A stretch of 64,000 nt of DNA from Bacteroidaceae bacterium (GTDB taxonomy: Bacteria; Bacteroidota; Bacteroidia; Bacteroidales; Bacteroidaceae): contig JAFYOS010000018.1 of the NCBI GenBank assembly GCA_017560125.1, forward strand, positions 248,001 to 312,000, given 5' to 3'. Under the pieces are notes generated by a model that worked only from the letters and a program-made list of their open reading frames with translations, ran no database searches and was not told the origin of the DNA. Each line of letters opens with the position of its first letter. The first letter of the stretch is position 1. Both the position numbers and the translations under genes were made by a program. Of this stretch, positions 1 through 64,000 are shown piece by piece.

Positions 1-438
1 CTGCGAATAGAAGGGCTCGCGTTTTTTTATCTGCTCCTCTATGAAGGCCACTATCTCTTCGTCGTTCTTGTCCTTGAGCAACGGGCGTTTGCTTTTTGCT
101 ATCGACAGTCGTTCGAACAGGCGGCTGTTGGGCACATGCAAGTATATGGTTGTGCCCTGGCGGTTCATGTACTCCATGTTGTCGAAGAAACAGGGGGTGC
201 CTCCGCCCGACGATATTATTACATTCTCGAATTCGCACACTTCGTGCAACAGGTTCTGTTCTATCTTGCGGAATCCGTCTTCGCCACGTTCGGCAAACAG
301 CTGGTTGATACTTTTGCAGTGGCGTGTCTCGATGTAGTTGTCGAGGTCTATGAATTCCATGCCGAGCGCCTTCGATAGCGCGCGTCCGAGCGTGGTTTTG
401 CCCGAACCCATGAAGCCTATGAGTATTAGACGTGTCAT
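1..438 (-). CDS. aroK: Shikimate kinase, 3' end cut by window edge
   Basis: Shikimate kinase phosphorylates shikimate with ATP in the pathway to chorismate and aromatic amino acids; it is cytosolic. The 146 visible residues begin MTRLILIGFMGSGKTTLGRA, with a Walker A P-loop (GFMGSGKT, residues 8-15), the shikimate-binding FIDLDNYIE segment near residue 30 and the GGG motif in ISSGGGTPCF near residue 76. The family is usually about 170-175 residues, so some 25-30 C-terminal residues lie beyond position 1. It starts 9 bases after the topA stop, so the two are almost certainly co-transcribed. Identity is secure from the motifs. Confidence 0.93.
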   Translation of the reverse strand, partial: MTRLILIGFMGSGKTTLGRALSKALGMEFIDLDNYIETRHCKSINQLFAERGEDGFRKIEQNLLHEVCEFENVIISSGGGTPCFFDNMEYMNRQGTTIYLHVPNSRLFERLSIAKSKRPLLKDKNDEEIVAFIEEQIKKREPFYSQ

Positions 439-447
439 AGCTTTATG

Positions 448-2787
448 TTATTTCTTTTTTGTGTATTTGCGACCACCTTTGGCGGGTGCCTTTTCGCGGT
501 CGGGCTGTTTATTCACAATCTCCATGCACGCCTCTACGGTGAGGTCGGCGGGAACGCTGTTCTTGGGTATCTTGTAGTTGCTACCCTTGTAGGCTATGTA
601 GGGGCCGAAACGACCGTTGAGCACCTGAAGCTCGGGCTCCTCGTCGAAGGTCTTTATTATGCGCTCGGCCTCGGCTTTGCGCTTGGCGAGTATGAGCTCC
701 ACTGCCTCGTCGTAGGTTACGGTGAGGGGGTCGTATGTCTTGGGTAACGATACGTATATGTTATTGTGTCGCACGTAGGGACCGAAGCGTCCTGCTCCGA
801 TGGTTATGCTCTTCTCCTCGAAGTCGCCCAGGTTGCGGGGTAGTCCGAAGAGGTCGAGTGCCTCCTCTAGTGTGATGGTTTCGAGCGTCTGTCCCGGTTT
901 CATCTGTGCGAAACGGGGCTTCTCTTCGTCGGTCGATGCGCCTATCTGCACAATGGGGCCGAAGCGACCTATCTTCACCGATACGGGTTTGCCGCTTGCG
1001 GGGTCTGTTCCCAACAGGCGTTCACCCACCTTGTACTCGCTCTTTACCTGAAGTATGTTGCTCACCTGTGTGTCGAAGCCGCTGTAGAATGTGCTGATGG
1101 GCTCCACCCACTGCTTTTCGCCCTCGGCAATGGCGTCGAAGTCCTTCTCCACTGTAGCGGTGAAGTTGTAGTCCATTATCTCGGGGAAATTGGCGAGCAG
1201 GAAGTCGTTAACCACGATGCCTATGTCGGTGGGCATCAGTTTCGATTTCTCGGCGCCTATCTTTTCGCTCTCTACGTATTCCTTCACCTCGCCGTCGATG
1301 AGCGCGTATCGGTTGTAGCGGCGCTCGGTGCCGGGCTTGTCGCCACGGAGCACATATTCGCGCTGCTGTATGGTGCTGATGGTGGGTGCGTAGGTTGAAG
1401 GACGGCCTATGCCCAGTTCCTCGAGCTTGCGCACGAGGCTTGCCTCGGTGTAGCGGGGAGGATGCTGTGTGAAACGCTCGGTGGCGGTTATCTCGTGTGT
1501 GTTGAGTTCCTCGCCTATGTGTACGGCGGGCAGCGATTTTGCCTCGGCGAGTGTTTCGTCGTCGGTTGATTCGCGATATACATGCAGGAAACCGTCGAAG
1601 AGGGTTACTTCGCCGGTTGCTACAAAGCTTTCGCTATGGTCGCTGATTGCTATGTTTACTGTGGTCTTTTCTACCTGCGCGTCGGCCATCTGCGATGCGA
1701 TGGTGCGCTTCCAGATGAGCTCGTACAGGCGTTTCTCCGATGTGGTGCCCTCGATGGTTCTGTTGTCCATGTAGGTGGGGCGTATTGCCTCGTGAGCCTC
1801 CTGTGCGCCTTTCGAATTCGTTGCATATTGGCGTGTCTTCAGGTATTCCTCGCCCATGCTGTCGGTGATTACCTTTTTGCACGAGTTCAGGCAAAGCGAC
1901 GACAGGTTTACCGAGTCGGTACGCATGTATGTGATGTGTCCCGATTCGTAGAGGCTCTGTGCTATTCTCATGGTCTGCATTACCGACAGGCCCAGCTTGC
2001 GCGATGCCTCCTGTTGCAGGGTAGATGTGGTGAAGGGGGGCGCAGGATATTTTCTAAGGGGCTTGGTGCTTACATCGTTTATAGTAAACTGGGCACCGTT
2101 GCACGATTCAAGGAATTTCTTGGCCTCCTCCTCGGTCTTGAAGCGTGTCGATAGCTCGGCACTTATTATGCTGTCGCCATCCTGAGGGTTGGTGGGGGTG
2201 AACTGTGCGGTTACGCGGTAGCTCGACTCGGCCGAGAACTTGTTTATCTCGCGCTCGCGTTCTACTATAAGTCGCACGGTTACCGATTGCACGCGGCCGG
2301 CCGACAATGCGGGCTTCACCTTGCGCCACAACACGGGCGACAGCTTGAAACCTACTATTCGGTCGAGCACGCGGCGTGCCTGCTGGGCATAGACAAGGTT
2401 GGTGTCTATGTCGCGCGGTGTCTCGATGGCACGCAGGATGGCGTTCTTTGTAATCTCGTGGAAGACGATACGTTTCGTGTTCTCCGGCTTTAGTCCGAGC
2501 ACGGTGTACAGGTGCCAGCTGATGGCCTCTCCTTCGCGGTCCTCATCGGATGCCAACCACACCATTTCGGCTTTCTTTACTTCGGCTTTCAGATTGTTTA
2601 CTACTTTCTGCTTGTTTGCAGGTATTTCGTATTCGGGTTCGAATGTATCTGTATTTATGCTGAATTCCTTCTCTTTCAGGTCGCAGATGTGTCCGTAGCT
2701 GGACATCACCTTGTAATCTTTTCCAAGGAATTTTTCTATTGTTTTTGCTTTCGCCGGTGACTCAACTATAACTATATTCTTGTACAT
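448..2787 (-). CDS. topA: DNA topoisomerase I (type IA)
   Basis: Type IA topoisomerase relaxing negatively supercoiled DNA through a transient 5'-phosphotyrosine. The 779-residue protein opens with a Toprim domain (IVIVESPAKAKTIEKFLG from residue 5; acidic DEDREGEAISWH motif near residue 80). The catalytic tyrosine is Tyr287 in GHITYMRTDS. The C-terminus carries topoisomerase C-terminal repeats (FGPYV/FGPYIAYKG type) instead of clear four-cysteine zinc fingers and ends in a lysine-rich tail, as is usual in Bacteroidetes. First gene of a topA-aroK operon, with a good Bacteroidetes promoter upstream. Confidence 0.97.
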   Translation of the reverse strand: MYKNIVIVESPAKAKTIEKFLGKDYKVMSSYGHICDLKEKEFSINTDTFEPEYEIPANKQKVVNNLKAEVKKAEMVWLASDEDREGEAISWHLYTVLGLKPENTKRIVFHEITKNAILRAIETPRDIDTNLVYAQQARRVLDRIVGFKLSPVLWRKVKPALSAGRVQSVTVRLIVEREREINKFSAESSYRVTAQFTPTNPQDGDSIISAELSTRFKTEEEAKKFLESCNGAQFTINDVSTKPLRKYPAPPFTTSTLQQEASRKLGLSVMQTMRIAQSLYESGHITYMRTDSVNLSSLCLNSCKKVITDSMGEEYLKTRQYATNSKGAQEAHEAIRPTYMDNRTIEGTTSEKRLYELIWKRTIASQMADAQVEKTTVNIAISDHSESFVATGEVTLFDGFLHVYRESTDDETLAEAKSLPAVHIGEELNTHEITATERFTQHPPRYTEASLVRKLEELGIGRPSTYAPTISTIQQREYVLRGDKPGTERRYNRYALIDGEVKEYVESEKIGAEKSKLMPTDIGIVVNDFLLANFPEIMDYNFTATVEKDFDAIAEGEKQWVEPISTFYSGFDTQVSNILQVKSEYKVGERLLGTDPASGKPVSVKIGRFGPIVQIGASTDEEKPRFAQMKPGQTLETITLEEALDLFGLPRNLGDFEEKSITIGAGRFGPYVRHNNIYVSLPKTYDPLTVTYDEAVELILAKRKAEAERIIKTFDEEPELQVLNGRFGPYIAYKGSNYKIPKNSVPADLTVEACMEIVNKQPDREKAPAKGGRKYTKKK

Positions 2788-2815
2788 AATACTATCGCCT
2801 TTCTGCTTTTGGGCG

Positions 2816-2847
2816 CAAAAGTAAGAAGAAAATGTCGAATATAGAAA
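2816..2847 (-). promoter_or_regulatory. topA promoter
   Basis: On the minus strand TTTC, 20 bases, then TACTTTTG. This fits the Bacteroidetes consensus TTTG-N19-21-TAnnTTTG with one mismatch in the -33 box. The -7 box ends 28 bases upstream of the topA ATG. Confidence 0.7.
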
Positions 2848-2928
2848 TTTTGCTACGATGTTTGTGTCCTTACTCCTCTTTTATTTAAGGCGCTTTTGCT
2901 GTGGGAGTGGTGGTTGTGTATAAAGATC

Positions 2929-2958
2929 AAGGGGTTACGCGTTGTGGCGTAACCCCTT
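2929..2958 (-). terminator. Terminator after the DUF1080 gene
   Basis: Perfect 12-bp inverted repeat (AAGGGGTTACGC and its complement) around a 6-base loop, about 20 bases downstream of the DUF1080 stop. The trailing sequence on the minus strand is only moderately T-rich. Confidence 0.8.
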
Positions 2959-2980
2959 GCTGTGCATGTATATCTTGTGA

Positions 2981-4222
2981 TTAGATATTTGCGATGTTGA
3001 AGTTCTTGTAGAGAACCTTGCTCTCGGCACCCTCTTTAACCTGCATGAGGATACGTCCGGGAACTGTGTTGAGAGCCTCGTCGGTGAACTCGGCAACAGC
3101 CTCGCCGTTGATGAATGTGTTCACCTTACCCTCTTTCACTGTGATGCGGAATGTGTTCCAATCGCCCTTCTTCAGCAAAGCGAGCTTCTCCTCGGGGATT
3201 TCGAATTTCCAACCTGCAATCTCGCCCCACTCTTTGCCCTTCTTGGGGATGAATGCGTGGAACCAGATGGGAGCGCAGTCCTTACCCTCGCTCTTAACGT
3301 CAACCGAGAAGTCGAAGTCGTAGAGGTAGTTACGTGTTGCGATGCAACCTTCGATTTTCTCGTCGCCGTTCTCTACAACAAGGTTACCCTCGGCGTCAAC
3401 AGAAGCCTTGATGCCACCGAATGTGTCCCAACCTGCGAGGTCCTTGCCGTTGAACATAGCTACAGCCTCGCGCTCTTTTGCGGGGAGCTCCTTAATCTTG
3501 ATGTTGCGGAACGATGCGGGGTCGCCGTGGTCCTGCAAGCAGAGAAGACCTGTGTTGCACAAACCGTACTCGGGAGCCATTGTCCACTTGCCGCTGGCCT
3601 TTCTTACGAACCAGTCGTCAGTCCAAGCCTCGAACTCAACGATTTTCTCGCCGTTGAGCCAGTGCTCTACGTGACCGTTGTCGAATACTATCTTAGATGA
3701 GTTCCATTCGCCTACGGGGTTGATGTGCATCTTGCTGTAGTCGGGGAGGTGCATAGCGTAGTCAACGCCAATCTTCTGCCAGTCCTCCAATTTGTGGGGT
3801 GCGTTCTTCTGCTCCCAACCCTCAACGTCGATGAGCTGATACTCGGGTGCAGTTACGTAGGGCACGCTGAACTGGGGACGCTCAACTACGTGGTAGAGCA
3901 TACCGCTGTTGCCACCGTGTGTGAGCTTCCAATCCCAAACGAGCTCGAAGTTAGCATATTTCTTGTCTGTTACAATGTAACCGTGGCCGTCGCTACCCTC
4001 GCCCGAAGCTTGGATGCAACCCTCAACCACGTGCCAGCCACCAGCGAGTGTGTCGCGGTTGTAGCTGCGCCAGCCGTCAAGTGTCTTACCGTCGAAAAGA
4101 AGCTGCCAGCCCTCTGCCTTCTCAGCCTCGGTGAGTGTGTTGGGCTGTGCTGCCTGCTGACAAGATGTCATCATGCCGGCTACAAGTGCCGACGCTGCAA
4201 CGAATGAAAAGAATTTTTTCAT
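2981..4222 (-). CDS. Lipoprotein with two DUF1080 (3-keto-disaccharide hydrolase) domains
   Basis: 413 residues. The N-terminus MKKFFSFVAASALVAGMMTSC is a lipoprotein signal peptide with the lipidated cysteine at residue 21, so the protein is membrane-anchored. Two tandem DUF1080 (concanavalin-like jelly-roll) domains follow: residues about 38-237 (GWQLLFDGKTLDGW...) and 250-411 (AVAMFNGKDLAGWDTFG...). DUF1080 proteins in gut Bacteroides have been linked to cleavage of 3-keto-glycosides; substrate is not predictable here. It stands alone between two terminators with its own -7 box. Family assignment is firm, function tentative. Confidence 0.88.
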   Translation of the reverse strand: MKKFFSFVAASALVAGMMTSCQQAAQPNTLTEAEKAEGWQLLFDGKTLDGWRSYNRDTLAGGWHVVEGCIQASGEGSDGHGYIVTDKKYANFELVWDWKLTHGGNSGMLYHVVERPQFSVPYVTAPEYQLIDVEGWEQKNAPHKLEDWQKIGVDYAMHLPDYSKMHINPVGEWNSSKIVFDNGHVEHWLNGEKIVEFEAWTDDWFVRKASGKWTMAPEYGLCNTGLLCLQDHGDPASFRNIKIKELPAKEREAVAMFNGKDLAGWDTFGGIKASVDAEGNLVVENGDEKIEGCIATRNYLYDFDFSVDVKSEGKDCAPIWFHAFIPKKGKEWGEIAGWKFEIPEEKLALLKKGDWNTFRITVKEGKVNTFINGEAVAEFTDEALNTVPGRILMQVKEGAESKVLYKNFNIANI

Positions 4223-4295
4223 GTTTTTTGTAGATTAGATAATTGTTTATAATGTTGATTTTGTATCAGAAGGAACTGTTTTCCGAAAAACCGTG

Positions 4296-4303
4296 CAAAG
4301 GTA
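4296..4303 (-). promoter_or_regulatory. -7 box for the DUF1080 gene
   Basis: TACCTTTG on the minus strand, a perfect TAnnTTTG match 73 bases upstream of the start codon. I do not find a convincing -33 TTTG at the right distance. Confidence 0.55.
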
Positions 4304-4337
4304 CGAACTTTTTTTGAATAGATTGTGCCGATTGTGA

Positions 4338-4373
4338 AAAAAGAGGAAGCAATGTTATTTGCTTCCTCTTTTT
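4338..4373 (-). terminator. Terminator after the outer-membrane barrel gene
   Basis: Perfect 15-bp inverted repeat with a 6-base loop, A-tract on the left and T-tract on the right, so it could act in both directions. It ends the Nudix/TPR/barrel operon, whose last stop is 25 bases upstream. Confidence 0.88.
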
Positions 4374-4398
4374 ATGCTGTTTGTACTTAACGCCTTGC

Positions 4399-6057
4399 TT
4401 AGAAATTGCATTCTACTCCGGCAAGGAAATTGATGCCGCGTGCATAGTAGCCTGCGTAGCTGTAGTAGCTCTTGTTCATCAGGTTGTCGCCCTGTATGTA
4501 AGCGCGGAAATTCTTGTGGAATCTGTAGCTGATGTTGGCATTCAGGTTGTTCATGTTCTCGATGCGCTCGTTGCTGCCTTTTGTGTAGCGTGCGAAGCTG
4601 TATCCCAGGCCGAAGTACAATCCTTCGTAGAGGCGTGCGCGTGCTTTCAGGTTGGCCTCGAACATGGGGGTGAAGAGCAACTGGTCGTCGGCGCCGTCAC
4701 AGCTCCACTTGTTATACTGCATGTCGGCTGTTGCATTGAACCAACCGCTGTAGTCGTAGCTTGCCTCTGCTCCCACGTAGTATTTGCGTGTGTCGTCCTG
4801 TACAAAATCGGTGAAAATCATGTTCTGCGCGTTGTTGAACGACACTGTGGGCAGAAGGTTGTATTTGCTATAGTCGTAACCGGTGTATAATCTTACGGCG
4901 AGAGGCTCAAATCCCATGCGCACGCCTGTTTCTATATCCACTACCTTGTAGGTGGGGGTGAACTGCTTGCTCTCCTCGCGGTAGCACCAGTAGGGCGAGA
5001 GCTCGTTGAGTGCTGTGAATGTGTTCAGCGAGTTGCCACCGTCGGCGTTGGCATAGAATATGATGTTGTCGGTTATTGAACCTTCGAATTTGATGTCGGG
5101 CGCAAATGCAATCTTCTTGCCGTTGGCGGTGAGGACATCGGCGTGGATACCCAAACGGAATTTCCATGTGTCGCAGCGGAAATCCATGAAGGGGTTGGTG
5201 CGTATCGACATGTAGTTGTCATATTTGTTATAGGCGGGCTTCATGGCGTCGTTGTAGATGAACGCGTCGAAGTCGGCAGCAACGCCCACGGCACGCAACA
5301 GCTCGTCGCCAATCTCGAATTTGATGTCACCACCTGCGCTGAACTGGTTTTCGCTTGTTCTCTCCTTCATTGCCGAAGAGTATTTGCGTGTGTGCAGCTG
5401 GTAACCTGCGTTGGCGCTGTACGAGATGGGGCCGGCTAGGTTCGATTTTATCTGTGTCATCAGACGATAGTCGTTGTAGTTCTGTTTGTCGGTGCCAATC
5501 TCGGTGGAGAAGCCTGCGGGCTGGTAGTTGAACACGTTGTTGTTAGCCCCTCCGATGACGCTGAACGACAGCCCACTGAAACGGTGGGTGTAGTCGGCTG
5601 TAATCCATGTGTTGTAGAAGCGTGAATTCCATTCGCGCGACATGTTCTCTATGCCGTCGATGTCGGTCTTGAAGCCGGTGAGCGAGGCGAACATGTTTAT
5701 CTCGTCGTTCTTGCCCAGGTCGAGGCGGTAGCCTACCTTGGCATCTACGTTGTTGCAGTTACCGTATCCAAGGCGGGCATATCCGTTGTCGGCAGCCTCC
5801 TGTCCGGGCAACAGGTTGGTGAGGTCGCGGTTGCTGACGAATTTCTCGAACGGGGTTGCCGAACGCGAAAATACAAGGTCGAGCGGAGTGTTGTCTGTGG
5901 GCAGCTCCACCTGCGGAGTGAAGCTCTGCTTAACAGCTTTTACTATAATGGGATTGTAGTCGTTTTCTACTTTTACTACTGCGTTCAATGAGTCCTTCTG
6001 CGCGAATGTGGCAGCTGTGAACAGTGTCGCAATGGCTATAAATGCTATTCTTTTCAT
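4399..6057 (-). CDS. Outer-membrane beta-barrel protein, TonB-receptor-like without plug
   Basis: 552 residues with a signal peptide (MKRIAFIAIATLFTAATFAQ). A short periplasmic stretch (about residues 20-90, rich in Pro/Val/Asn) is followed by a long series of alternating hydrophobic/polar beta strands typical of barrels, ending ...AGVECNF with the C-terminal aromatic residue that BamA recognises. A plug domain and carboxypeptidase-like N-domain are not visible, so it is shorter than a SusC-type receptor. It sits 40 bases downstream of a large periplasmic TPR protein and is probably co-expressed with it. Such TPR/barrel pairs recur in Bacteroidales; the cargo is unknown. Confidence 0.75.
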   Translation of the reverse strand: MKRIAFIAIATLFTAATFAQKDSLNAVVKVENDYNPIIVKAVKQSFTPQVELPTDNTPLDLVFSRSATPFEKFVSNRDLTNLLPGQEAADNGYARLGYGNCNNVDAKVGYRLDLGKNDEINMFASLTGFKTDIDGIENMSREWNSRFYNTWITADYTHRFSGLSFSVIGGANNNVFNYQPAGFSTEIGTDKQNYNDYRLMTQIKSNLAGPISYSANAGYQLHTRKYSSAMKERTSENQFSAGGDIKFEIGDELLRAVGVAADFDAFIYNDAMKPAYNKYDNYMSIRTNPFMDFRCDTWKFRLGIHADVLTANGKKIAFAPDIKFEGSITDNIIFYANADGGNSLNTFTALNELSPYWCYREESKQFTPTYKVVDIETGVRMGFEPLAVRLYTGYDYSKYNLLPTVSFNNAQNMIFTDFVQDDTRKYYVGAEASYDYSGWFNATADMQYNKWSCDGADDQLLFTPMFEANLKARARLYEGLYFGLGYSFARYTKGSNERIENMNNLNANISYRFHKNFRAYIQGDNLMNKSYYSYAGYYARGINFLAGVECNF

Positions 6058-6097
6058 CCTTCTTCTATGTTGAATGTAAGTATGGGTGTTTTCTGCT

Positions 6098-9000
6098 TTA
6101 TTGTTGTGTCACGGTTTGTGCCTCCTCGGCTGCAAGCTTGTCGAGGCGCTCCTTGATGCGGTCGGCAATGTCATCGTTGCCGTCGTAGTTGTTCTGCAAT
6201 GTAAGCAGATATTGCTTGGCCTCCATCTTGCGGTCGAGCGTCATGTACAGGTCGGACAGGAGCACGAAGCTGCGTGCCAACCAGTATGAGTGCGGGGTGC
6301 TTATCTCTATGTAGTTGAGGATTTCCTTTTCGCACTCGTTGCTCTTCTTGTTGTCGAAGTATATCTGTGCAAGCAGATATTTGGCCTCGGCGCCCTGCAC
6401 TGTGCGGGTGTCGGTGGCGAGCTTCTTCAAGTCGGGTACCGATTCGTTTGCTCTGTTCTCGAGTATGAGTGTCTTGGCGCGGCTGTAATATACCTCTCTT
6501 TCCCATTCGGGCGACAGGTTGCCGGCTGCAATGAGCTCGGCTGCCACCTTCAACAGCTCTTCGCTCTCGCGGAGCTTATAGGCGCAACGCAACAGGTTCA
6601 TGCGGCATGCCTGACGGCGCTCGTTGTCGCCGGTTTTTGCAATCAACTGCTTGTAAAGGTTCATTGCCTCCTTGTAGCTACCCTCTTTGTAGTAGAGCTC
6701 CGACGACAGTGCCATGGCGTCCTCGCTGTATTTGTTGTCGGGGAATGCAATCACCTTGCCGAAGTGAAGCTGTGCGTCGGCGGGTGCCTTCTGGTTGTAG
6801 AATATTATTCCCAAGTAGTAATGGGCATCCAGGGTGAATGAGCCTTCGGGATAGCTCTGCAGATATTTCTGGAATGAGCTCTTGGCCTGTGCTATGTCGC
6901 CGCGGCTGTATGTCTTTTCGGCTGCAATGTATGTGAGCGTGTCGCGCTCGCTGCTCTCGATGGTGCGCATGCCGGGGGTTTTTGCTGCGAAATTGGCATA
7001 CTCGTCAATCTTGCCCAAATCGACATAGATATTCTTCAAATCCTGTGCCGCAATCTGTGCCTCCTCGCTGTGGGGGTAGTCGGTGATGATTTTTTTGTAT
7101 GCGGCGATGGCCTTGTCGTTGTTGCCGCTCTGGTTATATATCATAGCGGTTTCGGTTGCGGCCTTGCGTGCGAGCGAGCTGTTGGGATACTGCTTGGTGA
7201 GGCTTGCAAATGCGGCGATGGCCTGCTCGTTGCGCTCCTGCTCTACATATGCGCGTCCCATTTCGTAGTAGGCCTGCTCGGCGTAACTGCTTTGGGGGTA
7301 GTTGTTTATAAGGCGCTTCAGCGTCTCCACCTTGCCGGCGTAGTCCTTGTTCAGGCCTTGTGTCAGTGCGCTGCGATAGAGTGCGTAGTCGCCGAATGAA
7401 TTGTCGGTCTCGGTCGATTTCTGATAGTACTGCTCGGCTGTGCTGTAGTTTCTGTTATAGAAATGGCAGTCGCCCACGCGGTTGTATGCATCGGCACGCA
7501 GCTGCTTGTCCGATTGGGGAGCCATCTGCAGGAAGCGGTTGAAGTGGGTGAGTGCCTCGTTGTAGTTGCCTGTCTGGAAGCAGGTGTAGCCCAAACCATA
7601 GAGGGCGCGTGTGCTGTTGCTTCCGCTGTTGGTGATGGCGCCACGGTAGCTGTTGGCTGCCTTGTCGTAGTCGCCCAGTGCATAGTAGGCCTCGCCTCTC
7701 CAGTAGAGCGCGTCGTTGTATGTCTGCTTGTTGTACGACGAGAGCTCTATAGAGCGATCCATGTAGTTGATTGAACCCTTTATGTCCTTGTCTATGAAGG
7801 CCTGCACGCCCAAGCGGTAGAGCACCTTCTGCTTCGCTTCGAGTATCGAGTGCGAGGGCTTACGTATCTTCTCGATCGATTTGAGCGCTACATCGTAGTT
7901 GCGTGTGTTCATATACACCTCTACAAGATATTTGCTCACCTGTGTCGCGTGGGGCGAATTGGGATATTCGTTAAGGAAACGCTCGAATACCTTTACGCTC
8001 TCGGCGAAGGGCGAGTAACGTGTCTGGTGTATGCACAGCGCATAGTTGTAGAGTGCCTCTTCGCGTATGCGGCTGTCGTAGTTCATGTTGGCTGCCTGTT
8101 CGAATGCAAGGCGCGCTTTTGTGATGTCGTTGAAGTGGAGCTGTATGATACCAAGGTGCAGGTAGGCGTTCTGCGTGATGGCGTCGGACAGCCCGGTCGA
8201 TTTGTCGAGCGGAGCTACGGCGTCCTTGTACTTGCCTGTCTGGAAGTAGCTGAGGCCTAATTGATAGAACGCAATACGCTGCGGCTTGGCATACTCGTTG
8301 ATGTATTTCTTCAGCGGGGGGATTGCCTCGGCATATCGTTTCTGACCGAAGTAGGCTGCTCCAAGCGCCTGCTGCATGGTGAGTGCCTGGGGCAGATTGC
8401 CGTTGTGCTCAAGGTAAAGCTTGGCCAATTTTTCGGCACGCACATATTCGCCCTTCTTTATGTAAATGGATGCAAGGAAGTAGGGCACCTCAAGATGGTA
8501 TTTGTCGTCAAGCTCTATCGATTTGAAACCTGCATAGGCGTTGTCGAGTCGGTCGTTGTAGAAATCTATGGCAGCAATGTGGAAGATAGCGTCGCTGCGA
8601 TATTTGTCGCTTGTCTGGCGCAGGCGGCTCAGTATGTTGAACGCCGATTCGTTCTCGCCACACTCCTGCAGTGTGAGTGCACGGTAGAGCTCGGCCTTTT
8701 CTCGCTCCTCGGGCTCCAGACGCTGTATGTCGGCCTTGTCGAACCATGCGAGGGCCTTCTCGAAGTCCTGTGAATAGTAGTACGACTCGGCTACAAGCAC
8801 CGACAGCAGTTCGCGCTTGGCGCTTTCGGGGTAGTCGTCAAGGTGTTGTAGGATGAGGCCGCGGCCTTCGAGGTGGTCTATTGCAAATGTGGTTGTTGCT
8901 GTCAGGTACGACACGTTCTGCTGCTGGCTGTCGCTCAGCTTCTTGCGGTCTATTTTCTTGAGCAGCGAAAGTGCGGTGGTGTAGTCCTTGCCGTTGCTCA

Positions 9001-9112
9001 GGCGTGTACATTCGCTTATCAGGGTAGATTGCTTGTCGGTGAGCGCGGCATCGTTGCCCTGCGCAGCAAATCCTATTCCCGATAATAGTATGAGTAGTAG
9101 TGCTTTCTTCAT
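6098..9112 (-). CDS. Periplasmic tetratricopeptide repeat protein, 1,004 residues
   Basis: Start chosen at 9112: MKKALLLILLSGIGFAAQG is a signal peptide and the upstream Nudix gene stops 2 bases before it. An in-frame extension to 9370 would run through the Nudix gene and destroy the signal peptide. The mature protein is essentially all TPR helices from about residue 25 to 990, with repeats such as ALYGLGYTCFQTGNYNEALTHF, AYYEMGRAYVEQERNEQAIA and AHYYLGIIFYNQKAPADAQL. Low-complexity EEAQTVTQQ tail. It resembles YbgF/BamD-type periplasmic adaptors and probably serves the barrel encoded next. No enzymatic motif seen. Confidence 0.85.
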   Translation of the reverse strand: MKKALLLILLSGIGFAAQGNDAALTDKQSTLISECTRLSNGKDYTTALSLLKKIDRKKLSDSQQQNVSYLTATTTFAIDHLEGRGLILQHLDDYPESAKRELLSVLVAESYYYSQDFEKALAWFDKADIQRLEPEEREKAELYRALTLQECGENESAFNILSRLRQTSDKYRSDAIFHIAAIDFYNDRLDNAYAGFKSIELDDKYHLEVPYFLASIYIKKGEYVRAEKLAKLYLEHNGNLPQALTMQQALGAAYFGQKRYAEAIPPLKKYINEYAKPQRIAFYQLGLSYFQTGKYKDAVAPLDKSTGLSDAITQNAYLHLGIIQLHFNDITKARLAFEQAANMNYDSRIREEALYNYALCIHQTRYSPFAESVKVFERFLNEYPNSPHATQVSKYLVEVYMNTRNYDVALKSIEKIRKPSHSILEAKQKVLYRLGVQAFIDKDIKGSINYMDRSIELSSYNKQTYNDALYWRGEAYYALGDYDKAANSYRGAITNSGSNSTRALYGLGYTCFQTGNYNEALTHFNRFLQMAPQSDKQLRADAYNRVGDCHFYNRNYSTAEQYYQKSTETDNSFGDYALYRSALTQGLNKDYAGKVETLKRLINNYPQSSYAEQAYYEMGRAYVEQERNEQAIAAFASLTKQYPNSSLARKAATETAMIYNQSGNNDKAIAAYKKIITDYPHSEEAQIAAQDLKNIYVDLGKIDEYANFAAKTPGMRTIESSERDTLTYIAAEKTYSRGDIAQAKSSFQKYLQSYPEGSFTLDAHYYLGIIFYNQKAPADAQLHFGKVIAFPDNKYSEDAMALSSELYYKEGSYKEAMNLYKQLIAKTGDNERRQACRMNLLRCAYKLRESEELLKVAAELIAAGNLSPEWEREVYYSRAKTLILENRANESVPDLKKLATDTRTVQGAEAKYLLAQIYFDNKKSNECEKEILNYIEISTPHSYWLARSFVLLSDLYMTLDRKMEAKQYLLTLQNNYDGNDDIADRIKERLDKLAAEEAQTVTQQ

Positions 9113-9114
9113 GA

Positions 9115-9648
9115 TTATATTATGTCGTTTGTTCTTTCTTTTATTTTTCTTATTCCCTCGCGTATCGACTCCAACCCGAAATCCTCGGGGTTCAAATCCT
9201 CTATTGCAATCCATTGCAACTGCTCCACGTCGTCGTTTGCATCGGGGGCGTCGTCTGCTTCCACCCTGCACAGGTAGAAGAGGTCGAGCGTGTGCTCCTC
9301 GAATCCCGAATAGAGATATTTGTTCGGCAACGAGAATAGATATCTGCTCTCTTTCACCCTTAGGTTGCACTCCTCGAGCACCTCGCGGGCGACGGCCTCC
9401 TCGGCTGTCTCCATGCTGTCGGCAAACCCGCCGGGCAGGTCAAGCGTGCCCTTGGCCGGCTCCTTGGCCCGTCGTGCCACAAGCAGTTCGCCCTTGTCGT
9501 TCACAATGAGCGCCACTACCGCGGCGATGGCATTGAAGTACAATACAAACCCGCAGCCACTGCACTTTTTCGATTTGAAATCGTTTATGGCGAACCCCTC
9601 TTTTCCACAGCGGGGGCAGTAACCGAATATGTCCAACGGATGACTCAT
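9115..9648 (-). CDS. Nudix hydrolase with N-terminal zinc ribbon
   Basis: 177 residues. A four-cysteine zinc ribbon (Cys11, Cys14, Cys29, Cys32) precedes a Nudix fold with a full Nudix box at residues 74-96: GFADSMETAEEAVAREVLEE fits Gx5Ex7REUxEE. This arrangement is like NudC-type NADH pyrophosphatases and ADP-ribose hydrolases, but shorter than NudC (about 260 residues), and the NudC SQPWPFPxS motif is absent. Substrate is therefore open. First gene of a Nudix-TPR-barrel operon; the functional link to the envelope genes is unclear. Confidence 0.88.
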   Translation of the reverse strand: MSHPLDIFGYCPRCGKEGFAINDFKSKKCSGCGFVLYFNAIAAVVALIVNDKGELLVARRAKEPAKGTLDLPGGFADSMETAEEAVAREVLEECNLRVKESRYLFSLPNKYLYSGFEEHTLDLFYLCRVEADDAPDANDDVEQLQWIAIEDLNPEDFGLESIREGIRKIKERTNDII

Positions 9649-9691
9649 GGGTGTGTGGTGTATGTAACAGATGGTTTTTTCTGAAGCGGTA

Positions 9692-9699
9692 CAAAGATA
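9692..9699 (-). promoter_or_regulatory. -7 box for the Nudix operon
   Basis: TATCTTTG on the minus strand, a perfect TAnnTTTG match 43 bases upstream of the Nudix ATG; no clear -33 box. Confidence 0.55.
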
Positions 9700-9825
9700 G
9701 CTTTTTTTAGGCGAACTTCTCTCTTTTTGATAAATTTGTACAATCTGTTAGCATTATTTATACAATGTTTGCACGTTTCTATGCTTATTTATCGTTTCGC
9801 AGGCTGTATGTACAAACTTTTTTTG

Positions 9826-9833
9826 TACCTTCG
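9826..9833 (+). promoter_or_regulatory. Possible variant -7 box of gpmI
   Basis: TACCTTCG, one base off the consensus TAnnTTTG, 41 bases upstream of the gpmI ATG. No -33 box at 19-21 bases. The same TACCTTCGC occurs before the DASS transporter gene. Confidence 0.35.
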
Positions 9834-9874
9834 CATGGAATTTTAGAATATTCGATAAACTAAATTATACACTT

Positions 9875-11374
9875 ATGACAAAGAAAGCTCTTTTGGTTAT
9901 TTTGGATGGCTGGGGCCTCGGTAACAACGGTAAAGGTGATGTGATTTTCAATACTCCCACTCCCTATTGGGATTATCTCATTCAGAACTATCCCCACTCA
10001 CAGTTGCAGGCAAGCGGCGAGAACGTAGGTCTTCCCGCAGGACAGATGGGTAACAGCGAGGTAGGTCACTTGAACATCGGTGGCGGTCGCGTTGTATATC
10101 AGGATCTTCTGAAGATTAACCGTGCTATTGCCGACGGTACAATCCGCCAGAACCCCGAACTTGTTTCGGCTGTTCGTTACGCTAAGGAGAATGGCAAGAA
10201 GCTCCACTTCATGGGCCTTGCATCGGACGGTGGTGTACACAGCTCACTCGAGCACTTGAATGCAATGTATCAGATGGCAATCGACGAGGGCGTTGCCGAG
10301 ACATATGTTCACTGTTTCATGGATGGTCGCGACACCGACCCCAAGAGCGGTGCAGGCTTCATCGCCGACATGGTGAAGAGCGACATGAAGGTTGCTACCA
10401 TCGTTGGTCGTTACTATGCAATGGACCGCGACAAGCGTTGGGAGCGTGTGAAAATCGCTTACGACCTTCTTGTTGATGGCGAGGGCAAGAAAGCCGACAA
10501 CATGGTTCAGGCTGTCGAGGAGTCTTATGCCGAGGGCGTAACCGACGAGTTCATCATGCCCATCGTAAATACAGCATACGACGCACGCATTGCCGAGGGC
10601 GACGCGGTAATCTTCTTCAACTACCGTAACGACCGTGCCAAGGAGCTCACAATCGTCCTCACACAGGAGGATATGCCCGAGGCTGGTATGAAGACAATCC
10701 CCGGATTGCAGTACTACTGTATGACACCCTACGATGCCAAGTTTACAGGCGTGCACATCCTCTTCGATAAAGAGAACGTGGAGAACACACTTGGCGAGTT
10801 CGTTGCAAAGCAGGGCTTGAAACAGCTCCACATTGCCGAGACCGAGAAGTATGCTCACGTTACATTCTTCTTCAACGGTGGTCGCGAGACACCTTACGAC
10901 AACGAGGAGCGCATCCTTGTTCCCTCGCCCAAGGTGGCTACATATGACCTCCAGCCCGAGATGAGCGCCTACGAGGTTAAGGACAAGCTCGTCGAGGCTA
11001 TCGCTACCGAGAAATACGATTTCATTGTAGTGAACTTCGCTAATGGCGACATGGTTGGTCACACCGGTGTTTACGAGGCTATCGAGAAGGCTGTCGTTGC
11101 TGTTGATGCTTGCGTGAAGGATGTAATAGAGGCTGCCAAGGCTCACGGTTACGATTCAATCATCATTGCCGACCACGGTAACGCCGACAATGCTGTCAAC
11201 GCCGATGGTTCGCCCAATACAGCACACTCGTTGAACCCCGTTCCCTGTGTGTATGTAACCGACGACAAGAATGCTACAGTTAAGGATGGTATCCTTGCCG
11301 ATGTAGCTCCCTCTATTCTGAAAATCATGGGCTTGCAGGCACCTGCCGACATGACAGGTACTTCGCTCATCTAA
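9875..11374 (+). CDS. gpmI: 2,3-bisphosphoglycerate-independent phosphoglycerate mutase
   Basis: Interconverts 3- and 2-phosphoglycerate in glycolysis, using two metal ions and a phosphoserine. 499 residues, normal length. The alkaline-phosphatase-fold metal motif LVILDGWG is at residues 6-13, the nucleophile Ser61 is in [14 protein letters not shown], and the second metal cluster is [12 protein letters not shown] (near 389) with [10 protein letters not shown] (near 430). The start is the first ATG. Codon use is typical of a highly expressed gene (strong preference for CGT, AAC, GGT). It shares a transcript with the DUF3109 gene 12 bases downstream. Confidence 0.97.
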
Positions 11375-11386
11375 TCAGATGTAAAT

Positions 11387-11968
11387 ATGGTACAGATAGG
11401 CGATGCAATCGTCTCGTTCGATATTTTTACCGAGTATTTCTGCTGTGACCCCTCGCATTGCAAAGGCATTTGCTGTGTCGAGGGCGATGCAGGAGCTCCG
11501 GTGGCTCTGGACGAGGTAGAGAAGCTCGAAGAGGCACTCCCCGTGGTGGAGCACGAAATGCGTGGCGAGGCCGTTGCTCTTGTCAAGGAACAGGGGGTTG
11601 TGTATAACGACCCCGATGGCGACCTTGTGACCTCCATCGTGAATGGCAAGGATTGCGTTTTTGCCACATGCGACAGCAAGGGCTGCACCCTCTGCCTCAT
11701 AGAGAAGGCCTACAATGAGGGTCGCTTCCATTGGCGCAAACCCATCAGCTGCTACCTCTATCCGGCTCGTCTGGGCAAGGTGGGCGACCTTGTGTCGGTC
11801 AATTTCCATAAGTGGGATGTGTGCCGCCATGCAATGGTAAAGGGTCGTCGCGAGGGTATTCGTGTTTACGAATTTTTGAAGCAGCCTTTCATCGAGCGCT
11901 TCGGACAGGAGTGGTACGACGAACTGCTCACCGTTGCCGAGGAACTGAAGGCACAGAAATACATTTAA
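11387..11968 (+). CDS. DUF3109 family cysteine-rich protein
   Basis: 193 residues, cytosolic, no signal peptide. It begins MVQIGDAIVSFDIFTEYFCC, followed by cysteine clusters CDPSHCKGICC (about residues 20-30), CVFATCDSKGCTLC (about 90-105), then Cys near 123 and 146, which suggests metal or iron-sulfur binding like YkgJ-type proteins. DUF3109 is conserved in Bacteroidetes and has no established function. It follows gpmI by 12 bases and is followed by a terminator, so the pair is a transcription unit. Confidence 0.85.
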   Translation: MVQIGDAIVSFDIFTEYFCCDPSHCKGICCVEGDAGAPVALDEVEKLEEALPVVEHEMRGEAVALVKEQGVVYNDPDGDLVTSIVNGKDCVFATCDSKGCTLCLIEKAYNEGRFHWRKPISCYLYPARLGKVGDLVSVNFHKWDVCRHAMVKGRREGIRVYEFLKQPFIERFGQEWYDELLTVAEELKAQKYI

Positions 11969-11986
11969 TGTAAATAATATTAAGGA

Positions 11987-12016
11987 GTCCGGGTGAAAAT
12001 GCTGTTTTGCCCGGGC
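11987..12016 (+). terminator. Terminator of gpmI-DUF3109
   Basis: GC-rich inverted repeat (GTCCGGG with CCCGGGC, continued by AAAA/TTTT with one bulge) followed by TTCTCTTT, 18 bases after the DUF3109 stop. Confidence 0.72.
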
Positions 12017-12087
12017 TTCTCTTTGATGAGGTTCGGGCTATTAGATAAATGTAAAATTAACAGATAGAGCCTCGCATCAATCTTCAA

Positions 12088-12309
12088 ATGAAAAAAATAT
12101 TTATTGTAGCATTGTTGGCCTTTATAGGCTTGCAGTTGAGCGCACAGAACCGCGACAAGGACCAGAAGGTGGATATGAAGGCCCTCATTCCCGCCGAGAA
12201 GCCCGCAAAGGTTGTGCGCGACGTGTGGCGACAGAAAGACCTCTCGGCCGACGAACTTTACTGCATCATCCCTCTGCACGGATGCAGATATCTCAAGGTT
12301 AGTTTCTAA
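12088..12309 (+). CDS. Small secreted protein, unknown function
   Basis: 73 residues. MKKIFIVALLAFIGLQLSAQ is a clear signal peptide, leaving a mature peptide of about 53 residues, charged at first (NRDKDQKVDMKALIPAEKP) and ending ADELYCIIPLHGCRYLKVSF with two cysteines seven positions apart that could form a disulfide. It lies between two terminators, so it is expressed as a single gene. I recognise no family. The coding potential is supported by the signal peptide and by a perfect terminator 26 bases after the stop. It could also be the remnant of a longer secreted protein. Confidence 0.65.
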   Translation: MKKIFIVALLAFIGLQLSAQNRDKDQKVDMKALIPAEKPAKVVRDVWRQKDLSADELYCIIPLHGCRYLKVSF

Positions 12310-12335
12310 TATTGCATTCTTGTAAGGTAGCTCAT

Positions 12336-12369
12336 AAAAAGCGACGCAACCGTCGTTGCGTCGCTTTTT
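12336..12369 (+). terminator. Terminator after the small secreted protein
   Basis: Perfect 15-bp stem with a CGTC tetraloop and flanking A5/T5 tracts, a textbook intrinsic terminator usable in both directions. Confidence 0.92.
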
Positions 12370-12454
12370 ATATATAGCTCTGTGGAGTAGTCGGCATTTC
12401 CCGTTTCTATAGTGAAGCTGATAAATACAAAGAGGCTTAATGTGCTTGATGTTT

Positions 12455-12486
12455 TTTGCTAATATAAGCAATTTCGCATACATTTG
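12455..12486 (+). promoter_or_regulatory. Promoter of the GH140 gene
   Basis: TTTG, exactly 20 bases, TACATTTG: a perfect match to the Bacteroidetes housekeeping promoter. It implies a leader of roughly 30-35 bases before the ATG at 12523 or 12529. Confidence 0.85.
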
Positions 12487-12528
12487 TCCCTGATGATAAA
12501 AGTGTCGGTTTTTACAATCTGATTGATT

Positions 12529-13920
12529 ATGAAAAATTTTGTAACCCTGCTGTTTGTGCTCATCTTTTCTTGTGTGTATCCGTCTGCTGCTCAGGACCTC
12601 CCACGAGTGCAAGTATCGCCTGGCGGTCACTTTTTGCAGACTGTTGATGGCAAGCCCTTCTTCTATTTGGGCGACACGGCGTGGGAACTTTTTCATCGCC
12701 TCGATCGCGACGAGGCACTGCATTATCTTGAGAACCGTGCGGCTAAGGGTTTCAACGTGGTGCAGGCCGTGGCGCTTGCCGAGCTTGACGGGGTAGATGC
12801 ACCCAATGCCTATGGCCACCTGTCACTCGAGGGTCGCAACCCCGCCACACCCGCTTGCAAGGCTGGCGAGCAGAATGATTATTGGGATCACGTGGATTAT
12901 ATTATAGCTACGGCCAACGAGCTTGGAATCTACATTGGGCTGTTGCCCACGTGGGGACGATGGTGGAACGACGGCAACCCCATTTTCAATGCCACGAATG
13001 CCGAGCAGTATGGCCGTTGGATAGCCGGTCGCTATTCGAAATATAATGTAATATGGATACTCGGCGGCGACCGCAACCCCGATGGCGGCGACAAGCAAGA
13101 GATTATCAGAGCAATGGCTCGCGGCATCCGCAGTGTGGATAAAGAGAATCTTATAACCTTCCACCCTACAGGGTGGACATCATCGTCAAAATGGTTCCAC
13201 AATGACGAGTGGCTGTCGTTCAATGGCCGCCAAAGCGGGCACAACCAGCGTTACAATTCCAATATGCAGATAATGGACGATTTTCGTCGCATGCCCGCAA
13301 AACCCATCATCGAGCTCGAACCGCTATACGAAGACCACCCGCTCGAATTCAATCCCGACAACGAGGGACACTCGTGCTCGTGGGACGTGCGCCGCACCCT
13401 CTATTGGAGCGTCTTTTACGGCTCGGCGGGCGTAACATACGGCCACCATTCAGTGTGGCAGATGTACGACGAGGAGAAAGACCCAATAAACAGGCCACTT
13501 ATGACCTGGCGCGAGGCGCTCGACCGCCCTGCCGCAGCACAAGCAGTCCATCTGAAACGATTGATGGAGTCGCGCCCCTATTTCTCGCGTGTGCCCGCCC
13601 CCGAATTTATAGTAGATGACCAGGTGTGGTCGTCGGTCCCCGGCGCAGGTCGCTACCGTTTTGTGGCTACTATGGATAGCGCCGGCTCGTGGGCGATGGT
13701 GTATGCTCCGCTAGGCCGCACATTCTCGGTGAACCTGAAAATGCTCAAGGGTTCGCATCTTGTCGCTTGGTGGTACTCGCCGCGCACAGGCAGGGCCGAT
13801 AAGATAGGCCGTTTTGCTAATGACGGCTCGCAGCGCGCCTTTACCCCTCCCACCGATGGTGAGGCGCTCGACTGGGTGCTGGTGATTGACGATGCAGCGA
13901 AGAAATATCCTAAGCCATAA
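12529..13920 (+). CDS. Secreted GH140-type glycosidase (DUF4038 plus collagen-binding-like domain)
   Basis: 463 residues from the MKNFVTLLFVLIFSC start; a start two codons earlier at 12523 is possible. A signal peptide ends near residue 22. Residues 30-360 form a DUF4038 TIM barrel (FFYLGDTAWELFHRLDRDEA...), with likely catalytic acids Asp181 in WILGGDRNP and Glu264 (or Glu262) in IIELEPLYED. Residues about 365-460 match the small C-terminal beta domain (FVATMDSAGSWAMVYAPLGR) of this family. Characterised GH140 members are apiosidases acting on rhamnogalacturonan II. There is no SusC/SusD pair nearby, so the substrate is a family-level inference. Confidence 0.85.
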   Translation: MKNFVTLLFVLIFSCVYPSAAQDLPRVQVSPGGHFLQTVDGKPFFYLGDTAWELFHRLDRDEALHYLENRAAKGFNVVQAVALAELDGVDAPNAYGHLSLEGRNPATPACKAGEQNDYWDHVDYIIATANELGIYIGLLPTWGRWWNDGNPIFNATNAEQYGRWIAGRYSKYNVIWILGGDRNPDGGDKQEIIRAMARGIRSVDKENLITFHPTGWTSSSKWFHNDEWLSFNGRQSGHNQRYNSNMQIMDDFRRMPAKPIIELEPLYEDHPLEFNPDNEGHSCSWDVRRTLYWSVFYGSAGVTYGHHSVWQMYDEEKDPINRPLMTWREALDRPAAAQAVHLKRLMESRPYFSRVPAPEFIVDDQVWSSVPGAGRYRFVATMDSAGSWAMVYAPLGRTFSVNLKMLKGSHLVAWWYSPRTGRADKIGRFANDGSQRAFTPPTDGEALDWVLVIDDAAKKYPKP

Positions 13921-13954
13921 AACAGCATCTGACAAGCATTGGCATAAACATTAG

Positions 13955-14001
13955 ATAGACGTCCTGCACCAAAGCCTATTGGCTTGGTGCAGGACGTCTA
14001 T
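13955..14001. terminator. Long hairpin between convergent genes
   Basis: Inverted repeat of 21 bp (one bulged A, TATT loop) exactly between the convergent GH140 gene and the giant-protein operon. There is no T-tract on either side, so if it terminates it does so weakly; it may mainly protect 3' ends. Confidence 0.6.
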
Positions 14002-14037
14002 AGTGAATGTGCTATTTATATCCTGACAGAAATATTT

Positions 14038-17000
14038 CTATCTTACAATGAATTTCTGTCCGTCTATTATATATATGCCACGTTCAAGAGATTTAAGATA
14101 GTCCATAGTTGCATCGGACTTAATAAGAATACCGTAAACATTATATACATTCATATGTTTGGCATCCTCCGTTCTATATAATATTCCGGTAGTCTTAGGC
14201 AGAGTTATTTTGTATGGCGAATATCTTCCGCCAAACACGTCCGATGTAAAGTGCAATGTTTCCTCGGCCAAATATATTTCCCCGGTCAAGACAGACTCGA
14301 CAACAAAGCGGATTTCTGTTGGCTCGTCGCCATGGACTGTCAAGTAAAGATTTTCGCCGGCTGTCTTGCTTTCGCCACGGCACTCATTGCCTGCAAGAGC
14401 ATAAATACGGTAATCTTCGCTATCCATCTCCTGCGACTCGCAATAAATTCTTGCCACAATATTCATTGTTGACGGGTATTTGTACATATTGGCCTGCAAT
14501 GACTTCTCAAACTCATTTGCCGCATCAGTTTTTATATTACGTTTGGCCTGTTCTTGAGAAAAGTCAAACAACAATGTTTTATCAGAAACAGACTTATACA
14601 TGTATCCTTCATTAGGAACAAGCTCTTCAAGAGAACCCTCCCAGTATCCGTCTGCATACTCTGCAAAGCCTGCGAGTGATGATATATAGTCGCCATCAGA
14701 GGCATTTACAAGAACATCGTCGAGGTTTCTCTTATCATGGTAAGGGTACGATACCCAGTTCCAACCTTCTTTCAATACTATTGGTTTGTCATTAAGATTA
14801 TGAATATATCCCTTATAGTGTGAAGTAACAGGATACAATGTATTCACCTTGTATGAACATCCAGGTACAAATTCCTCAATATCTCCAACCATGCCTAGTT
14901 CAGGGTCATAAATTAGCTCGTCATATTGAGAGATAATATTAAGCGCGCCGTTATGGATGTTTTTCACAGGAATAGCCTCGTCCAAATAAGTTGAAATCCA
15001 GTTCCATCCTCTATGAATAGAGAATTTCTGCTCATAAATAATGCGTTCAAATGAAGCAGATACTGTCATTTTTCTCTCTACACAAATCTTTATGGTTTCC
15101 TCGCTGGAAATATTCTGACCATCGACTATCCAGCCCACCAATTTGTATTCCGAAGAAGGTATGGCCCTCAGCTCCAATGTGTCGCCATAGCAGTACATAC
15201 CAGTAGAAGCACCTATAATAGTTCCGCCTTGAATAGAATCGTCAAATTCAACAGAATATGCCTTACGTATGTAGTTTGCAACAATCTCCATATCACCCAG
15301 GACTATGTAGTCAAACTCCGTTTCATATGAGACAACCTCGTCATTGACAGTCCAGTTCTTAAACTCGTATCCTTCGTTTTGAGTAGCGACAAACTTGACT
15401 CTAGTACCATACTTGAGTCCATCCTTGTCATCCCTTTCGATTGAACGTATCAAGGTTCTTGTTCCTTCTGCATTCTTCACGTCTAGGGTTCCTGCTGAAT
15501 TGGGGTATGCCGCAGCCTCTATCTGCACATTTCCTTCACGGAACATTATCCAACTTGCGTTCTTTCCTTTGTGTCCGGTAAAGCCTTCGGTATCCTTGAT
15601 GTCCGATGTCTGTACTGTCAGCACATAGAAACCGTTTTCAAAAGAATCGTTGATTTCAGTGAAATCGAGTGTAAACACCTTATTGTCTGAAGTCGTGATT
15701 CCAATATTGCCTATTTCCTGTCTTTTTCCTTGGATGGTTAAATTTATATCATCGACAGTAAACGTAGTCGGGTCTATATGCTTATTGAACATTACATCGA
15801 CCTTCTGTATGGGTTCAACAGCAAGCACGCCTTCTTCGGGAATACCTTCTATTGACGCTACTTCGAGTATGACGCTTGGCGTAGGTTCAAATTCAAGAAT
15901 ATATTCCTCGTTCTCTACCGCTGTCATGTAATCAACAAAGTGAATTCTATTTTCGTAAATAGGTTCCTGACCATCACGTAACGTGCAATCGGTCTGCCAG
16001 AAATTTCTTAACGGAATCTCTTTGCCATCACTTTGACGTACAATAGATTTTATTTTTGCTATACCGTATGTCTTATCAAGAACATGACCATAATGCCATC
16101 CCGAATGAACTGCTGATACTTTGACAGAATATTTCGTAGCAGACAATTTGTCCATAGATGCATTCTTGATAAGCATAACGCTATCGACTTCGGCATTCGA
16201 CAAATATATCATATCTGGTGTATCGTTAATATCGGGTATGTCGTTTGTGACAAAGCCTACCACCGGATTCGCATTGTTTTCTACTTCAATACTGCGAATC
16301 AGTTCATGGATTGTCACATTGTTGAGCAACGACAAATCGGGGTTGCCATAACTAGTAACGTGCGTTGCACTAACATTATAATCAACAAAATGTCCGAGCA
16401 GAGAACCCTTAAGCCACCATTGCACATACGCCGAGCTTTGTGCGGGTATCGTACCTATCTCCGTAGCGACACTGCTGCCTAATGCCAATACTTTCTCCTT
16501 ACCGTTAAGCTGGCTGCTCATAAGCTCAAATTCAACATTAAGCCCTTTCTCGTTATCAATGATCTTGGGCTGTTCGGTGTGCATTCTTACATCGGTTGCA
16601 TCGCCATTGCCGATGTTATTTATCAGCAACGAGAACTCCGCCTCTTCACAAGCCTCTATCTCTTCAGTCAGAGGATCGTCTCCTCTAATGTCGCGTTGCA
16701 TGAAATAGGTAAGATCTAGGTTAGGAGACGGTTTTACCGTTAATGTTACTGGCAATAAGTCGCGTGTAACGACTAAGCCGGTATAAGGATCCACATATGA
16801 CAACTGGCCACCAAAATTATATTCCATCTCCACGGTTGGAGCTGCATACTTCGTTGGTATAAACAAAATTTCTGCTACGCCGGTATTCTGGGCGTCGAGG
16901 CTCCAAGGTGCATTAAGGCTCAATTCACCTTCAAAGCCGCTCAGTTTTTCCGGAACCATCTGGAACTCGTGACTTGTAGCAACATTGCCAAGCCCATCAG

Positions 17001-20000
17001 TTACAGTCAGCGTCAAGCGTACATCAGACATAGCTGTTGTTTCGTTACCATTGTAAACGGTAAGAGTACCACGGAAAGCTTGTCTTGTCATTACCATCTT
17101 TTGGGAAATCTGGAGTGATATGGATGCACAGACAGCCGAAGTCTCTTCCTCGAGCTTCTTCTTCATGGCTGTAGCCTCTGCTTCCCACATTTCGTTGGTA
17201 GAATTATACCCTAATTCCTGGCTAGCCTTTTCACATCTGTCGATTTCGTCATAACATTCCTTAATGATTTCGTCATGTATGTAATTATCGGTTTGGCTAT
17301 CCAGTGCGCCATTCTTCAGCAATATGTTAGTATTGTTGAAGCGCTCAATGAACTTATCAAGCTGCTTCTTAGATATCTGCTCGGGCTTAAATTCTATAAA
17401 GTCATCGGCACATAGCACGGAGTCCCTTTCGAAGTATATTGCCAGCAGCAGGTCATGCAATTCGGGCATTGTCGTATTGGATACCCATGCTTCATCGCCA
17501 AATAGTTCAGTCAACGCCGCACTCATAGCAACCATTTCGTCACGAGGGATAGCCGCTTTCTTTTTAAATTCATCGATGAAATTTGAAGGCGAATCACTTT
17601 CCATTGAATTGCCGCCACTACCTTTTGCCTTTATCGCATTCCTGTTAGGTGTATTTGCTGTGTCGCATTCAATCGGAATATTCATCAAGCATTGTATTAC
17701 ATCGGTGATGTAACCTACAACTTGACAGATTTTCTCAACCCTAAAATCTTTGTTTTTAGCTAAATATTCACATAATTCCGCTGTACATCCGATTCCTCCT
17801 AAAGCACAGTTTACATAGTCACGGGCTTCGATTTCGCCATCAGTAAAGTCGTGATAGCACGATGCTGCATCGCTGAGACATCCGTACACGGGAACAACTG
17901 AAAGCCCGCAATTTACTAATGTTATAAGCATTCTGTTTTGGCAAGGCTCACAACCGTCGTCCTCTTCAATTGTTATATTAGGCATTGCCCAATCAGGAGT
18001 ATAATAAAGCGCTGTACCTCCTGTATTTGGAGAAGGCAAATGTGGAGCAGGGATATCGATAGGCCAATAACGAGTATCTCCTGTATTATTATAGTTTCTT
18101 TGGGGTGGGTCCCAAGTAGAAGGGTCGTCACTTCTACATCTTCCTAATTGCAGAGCTATTTCATATCTATGCCACCTACGATCATTGCCACAATCCCAAT
18201 AATATAAAGTACCGACCTGTGAAGCGCAGGGGTCATTGTCTATATTACGCGTTCCCCGAGCTCTCTCCTTTTTATTACTTACATTTGAAGAAATTCGAGT
18301 TACTTTTACGGGAATCAATACACTTTGCTGAGGAGCCAATGCAAATGGCTCATTATGGGTCATTGCTTCAAAAACAAAATTTTTAATGTCGTTTGGCAAA
18401 CATAGTTCCACATCTTGTGCTGTGATGAGTCCCGTATTTGTAAGAGTAGCATGGAAAATAAGCGACTCGCCTTCTGCCAGCTCCTTCGCCTCAATTTTTG
18501 AAGGTATATTGAGCTTGACAACCGGTACAGGTACATTTGTTTCGTAATTTACTGTGGTTACAATAGAATACTCATCCTCAATAACCGTTTCAACGACATC
18601 CCAATCTACGCTAATAGCCTGCACGCTTAGATTAACGACAAGTGTATTGTCTGTTTCGGGGTCTATCAATATGTTGTTACGATAGGAGTTGTGGCTTTTT
18701 TCCGAAACGCTTATAGAATAATATCCTTCTGGAAGAATAACTCTATATATACCGTTTGCATCTGTTACACCTTGTGATATTACTGCGCCGGTTGTCGGAT
18801 GTGATACCTTTACAGATGCACCTGATACATGGGGCTTCTCTTCGGTGTAATATGTGTTCTCGTCACATACATCTACTATCAATGTACCGTTAGTCTTAGA
18901 TACAGGCTCGATGTAGAAAGGTAACGATAAACCGGAACCATTGGTACAATTTAAACCAATATGTCCTGTAACCGGTACATTAGGCGACATATCCTTGGTC
19001 GGTGTAAGGCGAAGAATTATTGTAGCCGAATCACCATACGCAAGAGAAGGCATCTCTTTTGGTGTTACAGATGTCATCCATGCAGGTAATTCCAATGTAA
19101 TATTACCCGTTTCACCTTTACCTACATTTGTAATAGCAAATATATAGTCTCTTTCACGGCCTTTTATCATTTTAGTGTTGATACGTGTAACACTTGCTTT
19201 CAGCTCACCTTTTGGATTCCTGCAATAATAATAGACTGTAGTTACCATCGACAGCCCTTCATCTGTAGTCAATTTCAGGACAACTTCTTCCCAGTTATTA
19301 CCTTTCGAGGCTGCAGAGGGGGTTATTGTGTATTCTACATTGAACTGAGAATTCGGTCCTACTGTCTTGGGACACGAAACTTCAACAGCACAATTTTCGG
19401 GCTTTGAAACAATTTCTACATTTACTCCTGTAAGAGGAAGACTGCTCGGATTGCTGATAGCATAATATCCTGCATGCTTTGAGCCTAAAAGTAATTCGCA
19501 TGTTATGTTCGAATTCGTTGTGCGCTTAATGCCATAAATATCAAACGAAAGCATTCTTTCATGCAAATTTTCGCCAGGATAGCATGCGCCTGCTACAAAG
19601 ACTCCCATTTGGCCGGAATACGGTTCATATTCCGTTTCGAACGCACCATGCTTATCTGTTACAAGATTTATACTGTGCCTGTAATTGCTATTTATTATAT
19701 AAAGCTCTACCTCTTTACCGTTAATGTCATCGCCATATATCTTGCCCGAGAACTTGACCTTTTCACCCTGCTTATAGGCTTTTTTATCGCAATTTAGCTC
19801 TACGGTGTAAGGAGAAACTGCGGAGATTGATTTAAGCTTAGAGGAGTTGTTTGTATAATTAAGTTCCTTAATTGTATTCTTTTCGTTTACAACGGCATGC
19901 ACTTTATAATTACCTACAAAATCAGGCAGTGTCAATTTGCGTTTAATAATTACACTGTCGCCTGGTTCCAGATTGTCTTGAAGAGATATGTTATAGGCCG

Positions 20001-22248
20001 GTTCCGAAGAATTGTTAATGTAGATAGCCACCGGCGTCTGTTCGGGAAGCATATAACTACCGGTGTTAAGCAGTGTAATGCTAACATCCACAGTACCGCC
20101 TATTTTCTCTTTGTCTGACGACAGAGAAATTCTTGATATCTGTGCATCGGGCAATGTCTTGTCGCTGACCGTGAACCACAGGTTCGCTTTTGAGAAGCCA
20201 TCGGCCTCGGCATACAATATAGCATTGAATCCATCCTTTGCCACCAGATTATTATTAGACTTGACTACAAAAGAAGCACTAGAAGCACCAGCCGGGATTG
20301 TGACAGTTTTCAAATACTTAATTATTGAATCGCTGTCGCTACTTAGGTTTACCAATAGTTCTTGGGTAGTATCTGAATTGCGTTTTACGGTAACATACAT
20401 CTCTCCGCCCTCTTCCAAGATAGAGGTAGAGGAAGTCAAGTCCAGTGTAGAGCCGTCGTTGTCGTATATCGTCAATGGTACAGATACAACACCGCCTGTC
20501 CTTTCACTGGTTGCATTACAGTTACAAGAAGCAATCCATACCGATGCGGTAATGTTATACGTGCGTTCTCCATCTACAACGACATTATCTATAGGTCCTA
20601 AATTAAAAGTTACAGTCTCCACTCCCTTTTCCATCACAATAGTATTGCGGCCATAATGGATTTCCGAATCGGAGTCATCTGTAAATTTGACAGTAATTTT
20701 TTTATCTAAATTATTGACACGATGTAATTTTGCTGTAATTGCCAATGGACCGGCTGCCTCTGACACGGCATTGCGGTTGATTTCCAATTGTAGGGACGGA
20801 ATATCATTATCCATCAGCTCTACAAACATCATAGCTTTGTTGTACTTATCGGCCGAGGCTGTAAAAGAAACAATCTCATCTACATTAGGAGTATTATCAT
20901 CCAAGGCCTCTACTACAACATTAACAGATGATTGGCCTGCGGGGATTGTAATGGAAGATGGAATCTTGAATTTAGATCCATAGTCACTCTGTAGCTTTAT
21001 ATCTATATCCTTGTCTGATACATTTTCTGTGCTTATTGTAAATTCGATGCTTTTTCCCTCTGTTATCTCCTCGTAGCTGGCTTTTATGCCCAGTGAAGGA
21101 TAGGTATCATCCTCCAGCAATATTTTTGAAGCGGCACTTGTGTAGTTATTTCCTGATATGGAAACTTCAAAAACAGAGTCTTTATCCAATTTCTTGTTTG
21201 CAATAACCTCTGCATAGAAATAAACACCCGAATTCCCTTTTGTAATCTTAACAGTCTCAGGGAACTTCAAACGGTTATCCGATAGCTTTGAAATATTAAA
21301 TACCTCATCTATGTCTGTATTTCCGCTTCTGACTAGCTGGAAACGTATCATCTTTGTCTCAGCTTCATTTACTTTAGCCACATTAGGCAAGAGCGTCAGA
21401 TTCTTGCTTATTTTTAAGACTTGTTCCGAAGAACAGCTATTGTTATCTCTCAGCCATACAGGCTCACCTGAATCGGCATTAGGATTAAGCTTTACCTTGA
21501 TTCGGACATCACCGTTTATTGTGACTAATGACGGGATGGTAATGTCTGCACTGCGGCTAACGATGGCACCTGCCGCCAATTTGTTCTCGTTATAGACAGT
21601 GCCCATAAGCTTAAGCGTTCCATTTGAGCCTTCTAGAAATATCTGCTCGCTCCAGCCGTTGGCAGTCGATGCGCCTCCAATGTTCTCGACCTGCCAATTT
21701 ACTGTAAAGACGCTGTTGGGCGATATATTCATGCTGGAAGAGCTTATATTGAGGACTTTAAGGTCGGCGCTTTTTTCTATTTTTATTTTTCCGACAGAGA
21801 AACCGGTTGCAAGGTTAGTACCGTCGCTTCCACTAAGTACAACTCCCGTAAGCGCCATCGGATGCTCTGTATTCTCATCCAAAGAGTAATCTGCCACTAA
21901 ATTTACAGACATAATTTCTCCGGCTCTTTCCGAAAGAGGCTTGTTGTTTGGGGAATAAGCCAACACCATGTACTTGTTATGCTCAATCTCTTCAACCTTG
22001 ACAGTATGGTCAACGGAGCGCTCCGACATTACGGCGCTGCCTGTCTTCAGACTAATACCATCAGGTACGGTCAGAGTAAACTGCACCGCTACGATGTCGG
22101 CAGTGTTGTTTACATTTATAGGGAGATTTATCGATTGTCCTTGAGCAATTGATACATTCGGTATAGACAATGTATTGTCTTGCGACATGACAGGAAATAT
22201 GTGCAATAATACTATGCACACGAATGAATATATATATTTAAGATTCAT
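14038..22248 (-). CDS. Giant secreted multidomain protein, 2,736 residues
   Basis: Signal peptide (residues 1-22). Then, by eye: cohesin-like domain about 24-152 (IPNVSIAQGQSINLPINV..., VQFTLTVPDG); CARDB-type Ig domain about 155-275; four Calx-beta-like repeats about 285-700; second CARDB about 705-820; further Ig and carboxypeptidase-regulatory-like modules to about 1,320; an unusual cysteine-rich, partly helical insert about 1,330-1,700; more CARDB/Ig modules; a Big_5-like domain near 2,110-2,230; two InlB B-repeat-like units about 2,240-2,400; two GWNWxS modules near 2,413 and 2,496; and a C-terminal sorting-tail-like end (MNVYNVYGIL...LERGIYIIDGQKFIVR). No enzymatic motif. Last gene of a three-gene operon, 6 bases after the previous stop. 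More AT-rich than its neighbours. Likely a surface adhesin or scaffold. Confidence 0.85.
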   Translation of the reverse strand: MNLKYIYSFVCIVLLHIFPVMSQDNTLSIPNVSIAQGQSINLPINVNNTADIVAVQFTLTVPDGISLKTGSAVMSERSVDHTVKVEEIEHNKYMVLAYSPNNKPLSERAGEIMSVNLVADYSLDENTEHPMALTGVVLSGSDGTNLATGFSVGKIKIEKSADLKVLNISSSSMNISPNSVFTVNWQVENIGGASTANGWSEQIFLEGSNGTLKLMGTVYNENKLAAGAIVSRSADITIPSLVTINGDVRIKVKLNPNADSGEPVWLRDNNSCSSEQVLKISKNLTLLPNVAKVNEAETKMIRFQLVRSGNTDIDEVFNISKLSDNRLKFPETVKITKGNSGVYFYAEVIANKKLDKDSVFEVSISGNNYTSAASKILLEDDTYPSLGIKASYEEITEGKSIEFTISTENVSDKDIDIKLQSDYGSKFKIPSSITIPAGQSSVNVVVEALDDNTPNVDEIVSFTASADKYNKAMMFVELMDNDIPSLQLEINRNAVSEAAGPLAITAKLHRVNNLDKKITVKFTDDSDSEIHYGRNTIVMEKGVETVTFNLGPIDNVVVDGERTYNITASVWIASCNCNATSERTGGVVSVPLTIYDNDGSTLDLTSSTSILEEGGEMYVTVKRNSDTTQELLVNLSSDSDSIIKYLKTVTIPAGASSASFVVKSNNNLVAKDGFNAILYAEADGFSKANLWFTVSDKTLPDAQISRISLSSDKEKIGGTVDVSITLLNTGSYMLPEQTPVAIYINNSSEPAYNISLQDNLEPGDSVIIKRKLTLPDFVGNYKVHAVVNEKNTIKELNYTNNSSKLKSISAVSPYTVELNCDKKAYKQGEKVKFSGKIYGDDINGKEVELYIINSNYRHSINLVTDKHGAFETEYEPYSGQMGVFVAGACYPGENLHERMLSFDIYGIKRTTNSNITCELLLGSKHAGYYAISNPSSLPLTGVNVEIVSKPENCAVEVSCPKTVGPNSQFNVEYTITPSAASKGNNWEEVVLKLTTDEGLSMVTTVYYYCRNPKGELKASVTRINTKMIKGRERDYIFAITNVGKGETGNITLELPAWMTSVTPKEMPSLAYGDSATIILRLTPTKDMSPNVPVTGHIGLNCTNGSGLSLPFYIEPVSKTNGTLIVDVCDENTYYTEEKPHVSGASVKVSHPTTGAVISQGVTDANGIYRVILPEGYYSISVSEKSHNSYRNNILIDPETDNTLVVNLSVQAISVDWDVVETVIEDEYSIVTTVNYETNVPVPVVKLNIPSKIEAKELAEGESLIFHATLTNTGLITAQDVELCLPNDIKNFVFEAMTHNEPFALAPQQSVLIPVKVTRISSNVSNKKERARGTRNIDNDPCASQVGTLYYWDCGNDRRWHRYEIALQLGRCRSDDPSTWDPPQRNYNNTGDTRYWPIDIPAPHLPSPNTGGTALYYTPDWAMPNITIEEDDGCEPCQNRMLITLVNCGLSVVPVYGCLSDAASCYHDFTDGEIEARDYVNCALGGIGCTAELCEYLAKNKDFRVEKICQVVGYITDVIQCLMNIPIECDTANTPNRNAIKAKGSGGNSMESDSPSNFIDEFKKKAAIPRDEMVAMSAALTELFGDEAWVSNTTMPELHDLLLAIYFERDSVLCADDFIEFKPEQISKKQLDKFIERFNNTNILLKNGALDSQTDNYIHDEIIKECYDEIDRCEKASQELGYNSTNEMWEAEATAMKKKLEEETSAVCASISLQISQKMVMTRQAFRGTLTVYNGNETTAMSDVRLTLTVTDGLGNVATSHEFQMVPEKLSGFEGELSLNAPWSLDAQNTGVAEILFIPTKYAAPTVEMEYNFGGQLSYVDPYTGLVVTRDLLPVTLTVKPSPNLDLTYFMQRDIRGDDPLTEEIEACEEAEFSLLINNIGNGDATDVRMHTEQPKIIDNEKGLNVEFELMSSQLNGKEKVLALGSSVATEIGTIPAQSSAYVQWWLKGSLLGHFVDYNVSATHVTSYGNPDLSLLNNVTIHELIRSIEVENNANPVVGFVTNDIPDINDTPDMIYLSNAEVDSVMLIKNASMDKLSATKYSVKVSAVHSGWHYGHVLDKTYGIAKIKSIVRQSDGKEIPLRNFWQTDCTLRDGQEPIYENRIHFVDYMTAVENEEYILEFEPTPSVILEVASIEGIPEEGVLAVEPIQKVDVMFNKHIDPTTFTVDDINLTIQGKRQEIGNIGITTSDNKVFTLDFTEINDSFENGFYVLTVQTSDIKDTEGFTGHKGKNASWIMFREGNVQIEAAAYPNSAGTLDVKNAEGTRTLIRSIERDDKDGLKYGTRVKFVATQNEGYEFKNWTVNDEVVSYETEFDYIVLGDMEIVANYIRKAYSVEFDDSIQGGTIIGASTGMYCYGDTLELRAIPSSEYKLVGWIVDGQNISSEETIKICVERKMTVSASFERIIYEQKFSIHRGWNWISTYLDEAIPVKNIHNGALNIISQYDELIYDPELGMVGDIEEFVPGCSYKVNTLYPVTSHYKGYIHNLNDKPIVLKEGWNWVSYPYHDKRNLDDVLVNASDGDYISSLAGFAEYADGYWEGSLEELVPNEGYMYKSVSDKTLLFDFSQEQAKRNIKTDAANEFEKSLQANMYKYPSTMNIVARIYCESQEMDSEDYRIYALAGNECRGESKTAGENLYLTVHGDEPTEIRFVVESVLTGEIYLAEETLHFTSDVFGGRYSPYKITLPKTTGILYRTEDAKHMNVYNVYGILIKSDATMDYLKSLERGIYIIDGQKFIVR

Positions 22249-22254
22249 ACCTTT

Positions 22255-25200
22255 TTATTTTTTGAATACTTTCTTAGTTCCCTTATTATTCCTGATAATA
22301 TTTATACCTTTTACAAGGCCTTTTGCCTTTGTACCGGATATTCCATAAACTTCATTATCCGCATCGTCATAAATATTGACCCCGTCAATCAAGGTGGGCA
22401 TGTCATTATAGATATCCACATCTACTTTGTCTGCATAGGAATCTGATAATGTCGCTGAGTGAATTACGAAATTCCTACCCTCGCCTAAAACAATTTCTTC
22501 GTTCAAAGGCAGAGTGTTTTTATTCAGATAGTAACCTACAACATTAGAATTCAAGGTAGATTGTATCATTCCATACTTGTTCAGATTCCATTTCACATCA
22601 CCGCTTGCCTTAATAGACAGAGCTGCAACCGGAATTTCGGAACGCATAACTATTTGATCGCCTTTCCTGTAGATGTATGCCGAAGATGTACTTATATTGT
22701 TCGAAAATTCTTCCTCTCCCGAATATTGTTCAGGAACAACAATACTGTCCATCTTTTCCAAAAGCATATTGACCATCACAACAACATCTTGGACATTTAC
22801 AAGTGAGTCGGCATAGGCATTGGCTGCCGTATAGTTAAAAGTACGTTCATTATAGCTGCCGAATATGTGTAGGATTGTTGCTTGCAGGTCAAGCACATCT
22901 ACATATCCGTCAAAATTAGCATCAGCAACATCAAACAAAATCTTAAGCAACAGTTCGGTTCCCGTTTTCGAATCGTAAGCATCCATTACATACACAGTCA
23001 ACGTGTCATCTTTCTCGTTAGTATAGACGTTCTGCCCGTATGTGTATGGCCCGTATGAAATACCGTCGCTGTAAGACAATTTTGCCCCCCAACCTTCTTT
23101 TCCTTCTATATATAGGTTTATGGGTGAATTATAGTCCTGCTGTATATGATTATAGGACACGACAGTCGGAATCTGTTCCGCAAAGCTGAGTATAGCCGAT
23201 TCTGTCAATTGCAAGCTCATTACACGTTCAATACATTGCGAATCGAGCTTTAGGTCGGTTACATTCGATGAAATACGAGGACACACTTCCTCTATTCTGT
23301 TTTTTGTCGCATACAGCTTTTTCAGATTCGGGAATGCATTGGCAAATGTTCCAGCATTTCCTTTTAACCTGTTGCCAGAAATATTTATCTCCGTAATACC
23401 CTGCACGGATATAGGGGTTGATGCATCATTCAGTATCAGGCTGTCTATGTATCCTTCCAAATTGTTATACGACAGGTCTATGGTCTCGAGCTTCGGCAGA
23501 GCGAGAATGCTGGCTGGGAATGTTCCTGTTATATTGTTGCCCGAAAGGTCAACAGCAACTATATGCCCATCCTTTAATGTAATACCAGGCACATTGGCTG
23601 TATTCCTATCATTTATCGACAGGCTCCATGGCTGGTTCCAATTTTCGCCACTTCCCAAAGCCTCATATACCTTTTCGAGTATTCGCCATTCCTCTATGTC
23701 AATCTGCTTAAATTCGCTTCCGTCAGTCAGCAAAGGTGCCGGAGAACCATTAAATTGTATCCAGGTATTTCCGGAACCGTTATTTTGCAAATAATCCAAG
23801 ACTGTATTGTCAGCCAACTGCTCTTCTGTGGCCGGCTCTCCTTGTTCTGTTCCATAGGCATGCTTGTAATATACATTATCAAGCACTATATACCCATCGT
23901 TATAGTTTGTTCCGTAGAATGTGCCGCAACATGATGCAGAACTACACGAATATGTTCCGGTATTAAGTGAGTTACGTATTGTCAGGCTATTACTGCCGGT
24001 TGCTACAAAGCCGGCATTTTGGCTGCTGTTCTTTTCGGAAATACGGCCATCAAAAAGACAATTTTCAATGAAAAGATTTCCTGAATTATTCGAGACAAAT
24101 CCACCAATTAAATTTACGCTATCGCTTGTTCCCGAAGCAAGGAATGCCGACGACCAGCAGTTTCTGATGGCAGTTTCATTGTCGCCAGAAACCATAGCAA
24201 CGATACCGCCCACGCCATAGCGTTCTGTCACGATGCTACCACTGACACGCAAATTCTCGATTATTGCATTCTTTATGTGGTGAAATGGTGCGATGTTCGC
24301 CTCTGAAGAGGAATACGCCACTACAAGTGTATGACCATCTCCATCAAATACACCCTCAAACGGAATTTGAGTAGTTCCTATCATTGAAGTGTCATTTGCG
24401 ATGCTTATATCAGCTGTCATTCTTGCACAGGCTTTAGTATTGATCTGCGAGAACGAAGCAAATTCCTGCCAGTCCTGTGCCGTTGCTAACTTATAGAAGC
24501 CGTCCACGTCCTGCTTCAGTGAATTACTTTCTACGATTTTCTTAAAGCCTGACCATCCGCTTGTGGTAGCGTATGCTTCTATAGCCCCTTTGGGTACATA
24601 TAAAATACATTCGTTTTTATCCACACCCTCAAATACATTGTCATTTATTGCAAACAGGTTCTCAGCGATTATACCACTTACGATACTTCCAAGCTTTTGG
24701 CATCCCGAAAAGGCCTTGTTCCCAATGCTTGTTACAGTCTCGGGGATAGTCACATACTCGAGACTGCTGCACTGTAAAAAGGCGTTTGCCCCTATGCTCT
24801 TGATTGTGGATGGCAGATAGGCTATTACAAGGTTTGTGTAATCGAATGCATAGGTTGGTATCTCGGTAACCCCCGTGGCACGCTTAAGGTCGAGCACTGT
24901 ACAATTTGTGTAAGTATTGGCTATTCCATAGTCGTTGTTGTTCATGCTTCCGACAACAGTGATATTTTTCACTTCGCTGCTACTGCCGCTTATAGTCTGC
25001 GAAATAGCCGACGAGAGGCTTCCTGCTTTAAAGTCGTCTATGACAACCTCGCCAAGTTCCCTATTCCAGTAGTTCTTGCCCGGATTACTAGGTGTCGTAG
25101 GGTCATATTCAAAGACTCCATACACTACGGAATTCTTGTCGGGTACAGTGTAGTAGAAATTACGTTCGACAGATAGGGTGTCCCCTTTTTCATCTTCCCA

Positions 25201-25923
25201 ATAGAGGAATTTGTATCCAGTGTTGGTATAAGAGTATAGCTGCAAGCTGTTACCTGATATAACATTAGCATTCGTTGTGTTGAATGTGCCGCTTCCTGTC
25301 GGTCTGCATTTTACTATAACCTGACGCTTTATTCCCATTGAGTCAGGGTTTACAGGCACTGTAGGGTCGTAGTAATATAATGCTGTCAAATGCGCATTGC
25401 CTTGTGGCATTATATAAGTGTATGATGTTGCAGTAGATAAAGTGTCACCTTTATCGTTTCTCCAGCCTATAAAATGGTAGCCGCTGTTTTTGCTGGCACG
25501 CAACGCGATGTTTGCACCTTCGACGTACTTGCCATTGTATATATTGAGCGTTCCGGCTCCGAGTGGCAAAATGTCGGCCGAAAAAGAGTAGTACGTTGCC
25601 GTGTCGGGCAAAGCCGGATTGTCGGGGACATCCGGATCGTATTCGTAGCGTGCCTGTAGGACTGCATCGCGCGCAGGCATATTGTAATAAAAGTTCTTTG
25701 TGCTCGACAACAAAGAATCATTTTCGTACCATCCCTTAAACACAAAGCCGGTGTTGCTGTATGTCCTAAGGTATATGCTTGCATCTTGTTCATATGTTCC
25801 ACTGCTTATGTTCAGCGTGCCCGAACCGTTAGGAGTAATCTCGACGCGCAGATTGTACGTAGAGGATATTACTAACGTGGCATGCAACAAACAAGCAAGC
25901 AGAATGCTTATTTTCTTGCTCAT
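22255..25923 (-). CDS. Secreted repeat protein with LRRs and a dockerin-like module, 1,222 residues
   Basis: Signal peptide (MSKKISILLACLLHATLVIS). Three InlB B-repeat-like units of about 85 residues follow (22-275; each with GSGTLN or GAGTLN and a GF/GWYEN or FIGWRND core), then BspA-type LRRs (about 330-440), a GLUG-like region of short beta repeats (about 500-720), a second, plant-type LRR stretch (about 790-900; DLSGNNITGTFP, DLSYNNLEGYI), and a dockerin-like pair at 1001-1058. The first Ca loop is DANFDGYVDVLD, matching DxNxDGxxxxxD; the second (NAYADSLVNVQD) is degenerate. It ends in a VYGISGTK...VKGINIIRNNKG tail. Middle gene of the operon (15 and 6 bases from its neighbours). Confidence 0.85.
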   Translation of the reverse strand: MSKKISILLACLLHATLVISSTYNLRVEITPNGSGTLNISSGTYEQDASIYLRTYSNTGFVFKGWYENDSLLSSTKNFYYNMPARDAVLQARYEYDPDVPDNPALPDTATYYSFSADILPLGAGTLNIYNGKYVEGANIALRASKNSGYHFIGWRNDKGDTLSTATSYTYIMPQGNAHLTALYYYDPTVPVNPDSMGIKRQVIVKCRPTGSGTFNTTNANVISGNSLQLYSYTNTGYKFLYWEDEKGDTLSVERNFYYTVPDKNSVVYGVFEYDPTTPSNPGKNYWNRELGEVVIDDFKAGSLSSAISQTISGSSSEVKNITVVGSMNNNDYGIANTYTNCTVLDLKRATGVTEIPTYAFDYTNLVIAYLPSTIKSIGANAFLQCSSLEYVTIPETVTSIGNKAFSGCQKLGSIVSGIIAENLFAINDNVFEGVDKNECILYVPKGAIEAYATTSGWSGFKKIVESNSLKQDVDGFYKLATAQDWQEFASFSQINTKACARMTADISIANDTSMIGTTQIPFEGVFDGDGHTLVVAYSSSEANIAPFHHIKNAIIENLRVSGSIVTERYGVGGIVAMVSGDNETAIRNCWSSAFLASGTSDSVNLIGGFVSNNSGNLFIENCLFDGRISEKNSSQNAGFVATGSNSLTIRNSLNTGTYSCSSASCCGTFYGTNYNDGYIVLDNVYYKHAYGTEQGEPATEEQLADNTVLDYLQNNGSGNTWIQFNGSPAPLLTDGSEFKQIDIEEWRILEKVYEALGSGENWNQPWSLSINDRNTANVPGITLKDGHIVAVDLSGNNITGTFPASILALPKLETIDLSYNNLEGYIDSLILNDASTPISVQGITEINISGNRLKGNAGTFANAFPNLKKLYATKNRIEEVCPRISSNVTDLKLDSQCIERVMSLQLTESAILSFAEQIPTVVSYNHIQQDYNSPINLYIEGKEGWGAKLSYSDGISYGPYTYGQNVYTNEKDDTLTVYVMDAYDSKTGTELLLKILFDVADANFDGYVDVLDLQATILHIFGSYNERTFNYTAANAYADSLVNVQDVVVMVNMLLEKMDSIVVPEQYSGEEEFSNNISTSSAYIYRKGDQIVMRSEIPVAALSIKASGDVKWNLNKYGMIQSTLNSNVVGYYLNKNTLPLNEEIVLGEGRNFVIHSATLSDSYADKVDVDIYNDMPTLIDGVNIYDDADNEVYGISGTKAKGLVKGINIIRNNKGTKKVFKK

Positions 25924-25938
25924 AGGAACTTACACTTT

Positions 25939-28900
25939 TTATTTAACAATAATCTTCTTGCCCTTCTGAATGTAAATACCCTTTTGTGTAGGCTTTTCTA
26001 CCTTAATGCCGTGAATGCTGTAGATGTCGCCATCGTCGCTGCTGTCTGTGTCGATGGCGTCAATGCCTGTTGTTCCCAGCCCGTCGATAAGCAACGAGAA
26101 GCGTTCAACGTCCTCGCCCGCACAGGCATTAAAAGAGTACTCTGTCTCATTCAGCGATACTTTAGCGCCTGTCTTTTTATCCAACAGACAGACCGTGCAC
26201 TCCTGTGGAATTCCGGCAAGGGCAATAGTATAGGTGCCGTCGGAATTTATGATAGTATTAAGTTCAACTTTTCCGTTACCCAACGGACGTTCGTTTATTG
26301 AATAATTGACTCCATCGTTTACGGTGTAGATTTGTGGTACTGCAACATTATTGCTCATGAACTTGCTTGCATCCTTTTCTATTTCGTATTGCATTGCAGC
26401 CTTGTTGTTTATTACAACACGAGTTCTGTCCTTGTTAGCACCATCGCTTATTGTAAGGTTGATGACTGTGCGCTTTACAGGTGTGCCACTGGTTTCAGCA
26501 TAATCGGCCGATTCGATTGTACGTACTACTTTGTCTGTCTGTCTTCCTTCTTCATCGAAGACCATTTTTTTATTGCCGACAGGGCATTGAACAAAGAATG
26601 CTTGACCGGGCAGGAGTATGTATGAATCATCAGTCAGGCTATAGGCGGAATATGTTTGGTCGCTCGCATTCCACACTGTTATAGGAGATGAAAAATCGAT
26701 ATATCTTGTGTCGTAGTAACAAGGATAGGGGTTACCTATAAGATTCCAACTGCGATTATGCATGAATTCGCTAGAATACTCATTAAGGATAACCGTTTCG
26801 TCCCCGTTGGCGAAGATTTTATTTTTGTTGGCATTGTCCATTGCCTTAAACCTAAAGTTGCTTTCCGACTGGCTGGTTGTACCAACATATCTGCTTGCCT
26901 GTAGTATATATCCTTCACCGGCTTTCAGAATATCATCGGCGGCCATCTTCACCCATGTGGCATCGAGCTGGCCGTCTGCACGCAGCTGGCCATCGTAACG
27001 GCGTATAATAAAATTAGTTGTACCATCGCTTGTAGGTTCTATTTCGGATACTTTGACATCGAATGGAAGTGTAAAGAAAATCCATTTATTGGTTCTTACA
27101 TTCATATCTATGATAGAATTATCTGCACGCATTATAGAACCATTTACCAACGAGCAGTACCTGTCGTTATAGTTATCCCAGACTGTATTAAACGATGACG
27201 CATTGAATTCCTTGTCCCCTGTTATCTTAAGTGCGCCACAGCTCCAGCTATTTCCGTTATAACCAACCAGAAGGTTTACATTCGGATTGTAGTCAACCGG
27301 CAAATTGTCGGGCAATGCCAGACGGTGATTCCCTAATATAGTTATATTTTGGGGCAAATAGTCTATAGGCTTTATTGTCGGAAATGCGTCCCAATATTGG
27401 GTTTGCTTATAAACATTCAGTGAGATAGAGGGGACATACAATTCACAACCATCGAGATTTGACTTAACTGCAGCTTCTATATATGGAGGCTCTACCGAGA
27501 GACATGTTACTTTTTTAAGGTTTGTGCAATTGTGAAAAAGAGCGGAAGAACCATCAGCAAGTACAAGACTGCTTGGCAGGGTAATCTCTGTAAGTGCATC
27601 GCAACCGCTAAAAACTGGGCCGTCCATTTCATATAGTCCCTCGTTTAGCTCTACTCTTTTCAAAAAATCATTACCACCAAAAGCGCTACTTCCTAAATAT
27701 TGAATAGTCGAAGGAAGCACCAATGTATCTAAAGCGCAATTAGAAAATGCATAACTATTGATCTTATTCAGTCCCTCTGAAAACTGCACTTTCTTTAGCT
27801 GCTCGCAATTTCTGAATGTAGATCCCTGTATAGTGGTCAAAGTGGAAGGCAGTTTAACACTTTTTAGTGTTTTGCAATATTCAAATGCGTCATAGCCTAA
27901 AGATGTGACTCCTTCGTGGATGTCGATGTTACGTAGGCTATAACAATCATAAAAAGCATAATACCCAATTGTGGTAACGGACTGTGGAAGTACAATCTCG
28001 TCAAGCATATAACAATAACGGAACATATAGTTCGATATAGACTTTAATGTGCTTGGAAGTACTATTTTTTGCAATCTATGTCTTCCTTCAAACATATAGT
28101 CATTCAAACTTGTAACAGGTACTCCTGCCATATCTAAGCTTACAAGCCCGGTAAGACTATTTTGTATAATGTAGATATCATCACTGTTTATAGGTCCAGT
28201 AATGACAAGGTTGTTTACGTCTTTAAAATTTTCTATTTGTGCCAATATATTATCGCCTAAAGTGCCCGCCTCGGTAAGTGTGGCATTTATGGTTATACCT
28301 TCTCCTTCGACATAGAACAATCCCCAGCCTGTAGCTTGATATGCTTCACCGCATCCGTCGGGTATATAGGTAATACATGTTTTCGAGAAATCGAAACAAT
28401 AATTTTCGAGATTAGGGGGCACTGTTGACTTGAAGGTTACCTTCAGTTTGCTTGAGTGCCAAAATGCATATTCACCAACTGTCTGCACATTCTTACCGAA
28501 TGTTATTTTGACAAGATTGTCATAATTATAAAATGCGTAATCATAGATGCCTGTTATATTATCATCGAGCACAACGCTGCAAATGGAATTCTTATGTTTA
28601 TACCAAGGGTAATCTGAGCTGTTGTCCAATTCTGGTATATCTCCTTTGCCGCTTATCGTTATTTCATTATTTTCAAGCTTCCATACTAAATTATCAATAA
28701 TACCATAATCGGCTATCTCGCCCTTAATGACATTGTCTTTCAAGGCATAGTATGCCTTTAATTTTTCGGCTATCACAATGATGTCTTCCGCCGCAACATT
28801 TTCGCTATTGCTGTAAATAGCATCTGCCTCCTTCTTCACGTCGCGCAGATTGTTGAGGTAACCTAAGTGAGGACGATATTTATCGGATATTATAGTTTCG

Positions 28901-29508
28901 GTGTAGATTGCAAATTCGGCCATATGAAAGAAGATGCTCGGCGCTGTCACCACAAAACGCAGATAGTTGTAAGGCTGTGATGCTGCTACAACCCCCGATT
29001 CCCATCTTTTGTCTGGTTCCTGTGGCAGGTTTTCATTAAATGTCTTTATGGTTGTAAATGTAGCTCCATCGTTACTTCCCATAACTTCTATTGCTTGTGG
29101 GAAGTTTGCATCAGCGTCCTGGCGTGTGTGATAATTGAAATCGAATCTTTCGATAGCTGTGTCAAGGTTCACCTGTATCCAGTGAACAGGTTCTATGGTA
29201 CTGGTCCAGCATGAGTGAAAGTATGTTGCTGGATTACCGTCTATCAAGTTTATAATGGGGCCTTCATCGCGTTCGGCCTCGTTACACCAAAGAAAATTCG
29301 TTTTGTTTGCGTAGTTGGTCTGTAGTTCCAGCTTTTCGCCGCCTTGGAAACCAGCTTCGTAAACAATAAAAGAATCGACAGTTGCAATCACTGTACGAAG
29401 AGTCTCCAATGCTTCCTGCTTGTCTGCATCGCTGCTTTCATAAGATGGACTTGCATAGCCTGAAATAAATGGTGCAACCAATAGTAATAAGGTCAAAAGC
29501 TTATTCAT
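25939..29508 (-). CDS. Secreted F5/8-type C plus BspA leucine-rich repeat protein, 1,189 residues
   Basis: Start taken at 29508 because MNKLLTLLLLVAPFISGYAS is a signal peptide; a 12-codon extension to 29544 would bury it. Residues about 65-205 form a discoidin (F5/8 type C) carbohydrate-binding domain (LIDGNPATYFHSCW...VHWIQVNLDTAIERF). A short helical linker (210-265) follows. Residues about 320-690 hold at least eight BspA/LRR_5 repeats (for example LPSTLKSISNYMFRYCYMLDE). A beta-rich region leads to a C-terminal tail (DIYSIHGIKVE...KGIYIQKGKKIIVK) resembling type IX sorting tails. First gene of the operon; probably binds glycans or host surfaces. Confidence 0.87.
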   Translation of the reverse strand: MNKLLTLLLLVAPFISGYASPSYESSDADKQEALETLRTVIATVDSFIVYEAGFQGGEKLELQTNYANKTNFLWCNEAERDEGPIINLIDGNPATYFHSCWTSTIEPVHWIQVNLDTAIERFDFNYHTRQDADANFPQAIEVMGSNDGATFTTIKTFNENLPQEPDKRWESGVVAASQPYNYLRFVVTAPSIFFHMAEFAIYTETIISDKYRPHLGYLNNLRDVKKEADAIYSNSENVAAEDIIVIAEKLKAYYALKDNVIKGEIADYGIIDNLVWKLENNEITISGKGDIPELDNSSDYPWYKHKNSICSVVLDDNITGIYDYAFYNYDNLVKITFGKNVQTVGEYAFWHSSKLKVTFKSTVPPNLENYCFDFSKTCITYIPDGCGEAYQATGWGLFYVEGEGITINATLTEAGTLGDNILAQIENFKDVNNLVITGPINSDDIYIIQNSLTGLVSLDMAGVPVTSLNDYMFEGRHRLQKIVLPSTLKSISNYMFRYCYMLDEIVLPQSVTTIGYYAFYDCYSLRNIDIHEGVTSLGYDAFEYCKTLKSVKLPSTLTTIQGSTFRNCEQLKKVQFSEGLNKINSYAFSNCALDTLVLPSTIQYLGSSAFGGNDFLKRVELNEGLYEMDGPVFSGCDALTEITLPSSLVLADGSSALFHNCTNLKKVTCLSVEPPYIEAAVKSNLDGCELYVPSISLNVYKQTQYWDAFPTIKPIDYLPQNITILGNHRLALPDNLPVDYNPNVNLLVGYNGNSWSCGALKITGDKEFNASSFNTVWDNYNDRYCSLVNGSIMRADNSIIDMNVRTNKWIFFTLPFDVKVSEIEPTSDGTTNFIIRRYDGQLRADGQLDATWVKMAADDILKAGEGYILQASRYVGTTSQSESNFRFKAMDNANKNKIFANGDETVILNEYSSEFMHNRSWNLIGNPYPCYYDTRYIDFSSPITVWNASDQTYSAYSLTDDSYILLPGQAFFVQCPVGNKKMVFDEEGRQTDKVVRTIESADYAETSGTPVKRTVINLTISDGANKDRTRVVINNKAAMQYEIEKDASKFMSNNVAVPQIYTVNDGVNYSINERPLGNGKVELNTIINSDGTYTIALAGIPQECTVCLLDKKTGAKVSLNETEYSFNACAGEDVERFSLLIDGLGTTGIDAIDTDSSDDGDIYSIHGIKVEKPTQKGIYIQKGKKIIVK

Positions 29509-29940
29509 AATAAAATCTATTAAGTTAATTTGATGTGAATTCAATATAAATGTTAAGGCGACAATGTATCATATTAGAAGTGTAGTAATTAGCTCTAATA
29601 TTCAAATCCATTGCCGCAATGTTATTCGGTGTTAAAATTACATATTTTTTTCTAATCACAATCCAAAGAACTGCGTTTTTTTGATGCGGGCAAGAAAAAT
29701 CATTGTTAGAAGCCGCTGATGGAGCTATAATAGCCTGTTGCACACGGTGAAAACGCCAATATTTTCGCTCGCATATAGCGATGTAGTAAAAATATTTTGT
29801 ATCGTGGAAGGTGTTTAAATATCGGCAAAGGAGTGATCGAAAATGGAGAACCTAAAATCCCTGTTCGGTCGCCTGTATATTGAATGAAAATTCACAAATT
29901 TGAGGCGGCCTCCAATATACTTTCGCTCGCTGCAAAAAAA

Positions 29941-29957
29941 ATGAAGTTAAACTTCAT
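29941..29957. promoter_or_regulatory. Perfect 17-base palindrome, candidate operator
   Basis: ATGAAGTT-A-AACTTCAT: 8-base arms around a single A, ending 20 bases upstream of the GH97 -7 box, that is, at the -33 position. Its placement suggests a binding site for a dimeric regulator. Confidence 0.45.
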
Positions 29958-29977
29958 ATTTATCGCTCGTTTGTGCG

Positions 29978-29985
29978 TATATTTG
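29978..29985 (+). promoter_or_regulatory. -7 box of the GH97 gene
   Basis: TATATTTG, a perfect TAnnTTTG match 39 bases upstream of the ATG. The -33 position has no TTTG and is occupied by the palindrome, which fits activator-dependent or repressible transcription. Confidence 0.65.
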
Positions 29986-30024
29986 TAAAAAATCATCAAA
30001 AACAGTAAAAATAATTTATACAAA

Positions 30025-31971
30025 ATGAAGACAGCAAGATTTTTTTCTTTTATTCTGATGGTTGCTGCCTGCCTCTCGGCATACGCACAGAAGGTAGTGA
30101 CAGCCAAGAGTCCCGACGGACAGACATGTGTGAATGTAACGCTCGCCGATCGCATCTACTACGATGTAGTGAGCAAGGGCGAAACGCTGCTGAAACAGAG
30201 TGTGATAGGTATGCAGCTTCGCGACAAGGCGTTGGGCGAGAAACCTGTGCTCAAAAAGAAGAAGGTGAGCACTGTGAAGGAGACCGTAACGCCTATCTTC
30301 CCCTTGAAGTATAGCAAGGTAGAGAACAACTACACATTGCTTACCTTGGATATGAAAGGTGGCTACGCTGTCGATTTCCGCATCTACAACGATGGCGTTG
30401 CCTTCCGCATGAGAACATCGCTCCGCGGCGAAATAGAGATTATGCAGGAGAACACCATGTTCCAGCTTGCCGACGAGTGTGAACTCGTGTTGCAGCAGAC
30501 CGGTGGCTTCAAGACTGGTTGCGAGGAGAGCTACTCTGTAGTGAAGAGCAACGAATATAAAGCCGAGGATAGAATGACCGAACTTCCTGTGCTTGTCATG
30601 GGCAAAAATCAGAAGATTCTAATCAGCGAGTTCGACCTCTGCAGCTACCCCGGTCTTTTCCTCAAGGGTAACGCCGACAACAGCCTCACCGCCATTCAGC
30701 CCAAGAACCCTATCGAGTACGAGGACTGGGGCGATCGCAGCCACCACATCATCAAGGAGGCCGATTATATAGCAAAGACAAACGGTACACGTACCTTCCC
30801 CTGGCGCTATATGCTTATTACACAGGAGGATGGTCGCTTGGCCGAGAATACAATGCCCATGCGCCTTGCTCAGAAATGTCAGATTGAGGATACTAGCTGG
30901 ATTAAGCCCGGCCTCACCTGCTGGGACTGGCTCAATGGCATCCCCTATGGCCCCGATGTTAATTTCAAGGGCGGTATCAACCTTGAAACGTATAAATATT
31001 TTGTAGATTTTGCATCGCGCAACGGCATCCCCTACATCATCATGGACGAGGGCTGGGCGCTCGACACACGTGACCCCTATCGCACAAACCCCGCGGTGAA
31101 TATGCCCGAGCTTATCCGTTACGGAAAAGAGAAGAATGTGGGTATATGGGTGTGGTTGCCCTGGCTCACCGTTGAGCACAATATGGATCTCTTCGAGAAA
31201 TTCGAGGAGTGGGGCATCGTAGGTACAAAAATCGATTTCATGGACCGTCAGGATCAGTGGATGATTGATTTCTATGACCGTGTGGCCAAAGAAGCTGCCG
31301 AGCACCACATTATGATCGATTTCCACGGAGCCTTCCACCCCAGCGGATTGGAGTATCGTTACCCCAACGTGCTTACATACGAGGCTGTTCGCGGAATGGA
31401 GTATAATGGTGGTTGCCGTCCCAGCAACAGCATTTGGATTCCCTTCATTCGCGGTGCTGTAGGTCCTATGGACTTTACTCCCGGTTCTATGATTTGCTAT
31501 CAGCCCGAGGTTTATCATGGCAATCGTCCCTTCTGTGCGGGCGTGGGAACAAAGGTTCACAATTTGGCTGTATTTGTTCTCTACGAGACTCATCTGCAGA
31601 TGTTGATGGACAACCCCTGCCGCTACGATGCATGGCCCGACTGCCGCGACTTCATCACCAGCGTACCTGTAAACTGGGACGAGACCCGCGTACTTGCAGC
31701 CGAGGCCGGACAGTATATTGTGATGGCTAAGCGCAAGGGCGACAAATGGTTCATCGGCGGTATCACCAACGACAAGCAGCGCGAGGTGGAGGTAACGCTC
31801 GATATTCTTCCCGAAGGCAAGGATATGCAGATGACATCGTTCGCCGACGGTGTGAACGCCGGCCGCATGGCTATGGACTACCGCAAGGAGCAGACAACGG
31901 TAAACAAGAACACTACACTTCGCATTAAGATGGCTCGCAACGGTGGTTTTGCAGCTGTAATCAATCAGTAG
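30025..31971 (+). CDS. Secreted glycoside hydrolase family 97
   Basis: 648 residues; signal peptide MKTARFFSFILMVAACLSAYAQ. GH97 order: N-terminal beta-sandwich (about 25-280), catalytic TIM barrel (about 285-560) and C-terminal all-beta domain. In the barrel KIDFMDRQDQ places Asp404 where the retaining (alpha-galactosidase-like) members have their nucleophile, and Glu453 in TYEAVRGMEYN is the probable acid/base; inverting SusB-type alpha-glucosidases use glutamates instead. Retaining alpha-galactosidase or related activity is therefore the better guess. Monocistronic, with a terminator after it. Codon use returns to the GC-richer housekeeping pattern. Confidence 0.9.
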   Translation: MKTARFFSFILMVAACLSAYAQKVVTAKSPDGQTCVNVTLADRIYYDVVSKGETLLKQSVIGMQLRDKALGEKPVLKKKKVSTVKETVTPIFPLKYSKVENNYTLLTLDMKGGYAVDFRIYNDGVAFRMRTSLRGEIEIMQENTMFQLADECELVLQQTGGFKTGCEESYSVVKSNEYKAEDRMTELPVLVMGKNQKILISEFDLCSYPGLFLKGNADNSLTAIQPKNPIEYEDWGDRSHHIIKEADYIAKTNGTRTFPWRYMLITQEDGRLAENTMPMRLAQKCQIEDTSWIKPGLTCWDWLNGIPYGPDVNFKGGINLETYKYFVDFASRNGIPYIIMDEGWALDTRDPYRTNPAVNMPELIRYGKEKNVGIWVWLPWLTVEHNMDLFEKFEEWGIVGTKIDFMDRQDQWMIDFYDRVAKEAAEHHIMIDFHGAFHPSGLEYRYPNVLTYEAVRGMEYNGGCRPSNSIWIPFIRGAVGPMDFTPGSMICYQPEVYHGNRPFCAGVGTKVHNLAVFVLYETHLQMLMDNPCRYDAWPDCRDFITSVPVNWDETRVLAAEAGQYIVMAKRKGDKWFIGGITNDKQREVEVTLDILPEGKDMQMTSFADGVNAGRMAMDYRKEQTTVNKNTTLRIKMARNGGFAAVINQ

Positions 31972-32002
31972 GCCTACAGAGGGCACCTCGCTCTCTTTTC
32001 AT

Positions 32003-32036
32003 ATACAGCGCCCCGGTTGTCGCCGGGGCGCTGTAT
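32003..32036 (+). terminator. Terminator of the GH97 gene
   Basis: Perfect 14-bp GC-rich stem (ATACAGCGCCCCGG and complement) with a 6-base loop, 31 bases after the stop; short T-poor tail. Confidence 0.78.
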
Positions 32037-32097
32037 TCGTATATGACCGGGCGTACTAAAAATGCTTAAATTGTGCATGGTTTCCGATTTTTTTATT

Positions 32098-32105
32098 TAT
32101 GTTTG
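32098..32105 (+). promoter_or_regulatory. -7 box for the nucleoside kinase-rpoN operon
   Basis: TATGTTTG, a perfect TAnnTTTG match 33 bases upstream of the kinase ATG; no -33 box at the usual spacing. Confidence 0.5.
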
Positions 32106-32138
32106 CGATAATTCAAACAAATTATAAAACTCGGAATT

Positions 32139-33782
32139 ATGGTAAGGATTTTCTGCAAGAACAATAATACCTCGACGCTGTTCCCCTCGGGTTGTACGTT
32201 GTTGGATATTTATGGCAATTTAACGTTGGATATGCCTTATGCGGCGGTGGCCGCCCGTGTGAACAACCAGGTGGTGGGCCTGACATACCGCGTTTATAAC
32301 AATAAGCATGTCGAGTTTCTGGATGTAACCTCGAAGGACGGAATGAGGGTATATGTGCGCTCGTTGACGTTTGTGATGATGAAGGCCATAACCGAGCTCT
32401 TCCCCGGTAGGGTCGTTCGCTTCGAAAATCCCATATCCAAGGGCTACTATTTCCGCCTCGACGAGGAACTGAGCGACAGCGATGTCGAAAAGATAAAGGA
32501 GGCCATGACGGCCATCATTGGCAGTGATCTGCCGTTCAAACGGGTGGAGTGCAGCACCAAAGAGGCTATCGAGGTGTTCGAATCCATTGGCCGCAAGGAT
32601 AAGGTGCGCCTGCTTGAGACCTATGGAGCCATATATGCAAGCTATTACATGCTTGGCGATTATATAGACCATTTTTATGGCGGCTTGCTGCCCAGCACCG
32701 GCTATCTGAAGGTGTTCGAGATAGAGAAATTCGGCGAGGGCATCCTGCTGCGAATACCCAACAGAGCGACGCCCATGTCGCTCGAGGACAAGGTGCCGCA
32801 GGAGAAATTGCAGGAGCGTTTCACCGAGCGCCACCAGTGGCAGCAGCTTTTGGGCGTAGAGACCATTGGCGATTTCAATAAGGCGGTCGAGATGGGGCAT
32901 GGAATAGACCTTGTGAACGTGTCCGAGGTGTTGCAAGAGAAGGCCATGTCCAAGATTGCCGACGAAATTTCGGCGCGCAAGGCACGCGTCGTGCTTGTGG
33001 CAGGTCCGTCGTCGTCGGGTAAGACTACCTTCAGCAAGCGCATAAGCATACAGCTGATAGCATGCGGCATGCGCCCCGTAGCTATTTCGCTCGACGATTA
33101 TTTCCTGAACCGCACCGATACGCCGCGCAAGGAGGATGGCGACTACGATTTCGAATCAATCTATTCGATTGACCTCGATTTCTTCAATAAGCAGCTTACA
33201 CAGATTTTGGCTGGCGAGGAGGTTGAACTTCCGCGCTACAATTTCCAGACGGGCGAGCGCGAGTTCCGTGGCGAGAAGCTGAAGCTCGAGCCGCAGATGG
33301 TGCTCGTAATCGAGGGCACACACGGCCTTAATCCCATGCTGACGGCACAGATTCCCGAGAACGAGAAATATCGCATATATGTATCGGCGCTCACATCCAT
33401 TAAGCTCGATTTCCACAATTATATACCCACATCGGACAATCGACTGCTGCGTCGCATGTTGCGCGACTACAAGTATCGCGGATATTCGGCTGTGGAAACC
33501 ATACAGCGCTGGCCCGATGTGCAGGCCGGCGAGGAAAAATGGATATTCCCCTATCAAGAGAATGCCGACGTGATGTTCAATTCGTCGCTGTTGTACGAAT
33601 TTGCCGTGCTCAAATGGAAGGTGGAGCCACTGCTTCGCGGTGTTCCCGAAAAACTTCCCGAGTATTCAGAGGCCCGCAGGCTATTGAATTTTCTTGAATA
33701 TGTTGTACCTTTGCAGGACGACGAATTGCCGCCGACATCGGTAATAAGGGAATTCCTTGGCGGCAGCAGTTTTAAGTACTAA
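32139..33782 (+). CDS. Nucleoside (uridine-type) kinase with TGS-like N-terminus
   Basis: 547 residues. The N-terminal half resembles the TGS and second-additional domains of threonyl-tRNA synthetase (SGCTLLDIYGNL..., HVEFLDVTSKDGMRVYVRSL); the C-terminal half is a phosphoribulokinase/uridine kinase domain with a P-loop GPSSSGKTT (residues 289-297) and SLDDYFLNR just after it. This fusion is common in Bacteroidetes and Firmicutes and is usually annotated as nucleoside kinase; its physiological substrate is not clear. First gene of an operon with rpoN (36 bases), purE and ispG. Confidence 0.88.
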   Translation: MVRIFCKNNNTSTLFPSGCTLLDIYGNLTLDMPYAAVAARVNNQVVGLTYRVYNNKHVEFLDVTSKDGMRVYVRSLTFVMMKAITELFPGRVVRFENPISKGYYFRLDEELSDSDVEKIKEAMTAIIGSDLPFKRVECSTKEAIEVFESIGRKDKVRLLETYGAIYASYYMLGDYIDHFYGGLLPSTGYLKVFEIEKFGEGILLRIPNRATPMSLEDKVPQEKLQERFTERHQWQQLLGVETIGDFNKAVEMGHGIDLVNVSEVLQEKAMSKIADEISARKARVVLVAGPSSSGKTTFSKRISIQLIACGMRPVAISLDDYFLNRTDTPRKEDGDYDFESIYSIDLDFFNKQLTQILAGEEVELPRYNFQTGEREFRGEKLKLEPQMVLVIEGTHGLNPMLTAQIPENEKYRIYVSALTSIKLDFHNYIPTSDNRLLRRMLRDYKYRGYSAVETIQRWPDVQAGEEKWIFPYQENADVMFNSSLLYEFAVLKWKVEPLLRGVPEKLPEYSEARRLLNFLEYVVPLQDDELPPTSVIREFLGGSSFKY

Positions 33783-33818
33783 GGGAGTGCATTGCCGGCT
33801 CCTTATCCTTGGCCCTAT

Positions 33819-35264
33819 ATGACAAAGAAAAGCTCTATACAGAAACAGGTACAAACCCAGACGCAGACGCAGACACTGTCGCCTCAGCAGGTGATATTGG
33901 CGCGCCTGCTGGAGCTTACTGCCGTAGAGATTGAGGACAGGGTGCGCAGCGAGATTATGGATAATCCCGCCATCGAATCGGTGCTCCCCGAATCGGTAGA
34001 TCATTTCGAGGTGCCCGATATGGACGCCGACGCCATGAACGAAACCTCGGCGGGCGATTACAGGGTAGAAGACGATATCCCCGATTATCACGGATGGGAC
34101 TATCATAGCACCTCCTCGGTTGCGGCCGATATTCCCACTTCGGCCGATGTTTCATTTGGTGAACTGCTGTTGGAACAGCTTGCCGAACTGCCGCTCGACG
34201 ACAACGAGAAGCGCTTGGGTGAGTATCTTATAGGTTCGCTCGAAGAGGATGGCCTGCTCTACAAGGCGTTGGACGAGATTGTCGATGAACTGAATATATA
34301 CAACGGCATATACACCGACGAGCAGCAGTTGCTGCGTATTCTCAGGATGATACAGTCGTTCGACCCCGCCGGCGTGGGAGCACGCTCGTTGCAGGAGTGT
34401 CTTCTGTTGCAGATTGAGCGCATGGAGCCGGACGACAGCCGACGCCTTCAGCAGAGGATTATTTCGGAGGCCTACGACGAATTTTCGCGCAAGCGCTGGG
34501 ATTTGATACCCGAAAAACTGGGCGTGGGCGACGAGGAGTGCAAAACCGCCATTGCCGAGATTGTGAAACTGAATCCGCGTCCTGGCGCTTCGTTGGCCGA
34601 GTCGCTCGGGCTCAGCCGTCAGCAGATAATCCCCGATTTCATAGTCGATGTAAGTGGCGACGATATAACCATCGTTTCCAATAGTGGCATTTTGCCCGAG
34701 CTGCGCGTGAGCAACGAATATTGCGCGATGCTAGATGCGCAGACCAAGAGCGGTTCGTCGGAAAGCAAGGCTGCGGCTCTCTTTCTGAAGCAGAAGATAG
34801 AGGCTGCCAAGAATTTCATAGGGGCTGTGAAGCAGCGCGAACAGACGCTGTCGGCCACCATAGAGGCTGTGGTGGATTTCCAGCGCGAATTTATATTGAG
34901 CGGTGGCGACGAATCGTTGTTGAAGCCGATGATACTGGAGGATGTAGCCCGTCGCAGCGGCTATGACATATCCACCGTTTCGCGTGTGAGCAACAGCCGA
35001 TATGTGCAGCTGCCGTGGGGTGTCTTCCCGCTGAAATATTTCTTCAGCGATGGTGTTGCTACAAGCGATGGCGGCGAAAAATCGGTGCGCGAGCTCTATC
35101 GTTGCCTTCAGGAGTTTGTCGATGCCGAGGACAAGAGCATGCCCTTGACCGATGGCGAACTGATGGATAAACTGAAGGAGCAGGGCTTTACCATGGCGCG
35201 TCGCACTGTGGCAAAGTATCGCGAATCGCTGAACATCCCTGTGGCCCGATTAAGAAAAGAGTAA
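33819..35264 (+). CDS. rpoN: RNA polymerase sigma-54 factor
   Basis: 481 residues from MTKKSSIQKQ; an upstream ATG at 33792 gives a proline-rich extension not expected in the family. The glutamine-rich region I is present (QKQVQTQTQTQTLSPQQ, residues 6-22), then the acidic region II (about 55-115), the core-binding domain and, at residues 460-469, the RpoN box ARRTVAKYRE that contacts the -24 element. It directs transcription that depends on AAA+ activators; none is encoded in this window. Operon position between nucleoside kinase and purE is conserved in feel but not functionally explained. Confidence 0.95.
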   Translation: MTKKSSIQKQVQTQTQTQTLSPQQVILARLLELTAVEIEDRVRSEIMDNPAIESVLPESVDHFEVPDMDADAMNETSAGDYRVEDDIPDYHGWDYHSTSSVAADIPTSADVSFGELLLEQLAELPLDDNEKRLGEYLIGSLEEDGLLYKALDEIVDELNIYNGIYTDEQQLLRILRMIQSFDPAGVGARSLQECLLLQIERMEPDDSRRLQQRIISEAYDEFSRKRWDLIPEKLGVGDEECKTAIAEIVKLNPRPGASLAESLGLSRQQIIPDFIVDVSGDDITIVSNSGILPELRVSNEYCAMLDAQTKSGSSESKAAALFLKQKIEAAKNFIGAVKQREQTLSATIEAVVDFQREFILSGGDESLLKPMILEDVARRSGYDISTVSRVSNSRYVQLPWGVFPLKYFFSDGVATSDGGEKSVRELYRCLQEFVDAEDKSMPLTDGELMDKLKEQGFTMARRTVAKYRESLNIPVARLRKE

Positions 35265-35289
35265 TAGTAACAAATATAATATAGTTTTT

Positions 35290-35796
35290 ATGAAAGCAAT
35301 TGTAAGTGTGATAATGGGAAGTACTTCGGACCTTCCCGTCATGAAGAAAGCAACGGATTTCCTGAACGAGATGCAGATACCTTTCGAGGTGAATGCCCTC
35401 TCGGCCCATCGTACCCCCGAGGCTGTCGAGGCCTTCTCGAAGGGTGCCAAGGAGCGCGGAATTAAAGTGATTATAGCAGCTGCCGGCATGGCGGCCCATT
35501 TGCCCGGTGTCATTGCTGCAAGCACCACGTTGCCTGTTATTGGTGTGCCCATCAACAGCACCCTCGACGGCATGGATGCGCTGCTTGCCATTGTGCAGAT
35601 GCCTCCCGGAATTCCCGTGGCTACCGTTGGCGTGAATGCATCGCTCAACGCGGCTATCCTTGCAGTGGAAATGCTTGCACTTGCCGATGCCGACCTTGCT
35701 TCTCGTCTGACTGCCTACAAGGAGAACCTCAAGAAGAAGATAGAGAAGGCTAACGAAGATTTGAAAGGCTTGGAGTATGAGTACAAAACAAATTGA
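35290..35796 (+). CDS. purE: N5-carboxyaminoimidazole ribonucleotide mutase
   Basis: 168 residues, the normal class I PurE length. It moves the carboxyl group from N5 to C4 of carboxyaminoimidazole ribonucleotide in purine synthesis. Signature segments: VIMGSTSDLPVMKKA (residues 7-21), VNALSAHRTPEAV near 36-48 and the AAGMAAHLPGVIAA loop near 64-77. The 3' end overlaps ispG by 20 bases, suggesting translational coupling. No PurK is encoded here. Confidence 0.96.
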   Translation: MKAIVSVIMGSTSDLPVMKKATDFLNEMQIPFEVNALSAHRTPEAVEAFSKGAKERGIKVIIAAAGMAAHLPGVIAASTTLPVIGVPINSTLDGMDALLAIVQMPPGIPVATVGVNASLNAAILAVEMLALADADLASRLTAYKENLKKKIEKANEDLKGLEYEYKTN

Positions 35797-37570
35797 TGTA
35801 AATCTGTTCAATTACTCGCGTCGAAAGAGCGTTGCCGTTAAGGTTGGCAACCTGATGCTGGGTGGCGACAATCCTGTGCGAGTGCAGTCGATGACAAATA
35901 CCTCGACGATGGACACCGAGGGAAGTGTGGCCCAGATAATGCGCATTGTGGAGCGCGGTGGCGAGCTTGTGCGCCTTACCACACAGGGCAGTCGCGAGGC
36001 TATGAACCTTGCTGCCATAAAGGCTGCTGCCACAGCAGCCGGTTGCGGTGTGCCACTTGTGGCCGATGTTCACTTTAATGCCTCTGTAGCCGATGTTGCT
36101 GCGCAATATGCCGACAAGGTGCGTGTGAACCCCGGCAACTATGTCGATACGGCTCGTACATTCAAGCATATTGAATATACCGACGAGGAGTATGCCCAGG
36201 AACTAGAACGCCTTGGTGAGCGCTTTTCGGCCTTCATTGCCTTGTGTAAAAAGGAGGGTAAGGCTATTCGCGTGGGTGTGAATCATGGCTCGTTGTCCGA
36301 TAGAATAATGAGCCGCTATGGCGATACCCCCGAGGGTGTGGTGGAGTCGTGCATGGAATTTCTTAGGATATGCAAGCGCGAGAATTTCGACAACGTGGTG
36401 GTATCTATCAAGACGAGCAACACGCCGGTGATGGTTACCACGGTGCGCCTGCTGAACAGCGTGATGGCTTCCGAGGGTATATTCTATCCCTTGCATCTTG
36501 GTGTTACCGAGGCCGGCGATGCCGAGGATGGTCGCATAAAGAGCGCGGTGGGCATTGGTGCCTTGTTAGCCGATGGTATCGGCGACACGGTGCGCGTGTC
36601 GCTTGCCGAGGCTCCCGAGAACGAGATTCCTGTTGCAAAGGAGCTTGTCGATTATATATCGTCGCGTGCAGGGCACAATCCTGTGCAGGGCGAGGTGGCC
36701 GCTTCGTTCGATTATATCAATCCCAAGCGCAGGGCTACGCGTGGCGTGCTCGGCGTGGGCGATGGCAGGGTGCCTGTGGTTGTTTGCGCTCCCGTGGAGT
36801 GTGCGAACCCCGACCTTGCTCCCGATTTCGTAGCCCAGGATGGTGCGCTATCTGCCGCGTCGTCGCTCTATCGTCTTGTGGAGCCCGACGCGCTTGATGG
36901 GGTTGCTGCCGATGAGAAGTTTTTCTTGCAGTTGAACTGCGGCGATGTGTCGGCAGCACTGCTCGAACGCATAAAATCGTTGCCAGGTTGTGTGGTGGTG
37001 GCATATAGCAACCATGCGAACCCTGTTGGCGAAATACGTGCTTTGGTGCACAGGTTTATTAACGATGGTATCACTGCACCTGTTATTGTTCGTCGCGCCT
37101 ATGCCGAGGCTTCGGTGGAGTCGTTGCGCATAAAGGCTGCCGCCGATCTTGGTGTGCTTCTTATCGATGGCCTTGCCGACGGTGTGTGGATAGAGAATCC
37201 CGCATTGCCCGCAAGCGATATAAATGCTATTGCATTCGGCATTTTGCAGGCTACACGCAGCCGCATAAGCAAGACCGAATATATTGCCTGTCCCGGATGC
37301 GGACGCACCATGTACGACCTGCAGGGCACGCTTGCCAAGATAAAGGCTGCCACAGGGCATCTGAAGGGCCTGAAGATAGGCGTTATGGGATGCATCGTGA
37401 ATGGTCCCGGCGAGATGGCCGATGCCGACTATGGCTATGTGGGTGCGGCTCGCGGCAAGGTGAGCCTCTATCGCAAAAAGGAGTGCGTAGAGAAGAATAT
37501 CCCCGAGGATGAGGCTATATCCCGATTGCTCGAACTGATAGAAAATGACAAAAACGAGTTGCAAGGTTAA
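35777..37570 (+). CDS. ispG: 4-hydroxy-3-methylbut-2-enyl diphosphate synthase (long form)
   Basis: 597 residues. Catalyses the reductive ring opening of MEcPP in the MEP isoprenoid pathway with a [4Fe-4S] cluster. An N-terminal TIM barrel (RRKSVAVKVGNLMLGG... to about 290) and the C-terminal reductase-like domain are separated by the extra domain found in plants, Chlamydia and Bacteroidetes, hence the length against about 370 residues in E. coli. Cluster ligands are Cys505, Cys508, Cys539 and probably Glu546 (CPGCG...GCIVNGPGE). The last codons lie inside a 42-bp palindromic terminator. Confidence 0.96.
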   Translation: MSTKQIDVNLFNYSRRKSVAVKVGNLMLGGDNPVRVQSMTNTSTMDTEGSVAQIMRIVERGGELVRLTTQGSREAMNLAAIKAAATAAGCGVPLVADVHFNASVADVAAQYADKVRVNPGNYVDTARTFKHIEYTDEEYAQELERLGERFSAFIALCKKEGKAIRVGVNHGSLSDRIMSRYGDTPEGVVESCMEFLRICKRENFDNVVVSIKTSNTPVMVTTVRLLNSVMASEGIFYPLHLGVTEAGDAEDGRIKSAVGIGALLADGIGDTVRVSLAEAPENEIPVAKELVDYISSRAGHNPVQGEVAASFDYINPKRRATRGVLGVGDGRVPVVVCAPVECANPDLAPDFVAQDGALSAASSLYRLVEPDALDGVAADEKFFLQLNCGDVSAALLERIKSLPGCVVVAYSNHANPVGEIRALVHRFINDGITAPVIVRRAYAEASVESLRIKAAADLGVLLIDGLADGVWIENPALPASDINAIAFGILQATRSRISKTEYIACPGCGRTMYDLQGTLAKIKAATGHLKGLKIGVMGCIVNGPGEMADADYGYVGAARGKVSLYRKKECVEKNIPEDEAISRLLELIENDKNELQG

Positions 37571-37589
37571 CCTTGCAACTCGTTTTTGT
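37548..37589. terminator. Perfect 42-bp palindromic bidirectional terminator
   Basis: Two 21-base arms meeting at GGTTAACC with no spacer, A5 and T5 near the ends. The left arm encodes the last residues and stop of ispG. It serves ispG from the left and the plsC-like gene (stop 18 bases to the right) from the other side. Confidence 0.92.
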
Positions 37590-37607
37590 ATGCGGTGTGC
37601 GCTGTTG

Positions 37608-38333
37608 TTACTCTTCGCCCAATGCCTTGGCGATGGCTGCGCGCGATTCTGTCATCAGATACTCTACATTCTCCTTGCCTTTGCCAATGGGGGCAATAGG
37701 TTTCATGATGGTCATTTTCAGCGGTGTCCAGTTCATGAACCATGCCTTGGGAGGCAATAGGTCGTATGAGCCTTCGATGGCTACGGGCACTACGGGCACC
37801 TGTGTCATGTCGGCAATGACGAAAGCTCCCTTCTTGAACTCGCCCAGGCGGCCTGTGCGTGTGCGTGTACCCTCGGCAAAGACACCCATTGATGTGCCGC
37901 CTCTCAGGATTCTTACGGCTTTTACAAATACCTCTTTTTGGGGCTGCGAACGGTTAACGAATATGTGACCGGTGTCGTAGCAACCGCGACCGATGAAGGG
38001 TGCCTTGCGAAGCGAGTCCTTAATCATCCATTTGAAGTTGCGGCCAATGTAACCGAACATCATGAATACATCCCATGAGCCCTGATGGTTGGCTATGAAT
38101 ATGTAGTTCTGATTGGGGTCGAGGTTCTCGCGTCCCTCTATCTTGATGGGGAGCAAGAATAGTCGTACCATTATCTTGGCCCATATTGCGGCAGGGAAGT
38201 AGTCGCCTCTTTTTACGGGAATGTACTTACCGAAAAGGCTGATTGAAAGACCTGCGAACATTGTTACGATTCCTGCCACCGGCCATGCAACGAGCTGGTA
38301 TAGCAGATAGAAAGGACGTAAAATCTTTTTCAT
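37608..38333 (-). CDS. plsC: 1-acyl-sn-glycerol-3-phosphate acyltransferase
   Basis: 241 residues. Acylates lysophosphatidic acid to phosphatidic acid at the inner membrane. One N-terminal hydrophobic segment (about residues 8-34), the catalytic HxxxxD motif at His83-Asp88 (NHQGSWDVF), and the substrate motif FAEGTRTRTGRLGEFKKG (about 152-169) followed by PVVPVAIEGS. Length and motifs are typical. Apparently monocistronic, with a -7 box upstream. Confidence 0.92.
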   Translation of the reverse strand: MKKILRPFYLLYQLVAWPVAGIVTMFAGLSISLFGKYIPVKRGDYFPAAIWAKIMVRLFLLPIKIEGRENLDPNQNYIFIANHQGSWDVFMMFGYIGRNFKWMIKDSLRKAPFIGRGCYDTGHIFVNRSQPQKEVFVKAVRILRGGTSMGVFAEGTRTRTGRLGEFKKGAFVIADMTQVPVVPVAIEGSYDLLPPKAWFMNWTPLKMTIMKPIAPIGKGKENVEYLMTESRAAIAKALGEE

Positions 38334-38373
38334 TTGTATCTGTTTTTGTTGTTTATGGTTTATGTTGTAAAGG

Positions 38374-38381
38374 CAAATTTA
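38374..38381 (-). promoter_or_regulatory. -7 box of the plsC-like gene
   Basis: TAAATTTG on the minus strand, 40 bases upstream of the ATG, fits TAnnTTTG. No -33 box seen. Confidence 0.5.
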
Positions 38382-38456
38382 TCGATTTTTTTATAATAAT
38401 AGCCTTGCCGGGTCACTTTTTTCGCTGTTTGGTGGGCGAATGGGTGTCGGTTGCGG

Positions 38457-39233
38457 CTACTTTTTCTCGGTGCTTGCCTGTATCTTCTCCTTGAATAGTT
38501 TCCAGTCGTTTGGCGTCAGTTTTTCCAATGTGGCCTTGGCCGCCTTCTGCTGGCTTTCGCGCTTCGAGAATCCTTCGCCCTTGCCATAGGCCTCGTCGCA
38601 GATGCGCACTTCGCTTATGAATAGCTGGCCGTGCGAATTGTTTCGCTCCTCGATAAGAATGAAATCCACGGGCACGTGGTTCTTCTGCGACAGCTCTATC
38701 AGGCGGCTTTTGTAGTTGACGTCCGATTTTGCTATGCTGTTCACGTTCACTATCTTATCGAATACGCGCTGGGTGAGGAACTGCTTGCAGCTGTTGTAGC
38801 CCTTGTCTATGTATATGGCTCCGACGAATGCTTCGAATGCGTTTCCGTAGATGTGGCTGTTGTGCTGACGGCCTGTGTTGTGCGATATCACAAGCTTGTC
38901 GAGGCCGAGCTCTATGGCCACCTTGTTCAGCGTTTCGCGGCACACAAGGTTGCTGCGCGTTTTTGTGAGGAAGCCTTCGCGCTCCTTCTTGTAACGCGAG
39001 TAGAGCAGGTCGGATACTACGGCGTCGATAATGGCGTCGCCAAGGAATTCGAGGCGCTCGTTGCACATGGCGGCCTTTTGAGCGGCACCTGCCGTGTGCG
39101 AGCTGTGCGTGAGTGCAGTGGTGTAGGGCTGCAAATCGCCGGGGATGAATCCCAAAATATTGTATAATATACGACAAGACTCCTTGTCCTTGCGGAAAAG
39201 GAGTCTTAGTTCGTTATGTAGTTTCTGTAACAC
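38457..39233 (-). CDS. rnc: Ribonuclease III
   Basis: 258 residues. Double-strand-specific endonuclease for rRNA and mRNA processing. The RNase III signature NERLEFLGDAIID at residues 58-70 carries Glu62 and Asp66; Glu134 lies in NAFEAFVGAIYID. A double-stranded RNA-binding domain occupies about 173-243 (YKSRLIELSQKNH..., GFSKRESQQKAAKATLEKL). Third gene of the acpP-fabF-rnc operon, 9 bases behind fabF, an order seen in many bacteria. Confidence 0.96.
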   Translation of the reverse strand: MLQKLHNELRLLFRKDKESCRILYNILGFIPGDLQPYTTALTHSSHTAGAAQKAAMCNERLEFLGDAIIDAVVSDLLYSRYKKEREGFLTKTRSNLVCRETLNKVAIELGLDKLVISHNTGRQHNSHIYGNAFEAFVGAIYIDKGYNSCKQFLTQRVFDKIVNVNSIAKSDVNYKSRLIELSQKNHVPVDFILIEERNNSHGQLFISEVRICDEAYGKGEGFSKRESQQKAAKATLEKLTPNDWKLFKEKIQASTEKK

Positions 39234-39242
39234 TTACGTATT

Positions 39243-40499
39243 TTATATTTTTTTGAATGCAATACTTGTGTTGTGTCCTCCAAAACCGAATGTGTTGGAG
39301 ATAGCTGCATTGACTACTCTCTCCTGTGCCTTGTTGAAGGTGAAGTTCAAGTTGTAGTCAATCTTCTCGTCTTCGTCGCCATCGGTGTGGTTTATAGTGG
39401 GAGGTACAATATCGTTTTTCACGCTGAGCACGGTGAGGATAGCCTCCAATGCTCCGGCGCCACCAAGCAAGTGTCCGGTCATCGATTTTGTTGAGCTGAT
39501 GTTCAGCTTGTATGCATGGTCGCCGAATACGGTCTTGATGGCCGATACTTCGGCAATGTCACCTGCATATGTCGATGTGCCGTGTGTGTTGATGTAGTCG
39601 ATATCTTCGGGTTTCAAGCCAGCCTCGTCGAGGGCATACTGCATTACTTTGGCTGCGCCTTCGCCGTTGGGCAGGGGCGCTGTCATGTGGTATGCATCGG
39701 CCGAAAGACCTGTTCCGGCAATCTCGGCATATATTTTTGCTCCACGAGCAACTGCGTGCTCATATTCCTCGAGAACTAGGCAAGCACCGCCTTCGCCCAT
39801 CACAAAGCCGTCGCGGCTCTTGCTGAAGGGACGTGATGCAGTCTCGTACTCGTCGTTTCTTGTTGACAATGCGTGCATTGAATTGAAACCACCTATACCT
39901 ACGGAACAGATGGCTGCTTCCGAACCTCCAGCAAGCATCACATCGGCTCTGCCCAAACGAATCTGGTCAAATGCGTCAATGATGGCATTCGATGAAGAAG
40001 CGCATGCCGATGTTGTCACGTAGTTGGGGCCTTTGAGGCCATATTTTATCGACAACATACCGCATGTCATGTCGGTAATCATTTTGGTGATGAGGAAGGG
40101 CGAAAAACGGGGGCCATTCTCCCTGTTAAGGACGAAAGGACCGAATTCCTGCTCGAAAGCGCGTATTCCACCAACGCCTTCACCATAGATTACTCCGAAA
40201 CGCTCGAGATTCTCTTTTTCGAGGTCTATACCACAATCCTCCATAGCCTCCATTGCTGCGGCTATTCCGTAATGGGTGTGGGTATCTACTTTGCGTACCT
40301 CTTTCTTATCCAAATATTTTGTTGCGTCAAAATCCTTAACCTCACATGCAAATGTAGATTTGAATAATGCCGCATCAAAATGGGTAATAGGTCTGGCACC
40401 GCTCACGCCTGCTTTTGCATTCTCCCACATGGTGGGAACATCGTTTCCGATGGGCGAAACAGCACCAAGGCCTGTTACAACAACTCTTCTAAGTTTCAT
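39243..40499 (-). CDS. fabF: Beta-ketoacyl-ACP synthase II
   Basis: 418 residues, standard length. Condenses malonyl-ACP with acyl-ACP in fatty acid elongation. Catalytic triad Cys166 (TTSACASSS), His306 (NTHGTST) and His343 (SMTGHLLGGAG), with Lys338 before it. Thiolase fold starts MKLRRVVVTGLGAVSPIGND. It lies 35 bases downstream of acpP, which supplies the carrier protein. Confidence 0.97.
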   Translation of the reverse strand: MKLRRVVVTGLGAVSPIGNDVPTMWENAKAGVSGARPITHFDAALFKSTFACEVKDFDATKYLDKKEVRKVDTHTHYGIAAAMEAMEDCGIDLEKENLERFGVIYGEGVGGIRAFEQEFGPFVLNRENGPRFSPFLITKMITDMTCGMLSIKYGLKGPNYVTTSACASSSNAIIDAFDQIRLGRADVMLAGGSEAAICSVGIGGFNSMHALSTRNDEYETASRPFSKSRDGFVMGEGGACLVLEEYEHAVARGAKIYAEIAGTGLSADAYHMTAPLPNGEGAAKVMQYALDEAGLKPEDIDYINTHGTSTYAGDIAEVSAIKTVFGDHAYKLNISSTKSMTGHLLGGAGALEAILTVLSVKNDIVPPTINHTDGDEDEKIDYNLNFTFNKAQERVVNAAISNTFGFGGHNTSIAFKKI

Positions 40500-40534
40500 T
40501 AACGAAACGTAAGAATTAAACGATAAGTAGTTGC

Positions 40535-40777
40535 TTACTTCTTAGCAACCTCTTCTTCTACAAATCTGATAGCGTCGCCTACTGTAGAGATTTTCTCTGC
40601 GAGGTCATCGGGAATTGAAATTCCGAACTCATCCTCAATCTCCATGATAAGTTCTACTGTATCCAAAGAATCTGCGCCGAGGTCGTTTGTGAAGCTTGCC
40701 TCGCTTGTTACCATAGACTCTTCAACACCGAATTTCTCAACGATGATGCTCTTTACTCTTGATTCAATTTCTGACAT
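40535..40777 (-). CDS. acpP: Acyl carrier protein
   Basis: 80 residues, acidic, four-helix carrier. The phosphopantetheine attachment site is Ser37 in [10 protein letters not shown]. It carries the growing acyl chain in fatty acid synthesis. First gene of the acpP-fabF-rnc operon, with a good promoter. Confidence 0.97.
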
Positions 40778-40806
40778 AGTTATCTGTTTTTTGAAAGTTT
40801 ACGTTG

Positions 40807-40838
40807 CAAAAGTATTATAATTTTCCTAATTTGCCAAG
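40807..40838 (-). promoter_or_regulatory. Promoter of acpP-fabF-rnc
   Basis: On the minus strand CTTG, 20 bases, TACTTTTG; one mismatch in the -33 box. The -7 box lies 30 bases upstream of the acpP ATG. Confidence 0.72.
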
Positions 40839-40855
40839 AAAAGATAAAAAAAAAC

Positions 40856-40907
40856 GCAATAGCACTGCACAATCATCTCTTTTTGTGCAAAAAAGACTGC
40901 TTATTGC
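40856..40907 (-). terminator. Terminator of pdxB
   Basis: Outer stem GCAATA/TATTGC plus GCA/TGC with one bulge, inner stem TGCAC/GTGCA, then on the minus strand G followed by nine T. It begins directly at the pdxB stop and insulates pdxB from acpP. Confidence 0.82.
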
Positions 40908-40908
40908 T

Positions 40909-41952
40909 CTATTTTATTGATATTTGGTATGCCGAGGGCTCGCGACGGAAGCAATAATTGTTCCTGAGCTCTTCGAAAAGCTCCGGCGATTGCTTCAATT
41001 TTGCCGTGTCGTCGGCGGGGTCGTATATGCTCAGCAGTGCTTTTCCCATGCTCTCTTCCTCTACCAATGGGTTTTCGGGGCTGGGCAGCGGCTCAATGGG
41101 TAGTGGCTCGCTGTAGTCTGTGAAGTCGGCGAAGCGTTCAAGCACTATGCGTGTGGCGTTGTGCTTGCCCTCGGCCGAGTAGCCGGCTATGTGCGGGGTG
41201 GCTATGAACGATGCGTCGAGCAGTTCAGGGGCAATATCGGGTTCGTTCTCCCACACATCCATGACAATATCTTTCACCTTGCCGCTGTTGTATGCCGCCA
41301 TCAGCGCCTTGTTGTCAGCTACAGGGCCGCGCGATGCGTTTATGAAAAGGGGCTTGCGCTGCAGTGCGTCGAAGAACTGCTTGTCGGCTAGGTGGTAGCT
41401 TGCATGCTCGCCATCGTAGGTGAGGGTGGGATGGAATGTGATGATGTCGCACTCCTGGGCTATCTCGTTAAGCGATACGAAGCCCTTCGCACCTGCCGCT
41501 TCGCGGGGAGGATCGTTCAGCAGCACTTTCATGCCGGCCTCTCGGGCCCATGCGGCTACGCGCGAGCCTATCTCGCCAACGCCCACTATACCCAGCGTCA
41601 TTCCGTCGGCGGGCTGTTGCTGCTTTTCGCACCATTTATATATGGCCGATTGTATGTATTGTACCACTCCGCCGGCGTTGCAACCGGGGGCGCTGGTCCA
41701 GTATATTCCCTTCTCTTTGCAATATTGGGCGTCTATATGGTCGTATCCGATGGTTGCCGTGCCTATGAATCGCACTTCGCTGTCGTCGAGCAGGGCACCG
41801 TTGCACATGGTGCGGGTGCGTACGAAGAGCGCTCCGGCGTCCTTTACATCGGCAGCCGAAATAAGGTTTCCGGCCTTGGCGGTTACGGTGTGCCCCATTG
41901 CTTCGAGGGCTTTTTGTATGTATGGGATTTTTTCGTCGATTACAATTTTCAT
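40909..41952 (-). CDS. pdxB: Erythronate-4-phosphate dehydrogenase
   Basis: 347 residues. NAD-dependent D-2-hydroxyacid dehydrogenase family enzyme of the DXP-independent branch of pyridoxal phosphate synthesis. Features: MKIVIDEKIPYIQ N-terminus, Rossmann motif LGIVGVGEIGSRVAAWA (about residues 122-138), active-site region INASRGPVADNKAL and ATPHIAGYSAEGK. The C-terminal PdxB dimerisation domain is shortened against E. coli (378 residues), as in other Bacteroidetes. Divergently transcribed from the DUF4254 gene. Confidence 0.9.
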   Translation of the reverse strand: MKIVIDEKIPYIQKALEAMGHTVTAKAGNLISAADVKDAGALFVRTRTMCNGALLDDSEVRFIGTATIGYDHIDAQYCKEKGIYWTSAPGCNAGGVVQYIQSAIYKWCEKQQQPADGMTLGIVGVGEIGSRVAAWAREAGMKVLLNDPPREAAGAKGFVSLNEIAQECDIITFHPTLTYDGEHASYHLADKQFFDALQRKPLFINASRGPVADNKALMAAYNSGKVKDIVMDVWENEPDIAPELLDASFIATPHIAGYSAEGKHNATRIVLERFADFTDYSEPLPIEPLPSPENPLVEEESMGKALLSIYDPADDTAKLKQSPELFEELRNNYCFRREPSAYQISIK

Positions 41953-41998
41953 GTTCTTTGATATTTCAAAAACATTGGAAATGTTTGCTATTTCGGAA

Positions 41999-42006
41999 CA
42001 AAGATA
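41999..42006 (-). promoter_or_regulatory. -7 box of pdxB
   Basis: TATCTTTG on the minus strand, 46 bases upstream of the pdxB ATG; the -33 position is not recognisable. It lies back to back with the DUF4254 promoter. Confidence 0.58.
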
Positions 42007-42024
42007 ATTAGTTTTACAAAAAAT

Positions 42025-42056
42025 ATTGCTAAAGTCGTAAAGTTTAATTAGCTTTG
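42025..42056 (+). promoter_or_regulatory. Promoter of DUF4254-GT9
   Basis: ATTG, 20 bases, TAGCTTTG. Transcription would start near 42062, which rules out the in-frame ATG at 42054 as a start. Confidence 0.72.
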
Positions 42057-42077
42057 TATGATAATAAAAACAACAAA

Positions 42078-42686
42078 ATGGTTTTACCTATGAAAACATT
42101 CACACAATTAAGCTGGCCCATCTTCAATGAGGCTATTCTCGATTATCATAAGACAGACAATGTAGATACCCCCATACAGAACCCCTATCCCGTAAAGAGT
42201 ATTGAGTACTACCTCTATCTCAAATGCTGGATTGACACCGTGCAGTGGCATTTCGAGGATATTATCCGTGATCCCGAAATTGACCCCGCAGATGCTCTTG
42301 TGTTGAAACGTCGCATCGACAAATCCAACCAGGATAGAACCGACCTTGTGGAGCTCATCGACAGCTATTTCCTTGATATGAACAAGGACGTTGTTCCCGC
42401 CGAGAATGCTACCATCAACACCGAGAGCCCCGCATGGGCTATCGATCGTTACTCTATCCTTGCTCTCAAGATTTATCACATGCAGGAGGAGGTTAACCGT
42501 GGTAACACAAAGTGCGAGGCTAAGCTTGCTGTGCTTCTCGAGCAGAAGAAGGACCTTACAACAGCTATCGACGAGCTGCTCGCCGACATTGCTGCCGGTC
42601 GCAAGTATATGAAGGTGTATCGTCAGATGAAGATGTACAACGATCCTTCGCTCAACCCCGTACTCTATGGAGCAGGTAAAAAATAA
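42078..42686 (+). CDS. DUF4254 protein
   Basis: 202 residues from the ATG at 42078; the ATG at 42090 (MKTFTQLSWPIFNEAI) is an equally plausible start and aligns better with a compact N-terminus. No signal peptide or membrane segment; mostly helical and charged, with RIDKSNQDRTDLVELID and ILALKIYHMQEEV segments. DUF4254 proteins of Bacteroidetes are regularly encoded beside a family 9 glycosyltransferase, as here (20-base overlap), which suggests a partner role in lipopolysaccharide synthesis. Biochemical function unknown. Confidence 0.82.
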   Translation: MVLPMKTFTQLSWPIFNEAILDYHKTDNVDTPIQNPYPVKSIEYYLYLKCWIDTVQWHFEDIIRDPEIDPADALVLKRRIDKSNQDRTDLVELIDSYFLDMNKDVVPAENATINTESPAWAIDRYSILALKIYHMQEEVNRGNTKCEAKLAVLLEQKKDLTTAIDELLADIAAGRKYMKVYRQMKMYNDPSLNPVLYGAGKK

Positions 42687-43719
42687 TAAAAGCCCCGAGC
42701 GAATTTTAGTAACACGTTTTTCGGCCGTAGGCGATATAGCAATGACCATTCCGTTGCTCTATTCGCTTGCCGAGTCGTACCCCGACAAGCAGTTCATCCT
42801 TGTGAGTCGCGAGCGCTTCGGGCGTTTCCTGGTGAATGCTCCGGCCAATCTTCTTTTCGAGGGGGTGAACCTGGACGACTATAAAGGGCTTGCCGGTCTT
42901 TATCGCCTTAAAAAGAGGTTGATGAAGTATCGCCCCGACGCCATTGCCGACCTGCACGATGTGCTGCGCACAAAGATATTGCGCTTCTATCTTGCTCTTA
43001 GTGGTGTCAAGTGCGTGTCGCAGCAGAAGGGGCGTGGCGAAAAGAGGGTTCTTGTGCGTCAGGGTAGCGAGAAGCGACAGCTGAAGAGCACATTCGAGCG
43101 CTATCGCGAGGTTTTTGTGAAGCTGGGGCTCGATTTCACCCCCGATTTCGTTTCGCTTTACGGCGCCGGCAAGGGCGACCTTGCTGTGCTTGGCGATGTG
43201 GTGCCGGCCAAGGGCGATGATAAATGGGTGGGCATTGCTCCCTTTGCTCGTCATGGCGGTAAGATATATCCTGCCGAGCGCCTCGAGAAGGTGGTGGCTC
43301 TGCTCTCGGCGCAACCGTCGTTGAAGCTTTTCTGCTTCGGTAATGGAAAAGAGGAAGAGGCTGTGGTGAATGCTTGGTGTGCCAAGTATCCCAATGTTTC
43401 CTCTTTTATCGGTAAGAGCGATTTCAGTGGCGAATTGGCGCTTATAAGCAATCTCGACCTCATGCTGAGCATGGACTCGGCCAATATGCATATAGCATCG
43501 CTCGTCAACACCCCTGTGGTGTCGGTGTGGGGCGCAACCTCGCCGCTTGCAGGCTTCCTTGGATGGAGACAGCAGAGCGACGACTGTGTGCAGTTGCCGT
43601 TGGAGTGCCGTCCCTGCTCGGTCTTCGGCGATAAGCCTTGCCGCAGTGGCGATTATCGCTGCATGCAGATTGAGCCGCAGGTGGTGGTTGATAAAATTCT
43701 CAGTAAATTGGACCGCTGA
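42667..43719 (+). CDS. Glycosyltransferase family 9 (heptosyltransferase-like)
   Basis: 350 residues. The N-terminus ILVTRFSAVGDIAMTIPLL is the typical GT9/ADP-heptose:LPS heptosyltransferase opening; the C-terminal nucleotide-sugar domain shows VGIAPFARHGGKIYPAERL, the DSANMHIASLVNTPVVSVWGATSP motif and a late cysteine cluster (CRPCSVFGDKPC...CM) also present in WaaF-like enzymes. Probably adds a sugar to the LPS core on the cytoplasmic side. Starts inside the end of the DUF4254 gene, so translation is likely coupled. Acceptor and donor are not determinable. Confidence 0.88.
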   Translation: MEQVKNNKSPERILVTRFSAVGDIAMTIPLLYSLAESYPDKQFILVSRERFGRFLVNAPANLLFEGVNLDDYKGLAGLYRLKKRLMKYRPDAIADLHDVLRTKILRFYLALSGVKCVSQQKGRGEKRVLVRQGSEKRQLKSTFERYREVFVKLGLDFTPDFVSLYGAGKGDLAVLGDVVPAKGDDKWVGIAPFARHGGKIYPAERLEKVVALLSAQPSLKLFCFGNGKEEEAVVNAWCAKYPNVSSFIGKSDFSGELALISNLDLMLSMDSANMHIASLVNTPVVSVWGATSPLAGFLGWRQQSDDCVQLPLECRPCSVFGDKPCRSGDYRCMQIEPQVVVDKILSKLDR

Positions 43720-43742
43720 TATTCCTTATTTATATAATATAA

Positions 43743-43774
43743 ACGGTTCCGAGTCTGTTACGATTCGGAACCGT
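43743..43774. terminator. Terminator between GT9 and folB
   Basis: 13-bp stem with one G-T pair, 6-base loop, then CTTTTTTT on the plus strand. It sits 24 bases after GT9 and 6 bases from the stop of the convergent folB, so it probably serves both. Confidence 0.87.
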
Positions 43775-43780
43775 CTTTTT

Positions 43781-44149
43781 TTATCGTTCGGCTGTTATTC
43801 TTACAGCGCAGCTTGCTCTGTCGGCGCCTATTGGCGGTGTGTCCTTGGTCAACGATATCTCTATATGGGTTATTTCGGTTGTTTCGTTGAATATTCTTGT
43901 CAGTATGCGCCCGCACACATGTTCAAGCAGTTTCGACGGGGTTTTCATCTCCTCGCATACGATGTCGTAGATGCTGGCGTAGTTTACCGTGGAGTCGAGC
44001 TCGTCGTTTTTTATGCTTTCGTGCTTCGATACGGTGGCCGAAAGGTCTATGGTGTACCATGCGCCCACGACGTTCTCCTGTGGTATTACGCCGTGATATG
44101 CATACAGATGTATGTTGCGCAGTTCTATGTTGTATTCTGTTATTTTCAT
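43781..44149 (-). CDS. folB: Dihydroneopterin aldolase
   Basis: 122 residues, usual FolB length. Converts 7,8-dihydroneopterin to 6-hydroxymethyl-dihydropterin and glycolaldehyde in folate synthesis. Starts ITEYNIELRNIHLYAYHGVIPQE, the conserved LYAYHG segment, with VNYASIYDIV, LLEHVCGRI (catalytic region Glu) and the terminal PPIGADRASCAVRI. Monocistronic in this window. Confidence 0.93.
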   Translation of the reverse strand: MKITEYNIELRNIHLYAYHGVIPQENVVGAWYTIDLSATVSKHESIKNDELDSTVNYASIYDIVCEEMKTPSKLLEHVCGRILTRIFNETTEITHIEISLTKDTPPIGADRASCAVRITAER

Positions 44150-44165
44150 ACTTCTCTCTGAAAGT

Positions 44166-44209
44166 GTAAAAGTTGAGATAACCCGATAGTCGATTATCCC
44201 AACCTTTAC
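44166..44209 (-). terminator. Terminator of the class II RNR gene
   Basis: 16-bp stem as minus-strand RNA (two G-U pairs, which appear as mismatches on the plus strand), 12-base loop, tail TTTTACACTTTC. It starts 32 bases after the RNR stop. Confidence 0.72.
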
Positions 44210-44241
44210 GAATTTATATAGTGTTTACTGCTTGTTTGTGA

Positions 44242-46776
44242 TTAACCGCAGCGAGAGTAGCCACACTGGGGACAGTGTAGGCATCCCTCTTCAAATATAA
44301 GCTGGTTTTTGCACTTGGGGCACTTCTCGCCGGTGGGTGTACCGTCCTGCAGGTAGCGCTTGAGTGCACGCTCCACTCCGTTCTTCCATGTGTTGATGCT
44401 CTGCGAATCGAGCTGGAGCGACGATACGAGCTTTATAACAAGCTCGATGGGCATTTTGTAGCGGAGTACACCCGAGATGAGTTTTGCGTAGTTCCAGAAC
44501 TCGGGGTTGAAACGCTCTGAGAGGCCCTCGATGGTTGTCTTGTAACCGATTTTGTTCTCGAACTGGAAGTCGTAGCGCTTGTTGCCGTTTTCATCTACGT
44601 GCTTAATGATGATACCGTGTGTAACGTTCTTGGGCAAGGGTATTCCATCTTCGTCGTCCTGCTGTCCGGTGAAGATTTCGTAGGGGTGGCCGTTGAGCAA
44701 TCCGATGAATGCTACCCATTTCTCCTTGTTGTTCTGGAAACGTACAACGTCGGCCTCCAATATCTGGGGACGTACCTCGGTTATTCTGGGCTTCATCTCC
44801 TCGGCCTGTGCCTCTTTGTTGTCCTTGCTCTCGGTCGATACGAGCACTCCGGCGCGCGAACCGTCGCGATATACGGTGCAACCTTTGCAGCCCGATTTCC
44901 ATGCTGTTACGTAGAGCTCGTTTACGAGCTTTTCATCTACGTTGTTGGGGAGGTTGATGGTTACGCTTATCGAATGATCGACCCATTTCTGTATGCGTCC
45001 CTGCATCTTGACCTTTGCTACCCAGTCGATGTCGTTCGATGTGGCCTTGGCATAGGGCGAGCGCGATACGATGCTCTCCAATTCCACCTGTGAGTAGCGT
45101 TTTGTGGTGTCGATGTTGTTCTTCTTCATCCACTCGACGAATTTGTGGTGATATACCACATACTCCTCGAATGCATCGCCGTTCTCGTCTGTGAAATCCA
45201 CGTGTACATCGGCGTCGTTGGGGTTTACCTTGCGACGGCGTTTATATACAGGCATGAATACGGGCTCGATACCCGATGTGGTCTGTGTCATGATGCTCAC
45301 AGTGCCGGTGGGGGCGATGGTAAGACATGCGATGTTACGACGGCCGTACTGCTTCATCTGCTCGTAGAGCTCGGGTGCGGCCTCGCGCAATCTGTTGATG
45401 AAGGGGTTGTTCTCCTCGCGCTTGCTGTCGTATATTTCGAATGCGCCACGCTCTTTGGCCAATACTACCGATGAACCGTATGCGGCGATGGCCACATTCT
45501 TGTGTACCTCCTCGGAGAAATCGGTAGCCTCGTCGGTACCGTAGCGCAGGCCCATGGCTGCCAACATGTCGCCTTCGGCTGTGATACCTACGCCGGTGCG
45601 GCGGCCCATGCTGCTCTTGTTGTATATCTTCTCCCAAAGTCTTTTCTCGGCCTCTTTCACCTCGCCGCCCTCGGGGTCGCTTGCTATCTTGGCCTGGATG
45701 GCTTCGATTTTTTCGAGCTCAAGGTCGATGATGTCGTCCATGATTCTCTGTGCCTTTGCCACGTGCTCTTTCAGCAGATCGAAATTGAATGTCGCTTCGG
45801 GTGTGAAGGGGTTCTCGACGTACGAGAAGAGGTTGAGTGCGAGCAGACGGCATGAATCGTAGGGGCAGAGGGGTATCTCGCCACAGGGGTTTGTCGATAC
45901 GGTGCGGAAACCGAGGTCGGCATAGCAGTCGGGGATAGATTCCTTTATAATTGTGTCCCAGAAGAGTACGCCGGGCTCTGCCGATTTCCATGCGTTGTGG
46001 ATAATCTTGTCCCAAAGCTTGTTGGCGTCAATCTCTTTGCGATGTGTGGGGTTGTCCGATGCGATGGGGTACTGCTGCACATAGGGTGTGCCCTCGATTA
46101 CGGCTTTCATGAAGTCGTCGTCAATCTTCACCGATACGTTGGCGCCGGTTACCTTGCCCTCGGTCATCTTGGCATCGATGAATGCCTCGGCGTCGGGGTG
46201 CTTGATTGATACGCTGAGCATGAGTGCGCCGCGACGGCCATCCTGTGCCACTTCGCGTGTTGAATTGGAGTAGCGCTCCATGAAGGGAACAAGGCCTGTC
46301 GATGTGAGTGCCGAGTTCTTCACGGGTGTGCCCTTGGGACGTATGTGTGAAAGGTCGTGGCCCACACCGCCGCGTCTTTTCATCAGCTGTACCTGCTCCT
46401 CGTCGATGCGTATGATGGCACCATATGAGTCGGCCTCGCCCTCGATGCCGATAACGAAGCAGTTCGAAAGCGATGCTATCTGGTAGTCGTTTCCGATGCC
46501 GGTCATGGGGCTGCCCTGGGGTACTATGTATCTGAAGTGGTCAAGCAGGTCGAAAATCTCCTGTGCCGACATGGGGTTCTCGTATTTGGACTCCACTCTG
46601 GCTATTTCGTTTGCAATGCGCCAGTGCATCTGCTCGGGTGATTTTTCATAGATAGTTCCAAAGGAGTCCTTCACCGCGTATTTGTTTACCCAAACACGTG
46701 CTGCGAGTTCGTCCCCTTTGAAGTACTCAAGCGAGGCTTTGAGCGCCTCGTCGTAGGTGTACGATTGCTTTTCCAC
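44242..46776 (-). CDS. nrdJ: Adenosylcobalamin-dependent (class II) ribonucleotide reductase
   Basis: 844 residues. Reduces ribonucleotides to deoxyribonucleotides using an adenosylcobalamin-generated thiyl radical, with or without oxygen. Seen: SNCFVIGIEG (redox cysteine), MKRRGGVGHDLSHIRP, the radical-site motif NPCGEIPLCPYDSCRLLALNL with Cys298, IAPTGTVSIM, SVTINLPNNV, and a C-terminal cysteine cluster CPKCKNQLIF...CPQCGYSRC (about 822-843) that carries the swinging thiols or a zinc ribbon. Preceded by a consensus promoter and a highly structured leader. Confidence 0.94.
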   Translation of the reverse strand: MEKQSYTYDEALKASLEYFKGDELAARVWVNKYAVKDSFGTIYEKSPEQMHWRIANEIARVESKYENPMSAQEIFDLLDHFRYIVPQGSPMTGIGNDYQIASLSNCFVIGIEGEADSYGAIIRIDEEQVQLMKRRGGVGHDLSHIRPKGTPVKNSALTSTGLVPFMERYSNSTREVAQDGRRGALMLSVSIKHPDAEAFIDAKMTEGKVTGANVSVKIDDDFMKAVIEGTPYVQQYPIASDNPTHRKEIDANKLWDKIIHNAWKSAEPGVLFWDTIIKESIPDCYADLGFRTVSTNPCGEIPLCPYDSCRLLALNLFSYVENPFTPEATFNFDLLKEHVAKAQRIMDDIIDLELEKIEAIQAKIASDPEGGEVKEAEKRLWEKIYNKSSMGRRTGVGITAEGDMLAAMGLRYGTDEATDFSEEVHKNVAIAAYGSSVVLAKERGAFEIYDSKREENNPFINRLREAAPELYEQMKQYGRRNIACLTIAPTGTVSIMTQTTSGIEPVFMPVYKRRRKVNPNDADVHVDFTDENGDAFEEYVVYHHKFVEWMKKNNIDTTKRYSQVELESIVSRSPYAKATSNDIDWVAKVKMQGRIQKWVDHSISVTINLPNNVDEKLVNELYVTAWKSGCKGCTVYRDGSRAGVLVSTESKDNKEAQAEEMKPRITEVRPQILEADVVRFQNNKEKWVAFIGLLNGHPYEIFTGQQDDEDGIPLPKNVTHGIIIKHVDENGNKRYDFQFENKIGYKTTIEGLSERFNPEFWNYAKLISGVLRYKMPIELVIKLVSSLQLDSQSINTWKNGVERALKRYLQDGTPTGEKCPKCKNQLIFEEGCLHCPQCGYSRCG

Positions 46777-46910
46777 TGTTGTTTATTTTTAGGTTTTTAA
46801 TAGGGTTTGCTTAAATCAAAGAAACTGTCCCGATTCATATTGCTCCGAAAGTCTGCCGAGGATATTCGGTGTAATCGGGACAGTTTCTTCAAACTGACTG
46901 ATTTGATAGT
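46777..46910 (-). promoter_or_regulatory. Structured 5' leader of nrdJ, possible attenuator
   Basis: The predicted transcript starts near 46908 and leads into nrdJ at 46776. Within it, 46873-46889 pairs perfectly over 17 bases with 46819-46835, enclosing a 37-base loop that has a smaller CCGAA/TTCGG stem, and is followed by TTTGATTT. The start of the upstream arm can instead fold as CAGTTT-GAAG-AAACTG (46881-46896). The two folds exclude each other, the layout of an attenuator or riboswitch. No B12-box motif is visible. Confidence 0.5.
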
Positions 46911-46914
46911 TTTA

Positions 46915-46946
46915 CAAAGTTATTATACTATTTCGTATTTAGCAAA
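46915..46946 (-). promoter_or_regulatory. Promoter of nrdJ
   Basis: On the minus strand TTTG, exactly 20 bases, TAACTTTG: full consensus at both boxes. The leader to the ATG is about 130 bases. Confidence 0.87.
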
Positions 46947-47229
46947 TTTTTCTCTCGTAAGTTATCAACCGATATAAAGTTTTCCAAAAACGAGGCAACC
47001 GCTATTGAATATCAACGAGATATAATTTTTGTGCGTCTGCAAAGTTTTCCAAAAAGAAATTTCGGTTTGCTTTTTGCGCGAAAAAGTTGTTGATATTGGT
47101 GAATTTTCTGTTAATTATTAGTAGCCAGACTTGTTCTATTGTTCATAACCACGGTTATTGCATTCCCTTTCGCTGTGGAGTGGTTAGGAATGGCTCTTCG
47201 GGTGGTGTTTCTGCGAAGGTGGTATATGC
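46947..47229. other. Intergenic region between secDF and nrdJ
   Basis: Part of a 516-base gap. Besides the direct repeats, nrdJ promoter and leader, and the secDF terminator, I see no gene or RNA in the remaining AT-rich sequence. Confidence 0.5.
46976..47055. repeat. Two 15-base direct repeats upstream of the nrdJ promoter
   Basis: AAAGTTTTCCAAAAA occurs at 46976-46990 and again at 47041-47055, 65 bases apart (about six helical turns). The nearer copy ends 30 bases upstream of the nrdJ -33 box. Possible regulator sites. Confidence 0.45.
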
Positions 47230-47278
47230 ACATAAAAGCAACAAAGGCGGCAATTTGCCGCCTTTGTTGCTTTTATGT
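47230..47278 (-). terminator. Terminator of secDF
   Basis: Near-complete palindrome with 24-base arms around a single central T; the usable stem is about 22 bp and includes AAAA/TTTT. It lies 15 bases after the secDF stop. Confidence 0.88.
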
Positions 47279-47292
47279 ATGGTTGCTATTGC

Positions 47293-50250
47293 TTACTTTG
47301 AAGCCTTAGCCTCTTTCTTTGTCAATGTCATGTATGCTATAGGAGCAGCGATGAAGATTGATGACAATGTACCGAATACAACACCGAGGATCATTGCGAA
47401 TGAGAAGCTACGTATGCTGTCACCACCGAGGATGAAGATACAGAGCAATACAATCAATGTACTTACTGAGGTGTTGATTGTACGAGAAAGTGTTGTGTTG
47501 ATTGAGTCGTTGAAGAGTGAGAACTTGTCGCGTTTGGGATACAAACCGAGGAACTCACGGATACGGTCGAACACAACCACCTTATCGTTGATAGAGTAAC
47601 CGATAGCTGTAAGGACAGCACCGATGAATGTCTGGTCAATCTCGAGTGACATGGGAAGGATTCCGTAGAACAATGAGTAGCAGCCGATAATCATGAGAAC
47701 GTCGATAGCCAACGCTGCGATTGAACCGATGCTGAATGCTACATTGCGGAAACGTATCAAGATGTAAACGAAGATTGCTGCGAGAGCGAAGATAACCGAC
47801 CAGATAGCGCCCTTGGTGATGTCTTCGGCGATGCTGGGACCTACCTTCTGTGAGCTGATGATAGAGCCACCTGTGCGGTTGTCGCGGTCGATGAATGTAG
47901 CAAGGTCGAGGCCTTCGCTCAGGAGCTTACCGTCCATGAATGCATTGTAAAGGAATTCCTCGATTTCGCTATCTACGTTTGTATCGTCCTCGTTGATACG
48001 GTAGTTGGTAGTGATACGGATTGTCTTCTTGTCTGTACCGAGTGCGATAGCCTGTACGTTGTCCTCAGTGATCTTGGTCTTGAGGAGTGTTCTTACTGTC
48101 TCGGGCTCAACCTCGTTCTCGAACTGAACAACGAAGTTACGTCCACCAGTGAAATCGATGCTCTGGCTGAGGCCACGAACTGCGAACGAAACAACCATGA
48201 TAGCTGCAAGTACACCGAAGATGATGAATGACTTCTTGCGTGCACCCATGATGTTGTATGCAGTGTTAATCATGAGGTTCTTAGACCACTTGGTAACGAA
48301 TGTGATGTTGAGCAACTTGCCCTTCTCCATGAAGTGCTCGTAGAATACGCGTGTCAAGAACACAGCTGTAAAGAACGAACAGAAGATACCGATGATAAGT
48401 GTTGTAGCAAAGCCTCTGATGGGACCTGTACCGAAGTAGAACAGGATAACACCGGTGATGATAGATGTGAAGTTCGAGTCGAAGATAGCCGAGAATGCGT
48501 TCTTGTAACCGTCTGTGAGAGCTGCGCGAACGGGCTTGCCACCACGCAACTCCTCCTTGGCGCGCTCGTAGATAAGCACGTTGGCGTCAACTGCCATACC
48601 CAATGACAATACAAGACCGGCGATACCCGAAAGTGTGAGGGCTGCCTGGAACGATGCAAGTACACCGAGTGTGAAGAAGAGGTTTACAAGAAGTGCGCCG
48701 TTAGCGATAGCGCCGGGGATGAGACCGTAGATAGCGCACATGTATATCATAAGGAGAATGAACGCTACGATGAACGATGTGATACCCTGGTTGATAGACT
48801 CCTGACCGAGTGAGGGACCTACGATGTCCTCCTGAACGATGCGTGCAGGAGCGGGCATCTTACCTGAACGAAGCACGTTGGCCAAGTCTTTTGTCTGCTC
48901 GATGGTGAAGTTACCTGTAATCTCAGAACGTCCGCCTGAAATCTCGCTGTTTACGTTGGGGGCGCTATATACGCAACCGTCAAGAACGATAGCGATTGCA
49001 CGGCCGATGTTGTTCTTTGTAAGGTTGGCCCAGCGACGAGCACCGTCTGTGTTCATAGACATTGTTACACAGGGACGGCCATACTGGTCGTATGTGTCGG
49101 CTGCCGAAACAACCACGTCGCCCTCGAGGGGTGCGCGACCGTTACGCTGTGTGCTCTTTATTGCGTAAAGCTCGTAGAAGAGGTTTGTGGTCTCGGCGTC
49201 GATAGCTCTTACACCCCAGTAGAGGCGAAGGTCGCGGGGGAGAATCTTTTTAACCTCGGGGTTAGCCAACATGCTGTTGATAGCAGCTGTGTCCTTGTAG
49301 TGAGCATAACCTACTACGCAACCTGAGTTGTTGAACTGAAGAACCGATGCAAGGGGATGTGATGCAGCCAATTCGTCCTGGCTGGCAGCCTGCTCGGCTG
49401 TCTCGCCCTCGAGAGCAGCAGCAATGTCCTCGGTTGAAGCCTCTTTCTTCTCCTCGGCAGCCTCCTCCTCAGCGGGAGTCTCCTTGACGGGAGCAGCGAT
49501 AGCAGCAAGCTTAGCGTCAGCCGACTGCAATGCAGGAAGAATCTCCGAAGCGTTGTATGTCTCCCAGAATTCGAGGTTGGCAGAACCCTGCAACAATTTA
49601 CGTACACGCTCGGGCTCTTTTACGCCGGGAAGCTCAATCATGATGCGACCCATAGCGCCCTCGAGTGTCTGGATGTTGGGCTGTACCACACCGAAGCGGT
49701 CGATACGTGTACGGAGCACGTTGAACGAGTTGTCGATAGCTGCCTGCACCTCGGTGCGGAGTACCTTCTCAACCTCGCTGTCGGTAGAACGGGTGTTTAC
49801 CTTGTCCTTCAACTGCTGGGTAGCGAAAAGAGTGGCAAGCGAAGACTCGGGAGCCAATCTCTTGTATTCGTTTACGAAAAGGGTGATAAAATCTGACTGG
49901 CTTGTCAACGACTGCTTCTTTGCGTTAGCGATAGCCTCGTTGAAAGCTGCGTCATCTTTGTGATCAGCCAATACTTTTACTACATCGGGTACAGAAACCT
50001 CCATGATGACGTTCATACCGCCCTTCAAGTCGAGGCCCAAACCGATTTCCATGTCACGGCTCTGCTTCAAAGTGTAAACACCAAGCCAAACCTTCTCGTT
50101 AAGCATGGAGTCCATGTAGTGCTGCTCTCCTTGGGGATCTTCTGCCGCCTTACCCATGTGGTAATTTGTTACAAAAGAGAACGAAAGATAGAACAAGCAC
50201 ACCAATGTAAGCAGGAGCGCAAATACCTTTACAAATCCTTTGTTTTGCAT
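47293..50250 (-). CDS. secDF: SecD-SecF fusion, protein translocase accessory subunit
   Basis: 985 residues. Uses the proton motive force to pull preproteins out of SecYEG at the inner membrane. SecD half: first TM at about 8-25, periplasmic P1 domain (GLGLDLKGGMNVIMEV) and TM cluster with GMAVDANVLIYERAKEEL. SecF half from about 660: GVLAAIMVVSF TM, IDFTGGRNFVV, and AIGYSINDKVVVFDRIREFL with the conserved Asp-Arg. A low-complexity Ala/Glu-rich insert occupies about 255-300 of the periplasmic part. The fusion is the normal Bacteroidetes arrangement. Confidence 0.96.
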   Translation of the reverse strand: MQNKGFVKVFALLLTLVCLFYLSFSFVTNYHMGKAAEDPQGEQHYMDSMLNEKVWLGVYTLKQSRDMEIGLGLDLKGGMNVIMEVSVPDVVKVLADHKDDAAFNEAIANAKKQSLTSQSDFITLFVNEYKRLAPESSLATLFATQQLKDKVNTRSTDSEVEKVLRTEVQAAIDNSFNVLRTRIDRFGVVQPNIQTLEGAMGRIMIELPGVKEPERVRKLLQGSANLEFWETYNASEILPALQSADAKLAAIAAPVKETPAEEEAAEEKKEASTEDIAAALEGETAEQAASQDELAASHPLASVLQFNNSGCVVGYAHYKDTAAINSMLANPEVKKILPRDLRLYWGVRAIDAETTNLFYELYAIKSTQRNGRAPLEGDVVVSAADTYDQYGRPCVTMSMNTDGARRWANLTKNNIGRAIAIVLDGCVYSAPNVNSEISGGRSEITGNFTIEQTKDLANVLRSGKMPAPARIVQEDIVGPSLGQESINQGITSFIVAFILLMIYMCAIYGLIPGAIANGALLVNLFFTLGVLASFQAALTLSGIAGLVLSLGMAVDANVLIYERAKEELRGGKPVRAALTDGYKNAFSAIFDSNFTSIITGVILFYFGTGPIRGFATTLIIGIFCSFFTAVFLTRVFYEHFMEKGKLLNITFVTKWSKNLMINTAYNIMGARKKSFIIFGVLAAIMVVSFAVRGLSQSIDFTGGRNFVVQFENEVEPETVRTLLKTKITEDNVQAIALGTDKKTIRITTNYRINEDDTNVDSEIEEFLYNAFMDGKLLSEGLDLATFIDRDNRTGGSIISSQKVGPSIAEDITKGAIWSVIFALAAIFVYILIRFRNVAFSIGSIAALAIDVLMIIGCYSLFYGILPMSLEIDQTFIGAVLTAIGYSINDKVVVFDRIREFLGLYPKRDKFSLFNDSINTTLSRTINTSVSTLIVLLCIFILGGDSIRSFSFAMILGVVFGTLSSIFIAAPIAYMTLTKKEAKASK

Positions 50251-50301
50251 TTTTATTAAAATTTTATTATTATTTTTTATTACTTATTCCATGAAAGTTT
50301 G

Positions 50302-50309
50302 CAAATATA
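50302..50309 (-). promoter_or_regulatory. -7 box of secDF
   Basis: TATATTTG on the minus strand, 51 bases upstream of the ATG. A candidate -33 (TTTG) lies only 16 bases away, shorter than usual. Confidence 0.55.
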
Positions 50310-50495
50310 GTTCATTTTTCCAAAACAAAACAGAAGAAATTGAATTTTATTTATTTTCAGCACCTTTTTTCTTTTTTAAGGCCATAATAAAAGCCATTCG
50401 GCCATAGATAGATATATGCTCGTTTGCATATTTATACCTAGGCCGAAAGCAGAATCTGTTTTTATAAAAATTCAAGTAGGGGTGGGTGTGAGCCG

Positions 50496-51395
50496 TTATT
50501 TCGATGCGTCGAAAAGCTTTTTCTTCTCTTCGTCGCTCAGCGACGAGTATCCGTTTCTTTTCAATTTCTCGAGTATCTCATCTACCTCGGCGCTTTTCTC
50601 TTTCTTCTGTGCGTTGTAGTCGTAATCGTCGGTGCGCTTGCCCTTGAATATCTTCATCTTGGGCTTTGCGCTGCGTTTGAAGCCGTTGCGGCATATATCC
50701 ACAATCCAATCTACTACCTTATTTATATATAGGGTGATATCGCGTCCCTTGTTCAGGTAATAGGCAAAGGCACAGCCGGCAATGGCTCCGCCGATGTGGG
50801 CAAACGAGCCACCGGCGTTGTCCGATGTCGTCAGCAGTAGCGATATTACAACCGTTGCTATGGCGAAGGCTTTCAGGGTTATTTCGCCTATGAACATCAG
50901 GTTTATTTTGTAGCCTGGTACCCTGTAGGCGGTGGCTGTTACAATCGCCAGCACTGCTGCCGATGCGCCCACCAGTCTTGTGTTATCCACGGTGCCCGAG
51001 AACAGGGGGAATGTGTTGAACGCTGCCATGAAGAACAGACCACCCACAATGCCACCGAGTATGTAGAGCCCGATGAAATGGCGTGTCGAGAAGTAGGAAA
51101 GGAATATTTTTCCGAACCAATAGAGCGCCAGCATGTTCCACAGTAGGTGCATGAGCCCGCCGTGAAGGATGGTGTATGTTACTATAGACCACGGCTGAAC
51201 GATGTACTGCATGGGAGCAGCCGGCAGTTCGAGCCACATTTTTATATACAGCGAGGGCGATACGATGTAGAACAGCGTTGCCACCACGTCGAGCAATGCC
51301 AACAGCACAAAAACGGCTACGTTGGCATATATGAATTGACCTACGATATTCTCGGAAAGGAATCGTTTCCAGAGATCAGAAATTATACGGACCAT
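50496..51395 (-). CDS. Rhomboid-family intramembrane serine protease (second of pair)
   Basis: 299 residues, six or so membrane segments between about 20 and 215, then a soluble charged tail (KPKMKIFKGKRTDD... to LSDEEKKKLFDASK). Catalytic Ser145 in GASAAV and His200 in SFAHIGG; the WNM segment near 86-88 supplies the oxyanion asparagine. Cleaves transmembrane substrates in the inner membrane. Begins 20 bases inside the upstream rhomboid gene. Substrate unknown. Confidence 0.9.
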   Translation of the reverse strand: MVRIISDLWKRFLSENIVGQFIYANVAVFVLLALLDVVATLFYIVSPSLYIKMWLELPAAPMQYIVQPWSIVTYTILHGGLMHLLWNMLALYWFGKIFLSYFSTRHFIGLYILGGIVGGLFFMAAFNTFPLFSGTVDNTRLVGASAAVLAIVTATAYRVPGYKINLMFIGEITLKAFAIATVVISLLLTTSDNAGGSFAHIGGAIAGCAFAYYLNKGRDITLYINKVVDWIVDICRNGFKRSAKPKMKIFKGKRTDDYDYNAQKKEKSAEVDEILEKLKRNGYSSLSDEEKKKLFDASK

Positions 51396-52062
51396 TTATT
51401 TTACCAGTTTTACGCCAATAATAAATCAATATCAAACCGAAGAGCATACCACCCAAATGGGCAAAATGGGCTACGTTGTCGCCCGCGTGGTTGCCAATGC
51501 CGGTCAAAAGCTCCAATCCGGCTATTGTCAGCGCGAAGTATTTAGCCTTGATGGGCACGGGGATGGGGAACATGAACAGTCGCTCGTTGGGGAATGTGAG
51601 GGCAAAGGCAAGCAACATGCCATAGACGGCGCCCGAGGCTCCCACGGTGGTCCACATGTTCAGGTACTCGGCCATGGGGACAATCATTCCGCCGCCAAGG
51701 TTCACGTTGGTGTATGCCGCCAACTCGGTGCAGTAGTATGCGTACTGCACGGCCTGCTGTATCAGGCCGGCGCCGATGCCGGTGAGCATGTAGTATGTGA
51801 GGAATCTTTTCGGACCCCACACCTGCTCGAGTATTCGACCGAACATCCACAGCGAGAACATATTAAGAAGTATGTGGCTGAAACTACCATGCATGAAGAT
51901 GTATGTCACCAACTGATAGGGCCTGAAATCGGGGGCGATGAACAGGTGCAATCCCAAGATGGAATTAAGGTCAATACCCATTTTTTCGAAGGCTAGCAGC
52001 GCCAGAAACATCAGCGCGTTTATAGCAAGAAGGTTTTTGGTTACAACGGGAAGTTCTCTCAT
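51376..52062 (-). CDS. Rhomboid-family intramembrane serine protease (first of pair)
   Basis: 228 residues, six-TM rhomboid core almost without extra domains. HGSFSHILLNMFSLW (Asn67 and the conserved His residues) on TM2, Ser143 in GASGAVYGM on TM4, His202 in HFAHLGGMLFG on TM6. All catalytic elements are intact. It forms an overlapping operon with the second rhomboid; both have the GxSx and His motifs, so both should be active. Confidence 0.92.
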   Translation of the reverse strand: MRELPVVTKNLLAINALMFLALLAFEKMGIDLNSILGLHLFIAPDFRPYQLVTYIFMHGSFSHILLNMFSLWMFGRILEQVWGPKRFLTYYMLTGIGAGLIQQAVQYAYYCTELAAYTNVNLGGGMIVPMAEYLNMWTTVGASGAVYGMLLAFALTFPNERLFMFPIPVPIKAKYFALTIAGLELLTGIGNHAGDNVAHFAHLGGMLFGLILIYYWRKTGKINGPYNF

Positions 52063-52211
52063 ATATGATTTTTAAATAAATCGGAAACCGTTTGCCCTGT
52101 GCCATACTCCTATTAGTTCCTTGTATGCGAACGCAATGTGCACTGCATTTGCTCTAAAAGTACAGGGCGAATTTGTCTCCGAATGATATATACATTATTA
52201 TAAAAAACGTG

Positions 52212-52219
52212 CAAATGTA
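52212..52219 (-). promoter_or_regulatory. -7 box of the rhomboid operon
   Basis: TACATTTG on the minus strand, about 150 bases upstream of the first rhomboid ATG, implying a long leader; no -33 box. Confidence 0.42.
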
Positions 52220-52300
52220 GATAAAAACTGCCGTATATTTCCTGCTTTTGCCTTCTATTTATCAGTTTTTTCAAAAAAAACACATTTTTTTCACCAATTA

Positions 52301-52332
52301 CTTGCATCGTGTTGTTCTCTATAATATATTTG
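52301..52332 (+). promoter_or_regulatory. Promoter of the HU gene
   Basis: CTTG, 20 bases, TATATTTG; -7 box perfect, one mismatch in -33. The leader is about 35 bases. Confidence 0.78.
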
Positions 52333-52374
52333 CGGATGCAAAAATAGATACAACTTCCATAAAAACATTGAATT

Positions 52375-52647
52375 ATGAACAAAACAGAACTTGTAAACGC
52401 TATTGCCGAGAAGGCTCAGATCAGCAAGGCTGATGCAAAAAAAGCAGTTGATGCTTTTGTAGTTACAGTAACAGACGCTCTCAAGGCTGGCGATAAAATC
52501 GCGCTTGTAGGCTTCGGTACATTCGCTGTATCAGAGAAGGCAGCTCGCAAGGGTGTTAACCCCGCAACAGGTGCTACAATTGAGATCGCTGCTAAGAAGG
52601 TAGCAAAATTCAAGCCCGGTGCTGAACTTGCAGAAGCTGTAAAATAA
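52375..52647 (+). CDS. hup: HU-family DNA-binding protein
   Basis: 90 residues, exact HU length. Histone-like dimer that bends and compacts DNA. MNKTELVNAIAEKAQISKAD opens the helical body; GDKIALVGFGTFAVSEKAARKGVNPATG covers the beta arm with the conserved GFGTF and NPATG motifs; it ends FKPGAELAEAVK. Codon bias indicates strong expression. Monocistronic with its own promoter and terminator. Confidence 0.96.
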   Translation: MNKTELVNAIAEKAQISKADAKKAVDAFVVTVTDALKAGDKIALVGFGTFAVSEKAARKGVNPATGATIEIAAKKVAKFKPGAELAEAVK

Positions 52648-52664
52648 TATAGCACAGCTAAGAT

Positions 52665-52698
52665 ACAAGGCGTAACCTGTCATTGGGTTACGCCTTGT
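52665..52698 (+). terminator. Terminator of the HU gene
   Basis: Perfect 13-bp stem (ACAAGGCGTAACC and complement) with an 8-base loop, 17 bases after the stop; tail GTCGTTTG. Confidence 0.82.
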
Positions 52699-52951
52699 GT
52701 CGTTTGTGGGGGTGGCTATGTGGTGCTTCGCGTGGCAAAACGGAGTGTAAGGTTGGCGGGCGAGGCGTTTGGGTGCCCGAAAATGCAAAACATCACGCAG
52801 TTGGCACCTAAAAAATCGCCATAATTTGCCGGCTTCTGAACAAAAGAAACTATCTTTGCAGTTTGAAAGGCTTATTGCAGCAATTTAGTGGCGATGGACG
52901 CTATTTGCCCTCGCCGGCAGACAACAGCAAATAAATAAAACAATATATCGT
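52699..52951. other. Intergenic region HU/argS
   Basis: Together with the terminator this is a 304-base gap. Apart from the argS promoter I see nothing recognisable; the GC-rich stretch around 52710-52800 has no supported ORF. Confidence 0.5.
52825..52858 (+). promoter_or_regulatory. Promoter of argS
   Basis: TTTG, 22 bases, TATCTTTG. Both boxes are perfect; the spacer is one to two bases longer than usual. Leader about 85 bases. Confidence 0.68.
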
Positions 52952-54745
52952 ATGAACATCGAGAACATACTTATCGAAAACATTGCAGCCGCCATAGAGG
53001 CGCTCTATGGCCAGCAGATTACAGCCGACAAAATTCAGTTGCAGAAGACACGCAAGGAATTTGAAGGCGATTTCACACTCGTAGTATTTCCCTTCCTGTC
53101 GCTCTCGCGCAAACGCCCCGAGGAGACAGCGCAGGAGATTGGCGAATACCTTACAAAGAACGAAAAACTGATTGCATCGTACAATGTAATTAAGGGCTTC
53201 CTTAACCTCTGCATCGATGCAAGCTACTGGATAGATTTGTTGCAGACAATCGACAAGGCCGAAAAATGGGGTATCACTCCCGTAACCGAGGAGTCGCCTC
53301 TTGTAATGGTCGAGTACTCGTCGCCCAATACCAACAAGCCCCTTCACTTGGGCCACATCCGTAACAACCTGCTTGGTTACGCCCTCTCGAACATCATCGA
53401 GGCCAACGGTAACCGCGTGGTTAAGACCAATATCGTGAACGACCGTGGTATCCACATCTGCAAGTCGATGCTTGCATGGAAGAAGTGGGGCAATGGCGAG
53501 ACACCCGCAAGCAGCGGCAAGAAGGGCGACCACCTCATTGGCGACTACTATGTAGCCTTCGACAAGCACTACAAGGCCGAGCTCAACGAGGCTATGGCCA
53601 ACGGCGCTACCAAAGAGGAGGCCGAGGCTTCATCGGCACTCATGGCCGAGGCGCGCGACATGCTCGTGAAATGGGAGCAGGGCGACGAAGAGGTTCGCAA
53701 CCTGTGGAGCACCATGAACGGCTGGGTTTATGAGGGCTTCGACGACACCTACAAGACACTCGGCGTTAGCTTCGATAAAATATATTACGAATCGGATACA
53801 TATCTCGTTGGTAAAGAGACTGTTCTCGGTGGACTCGAGAAGGGTATCTTCTATCGTCGCGAGGATGGCTCGGTGTGGGCCGACCTCACAAACGACGGAC
53901 TCGACGAGAAGCTGTTGCTGCGTAGCGATGGCACATCGGTATATATGACACAGGATATCGGTACAGCTCAGTTGCGTTTCCGCGACTATCCCATCGACAA
54001 GATGGTTTACGTTGTGGGTAACGAACAGAACTACCACTTCCAGGTGCTCTCGTTGCTGCTCGACAAATTGGGCTTCTCGTGGGGTAAGGGACTCGTTCAC
54101 TTCTCGTACGGAATGGTGGAGCTGCCCGAGGGTAAGATGAAGAGCCGCGAGGGTACAGTGGTGGATGCCGACGACTTGATGCAGGAGATGTTCGACACCG
54201 CACGCGAGACATCGGCCGAGCTCGGTGGCAAGCTCAACGACCTATCGCCCGAAGAGGCCGAAAAGACCATCCGTACAATCGGTCTTGGTGCGCTCAAGTA
54301 CTTCATGCTCAAGGTGGATGCACGCAAGAACATGCTCTTTAATCCCAAGGAATCTATCGATTTCAACGGTAATACAGGTCCCTTCATACAATATACCTAT
54401 GCACGTACACGCTCAATCGTTCGCAAGGCCGAGGAGAGTGGTTTCGATGCAACCGGTGTAGCAGCGCCCGCTGCCATCAGCGATAAGGAGCGTTCGCTCA
54501 TTCGCATGCTTTACGATTTTACCGCTGTGGTTCGCCAGGCCGGAACAGACTATTCACCCTCGGGTATAGCCAATTACGCCTACGACCTTGCCAAGGAGTA
54601 CAACCAGTTCTACCACGACTACTCAATCTTGCGCGAAGAGGATGCAACGGTTAAGGCCTTCCGCATTCAGCTCACACGCACCGTAGGCAAGGTGATTAAA
54701 ATTGCTATGAACCTTTTGGGTATCGAGGTTCCCGAAAGAATGTAA
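52952..54745 (+). CDS. argS: Arginyl-tRNA synthetase
   Basis: 597 residues. Class I synthetase charging tRNA-Arg. N-terminal Add-1 domain (about 1-115), the HIGH-like motif HLGHI at residues 132-136 preceded by EYSSPNTNKP, the KMSKS-equivalent KMKSREG near 395, and an anticodon-binding DALR domain ending in MNLLGIEVPERM. Full length with expected motifs. RNase HI follows 10 bases later. Confidence 0.97.
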   Translation: MNIENILIENIAAAIEALYGQQITADKIQLQKTRKEFEGDFTLVVFPFLSLSRKRPEETAQEIGEYLTKNEKLIASYNVIKGFLNLCIDASYWIDLLQTIDKAEKWGITPVTEESPLVMVEYSSPNTNKPLHLGHIRNNLLGYALSNIIEANGNRVVKTNIVNDRGIHICKSMLAWKKWGNGETPASSGKKGDHLIGDYYVAFDKHYKAELNEAMANGATKEEAEASSALMAEARDMLVKWEQGDEEVRNLWSTMNGWVYEGFDDTYKTLGVSFDKIYYESDTYLVGKETVLGGLEKGIFYRREDGSVWADLTNDGLDEKLLLRSDGTSVYMTQDIGTAQLRFRDYPIDKMVYVVGNEQNYHFQVLSLLLDKLGFSWGKGLVHFSYGMVELPEGKMKSREGTVVDADDLMQEMFDTARETSAELGGKLNDLSPEEAEKTIRTIGLGALKYFMLKVDARKNMLFNPKESIDFNGNTGPFIQYTYARTRSIVRKAEESGFDATGVAAPAAISDKERSLIRMLYDFTAVVRQAGTDYSPSGIANYAYDLAKEYNQFYHDYSILREEDATVKAFRIQLTRTVGKVIKIAMNLLGIEVPERM

Positions 54746-54755
54746 TAAGACCGAT

Positions 54756-55373
54756 ATGGGTAAAAAACGATATTATGTCGTCTGGAACGGACTCGTCCCC
54801 GGTGTCTATGGCACCTGGGACGAGTGTCGTAAACAGATAGAGGGTGTCAAACAGGCGCTCTATAAGTCGTTTGCCACACGCGACGAGGCCGAACGTGCCT
54901 ACAGCGAGTCGCCCCATAAATATATATACGCAAAAAAAGAGGAGAAATCGTCGGCTGCCATCCCCTCGACCGTTTGTCGCAATGCGCTGGCTGTGGATGC
55001 GGCGTGCAGTGGCAATCCCGGGCAGATGGAGTATCGCGGGGTATATCTTGCCACCGGCGAAGAGATATTTCACTTCGGCCCCATCCTTGGCACAAATAAT
55101 ATAGGCGAATTTCTTGCCATTGTGCATGGGCTCGCCCTGCTCGAAAAGCAGCAGAGCAATATTCCCATCTATTCCGATAGCCGCAATGCCCTTCTGTGGA
55201 TTAAGCAGAAGCAGTGCAAGACCAAGCTCGAGCGCAATCCCGCCACCGATGAGGTTTTTGCCATGATTGAGCGTGCCGAGAAGTGGCTCAGAAACCACAC
55301 CTACAGCAACCCCCTTATCAAGTGGGAGACATCTTCGTGGGGCGAAATACCCGCTGATTTCGGGCGTAAATAG
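54756..55373 (+). CDS. rnhA: Ribonuclease HI with N-terminal viroplasmin-like domain
   Basis: 205 residues. Degrades RNA in RNA-DNA hybrids. Residues 1-55 form a Cauli_VI/viroplasmin-type RNA-hybrid-binding domain (KRYYVVWNGLVPGVYGTWDEC...), as in eukaryotic RNase H1. The catalytic domain keeps all four acids: Asp81 (AVDAACSGNPG), Glu118 (NNIGEFLAI), Asp141 (IYSDSRNAL) and Asp201. Probably co-transcribed with argS (10-base gap). This two-domain type is common in Bacteroidetes. Confidence 0.92.
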   Translation: MGKKRYYVVWNGLVPGVYGTWDECRKQIEGVKQALYKSFATRDEAERAYSESPHKYIYAKKEEKSSAAIPSTVCRNALAVDAACSGNPGQMEYRGVYLATGEEIFHFGPILGTNNIGEFLAIVHGLALLEKQQSNIPIYSDSRNALLWIKQKQCKTKLERNPATDEVFAMIERAEKWLRNHTYSNPLIKWETSSWGEIPADFGRK

Positions 55374-55525
55374 CAGCAGCCCGCTCCTGCGCGGTCGTTC
55401 CAAAATATTCGATGAAACCGATGAAATGTAATGTCGGTGCAAATATCCTACACCGGCAGAAATCGCCTGCTGCAATCTCGGTGTAAAAATTACGGATAAA
55501 TACCTATACATACTGTATAAAATTA

Positions 55526-55533
55526 TAATTTTG
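55526..55533 (+). promoter_or_regulatory. -7 box of the LTA-synthase-like gene
   Basis: TAATTTTG, 48 bases upstream of the ATG; no -33 box at the expected distance. Confidence 0.42.
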
Positions 55534-55581
55534 CAGTTGCAAGGGATTATATATGCCCCGTTGCAATAAAACAGTACCCGT

Positions 55582-57537
55582 ATGCCCATTTTCAAAGTAA
55601 AATCGTTGCCACTGCCTGTGGCCTTCGCGTGCAATATCGCGCTTTTCTACATCATATTCATGCTGTGCCGCATCCTGTTTGTAGCGGTAAACAGCAACCT
55701 CTATGCCGACACCCTTTCGACGAATTCCATTGGCGAATTGCTGCGCGGCTCGTTGCTGTTCGATACCTCGGCCATATGCTACCTGAGCCTTCCCTACATA
55801 TTGGCCCTACTGTTGCCGTTGCATTGGAAAGAGGGCGCTTTCACGCAGTCGCTCACACGTGCCCTCTATGTCGCCGGTGTGACGATAGGCGTGGTTGCCA
55901 ATTTCGCCGACACAGTATATGTACCCTTTACGGGGCGTCGCAGCACCTGGTCGGTCTTCAGCGAGTTCTCCAACGAGGGTAATATCGCCAAAATCATCGG
56001 TCACGAGCTGTTGAACCATTGGTATCTGACCATAGGCGCACTGCTGCTCATATACATCGTTGCCAAGCTCTACCGTCCGGCAACCCCGTTCGACGGCAAG
56101 AGCATAAAGGGCTATTACATCACACGTGTAGCTACGCTACTTGTTGTGGCGCCGCTGCTCATCTTCGGCATACGTGGTGGCATAGGCAGTGCGGTGCGTC
56201 CCATAACCATAAGCAACGCCAATCAATATGTCAACAGCCCCAACGAGGCGGCTGTGGTGTTGAATACCCCCTTCTCTATGATACGCACCATAGGCAAGAG
56301 CCCGTTCAAGGAGAAAAACTATTTCCCCGCCGAGCAATTGGAGAGCATATACACCCCGTTGCACCAGGCGGCGGAAAATGCCGTTGAAAACAGGAAAAAT
56401 GTGGTTGTTTTCATCCTCGAGAGCTTTGGCAAGGACTACATAGGCGCTTATAACCCCGACCGCCAAACCCCGTCGCTCACCCCCTTCCTCGATTCGCTCA
56501 TTGCGGTGAGCCACACCTATGCCTACTCCTATGGCAACGGACGCAAGAGCATCGACGGCATGCCATCTGCGCTGTCGGGAATACCCATGTTCATTGAACC
56601 CTTCTTCGTTACAACCTCGTCGCTCAATCGTGTCAGCGGCGTTGCCGGCGAGCTCGCCAAGAAGGGTTACAGCACAGCCTTCTTCCACGGAGCGCCCAAC
56701 GGCTCCATGGGCTTCCAGGCCTTTGCGCGCACAACGGGCTTCAGCGACTACTATGGCATAGACGAGTACAACCGCGACCGAAGCGGTAACGACGATTTCG
56801 ATGGCACATGGGCTATTTGGGATGAGCCGTTCTTCGATTACTATGCGGCCACCATGAACGACATCAAAGAACCCTTCGTGACGGCCATGTTCAGCGCCTC
56901 GTCGCACCATCCGTTCCGCATCCCCGAAAAATACAAGGATATATACCCCGAGGGTGAACTACCTATCCATAAATGTGTTACATATACCGACAACGCCCTG
57001 CGAGGCTTCTTTGCCCGTGCCAAGGCGAGCAATTGGTTCGATAACACCCTGTTTGTGATTACCGCCGACCACTCCAATCAGACCAACAGCGACCGATACA
57101 AGACCTCGTCGGGCTTTTTCGAAGTGCCGGTGATTTTCTATTCGCCAACCGCCGAAGCGCCCTTCACTGCGGCGATGGATAGCTGCACCATAGCCCAGCA
57201 GATAGATATAATGCCTACCGTGCTCGATTATCTTGGATACGACAACGACTATGTGGCGTTCGGAAAGAGCCTTATAAGCACCCCTGCCGAGAGCAGCTAT
57301 GCGGTGAACTATATAAACGACAGCTACCAATATTACAAGGGCGATTATCTGCTGCAGTTCGACGGCACGAAGAGCACCGCTCTCTACAACGTAAGGAGCG
57401 ACGCCCTGCTGAAAGAGAATATCATAGGCACCATGCCCGCACAGCAAGAGACCATGGAGCGCGAGGTGAAGGCTATAATACAACAATATATGTGGCGCAT
57501 GCTCAACGATAAACTGGTGCCCGATGGTAACCGATAG
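55582..57537 (+). CDS. LTA-synthase/sulfatase-family membrane phosphotransferase
   Basis: 651 residues. Five N-terminal membrane segments (about 13-35, 63-81, 94-110, 146-162, 182-200) and a periplasmic alkaline-phosphatase-superfamily domain (about 273-620). Metal/catalytic residues seen: Glu280 in FILESFG, nucleophile position Ser323 in NGRKSIDGMPS (a threonine in LtaS), His in SASSHHPF, and Asp-His in FVITADHSN. In Gram-negatives such proteins transfer phosphoethanolamine or phosphoglycerol to envelope glycans or lipid A. Substrate here is unknown. The radical SAM gene follows by 36 bases. Confidence 0.85.
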   Translation: MPIFKVKSLPLPVAFACNIALFYIIFMLCRILFVAVNSNLYADTLSTNSIGELLRGSLLFDTSAICYLSLPYILALLLPLHWKEGAFTQSLTRALYVAGVTIGVVANFADTVYVPFTGRRSTWSVFSEFSNEGNIAKIIGHELLNHWYLTIGALLLIYIVAKLYRPATPFDGKSIKGYYITRVATLLVVAPLLIFGIRGGIGSAVRPITISNANQYVNSPNEAAVVLNTPFSMIRTIGKSPFKEKNYFPAEQLESIYTPLHQAAENAVENRKNVVVFILESFGKDYIGAYNPDRQTPSLTPFLDSLIAVSHTYAYSYGNGRKSIDGMPSALSGIPMFIEPFFVTTSSLNRVSGVAGELAKKGYSTAFFHGAPNGSMGFQAFARTTGFSDYYGIDEYNRDRSGNDDFDGTWAIWDEPFFDYYAATMNDIKEPFVTAMFSASSHHPFRIPEKYKDIYPEGELPIHKCVTYTDNALRGFFARAKASNWFDNTLFVITADHSNQTNSDRYKTSSGFFEVPVIFYSPTAEAPFTAAMDSCTIAQQIDIMPTVLDYLGYDNDYVAFGKSLISTPAESSYAVNYINDSYQYYKGDYLLQFDGTKSTALYNVRSDALLKENIIGTMPAQQETMEREVKAIIQQYMWRMLNDKLVPDGNR

Positions 57538-57573
57538 AGCCGGCGCAACCCACTGCAAAGAAATAAAAAGAAT

Positions 57574-58350
57574 ATGTCAACAATAATCTATCCATCGCCC
57601 ATATTCGGCCCGGTAAAGAGCCGCCGTTTGGGTATTTCGTTAGGAATAAATCTGTTGCCCGAGGATGGCAAGGTGTGTACATTCGACTGCCTCTATTGCG
57701 AGTGCGGCTTCAATGCCACCAACAAGGCGCGCAAGCCCTTGCCCACACGCGAGGAGGTTGCCACCGCCCTCGAGGCTCAGCTGCTGAAAATGCAGGACGA
57801 GGGAATCGCCCCCGATGTGCTGACCTTTGCCGGCAACGGCGAGCCCACCGTGCACCCGCAGTTTGCCGGGGTGATAGACGACACCCTGCGCCTGCGCGAC
57901 AAATATTTCCCCAATGCCAAAGTGAGTGTACTCACAAATGCTACGCTCATCACCCGTCCGGCGGTCTTCGAAGCACTCAAACGCGTTGATAACAATATAC
58001 TGAAGCTCGACACCGTGAACGAGGAGTATATCCGTTTCGTCGATAGGCCCAATATGGCATACAAGCTCGCCGACGTCATCGAAAAACTGAAGGAATTCGG
58101 CCACAATGCCATCATACAGACCATGTTCATGAAGGGCACGGTGGATGGCCGAAGCGTCGATAATACCGGCGATGAGTATGTTCTTCCGTGGCTCGCTACC
58201 GTGAAGGCGATTGCCCCCAGACAGGTGATGATATACACCATCGACCGCGATACCCCGCAGCAGGGGCTCGAAAAGGCTACGCGCGACGAGCTCGACCGCA
58301 TAGTGGCGCTTATAAAGGCTGAGGGTATAGAGGCGACAGCTTCGTACTGA
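57574..58350 (+). CDS. Radical SAM protein
   Basis: 258 residues. The SAM-binding iron-sulfur motif is CTFDCLYC (Cys35, Cys39, Cys42; Cx3Cx2C), followed by FAGNGEPTVHPQF and TNATLI, typical of the radical SAM barrel. It resembles the small stand-alone family often labelled wyosine-biosynthesis-like in prokaryotes; bacteria lack wyosine, so the true reaction is not known. No auxiliary cluster domain is visible. Probably co-transcribed with the preceding gene; no functional link is evident. Confidence 0.82.
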   Translation: MSTIIYPSPIFGPVKSRRLGISLGINLLPEDGKVCTFDCLYCECGFNATNKARKPLPTREEVATALEAQLLKMQDEGIAPDVLTFAGNGEPTVHPQFAGVIDDTLRLRDKYFPNAKVSVLTNATLITRPAVFEALKRVDNNILKLDTVNEEYIRFVDRPNMAYKLADVIEKLKEFGHNAIIQTMFMKGTVDGRSVDNTGDEYVLPWLATVKAIAPRQVMIYTIDRDTPQQGLEKATRDELDRIVALIKAEGIEATASY

Positions 58351-58445
58351 TAGCGTTGCGGCGTCTGCGAAATGCCGCCGCGCTTTCCTTTGTAAATATC
58401 CGATAAAAACAGAGCTGTTTATTCGTTTATTTCGATATAATGAAT

Positions 58446-58453
58446 TACCTTCG
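58446..58453 (+). promoter_or_regulatory. Possible variant -7 box of the DASS transporter
   Basis: TACCTTCG, 57 bases upstream of the ATG, with TTCG 20 bases before it. Same variant -7 (TACCTTCGC) as in front of gpmI. Confidence 0.38.
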
Positions 58454-58510
58454 CGATGTTTGCTAAAATAATACAAAGGAAATATAAATTATTAGAACCT
58501 TAATACAAAC

Positions 58511-59968
58511 ATGACACTTAAAAGAATACTCGCCTTCCTGAGAAGGAGAGATGTAATCAAGACCATTATTGTCACCCTCATTTCACTTATCATATGGTGG
58601 ATGCCCACAAGCGTATTCGGCATCGAGGGGTTGACCATTCTGCAACACCGTGTGATCGCAATTTTTGTTTTTGCCGCGCTTATGTGGATAACAGAGACCG
58701 TGCCCGCCTGGGTAACCTCGGTGCTCATCATTGTGACGATGCTGCTGACGGTGTCGAACAGCGGTATCACTCCCCTTGTAAACTACATTCCCAAAGAGGA
58801 ACTGGTTAGTTACAAGGCTATTATGTACACATTTGCCGACCAGACGGTGATGCTCTTCCTTGGTGGATTTGTGCTTGCTATCGTCGCTTCTAAATATGGC
58901 GTCGATGTAACGCTCGCCCGTGCGCTGTTGAAACCCTTCGGTACACGTTCGAATACCGTGCTTCTGGGCTTTATCATGGTAACAGCCTTCTTCTCGATGT
59001 TCGTGAGCAATACTGCCACCGCAGCCATGATGCTTACATTCCTCACCCCCGTGCTCAAGATGTTGCCCCCCGACGGTGGCGGTCGAATATCGCTTGCGCT
59101 TGCTATCCCCATAGGATGTAACATCGGTGGTATCGCAACCCCTATCGGTACACCTCCCAACGGCATTGCGCTCGGCTATCTGAACGATGTGGAGGGACTT
59201 AATCTTGGTATTACCTTCGGACAGTGGTTCGCGGTGATGTTCCCCTTGATGCTTCTTATCGTAGTAATCGCGTGGTTCATACTGAAGACCATGTACCCCT
59301 TCAAGGCCAAGCAGATTAAGCTCGAGATAAAGGGTGGCGCACGCAACAACTGGCGCACTAACCTTATATATATAACCTTTGCGGTGACAATCGCTTTGTG
59401 GATGCTCGAGAAGGTTGTGGGCATGAATTCATACGTGGTGGCGCTCATCCCTGTTGGTGTCTTCTGCGCGACAGGTATCTTCAGCACCGATGACCTGAAA
59501 GAGATTGAGTGGAGCGTGCTGTGGATGGTAGCCGGAGGATTTGCCCTTGGTGTAGGTATGGACAAGACTGGTCTTGCAAGAACCCTTGTCGAGGCTATCC
59601 CCTTCAACGAGTGGCCCGTTATAGCCGTAATTATCGGTAGTGGAATACTCTGCTGGGCGCTCTCTACATTCATTTCGAACTCGGCGGCCACAGCGCTCAT
59701 GGTACCCATCCTCGCTGCTGTAGGTAAGGGCATGGGCCCCTTGCTCGACGAGACTGGCGGCATTGGTACATTGCTCATTGGTATTGCCCTTTCGGCATCG
59801 TTTGCAATGGCATTGCCCGTGAGTACACCTCCCAACGCCATCGCCTACTCGACAGGCCTCATAACCTCGTCGCAGATGGCTCGCACAGGACTGATAGTGG
59901 GTATTATATCACTTGTACTTGGCTATTCGTTGCTCTTCGTTCTTGGCAACATGGGATATTTTGCATAA
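58511..59968 (+). CDS. DASS/SLC13-family dicarboxylate symporter
   Basis: 485 residues with about eleven hydrophobic segments. The two inverted-repeat SNT/SNS motifs of the family are present: VSNTATAAMMLTFLTPVL (about 159-176) and ISNSAATALMVPI (about 393-405), with TPIGTPPNGIAL and ALPVSTPPNAIAY hairpin loops. Such VcINDY-like carriers bring in succinate, fumarate, malate or citrate with Na+. Followed after 20 bases by a porin, so an uptake or exchange system across both membranes is likely. Confidence 0.92.
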   Translation: MTLKRILAFLRRRDVIKTIIVTLISLIIWWMPTSVFGIEGLTILQHRVIAIFVFAALMWITETVPAWVTSVLIIVTMLLTVSNSGITPLVNYIPKEELVSYKAIMYTFADQTVMLFLGGFVLAIVASKYGVDVTLARALLKPFGTRSNTVLLGFIMVTAFFSMFVSNTATAAMMLTFLTPVLKMLPPDGGGRISLALAIPIGCNIGGIATPIGTPPNGIALGYLNDVEGLNLGITFGQWFAVMFPLMLLIVVIAWFILKTMYPFKAKQIKLEIKGGARNNWRTNLIYITFAVTIALWMLEKVVGMNSYVVALIPVGVFCATGIFSTDDLKEIEWSVLWMVAGGFALGVGMDKTGLARTLVEAIPFNEWPVIAVIIGSGILCWALSTFISNSAATALMVPILAAVGKGMGPLLDETGGIGTLLIGIALSASFAMALPVSTPPNAIAYSTGLITSSQMARTGLIVGIISLVLGYSLLFVLGNMGYFA

Positions 59969-59988
59969 TTAACAAAAAGATAACGACA

Positions 59989-61248
59989 ATGAGAAAGTAT
60001 ATTCTTACAATTGCTGCAATGTGCATTGCGCTTTGCGGCTTCGCACAGGAGAAGAAGATCACCTTCAAGCCCTATGGTTTCATCCGTAACTATGCTGCGT
60101 ATGATTCGCGTGCCAATTTGAGCAGCAACAGCGACCAGTTCAACATGATTCCGCAGGACGAGAAGCTTAATAGCTATGGCGACGATCTTAATAAAACGCC
60201 CGACATCCTGTTGCTCAGCATCACCACCCGTTTGGGATTGAATATCACCGGCCCCGAATTTCTTGGTGCAGCTACATCGGCAAAAATCGAGTCGGATTTC
60301 GCCGGCTTCGGTACAAGCAATACAGTGCTCCGCATACGTCAGGCATATGCCAAGATGGATTGGGAGAAGGACAACCTGCTCGTAGGTCAGGCATGGCACC
60401 CCATGATGGGCGACATGATGCCCGATGTGTTCAGCCTTGCCACCGGTGCTCCCTTCACACCCTTCAGCCGTTCGCCCCAGGTGCGCTACAACCGCATTGC
60501 AGGTGATTTCACATTGACAGCTACTGCGCTCTACCAATTCCAGTATCTGTCGTATGGCCCCAACGCCAATAACCTTGAAAGCTCTACTACCTCGTTCGAT
60601 TATGCCCGCAAGGCGCTCATCCCCGAGCTCTACTTCCAGGCGATGTACAAGAACGGTGGCTTCATGGCAGGTGCCGGCGTGGATATTCTCACACTGAAGC
60701 CCCGCACCGAATATACCGACAATGCGGGAGTGAAGATGCCCTCGGACGAGCTTGTTACAAGCTTCACTCCCACAGCCTTCTTCTCGTACAAAGAGAACAA
60801 CTGGGGTATCAAAGGCCGCGTTACATATGCACAGAACGCATCGCACCTTAATATGCTCAGCGGTTACGGCGTAACCGAGGTGTGCGAGGATGGCGAGGTG
60901 AAATATGGTAGCCTCAACAGCGTGACAGCATGGATGGATATCACCTACAAGCAGCAGCTGAAGAAGGGTACACTTACCTACTGCCTCTTCGGTGGTTACG
61001 GCAAGAACCTCGGTTGCGAGGATGATTTTGTGAGCTCATCTATGATGTATGTTCGCGGTTACAAGAACATCGACAATTTCTGGCGCGTATCGCCCAGTGT
61101 GCTCTACACCCACAACGCCATGCAGATTGGTCTCGAGTACGAGCCCACAACCGTTGGCTATGGTACAATGAAGACCGATGGCAGCGTCGATAAGGAGCGT
61201 TCGGTTACCAACCACAGAATATGCGCGTTGTTGAAATATAATTTCTAA
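59989..61248 (+). CDS. DcaP-like outer-membrane porin
   Basis: 419 residues; signal peptide MRKYILTIAAMCIALCGFAQ. Continuous amphipathic beta strands (KPYGFIRNYAAYDSR, SAKIESDFAGFG, TVLRIRQAYAKMDW, LLVGQAWHPMMGDMMPD) and C-terminal LLKYNF. The run of features matches DcaP-type trimeric porins, which in Acinetobacter favour negatively charged dicarboxylates. Its coupling to the DASS gene supports the same substrate class. Start and signal peptide are unambiguous. Confidence 0.82.
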   Translation: MRKYILTIAAMCIALCGFAQEKKITFKPYGFIRNYAAYDSRANLSSNSDQFNMIPQDEKLNSYGDDLNKTPDILLLSITTRLGLNITGPEFLGAATSAKIESDFAGFGTSNTVLRIRQAYAKMDWEKDNLLVGQAWHPMMGDMMPDVFSLATGAPFTPFSRSPQVRYNRIAGDFTLTATALYQFQYLSYGPNANNLESSTTSFDYARKALIPELYFQAMYKNGGFMAGAGVDILTLKPRTEYTDNAGVKMPSDELVTSFTPTAFFSYKENNWGIKGRVTYAQNASHLNMLSGYGVTEVCEDGEVKYGSLNSVTAWMDITYKQQLKKGTLTYCLFGGYGKNLGCEDDFVSSSMMYVRGYKNIDNFWRVSPSVLYTHNAMQIGLEYEPTTVGYGTMKTDGSVDKERSVTNHRICALLKYNF

Positions 61249-61270
61249 TAGACAACCCCATCGATATAGC

Positions 61271-61301
61271 AGCGCCCCGACATCAAGTATGTCGGGGCGC
61301 T
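61271..61301 (+). terminator. Terminator of the DASS-porin operon
   Basis: Perfect 13-bp GC-rich stem (AGCGCCCCGACAT and complement), CAAGT loop, tail CTTTTTATG; 22 bases after the porin stop. Confidence 0.93.
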
Positions 61302-61419
61302 CTTTTTATGCGGTATGTCGCTTGGGCTGTGCAGTTGCTTCTTGTGCGAGGTTGTGGTGAAACTGCAAACCGATGCGCTTCTAATTGTAGTATCTTAGCG
61401 TCATTATCCATGGAATTTG

Positions 61420-61451
61420 CTTGCTTTAGCAAACGCTTTTATATATCTTTG
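61420..61451 (+). promoter_or_regulatory. Promoter P1 of the candidate RNA
   Basis: CTTG, 20 bases, TATCTTTG. A small palindrome TTTGCT/AGCAAA (61416-61433) overlaps the -33 element and could be an operator. Confidence 0.7.
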
Positions 61452-61700
61452 CGTCAATTCCGGCTCTCAAAAGAGCGGAAGGACATATTTAAAGAGCGTT
61501 TGTAATTATCTTTGTTCGGAAAATCGCCAATTTAAAGAACAACTCAAAGGTAAGAAGGCAAGACGCTCACGTCAATGTTATATATACACCCGTAGGGGTG
61601 GACTATATATCGTTTGGCGTGGGCTATTGCTGTTTATCTGAGTTGTGGGTGTTTGGCGATACCTCTGAACGGATAACGGCAATAGTTCCCACGCTTTTTT
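61452..61700 (+). ncRNA. Candidate structured RNA or long regulatory leader
   Basis: No ORF of note, but dense secondary structure: a 9-bp hairpin at 61458-61480; a hairpin at 61580-61610 (ATATATA-CACCC with GGGTG-TATATAT, 3-base bulge); and a long extended hairpin at 61617-61694 whose base pairs GCGTGGG with CCCACGC and CTATTGC with GCAATAG, then continues inward with shorter helices, ending directly in TTTTTTGTTTGT. The promoter-to-T-tract length is about 180-240 bases. Either a stand-alone small RNA (6S-like in size) or an attenuated leader of the secreted-protein gene that starts 48 bases later. Not matched to any RNA I can recall. Confidence 0.5.
61507..61514 (+). promoter_or_regulatory. 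Second -7 box (P2) within the candidate RNA region
   Basis: A second TATCTTTG, 63 bases after the first, without a clear -33. If used, the RNA would be about 180 bases long. Confidence 0.42.
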
Positions 61701-61747
61701 GTTTGTCGGCCTTCATCAGGGAATTGTGGGGCAAAAAATAAATGATT

Positions 61748-62236
61748 ATGAAAAAAGTATTTTTCTTTTTTGTTCTGTCGGTTGTAGCAATCGGTGTTTG
61801 TGCGCACAATGTGGTTGTTAAAGCAGGAACGCAGATTCCGTTAAAATCTGTAAACACGGTGAAGGCTGCCGATCTCGATAAAGGCGAGAGCGTTCTGTTT
61901 CGTGTGGCAAGGGATGTTAATGTAAATGGTGTTACGGCTGTACCCTATGGAACCAGTGTGAAAGGTACCGTCTATGAGGCAAGGCGTTCGGCCTGGTGGG
62001 GTACAAGAGGGCGCTTGGGTATCACTATAAACGAAATTGTTATGCCCGATGGTACGGTAATTCCGTTGGATAATGGTAATATATATATAAAAGGAGAGAA
62101 TAGAACAGGATGGTCTATTCTTGTCTTTGCAATGACGCTGCTTCCTATACCTTGCGGCGGTAAGGCGCAAATGCCTATGGGCTACGAGGTGGTTGCAACG
62201 GTGGCGAGCAGTGTGAGTATAGAGGCGGGTCTATGA
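61748..62236 (+). CDS. Small secreted protein of unknown function
   Basis: 162 residues from MKKVFFFFVLSVVAIGVCAH, a signal peptide; an ATG two codons earlier is the alternative. The mature part (VKAGTQIPLKSVNTVKAADL..., VFRVARDVNVNGVTAVPYGTSVKGTVYEA) is beta-rich with alternating hydrophobics and a central TGWSILVFAMTLLPIPCGG hydrophobic loop. It vaguely recalls the beta-barrel of TrbI/VirB10-type proteins, where genes write out V.G..VP.G..V.G, but I would not assign it. The stop is 7 bases from that of the convergent DUF2851 gene. Confidence 0.72.
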   Translation: MKKVFFFFVLSVVAIGVCAHNVVVKAGTQIPLKSVNTVKAADLDKGESVLFRVARDVNVNGVTAVPYGTSVKGTVYEARRSAWWGTRGRLGITINEIVMPDGTVIPLDNGNIYIKGENRTGWSILVFAMTLLPIPCGGKAQMPMGYEVVATVASSVSIEAGL

Positions 62237-62243
62237 CCCGCTA

Positions 62244-63461
62244 TCATGCCTCCATTGCCTCTTTCAGCAGCCTGTAGGCGAACATGCAATCGAGGCATTT
62301 CCTTTTTCGGCAATGCTCCTTTTTCAGTTGTATGAGCGCTTGGGTGTCGGCGGCACATGTGGCCTCGATACCCATTTCGCGCCATGCACGCACGATGCTG
62401 TTCTCCTCGGGTGGAAGGGTGTAAAGAAGGTCTTCGGCGCGGTTGCACAGGCTGTCCTCGTGTCTGTGCTTACCGTAGGAGTAGAGCATAGGCACTATTG
62501 TGTTTATTGTAAGCAGGTTCAGATGCTTGGTGCTTAGCATGGTTGCTTTTTCGGCAATGGTGGTGCCGCCAAATTGGTTGTGGTTGGCCCAATAGCCCTC
62601 GATGGGTGTCTGCATGATGCCCTTCAGCTCCTCTATGGTGCTGCACGCCGCTATCGACGACATGCTGACGTTTCGATGGTAGTATATTGCTGCCAAACGG
62701 GCTATGCGTGTGTGCGGGGTTATGTTGCCGCTCTTCCATATGTCGCATGACACCTGTTTCAATCCGAATTTTGCCGACAGGAACTTGTACTCCTTGGCAA
62801 GAGTTTTGTAGTATGGGGTTTCGAGCGCCTCTTTGCGGTAGTACTCGGGTATGCTTTCGGGGTCGAGCAGGCCTGCCTGTCCGAAAAATATCGCTTCTAC
62901 CTGCATCAGGTTGTCGCGATGCTTGCCCAGTGCCGGCAGGTCGAGTATGGACGCCCAGCTTTCGAATGCGTCGCTCTGAATGCCGAACCCGAAATTTCGG
63001 GCGAGAAGGCGGAATAGTGTGTGCTCCCACTGCTTGTCGCCGTCGATGTGTATGCGGGTAATGCGGGCAGCCTTGTCCTCTATTCGCTCTACGAGCAGGC
63101 GCGATAGATAGCTGCCTATGTATATTTTTCCTGTTTCGTTCAGCATCTCCACGCAGGGCTGTTTGCCGTTCTTTATCGCTTCGAATTCCCGTGTGAATCC
63201 TTGCGGGATGTCGATGGCTGCCGTCATGCGCTCGGTGGCGTCGCCGGTGGCCAAGGTGAAACAGAGGGTAGGGGTGTCCCCGCCCTCGAAGGCTACTTCG
63301 CAGTTCGTCTGCTTGCCGTCGATAACTATTACGGTCTCTTCGAACGTGGTGCCATTGTCGTTTCCCGTGCCCAGTATCTCCATGTTTTTCCCGTCGGATG
63401 TTCGCAGTGTGTGGCCGGGCACCATCTTGTATTTCCAAATGTAACGAAGTAGATCTTTCAT
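62244..63461 (-). CDS. Divergent DUF2851 family protein
   Basis: 405 residues, cytosolic. The opening MKDLLRYIWKYKMVPGHTLRTSDGKNMEILG and the C-terminal half (ESWASILDLPALGKHRDNLMQVEAIFFGQAGLL..., CRKRKCLDC) match DUF2851. The usual N-terminal block of the family, as I recall it (GPDFxxA followed by GNVEIHxxSSDWxxHxH), is not present: residues about 35-75 have unrelated sequence. DUF2851 is unusually conserved in Bacteroidetes but has no proven function. It lies 11 bases downstream of the HD-hydrolase gene, so they form an operon. Confidence 0.75.
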   Translation of the reverse strand: MKDLLRYIWKYKMVPGHTLRTSDGKNMEILGTGNDNGTTFEETVIVIDGKQTNCEVAFEGGDTPTLCFTLATGDATERMTAAIDIPQGFTREFEAIKNGKQPCVEMLNETGKIYIGSYLSRLLVERIEDKAARITRIHIDGDKQWEHTLFRLLARNFGFGIQSDAFESWASILDLPALGKHRDNLMQVEAIFFGQAGLLDPESIPEYYRKEALETPYYKTLAKEYKFLSAKFGLKQVSCDIWKSGNITPHTRIARLAAIYYHRNVSMSSIAACSTIEELKGIMQTPIEGYWANHNQFGGTTIAEKATMLSTKHLNLLTINTIVPMLYSYGKHRHEDSLCNRAEDLLYTLPPEENSIVRAWREMGIEATCAADTQALIQLKKEHCRKRKCLDCMFAYRLLKEAMEA

Positions 63462-63472
63462 CTGTCTGCTGT

Positions 63473-64000
63473 TTATTTTTTCTCTTCGGGATAGCTTATG
63501 CGGGTGTGATATATAGCCTTCAGACGCTCCTTGAATGTACCTTTTATGGTTTCGATGTCCTTGAATGTAAGGGGCGAAAGCGCAAACTGGCCATTCTCGA
63601 GCTGCGCGTCTATTATCTTATCCACCAGCGAGTGGATGTTGCTCTCGGTGTATTCCTGCAAGCTGTGCGAAGCGGCCTCCACGCTGTCGGCCATCATCAG
63701 TATGGCCTGCTCTTTGGTGCCGGGCTTGGGGCCGGGGTATGTGAAGAGCGACTCGTCTATCTCCTTGCCGGGGTTGGCGTTCTTGTAGGTTATGTAGAAA
63801 TAGCCGGTCTTCGATGTGCCGTGGTGTGTGGCTATGAAATCCTTTATGCTGGTGGGCAAGTGGTGGGCATTGGCTATGGAGATACCATCCTTCACATGCT
63901 TCAGTATTATTGCGGCGCTCTCTTTGGGGTTGAGGTCGCTGTGCGGGCTCTTGCCACCGCTCTGGTTTTCGGTGAAATAGATGGGGTTCTTCAGTTTGCC
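63473..64000 (-). CDS. PgpH-type HD hydrolase, C-terminal part
   Basis: 175 C-terminal residues; the 5' part lies beyond the right edge. The frame is open to position 64000 and reads KLKNPIYFTENQSGG, PHSDLNPKESAAIILKHVKDG, ANAHHLPTSIKDFIATHHGT, AILMMADSVEAASHSL, the typical HD-domain end of 7TMR-HD/PgpH membrane proteins, which hydrolyse cyclic di-AMP in other bacteria. The GTG at 63895 is only an internal valine. The start is not visible. Confidence 0.85.
   Translation of the reverse strand, partial: GKLKNPIYFTENQSGGKSPHSDLNPKESAAIILKHVKDGISIANAHHLPTSIKDFIATHHGTSKTGYFYITYKNANPGKEIDESLFTYPGPKPGTKEQAILMMADSVEAASHSLQEYTESNIHSLVDKIIDAQLENGQFALSPLTFKDIETIKGTFKERLKAIYHTRISYPEEKK

Follow-up and report, generated by a model that had tools for sequence, protein, structure and literature searches.

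Cohesins and dockerins are the module families of the cellulosome (Clostridium, Acetivibrio, Ruminococcus), and the same two families are recognized, in divergent form, at the locus described here. Both are also known outside the cellulosome. In Clostridium perfringens, carbohydrate-active enzymes are linked by cohesins and dockerins, and small non-cellulosomal assemblies are formed by cohesin–dockerin contact. Peer et al. are said to have described non-cellulosomal cohesin and dockerin modules in 2009. One structure, 2xdh, is what we take to be a cohesin of Archaeoglobus fulgidus, in which the cohesin and dockerin modules presumably lie in adjacent open reading frames. Archaeal versions of the two modules have been verified to bind (part of the text of PMC9012536). 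For rumen Bacteroidetes, a section of PMC7260996 states that no cohesin could be recognized in the genomes with dockerins, that it is unclear what these dockerins do, and that the cohesins are possibly too distant to be recognized. Cohesins have already been found in certain Bacteroidetes, and tandem cohesins occur in a group of bins including one called Bacteroidetes, #136 (both from a portion of PMC6071333). A partial search of the literature, including portions of PMC6071333, PMC9012536, PMC7480376 and PMC7260996, found no report of a dockerin gene followed by a cohesin gene as its neighbour. What is added here is this neighbour order; Bacteroidetes cohesins as such were already known.

The window, i.e., the whole stretch of 64,000 nucleotides that was analyzed, is from the genome of a gut bacterium of the Bacteroidaceae. 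The gene for a giant secreted protein of 2,736 residues is separated by 6 nt from the gene directly upstream (Table 1). After its cohesin, the giant has CARDB and other repeats, two InlB-like repeats and a C-terminal tail, which ends GIYIIDGQKFIVR. By eye, its signal peptide comprises residues 1–22, and the cohesin starts after it. The upstream protein comprises, in order, three InlB-like repeats, BspA-type and other leucine-rich repeats (LRRs), the dockerin, a degenerate cohesin-like domain and a C-terminal tail. The coordinates given in the initial annotation were found to be correct. The F5/8 C domain, which had been placed with these two proteins, is in neither of them; it belongs to the third protein, which consists of this domain and BspA-type LRRs and in which neither a cohesin nor a dockerin match was found.

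Table 1. Positions of the genes and modules within the window.
Feature	Position	Strand	Basis or remark
Giant secreted protein, 2,736 aa	14038..22248	-	ORF; N-terminal cohesin at start
Secreted protein, 1,222 aa	22255..25923	-	ORF directly upstream of giant
Third protein, 1,189 aa from first ATG	25939..29508	-	Upstream of 1,222-aa gene, gap 15 nt
N-terminal cohesin of giant (by profile), residues 27-152	21793..22170	-	PF00963, family profile, PDB cohesins
Dockerin of 1,222-aa protein (by profile), residues 999-1058	22750..22929	-	Profiles, loop inspection
Degenerate cohesin-like domain of 1,222-aa protein, ~residues 1082-1172	22408..22680	-	hhalign

At the level of sequence profiles, the N-terminal domain of the giant is a divergent cohesin. 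PF00963 scores the isolated domain at 23.5 bits (E 6.8e-5; 23.2 bits on repetition) and at 22.7 bits in the genome search, all below the gathering cut-off of 24.1, and a relative (in G052) scores 29.1. The family's own profile matches the domain with E 2.0e-42, this profile including that very domain. When a profile of 5 rows was compared with the PDB, the best match was the cohesin 2xdh, which was not significant (E 0.22); with 25 rows, the relation to solved cohesins was clear (5n5p, E 1.3e-8; 4uyp_A, 7.5e-5; 2xdh, 1.1e-4). The cohesin look ascribed at the outset to the mature N-terminus of the giant was thereby confirmed, by the 23.5 bits and by the PDB cohesins. Thirteen of the 25 sampled family domains are matched by PF00963 at E<=1e-3 and 12 miss that level.

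The corresponding region of the 1,222-residue protein is, by the same kind of evidence, a divergent dockerin. With PF00404, its score is 15.6 bits in the genome search and 17.5 bits for the domain alone, against a gathering cut-off of 22.9; 12 of the 16 members of the alignment, that of the window included, match at E<=1. Profile–profile comparison (hhalign) with dockerins drawn from PF00404 matches gives a probability of 99.3%. Against the PDB, a profile of 16 rows has cellulosomal dockerins as its top matches, albeit weak ones (best E 0.0048; an EF-hand protein, 0.073). In one PDB entry, 4uyp, chain A is matched by the cohesin profile and chain B by the dockerin profile. Loop 1 (residues 1001–1012, beginning with the motif DANFDG at nt 22923) is canonical, and loop 2 (residues 1035–1046) is non-canonical, with Tyr at position 3; the module thus has one of the two F-hand calcium loops, as the initial annotation had described it (loop 1 intact, loop 2 degenerate). 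Among 42 relatives, loop 1 is canonical in 34 and loop 2 in 10. Because 32 of the 42 lack a canonical loop 2 and eight (L012 and L013 among them) have no canonical loop at all, it is uncertain whether the predicted binding to a cohesin would depend on calcium. The profile of the domain that follows the dockerin in the upstream proteins aligns with the cohesin profile at 87.4% probability over 90 columns (hhalign; CARDB control, 9.4%). The domain preceding the dockerin was unsupported as a cohesin (13%), and the placing of GH31-type cohesins (coh2) in the same subfamily was weak (4.5%).

Of the relatives of the giant that begin with a cohesin, 42 were testable, and in all 42 the gene immediately before, on the same strand and at a gap of -32 to 288 nt, encodes a dockerin. 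A dockerin HMM that had not been trained on these upstream dockerins recovers 37/41 at 1e-3 and 40/41 at 1e-2 (L012 excluded). Where a giant has its own C-terminal dockerin (six cases), three are then followed by another cohesin-first gene. Six giants are fused to a head of the upstream type, and no dockerin gene precedes any of them. In five of these, all of one genus, the head of an upstream-type protein (30–32% identity, E 2e-19 to 1e-26) is joined to the giant body, and the dockerin, the cohesin and the upstream gene are all gone; this fusion deletes well beyond the two modules, i.e., about 700 residues of the giant. In the sixth, L011, the body is joined to the InlB repeats and internal cohesin from a protein of the upstream type; L011 retains a cohesin, and two dockerin open reading frames lie downstream of its giant. 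The three best matches of this cohesin are upstream internal cohesins (42, 39 and 36%), and its identities to the upstream cohesins (29–42%) and to the giants' own (20–35%) overlap.

The same order is found beyond the giant family. At 60 further places, a dockerin gene precedes the cohesin-first gene in 39 of 46 cases, compared with 3/40 for genes with cohesins elsewhere and 5/335 for genes without cohesins, many of the genes behind these counts being related to each other. Counted from the dockerins, a cohesin-first gene is next in only 10 of 30 (from 31 loci, one having no stop codon), and a universal reverse rule, by which a cohesin-first gene would follow every dockerin gene, was rejected on this count.

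A cellulosome-like system in this genome is unsupported, and a cellulosome was rejected: PF00963 finds two cohesins, in two proteins (one over the cut-off), and of the five weak dockerin-like matches to PF00404 at E<=10, one exceeds the cut-off; the family cohesin profile likewise gives two matches. Searches of the genome with PF00963 and PF00404 found neither a multi-cohesin protein nor a set of dockerin-bearing cellulases or glycosidases. As to export, no match to the type IX C-terminal sorting domain (PF18962, TIGR04183) was found in the window proteins; in L128, the relative of the upstream protein is matched by PF18962 below threshold, and the genome of the window encodes SprA (PF14349, E 7e-200).

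The idea that the two neighbours are partners is supported because the pairing is found in 42 of 42 testable relatives, fusions are of two kinds, the order occurs in other families, and the modules co-diverge; from these observations, together with module identity at profile level, we infer that the dockerin binds the cohesin in trans. It is likely that the tail dockerin of one protein binds the head cohesin of the next, so that consecutive operon products would form a surface assembly. The two genes of the window would then encode consecutive subunits: the 1,222-residue protein would bind, through the dockerin close to its C-terminus, the mature N-terminal cohesin of the giant in a tail-to-head, non-covalent joint. 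The giant would be a long stalk, and the heads (LRRs, InlB repeats and the F5/8 C domain of the third gene) probably bind ligands or the host. The surface location, type IX export and adhesive role of such an assembly are predicted. Several observations count against the joint in trans: both window modules are under the Pfam gathering cut-offs; the cohesin-like domain in the same chain could be the partner, and two other proteins of the genome carry both modules in cis; many relatives have non-canonical calcium loops; few of the non-giant pairs are independent; only 10 of 30 dockerins precede a cohesin-first gene; the five-genome fusion deletes much more than the modules; L011 keeps a cohesin and has dockerin open reading frames downstream; and the permutations behind the co-divergence ignore phylogeny.

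It is unlikely that the dockerin is instead packed against the cohesin-like domain of its own chain as a C-terminal stalk or export cap, leaving the giant's cohesin as a free β-sandwich for another ligand. The domain is indeed cohesin-like (87%), both modules share a chain in 34 of the 39 upstream proteins outside the giant family and in two other proteins of the same genome (one of them GH31-like, the enzyme family being assigned by eye), and the raw correlation of the dockerin with this domain is high (0.555 and 0.687 in two sets). However, in partial Mantel tests, the permutations of which ignore phylogeny, the correlation of the dockerin with the next gene's cohesin, given the domain in cis, is 0.537 and 0.465, whereas that with the domain in cis, given the cohesin in trans, is 0.268 and 0.261. 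Thus, in both sets, the divergence of the dockerin follows that of the cohesin in the next gene more closely than that of the domain in its own chain. Moreover, packing in cis does not predict that cohesin-first genes should be placed after dockerin genes.

The order could also be merely inherited, common surface-protein building blocks being kept together by descent with no specific joint. In the 39 non-giant pairs, the proteins of the downstream genes do fall into three single-linkage clusters (37, 1 and 1), and the dockerin-to-end tails of the giants' upstream proteins fall into one cluster in 40 of 41 cases; on these clusters and on a greedy set in which only 7 of 84 pairs are strictly independent, treating all pairs as independent was rejected. 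Yet those seven pairs, which have no BLAST similarity outside the modules, keep the same order, and a dockerin gene stands before four of five cohesin-first genes in four other Bacteroidales families (six regions in four genomes, chosen after their matches had been seen). Two types of fusion also argue against descent as the whole explanation, which is quite improbable. Least probable is a hub, in which the dockerin would bind another cohesin protein and the giant's cohesin would accept several dockerin proteins as a scaffold does. The five dockerin-like matches in the genome and the multi-cohesin proteins of relatives would suit a hub, but this genome has only the two cohesin matches with either profile, and in L118, L144 and L145 the subtypes of neighbours match even inside a single operon.

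The joint in trans matters because the dockerins of rumen Bacteroidetes have been reported, in a section of PMC7260996, without recognizable cohesins, and here the candidate partner is the next gene, as it is for many, although not all, of the dockerins examined (10/30). Cohesins of the too-distant kind are found here, 12 of the 25 sampled missing E 1e-3 in Pfam. The recurring arrangement may explain the role of dockerins in bacteria whose partners have often gone unfound, and, since the candidate partner is the next gene, this role is therefore testable by plain pairwise binding assays. The balance tips slightly towards a gene-order code in Bacteroidales, in which the dockerin at the tail of one gene product docks on the head cohesin of the next, the operon lists the parts in the order in which they are assembled, with three subunits in some operons, and a share of orphan dockerins have their cohesin next door. 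In L144, the operon encodes three putative subunits, which carry two dockerins and two N-terminal cohesins. From neighbour order one could also predict which of the giant surface proteins in gut Bacteroidales act together.

With the BspA-type LRR surface proteins, the 1,222-residue and third proteins share LRR_5 repeats; to our knowledge, a dockerin and a downstream cohesin partner are outside the definition of that family. In contrast to the cellulosome, with its same two module families, here a single cohesin and a single dockerin are encoded by adjacent genes. The parts of the Clostridium perfringens assemblies are secreted Gram-positive enzymes, whereas those predicted here are consecutive surface subunits encoded in an operon. 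The non-cellulosomal modules are likewise from an organism without a cellulosome, and 2xdh is among the PDB matches of the family profile; what differs here is an operon order that recurs in many Bacteroidaceae, giant surface proteins with LRRs and Ig repeats, and possibly type IX export.

On the minus strand of the window, three genes stand in a row that looks operon-like (see table). The initial annotation had placed a cohesin at the mature N-terminus of the 2,736-aa secreted protein (the giant) and a dockerin in the InlB/LRR protein encoded just upstream; both modules were found at those positions, and the observation was right. Against Pfam Cohesin, residues 27–152 of the giant reach 23.5 bits, slightly short of the cut-off of 24.1; with a profile of 25 domains related to the giant's, solved cohesins are found (best E 1.3e-8), and a 5-row cohesin profile on its own gave no significant match to them. 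Residues 999–1058 of the upstream protein reach 15.6–17.5 bits against Dockerin_1, below the cut-off of 22.9, and when 42 related segments are combined into a profile, it aligns to dockerins drawn from PF00404 hits at a probability of 99.3%. The best PDB matches of a 16-row dockerin profile are weak (best E 0.0048) and are cellulosomal dockerins; in PDB entry 4uyp, chain A is matched by the cohesin profile and chain B by the dockerin profile. By eye, the C-terminal half of the F5/8 C + LRR protein (around NLIGNPYPCYYD) seems common to genes upstream of the pair at three other loci (L110, L119, L125), and conservation may thus extend to a three-gene unit.

Features of the window and of loci (L numbers, fetched genome regions) named in the text
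Feature	Position	Strand
F5/8 C + LRR protein, 1,189 aa	25939-29508	-
InlB/LRR protein, 1,222 aa	22255-25923	-
Giant, 2,736 aa	14038-22248	-
GH31-like and CotH-like proteins, cis dockerin + cohesin-like domain	L008:5175-9032 and L009:5653-9351	
Two dockerin ORFs, then cohesin-first gene	L011:18235-21630	
Three-cohesin row, short secreted protein	L161:6653-8341	
Three-cohesin row, short secreted protein	L169:6922-8616	
Three-cohesin row, short secreted protein	L184:6455-7819	
Two cohesins, then lone dockerin-like loop	L205:6886-7827	

The source family is probably Bacteroidaceae, to judge from the named loci L011–L013, and of 399 genomes belonging to it 61 match the giant (E ≤ 1e-40), some of them with only its C-terminal part aligned. 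The sample comprised 46 fetched regions and three named loci (L011, L012, L013); L108 duplicates L012, leaving 48 distinct giants besides that of the window. Five of these have no cohesin, that of L011 is a fusion, and L147 is cut by the contig end on its upstream side; the remaining 41, like the window's own, start with a cohesin. The directly upstream gene encodes a dockerin in all 42 cases, situated 143–225 residues from the C-terminus of proteins of 679 to 1,803 aa (37 proteins not cut at the locus end). As one HMM had been trained on these upstream dockerins, they were recounted with a dockerin HMM not trained on them, which found 37/41 at 1e-3 and 40/41 at 1e-2, L012 standing outside the count; the dockerin of L013 was recognized by alignment and by no HMM other than the one that includes it. 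Of the 42 dockerins, 34 have a canonical calcium loop 1, 10 a canonical loop 2 and 8 neither, and both loops have an invariant Asp at position 12.

The same neighbour order, i.e., a dockerin gene directly before a cohesin-first gene, extends beyond the giants. Among the matches listed, a cohesin profile search (E ≤ 1e-7) reached 191 of the 399 genomes, and the top-ranking 60 further places were taken from these matches, once giants and previously fetched places had been set aside. A script called genes as the longest non-overlapping ORFs, with priority for module-bearing ORFs; cohesin-first meant a cohesin within the first 80 residues, and an upstream dockerin gene had to be adjacent, on the same strand and within 300 nt. 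Such a gene precedes 39 of 46 testable cohesin-first genes (one untestable), against 3/40 genes with the cohesin elsewhere, 5′-cut ORFs included (14 untestable), and 5/335 genes without cohesin (44 untestable); the dockerin HMM had been trained on 30 segments, 4 of which are dockerins of this 60-place set. Fisher tests, which count related genes as independent, give 8e-14 and 2e-40, respectively. The seven misses lie at L163, L183, L181, L184 (two), L202 and L205, those of L163 and L183 being short cohesin-dockerin ORFs that head a pair. At the loci of the giants themselves, a dockerin gene lies directly upstream of 45/46 cohesin-first genes, 1/8 other cohesin genes and 1/231 genes without cohesin. 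The 39 downstream proteins fall into three single-linkage clusters (37, 1 and 1), and a greedy set of pairs without BLAST similarity outside the modules holds 7 of 84. Of 60 genomes drawn at the order level, five had profile matches (E ≤ 1e-10), the window's own genome included; four of five cohesin-first genes followed a dockerin gene in six regions from four genomes of four other families, chosen after the hits had been seen, and the dockerin of one genome (G419) was detected by our own HMM, not by PF00404 at 1e-5. In the reverse direction the order is weaker, a cohesin-first gene being next in 10 of 30 dockerin loci. Rows of three cohesins occur in short secreted proteins, which come after a dockerin gene at L161 and L169 and do not at L184; by eye, a protein of L205 has two cohesins and a lone dockerin-like loop at its C-terminus.

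The dockerin of the upstream protein could pair in trans, with the N-terminal cohesin of the next gene's product, or in cis, with a domain of its own chain. The latter is the main rival, since a degenerate cohesin-like domain follows the dockerin in the same chain (87%; a CARDB control gave 9%). Across 41 giant pairs, dockerin distances correlate at 0.685 with those of the trans cohesin and at 0.555 with those of the cis domain; the partial correlations, in which phylogeny is not modelled, are 0.537 and 0.268. In a second set, 30 non-giant pairs with a cohesin immediately before the dockerin, the correlation is 0.746 for trans and 0.687 for cis, with partial correlations, again without modelling phylogeny, of 0.465 and 0.261. 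With giant residues 166–1000 as control, the partial correlation between dockerin and trans cohesin is 0.57, likewise with phylogeny not modelled. Thus, these comparisons of sequences, together with the gene order, point to a tail-to-head dockerin-cohesin joint between neighbouring products as the likely arrangement. The window's own genome also encodes a GH31-like and a CotH-like protein (enzyme families assigned by eye), each with a dockerin and then a cohesin-like domain in one chain, the dockerin of the CotH-like protein scoring below the Pfam cut-off.

Fusions bear on the association of the two partners. Five giants of one genus (L148–L152) have neither a cohesin nor an upstream dockerin gene, and they begin with a region homologous to the head of the upstream protein of L012 (30–32% identity, E 2e-19 to 1e-26); the fused body begins at about giant residue 698, so the loss is far larger than the joint. 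At L011, where no dockerin gene precedes the fused giant, the InlB repeats of an upstream-type protein (46–53% identity to those of three such proteins) and an internal cohesin are fused onto the giant body. Among the matches of this cohesin, the top three are internal cohesins of upstream proteins (42, 39 and 36%); other upstream internal cohesins match at 29–31% and the giants' own at 20–35%, so that the identity ranges (29–42% and 20–35%) overlap. Just downstream of the fused giant are two dockerin ORFs that may be fragments of one gene, and the second has a cohesin-first gene after it. Finding the same pair fused in two different ways counts as classical evidence for association of the proteins where they are encoded separately.

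A dockerin close to the C-terminus of the giant itself occurs in six cases. At L118, L144 and L145 a cohesin-first gene is next; at L121 the next gene does not start with a cohesin, and at L122 and L153 it lies on the opposite strand. In these three chains, the cohesin of the third protein has members of the non-giant subtype as all six of its nearest neighbours, and the same is true of the dockerin preceding it; thus, subtypes match inside one operon.

SprA is present in the window's own genome, and the C-terminal tails of the window proteins have no match to PF18962 or TIGR04183. From their shared tail motif and the host group, we infer type IX export.

The comparison with cellulosomes, drawn in the initial annotation, does not suit this genome. 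According to excerpts of the literature, no cohesin was recognizable in dockerin-bearing genomes of rumen Bacteroidetes, distant cohesins being one possible reason (PMC7260996); certain Bacteroidetes species were already known to have cohesins, and tandem cohesins were reported from a set of bins, one of which is called Bacteroidetes (PMC6071333); scaffoldins were found in Clostridia (PMC7480376); and archaeal non-cellulosomal modules have been reviewed (PMC9012536). These excerpts of the four papers contain no description of the neighbour order. Five genomes (G096, G030, G110, G115, G078) have 24–36 dockerin matches against 1–7 cohesin matches (E ≤ 1e-3 for the cohesins), and for many of their dockerins the partner may be of a different kind. 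Two genomes of Bacteroidales outside the family, G401 (L258, L260) and G446 (L259), encode scaffoldin-like proteins bearing 8, 5, 7 and at least 10 cohesins (the contig ends within the last of these proteins) and have 36 and 45 PF00404 matches, respectively (E ≤ 1e-5); in these Bacteroidales, the module counts make cellulosome-like systems possible.
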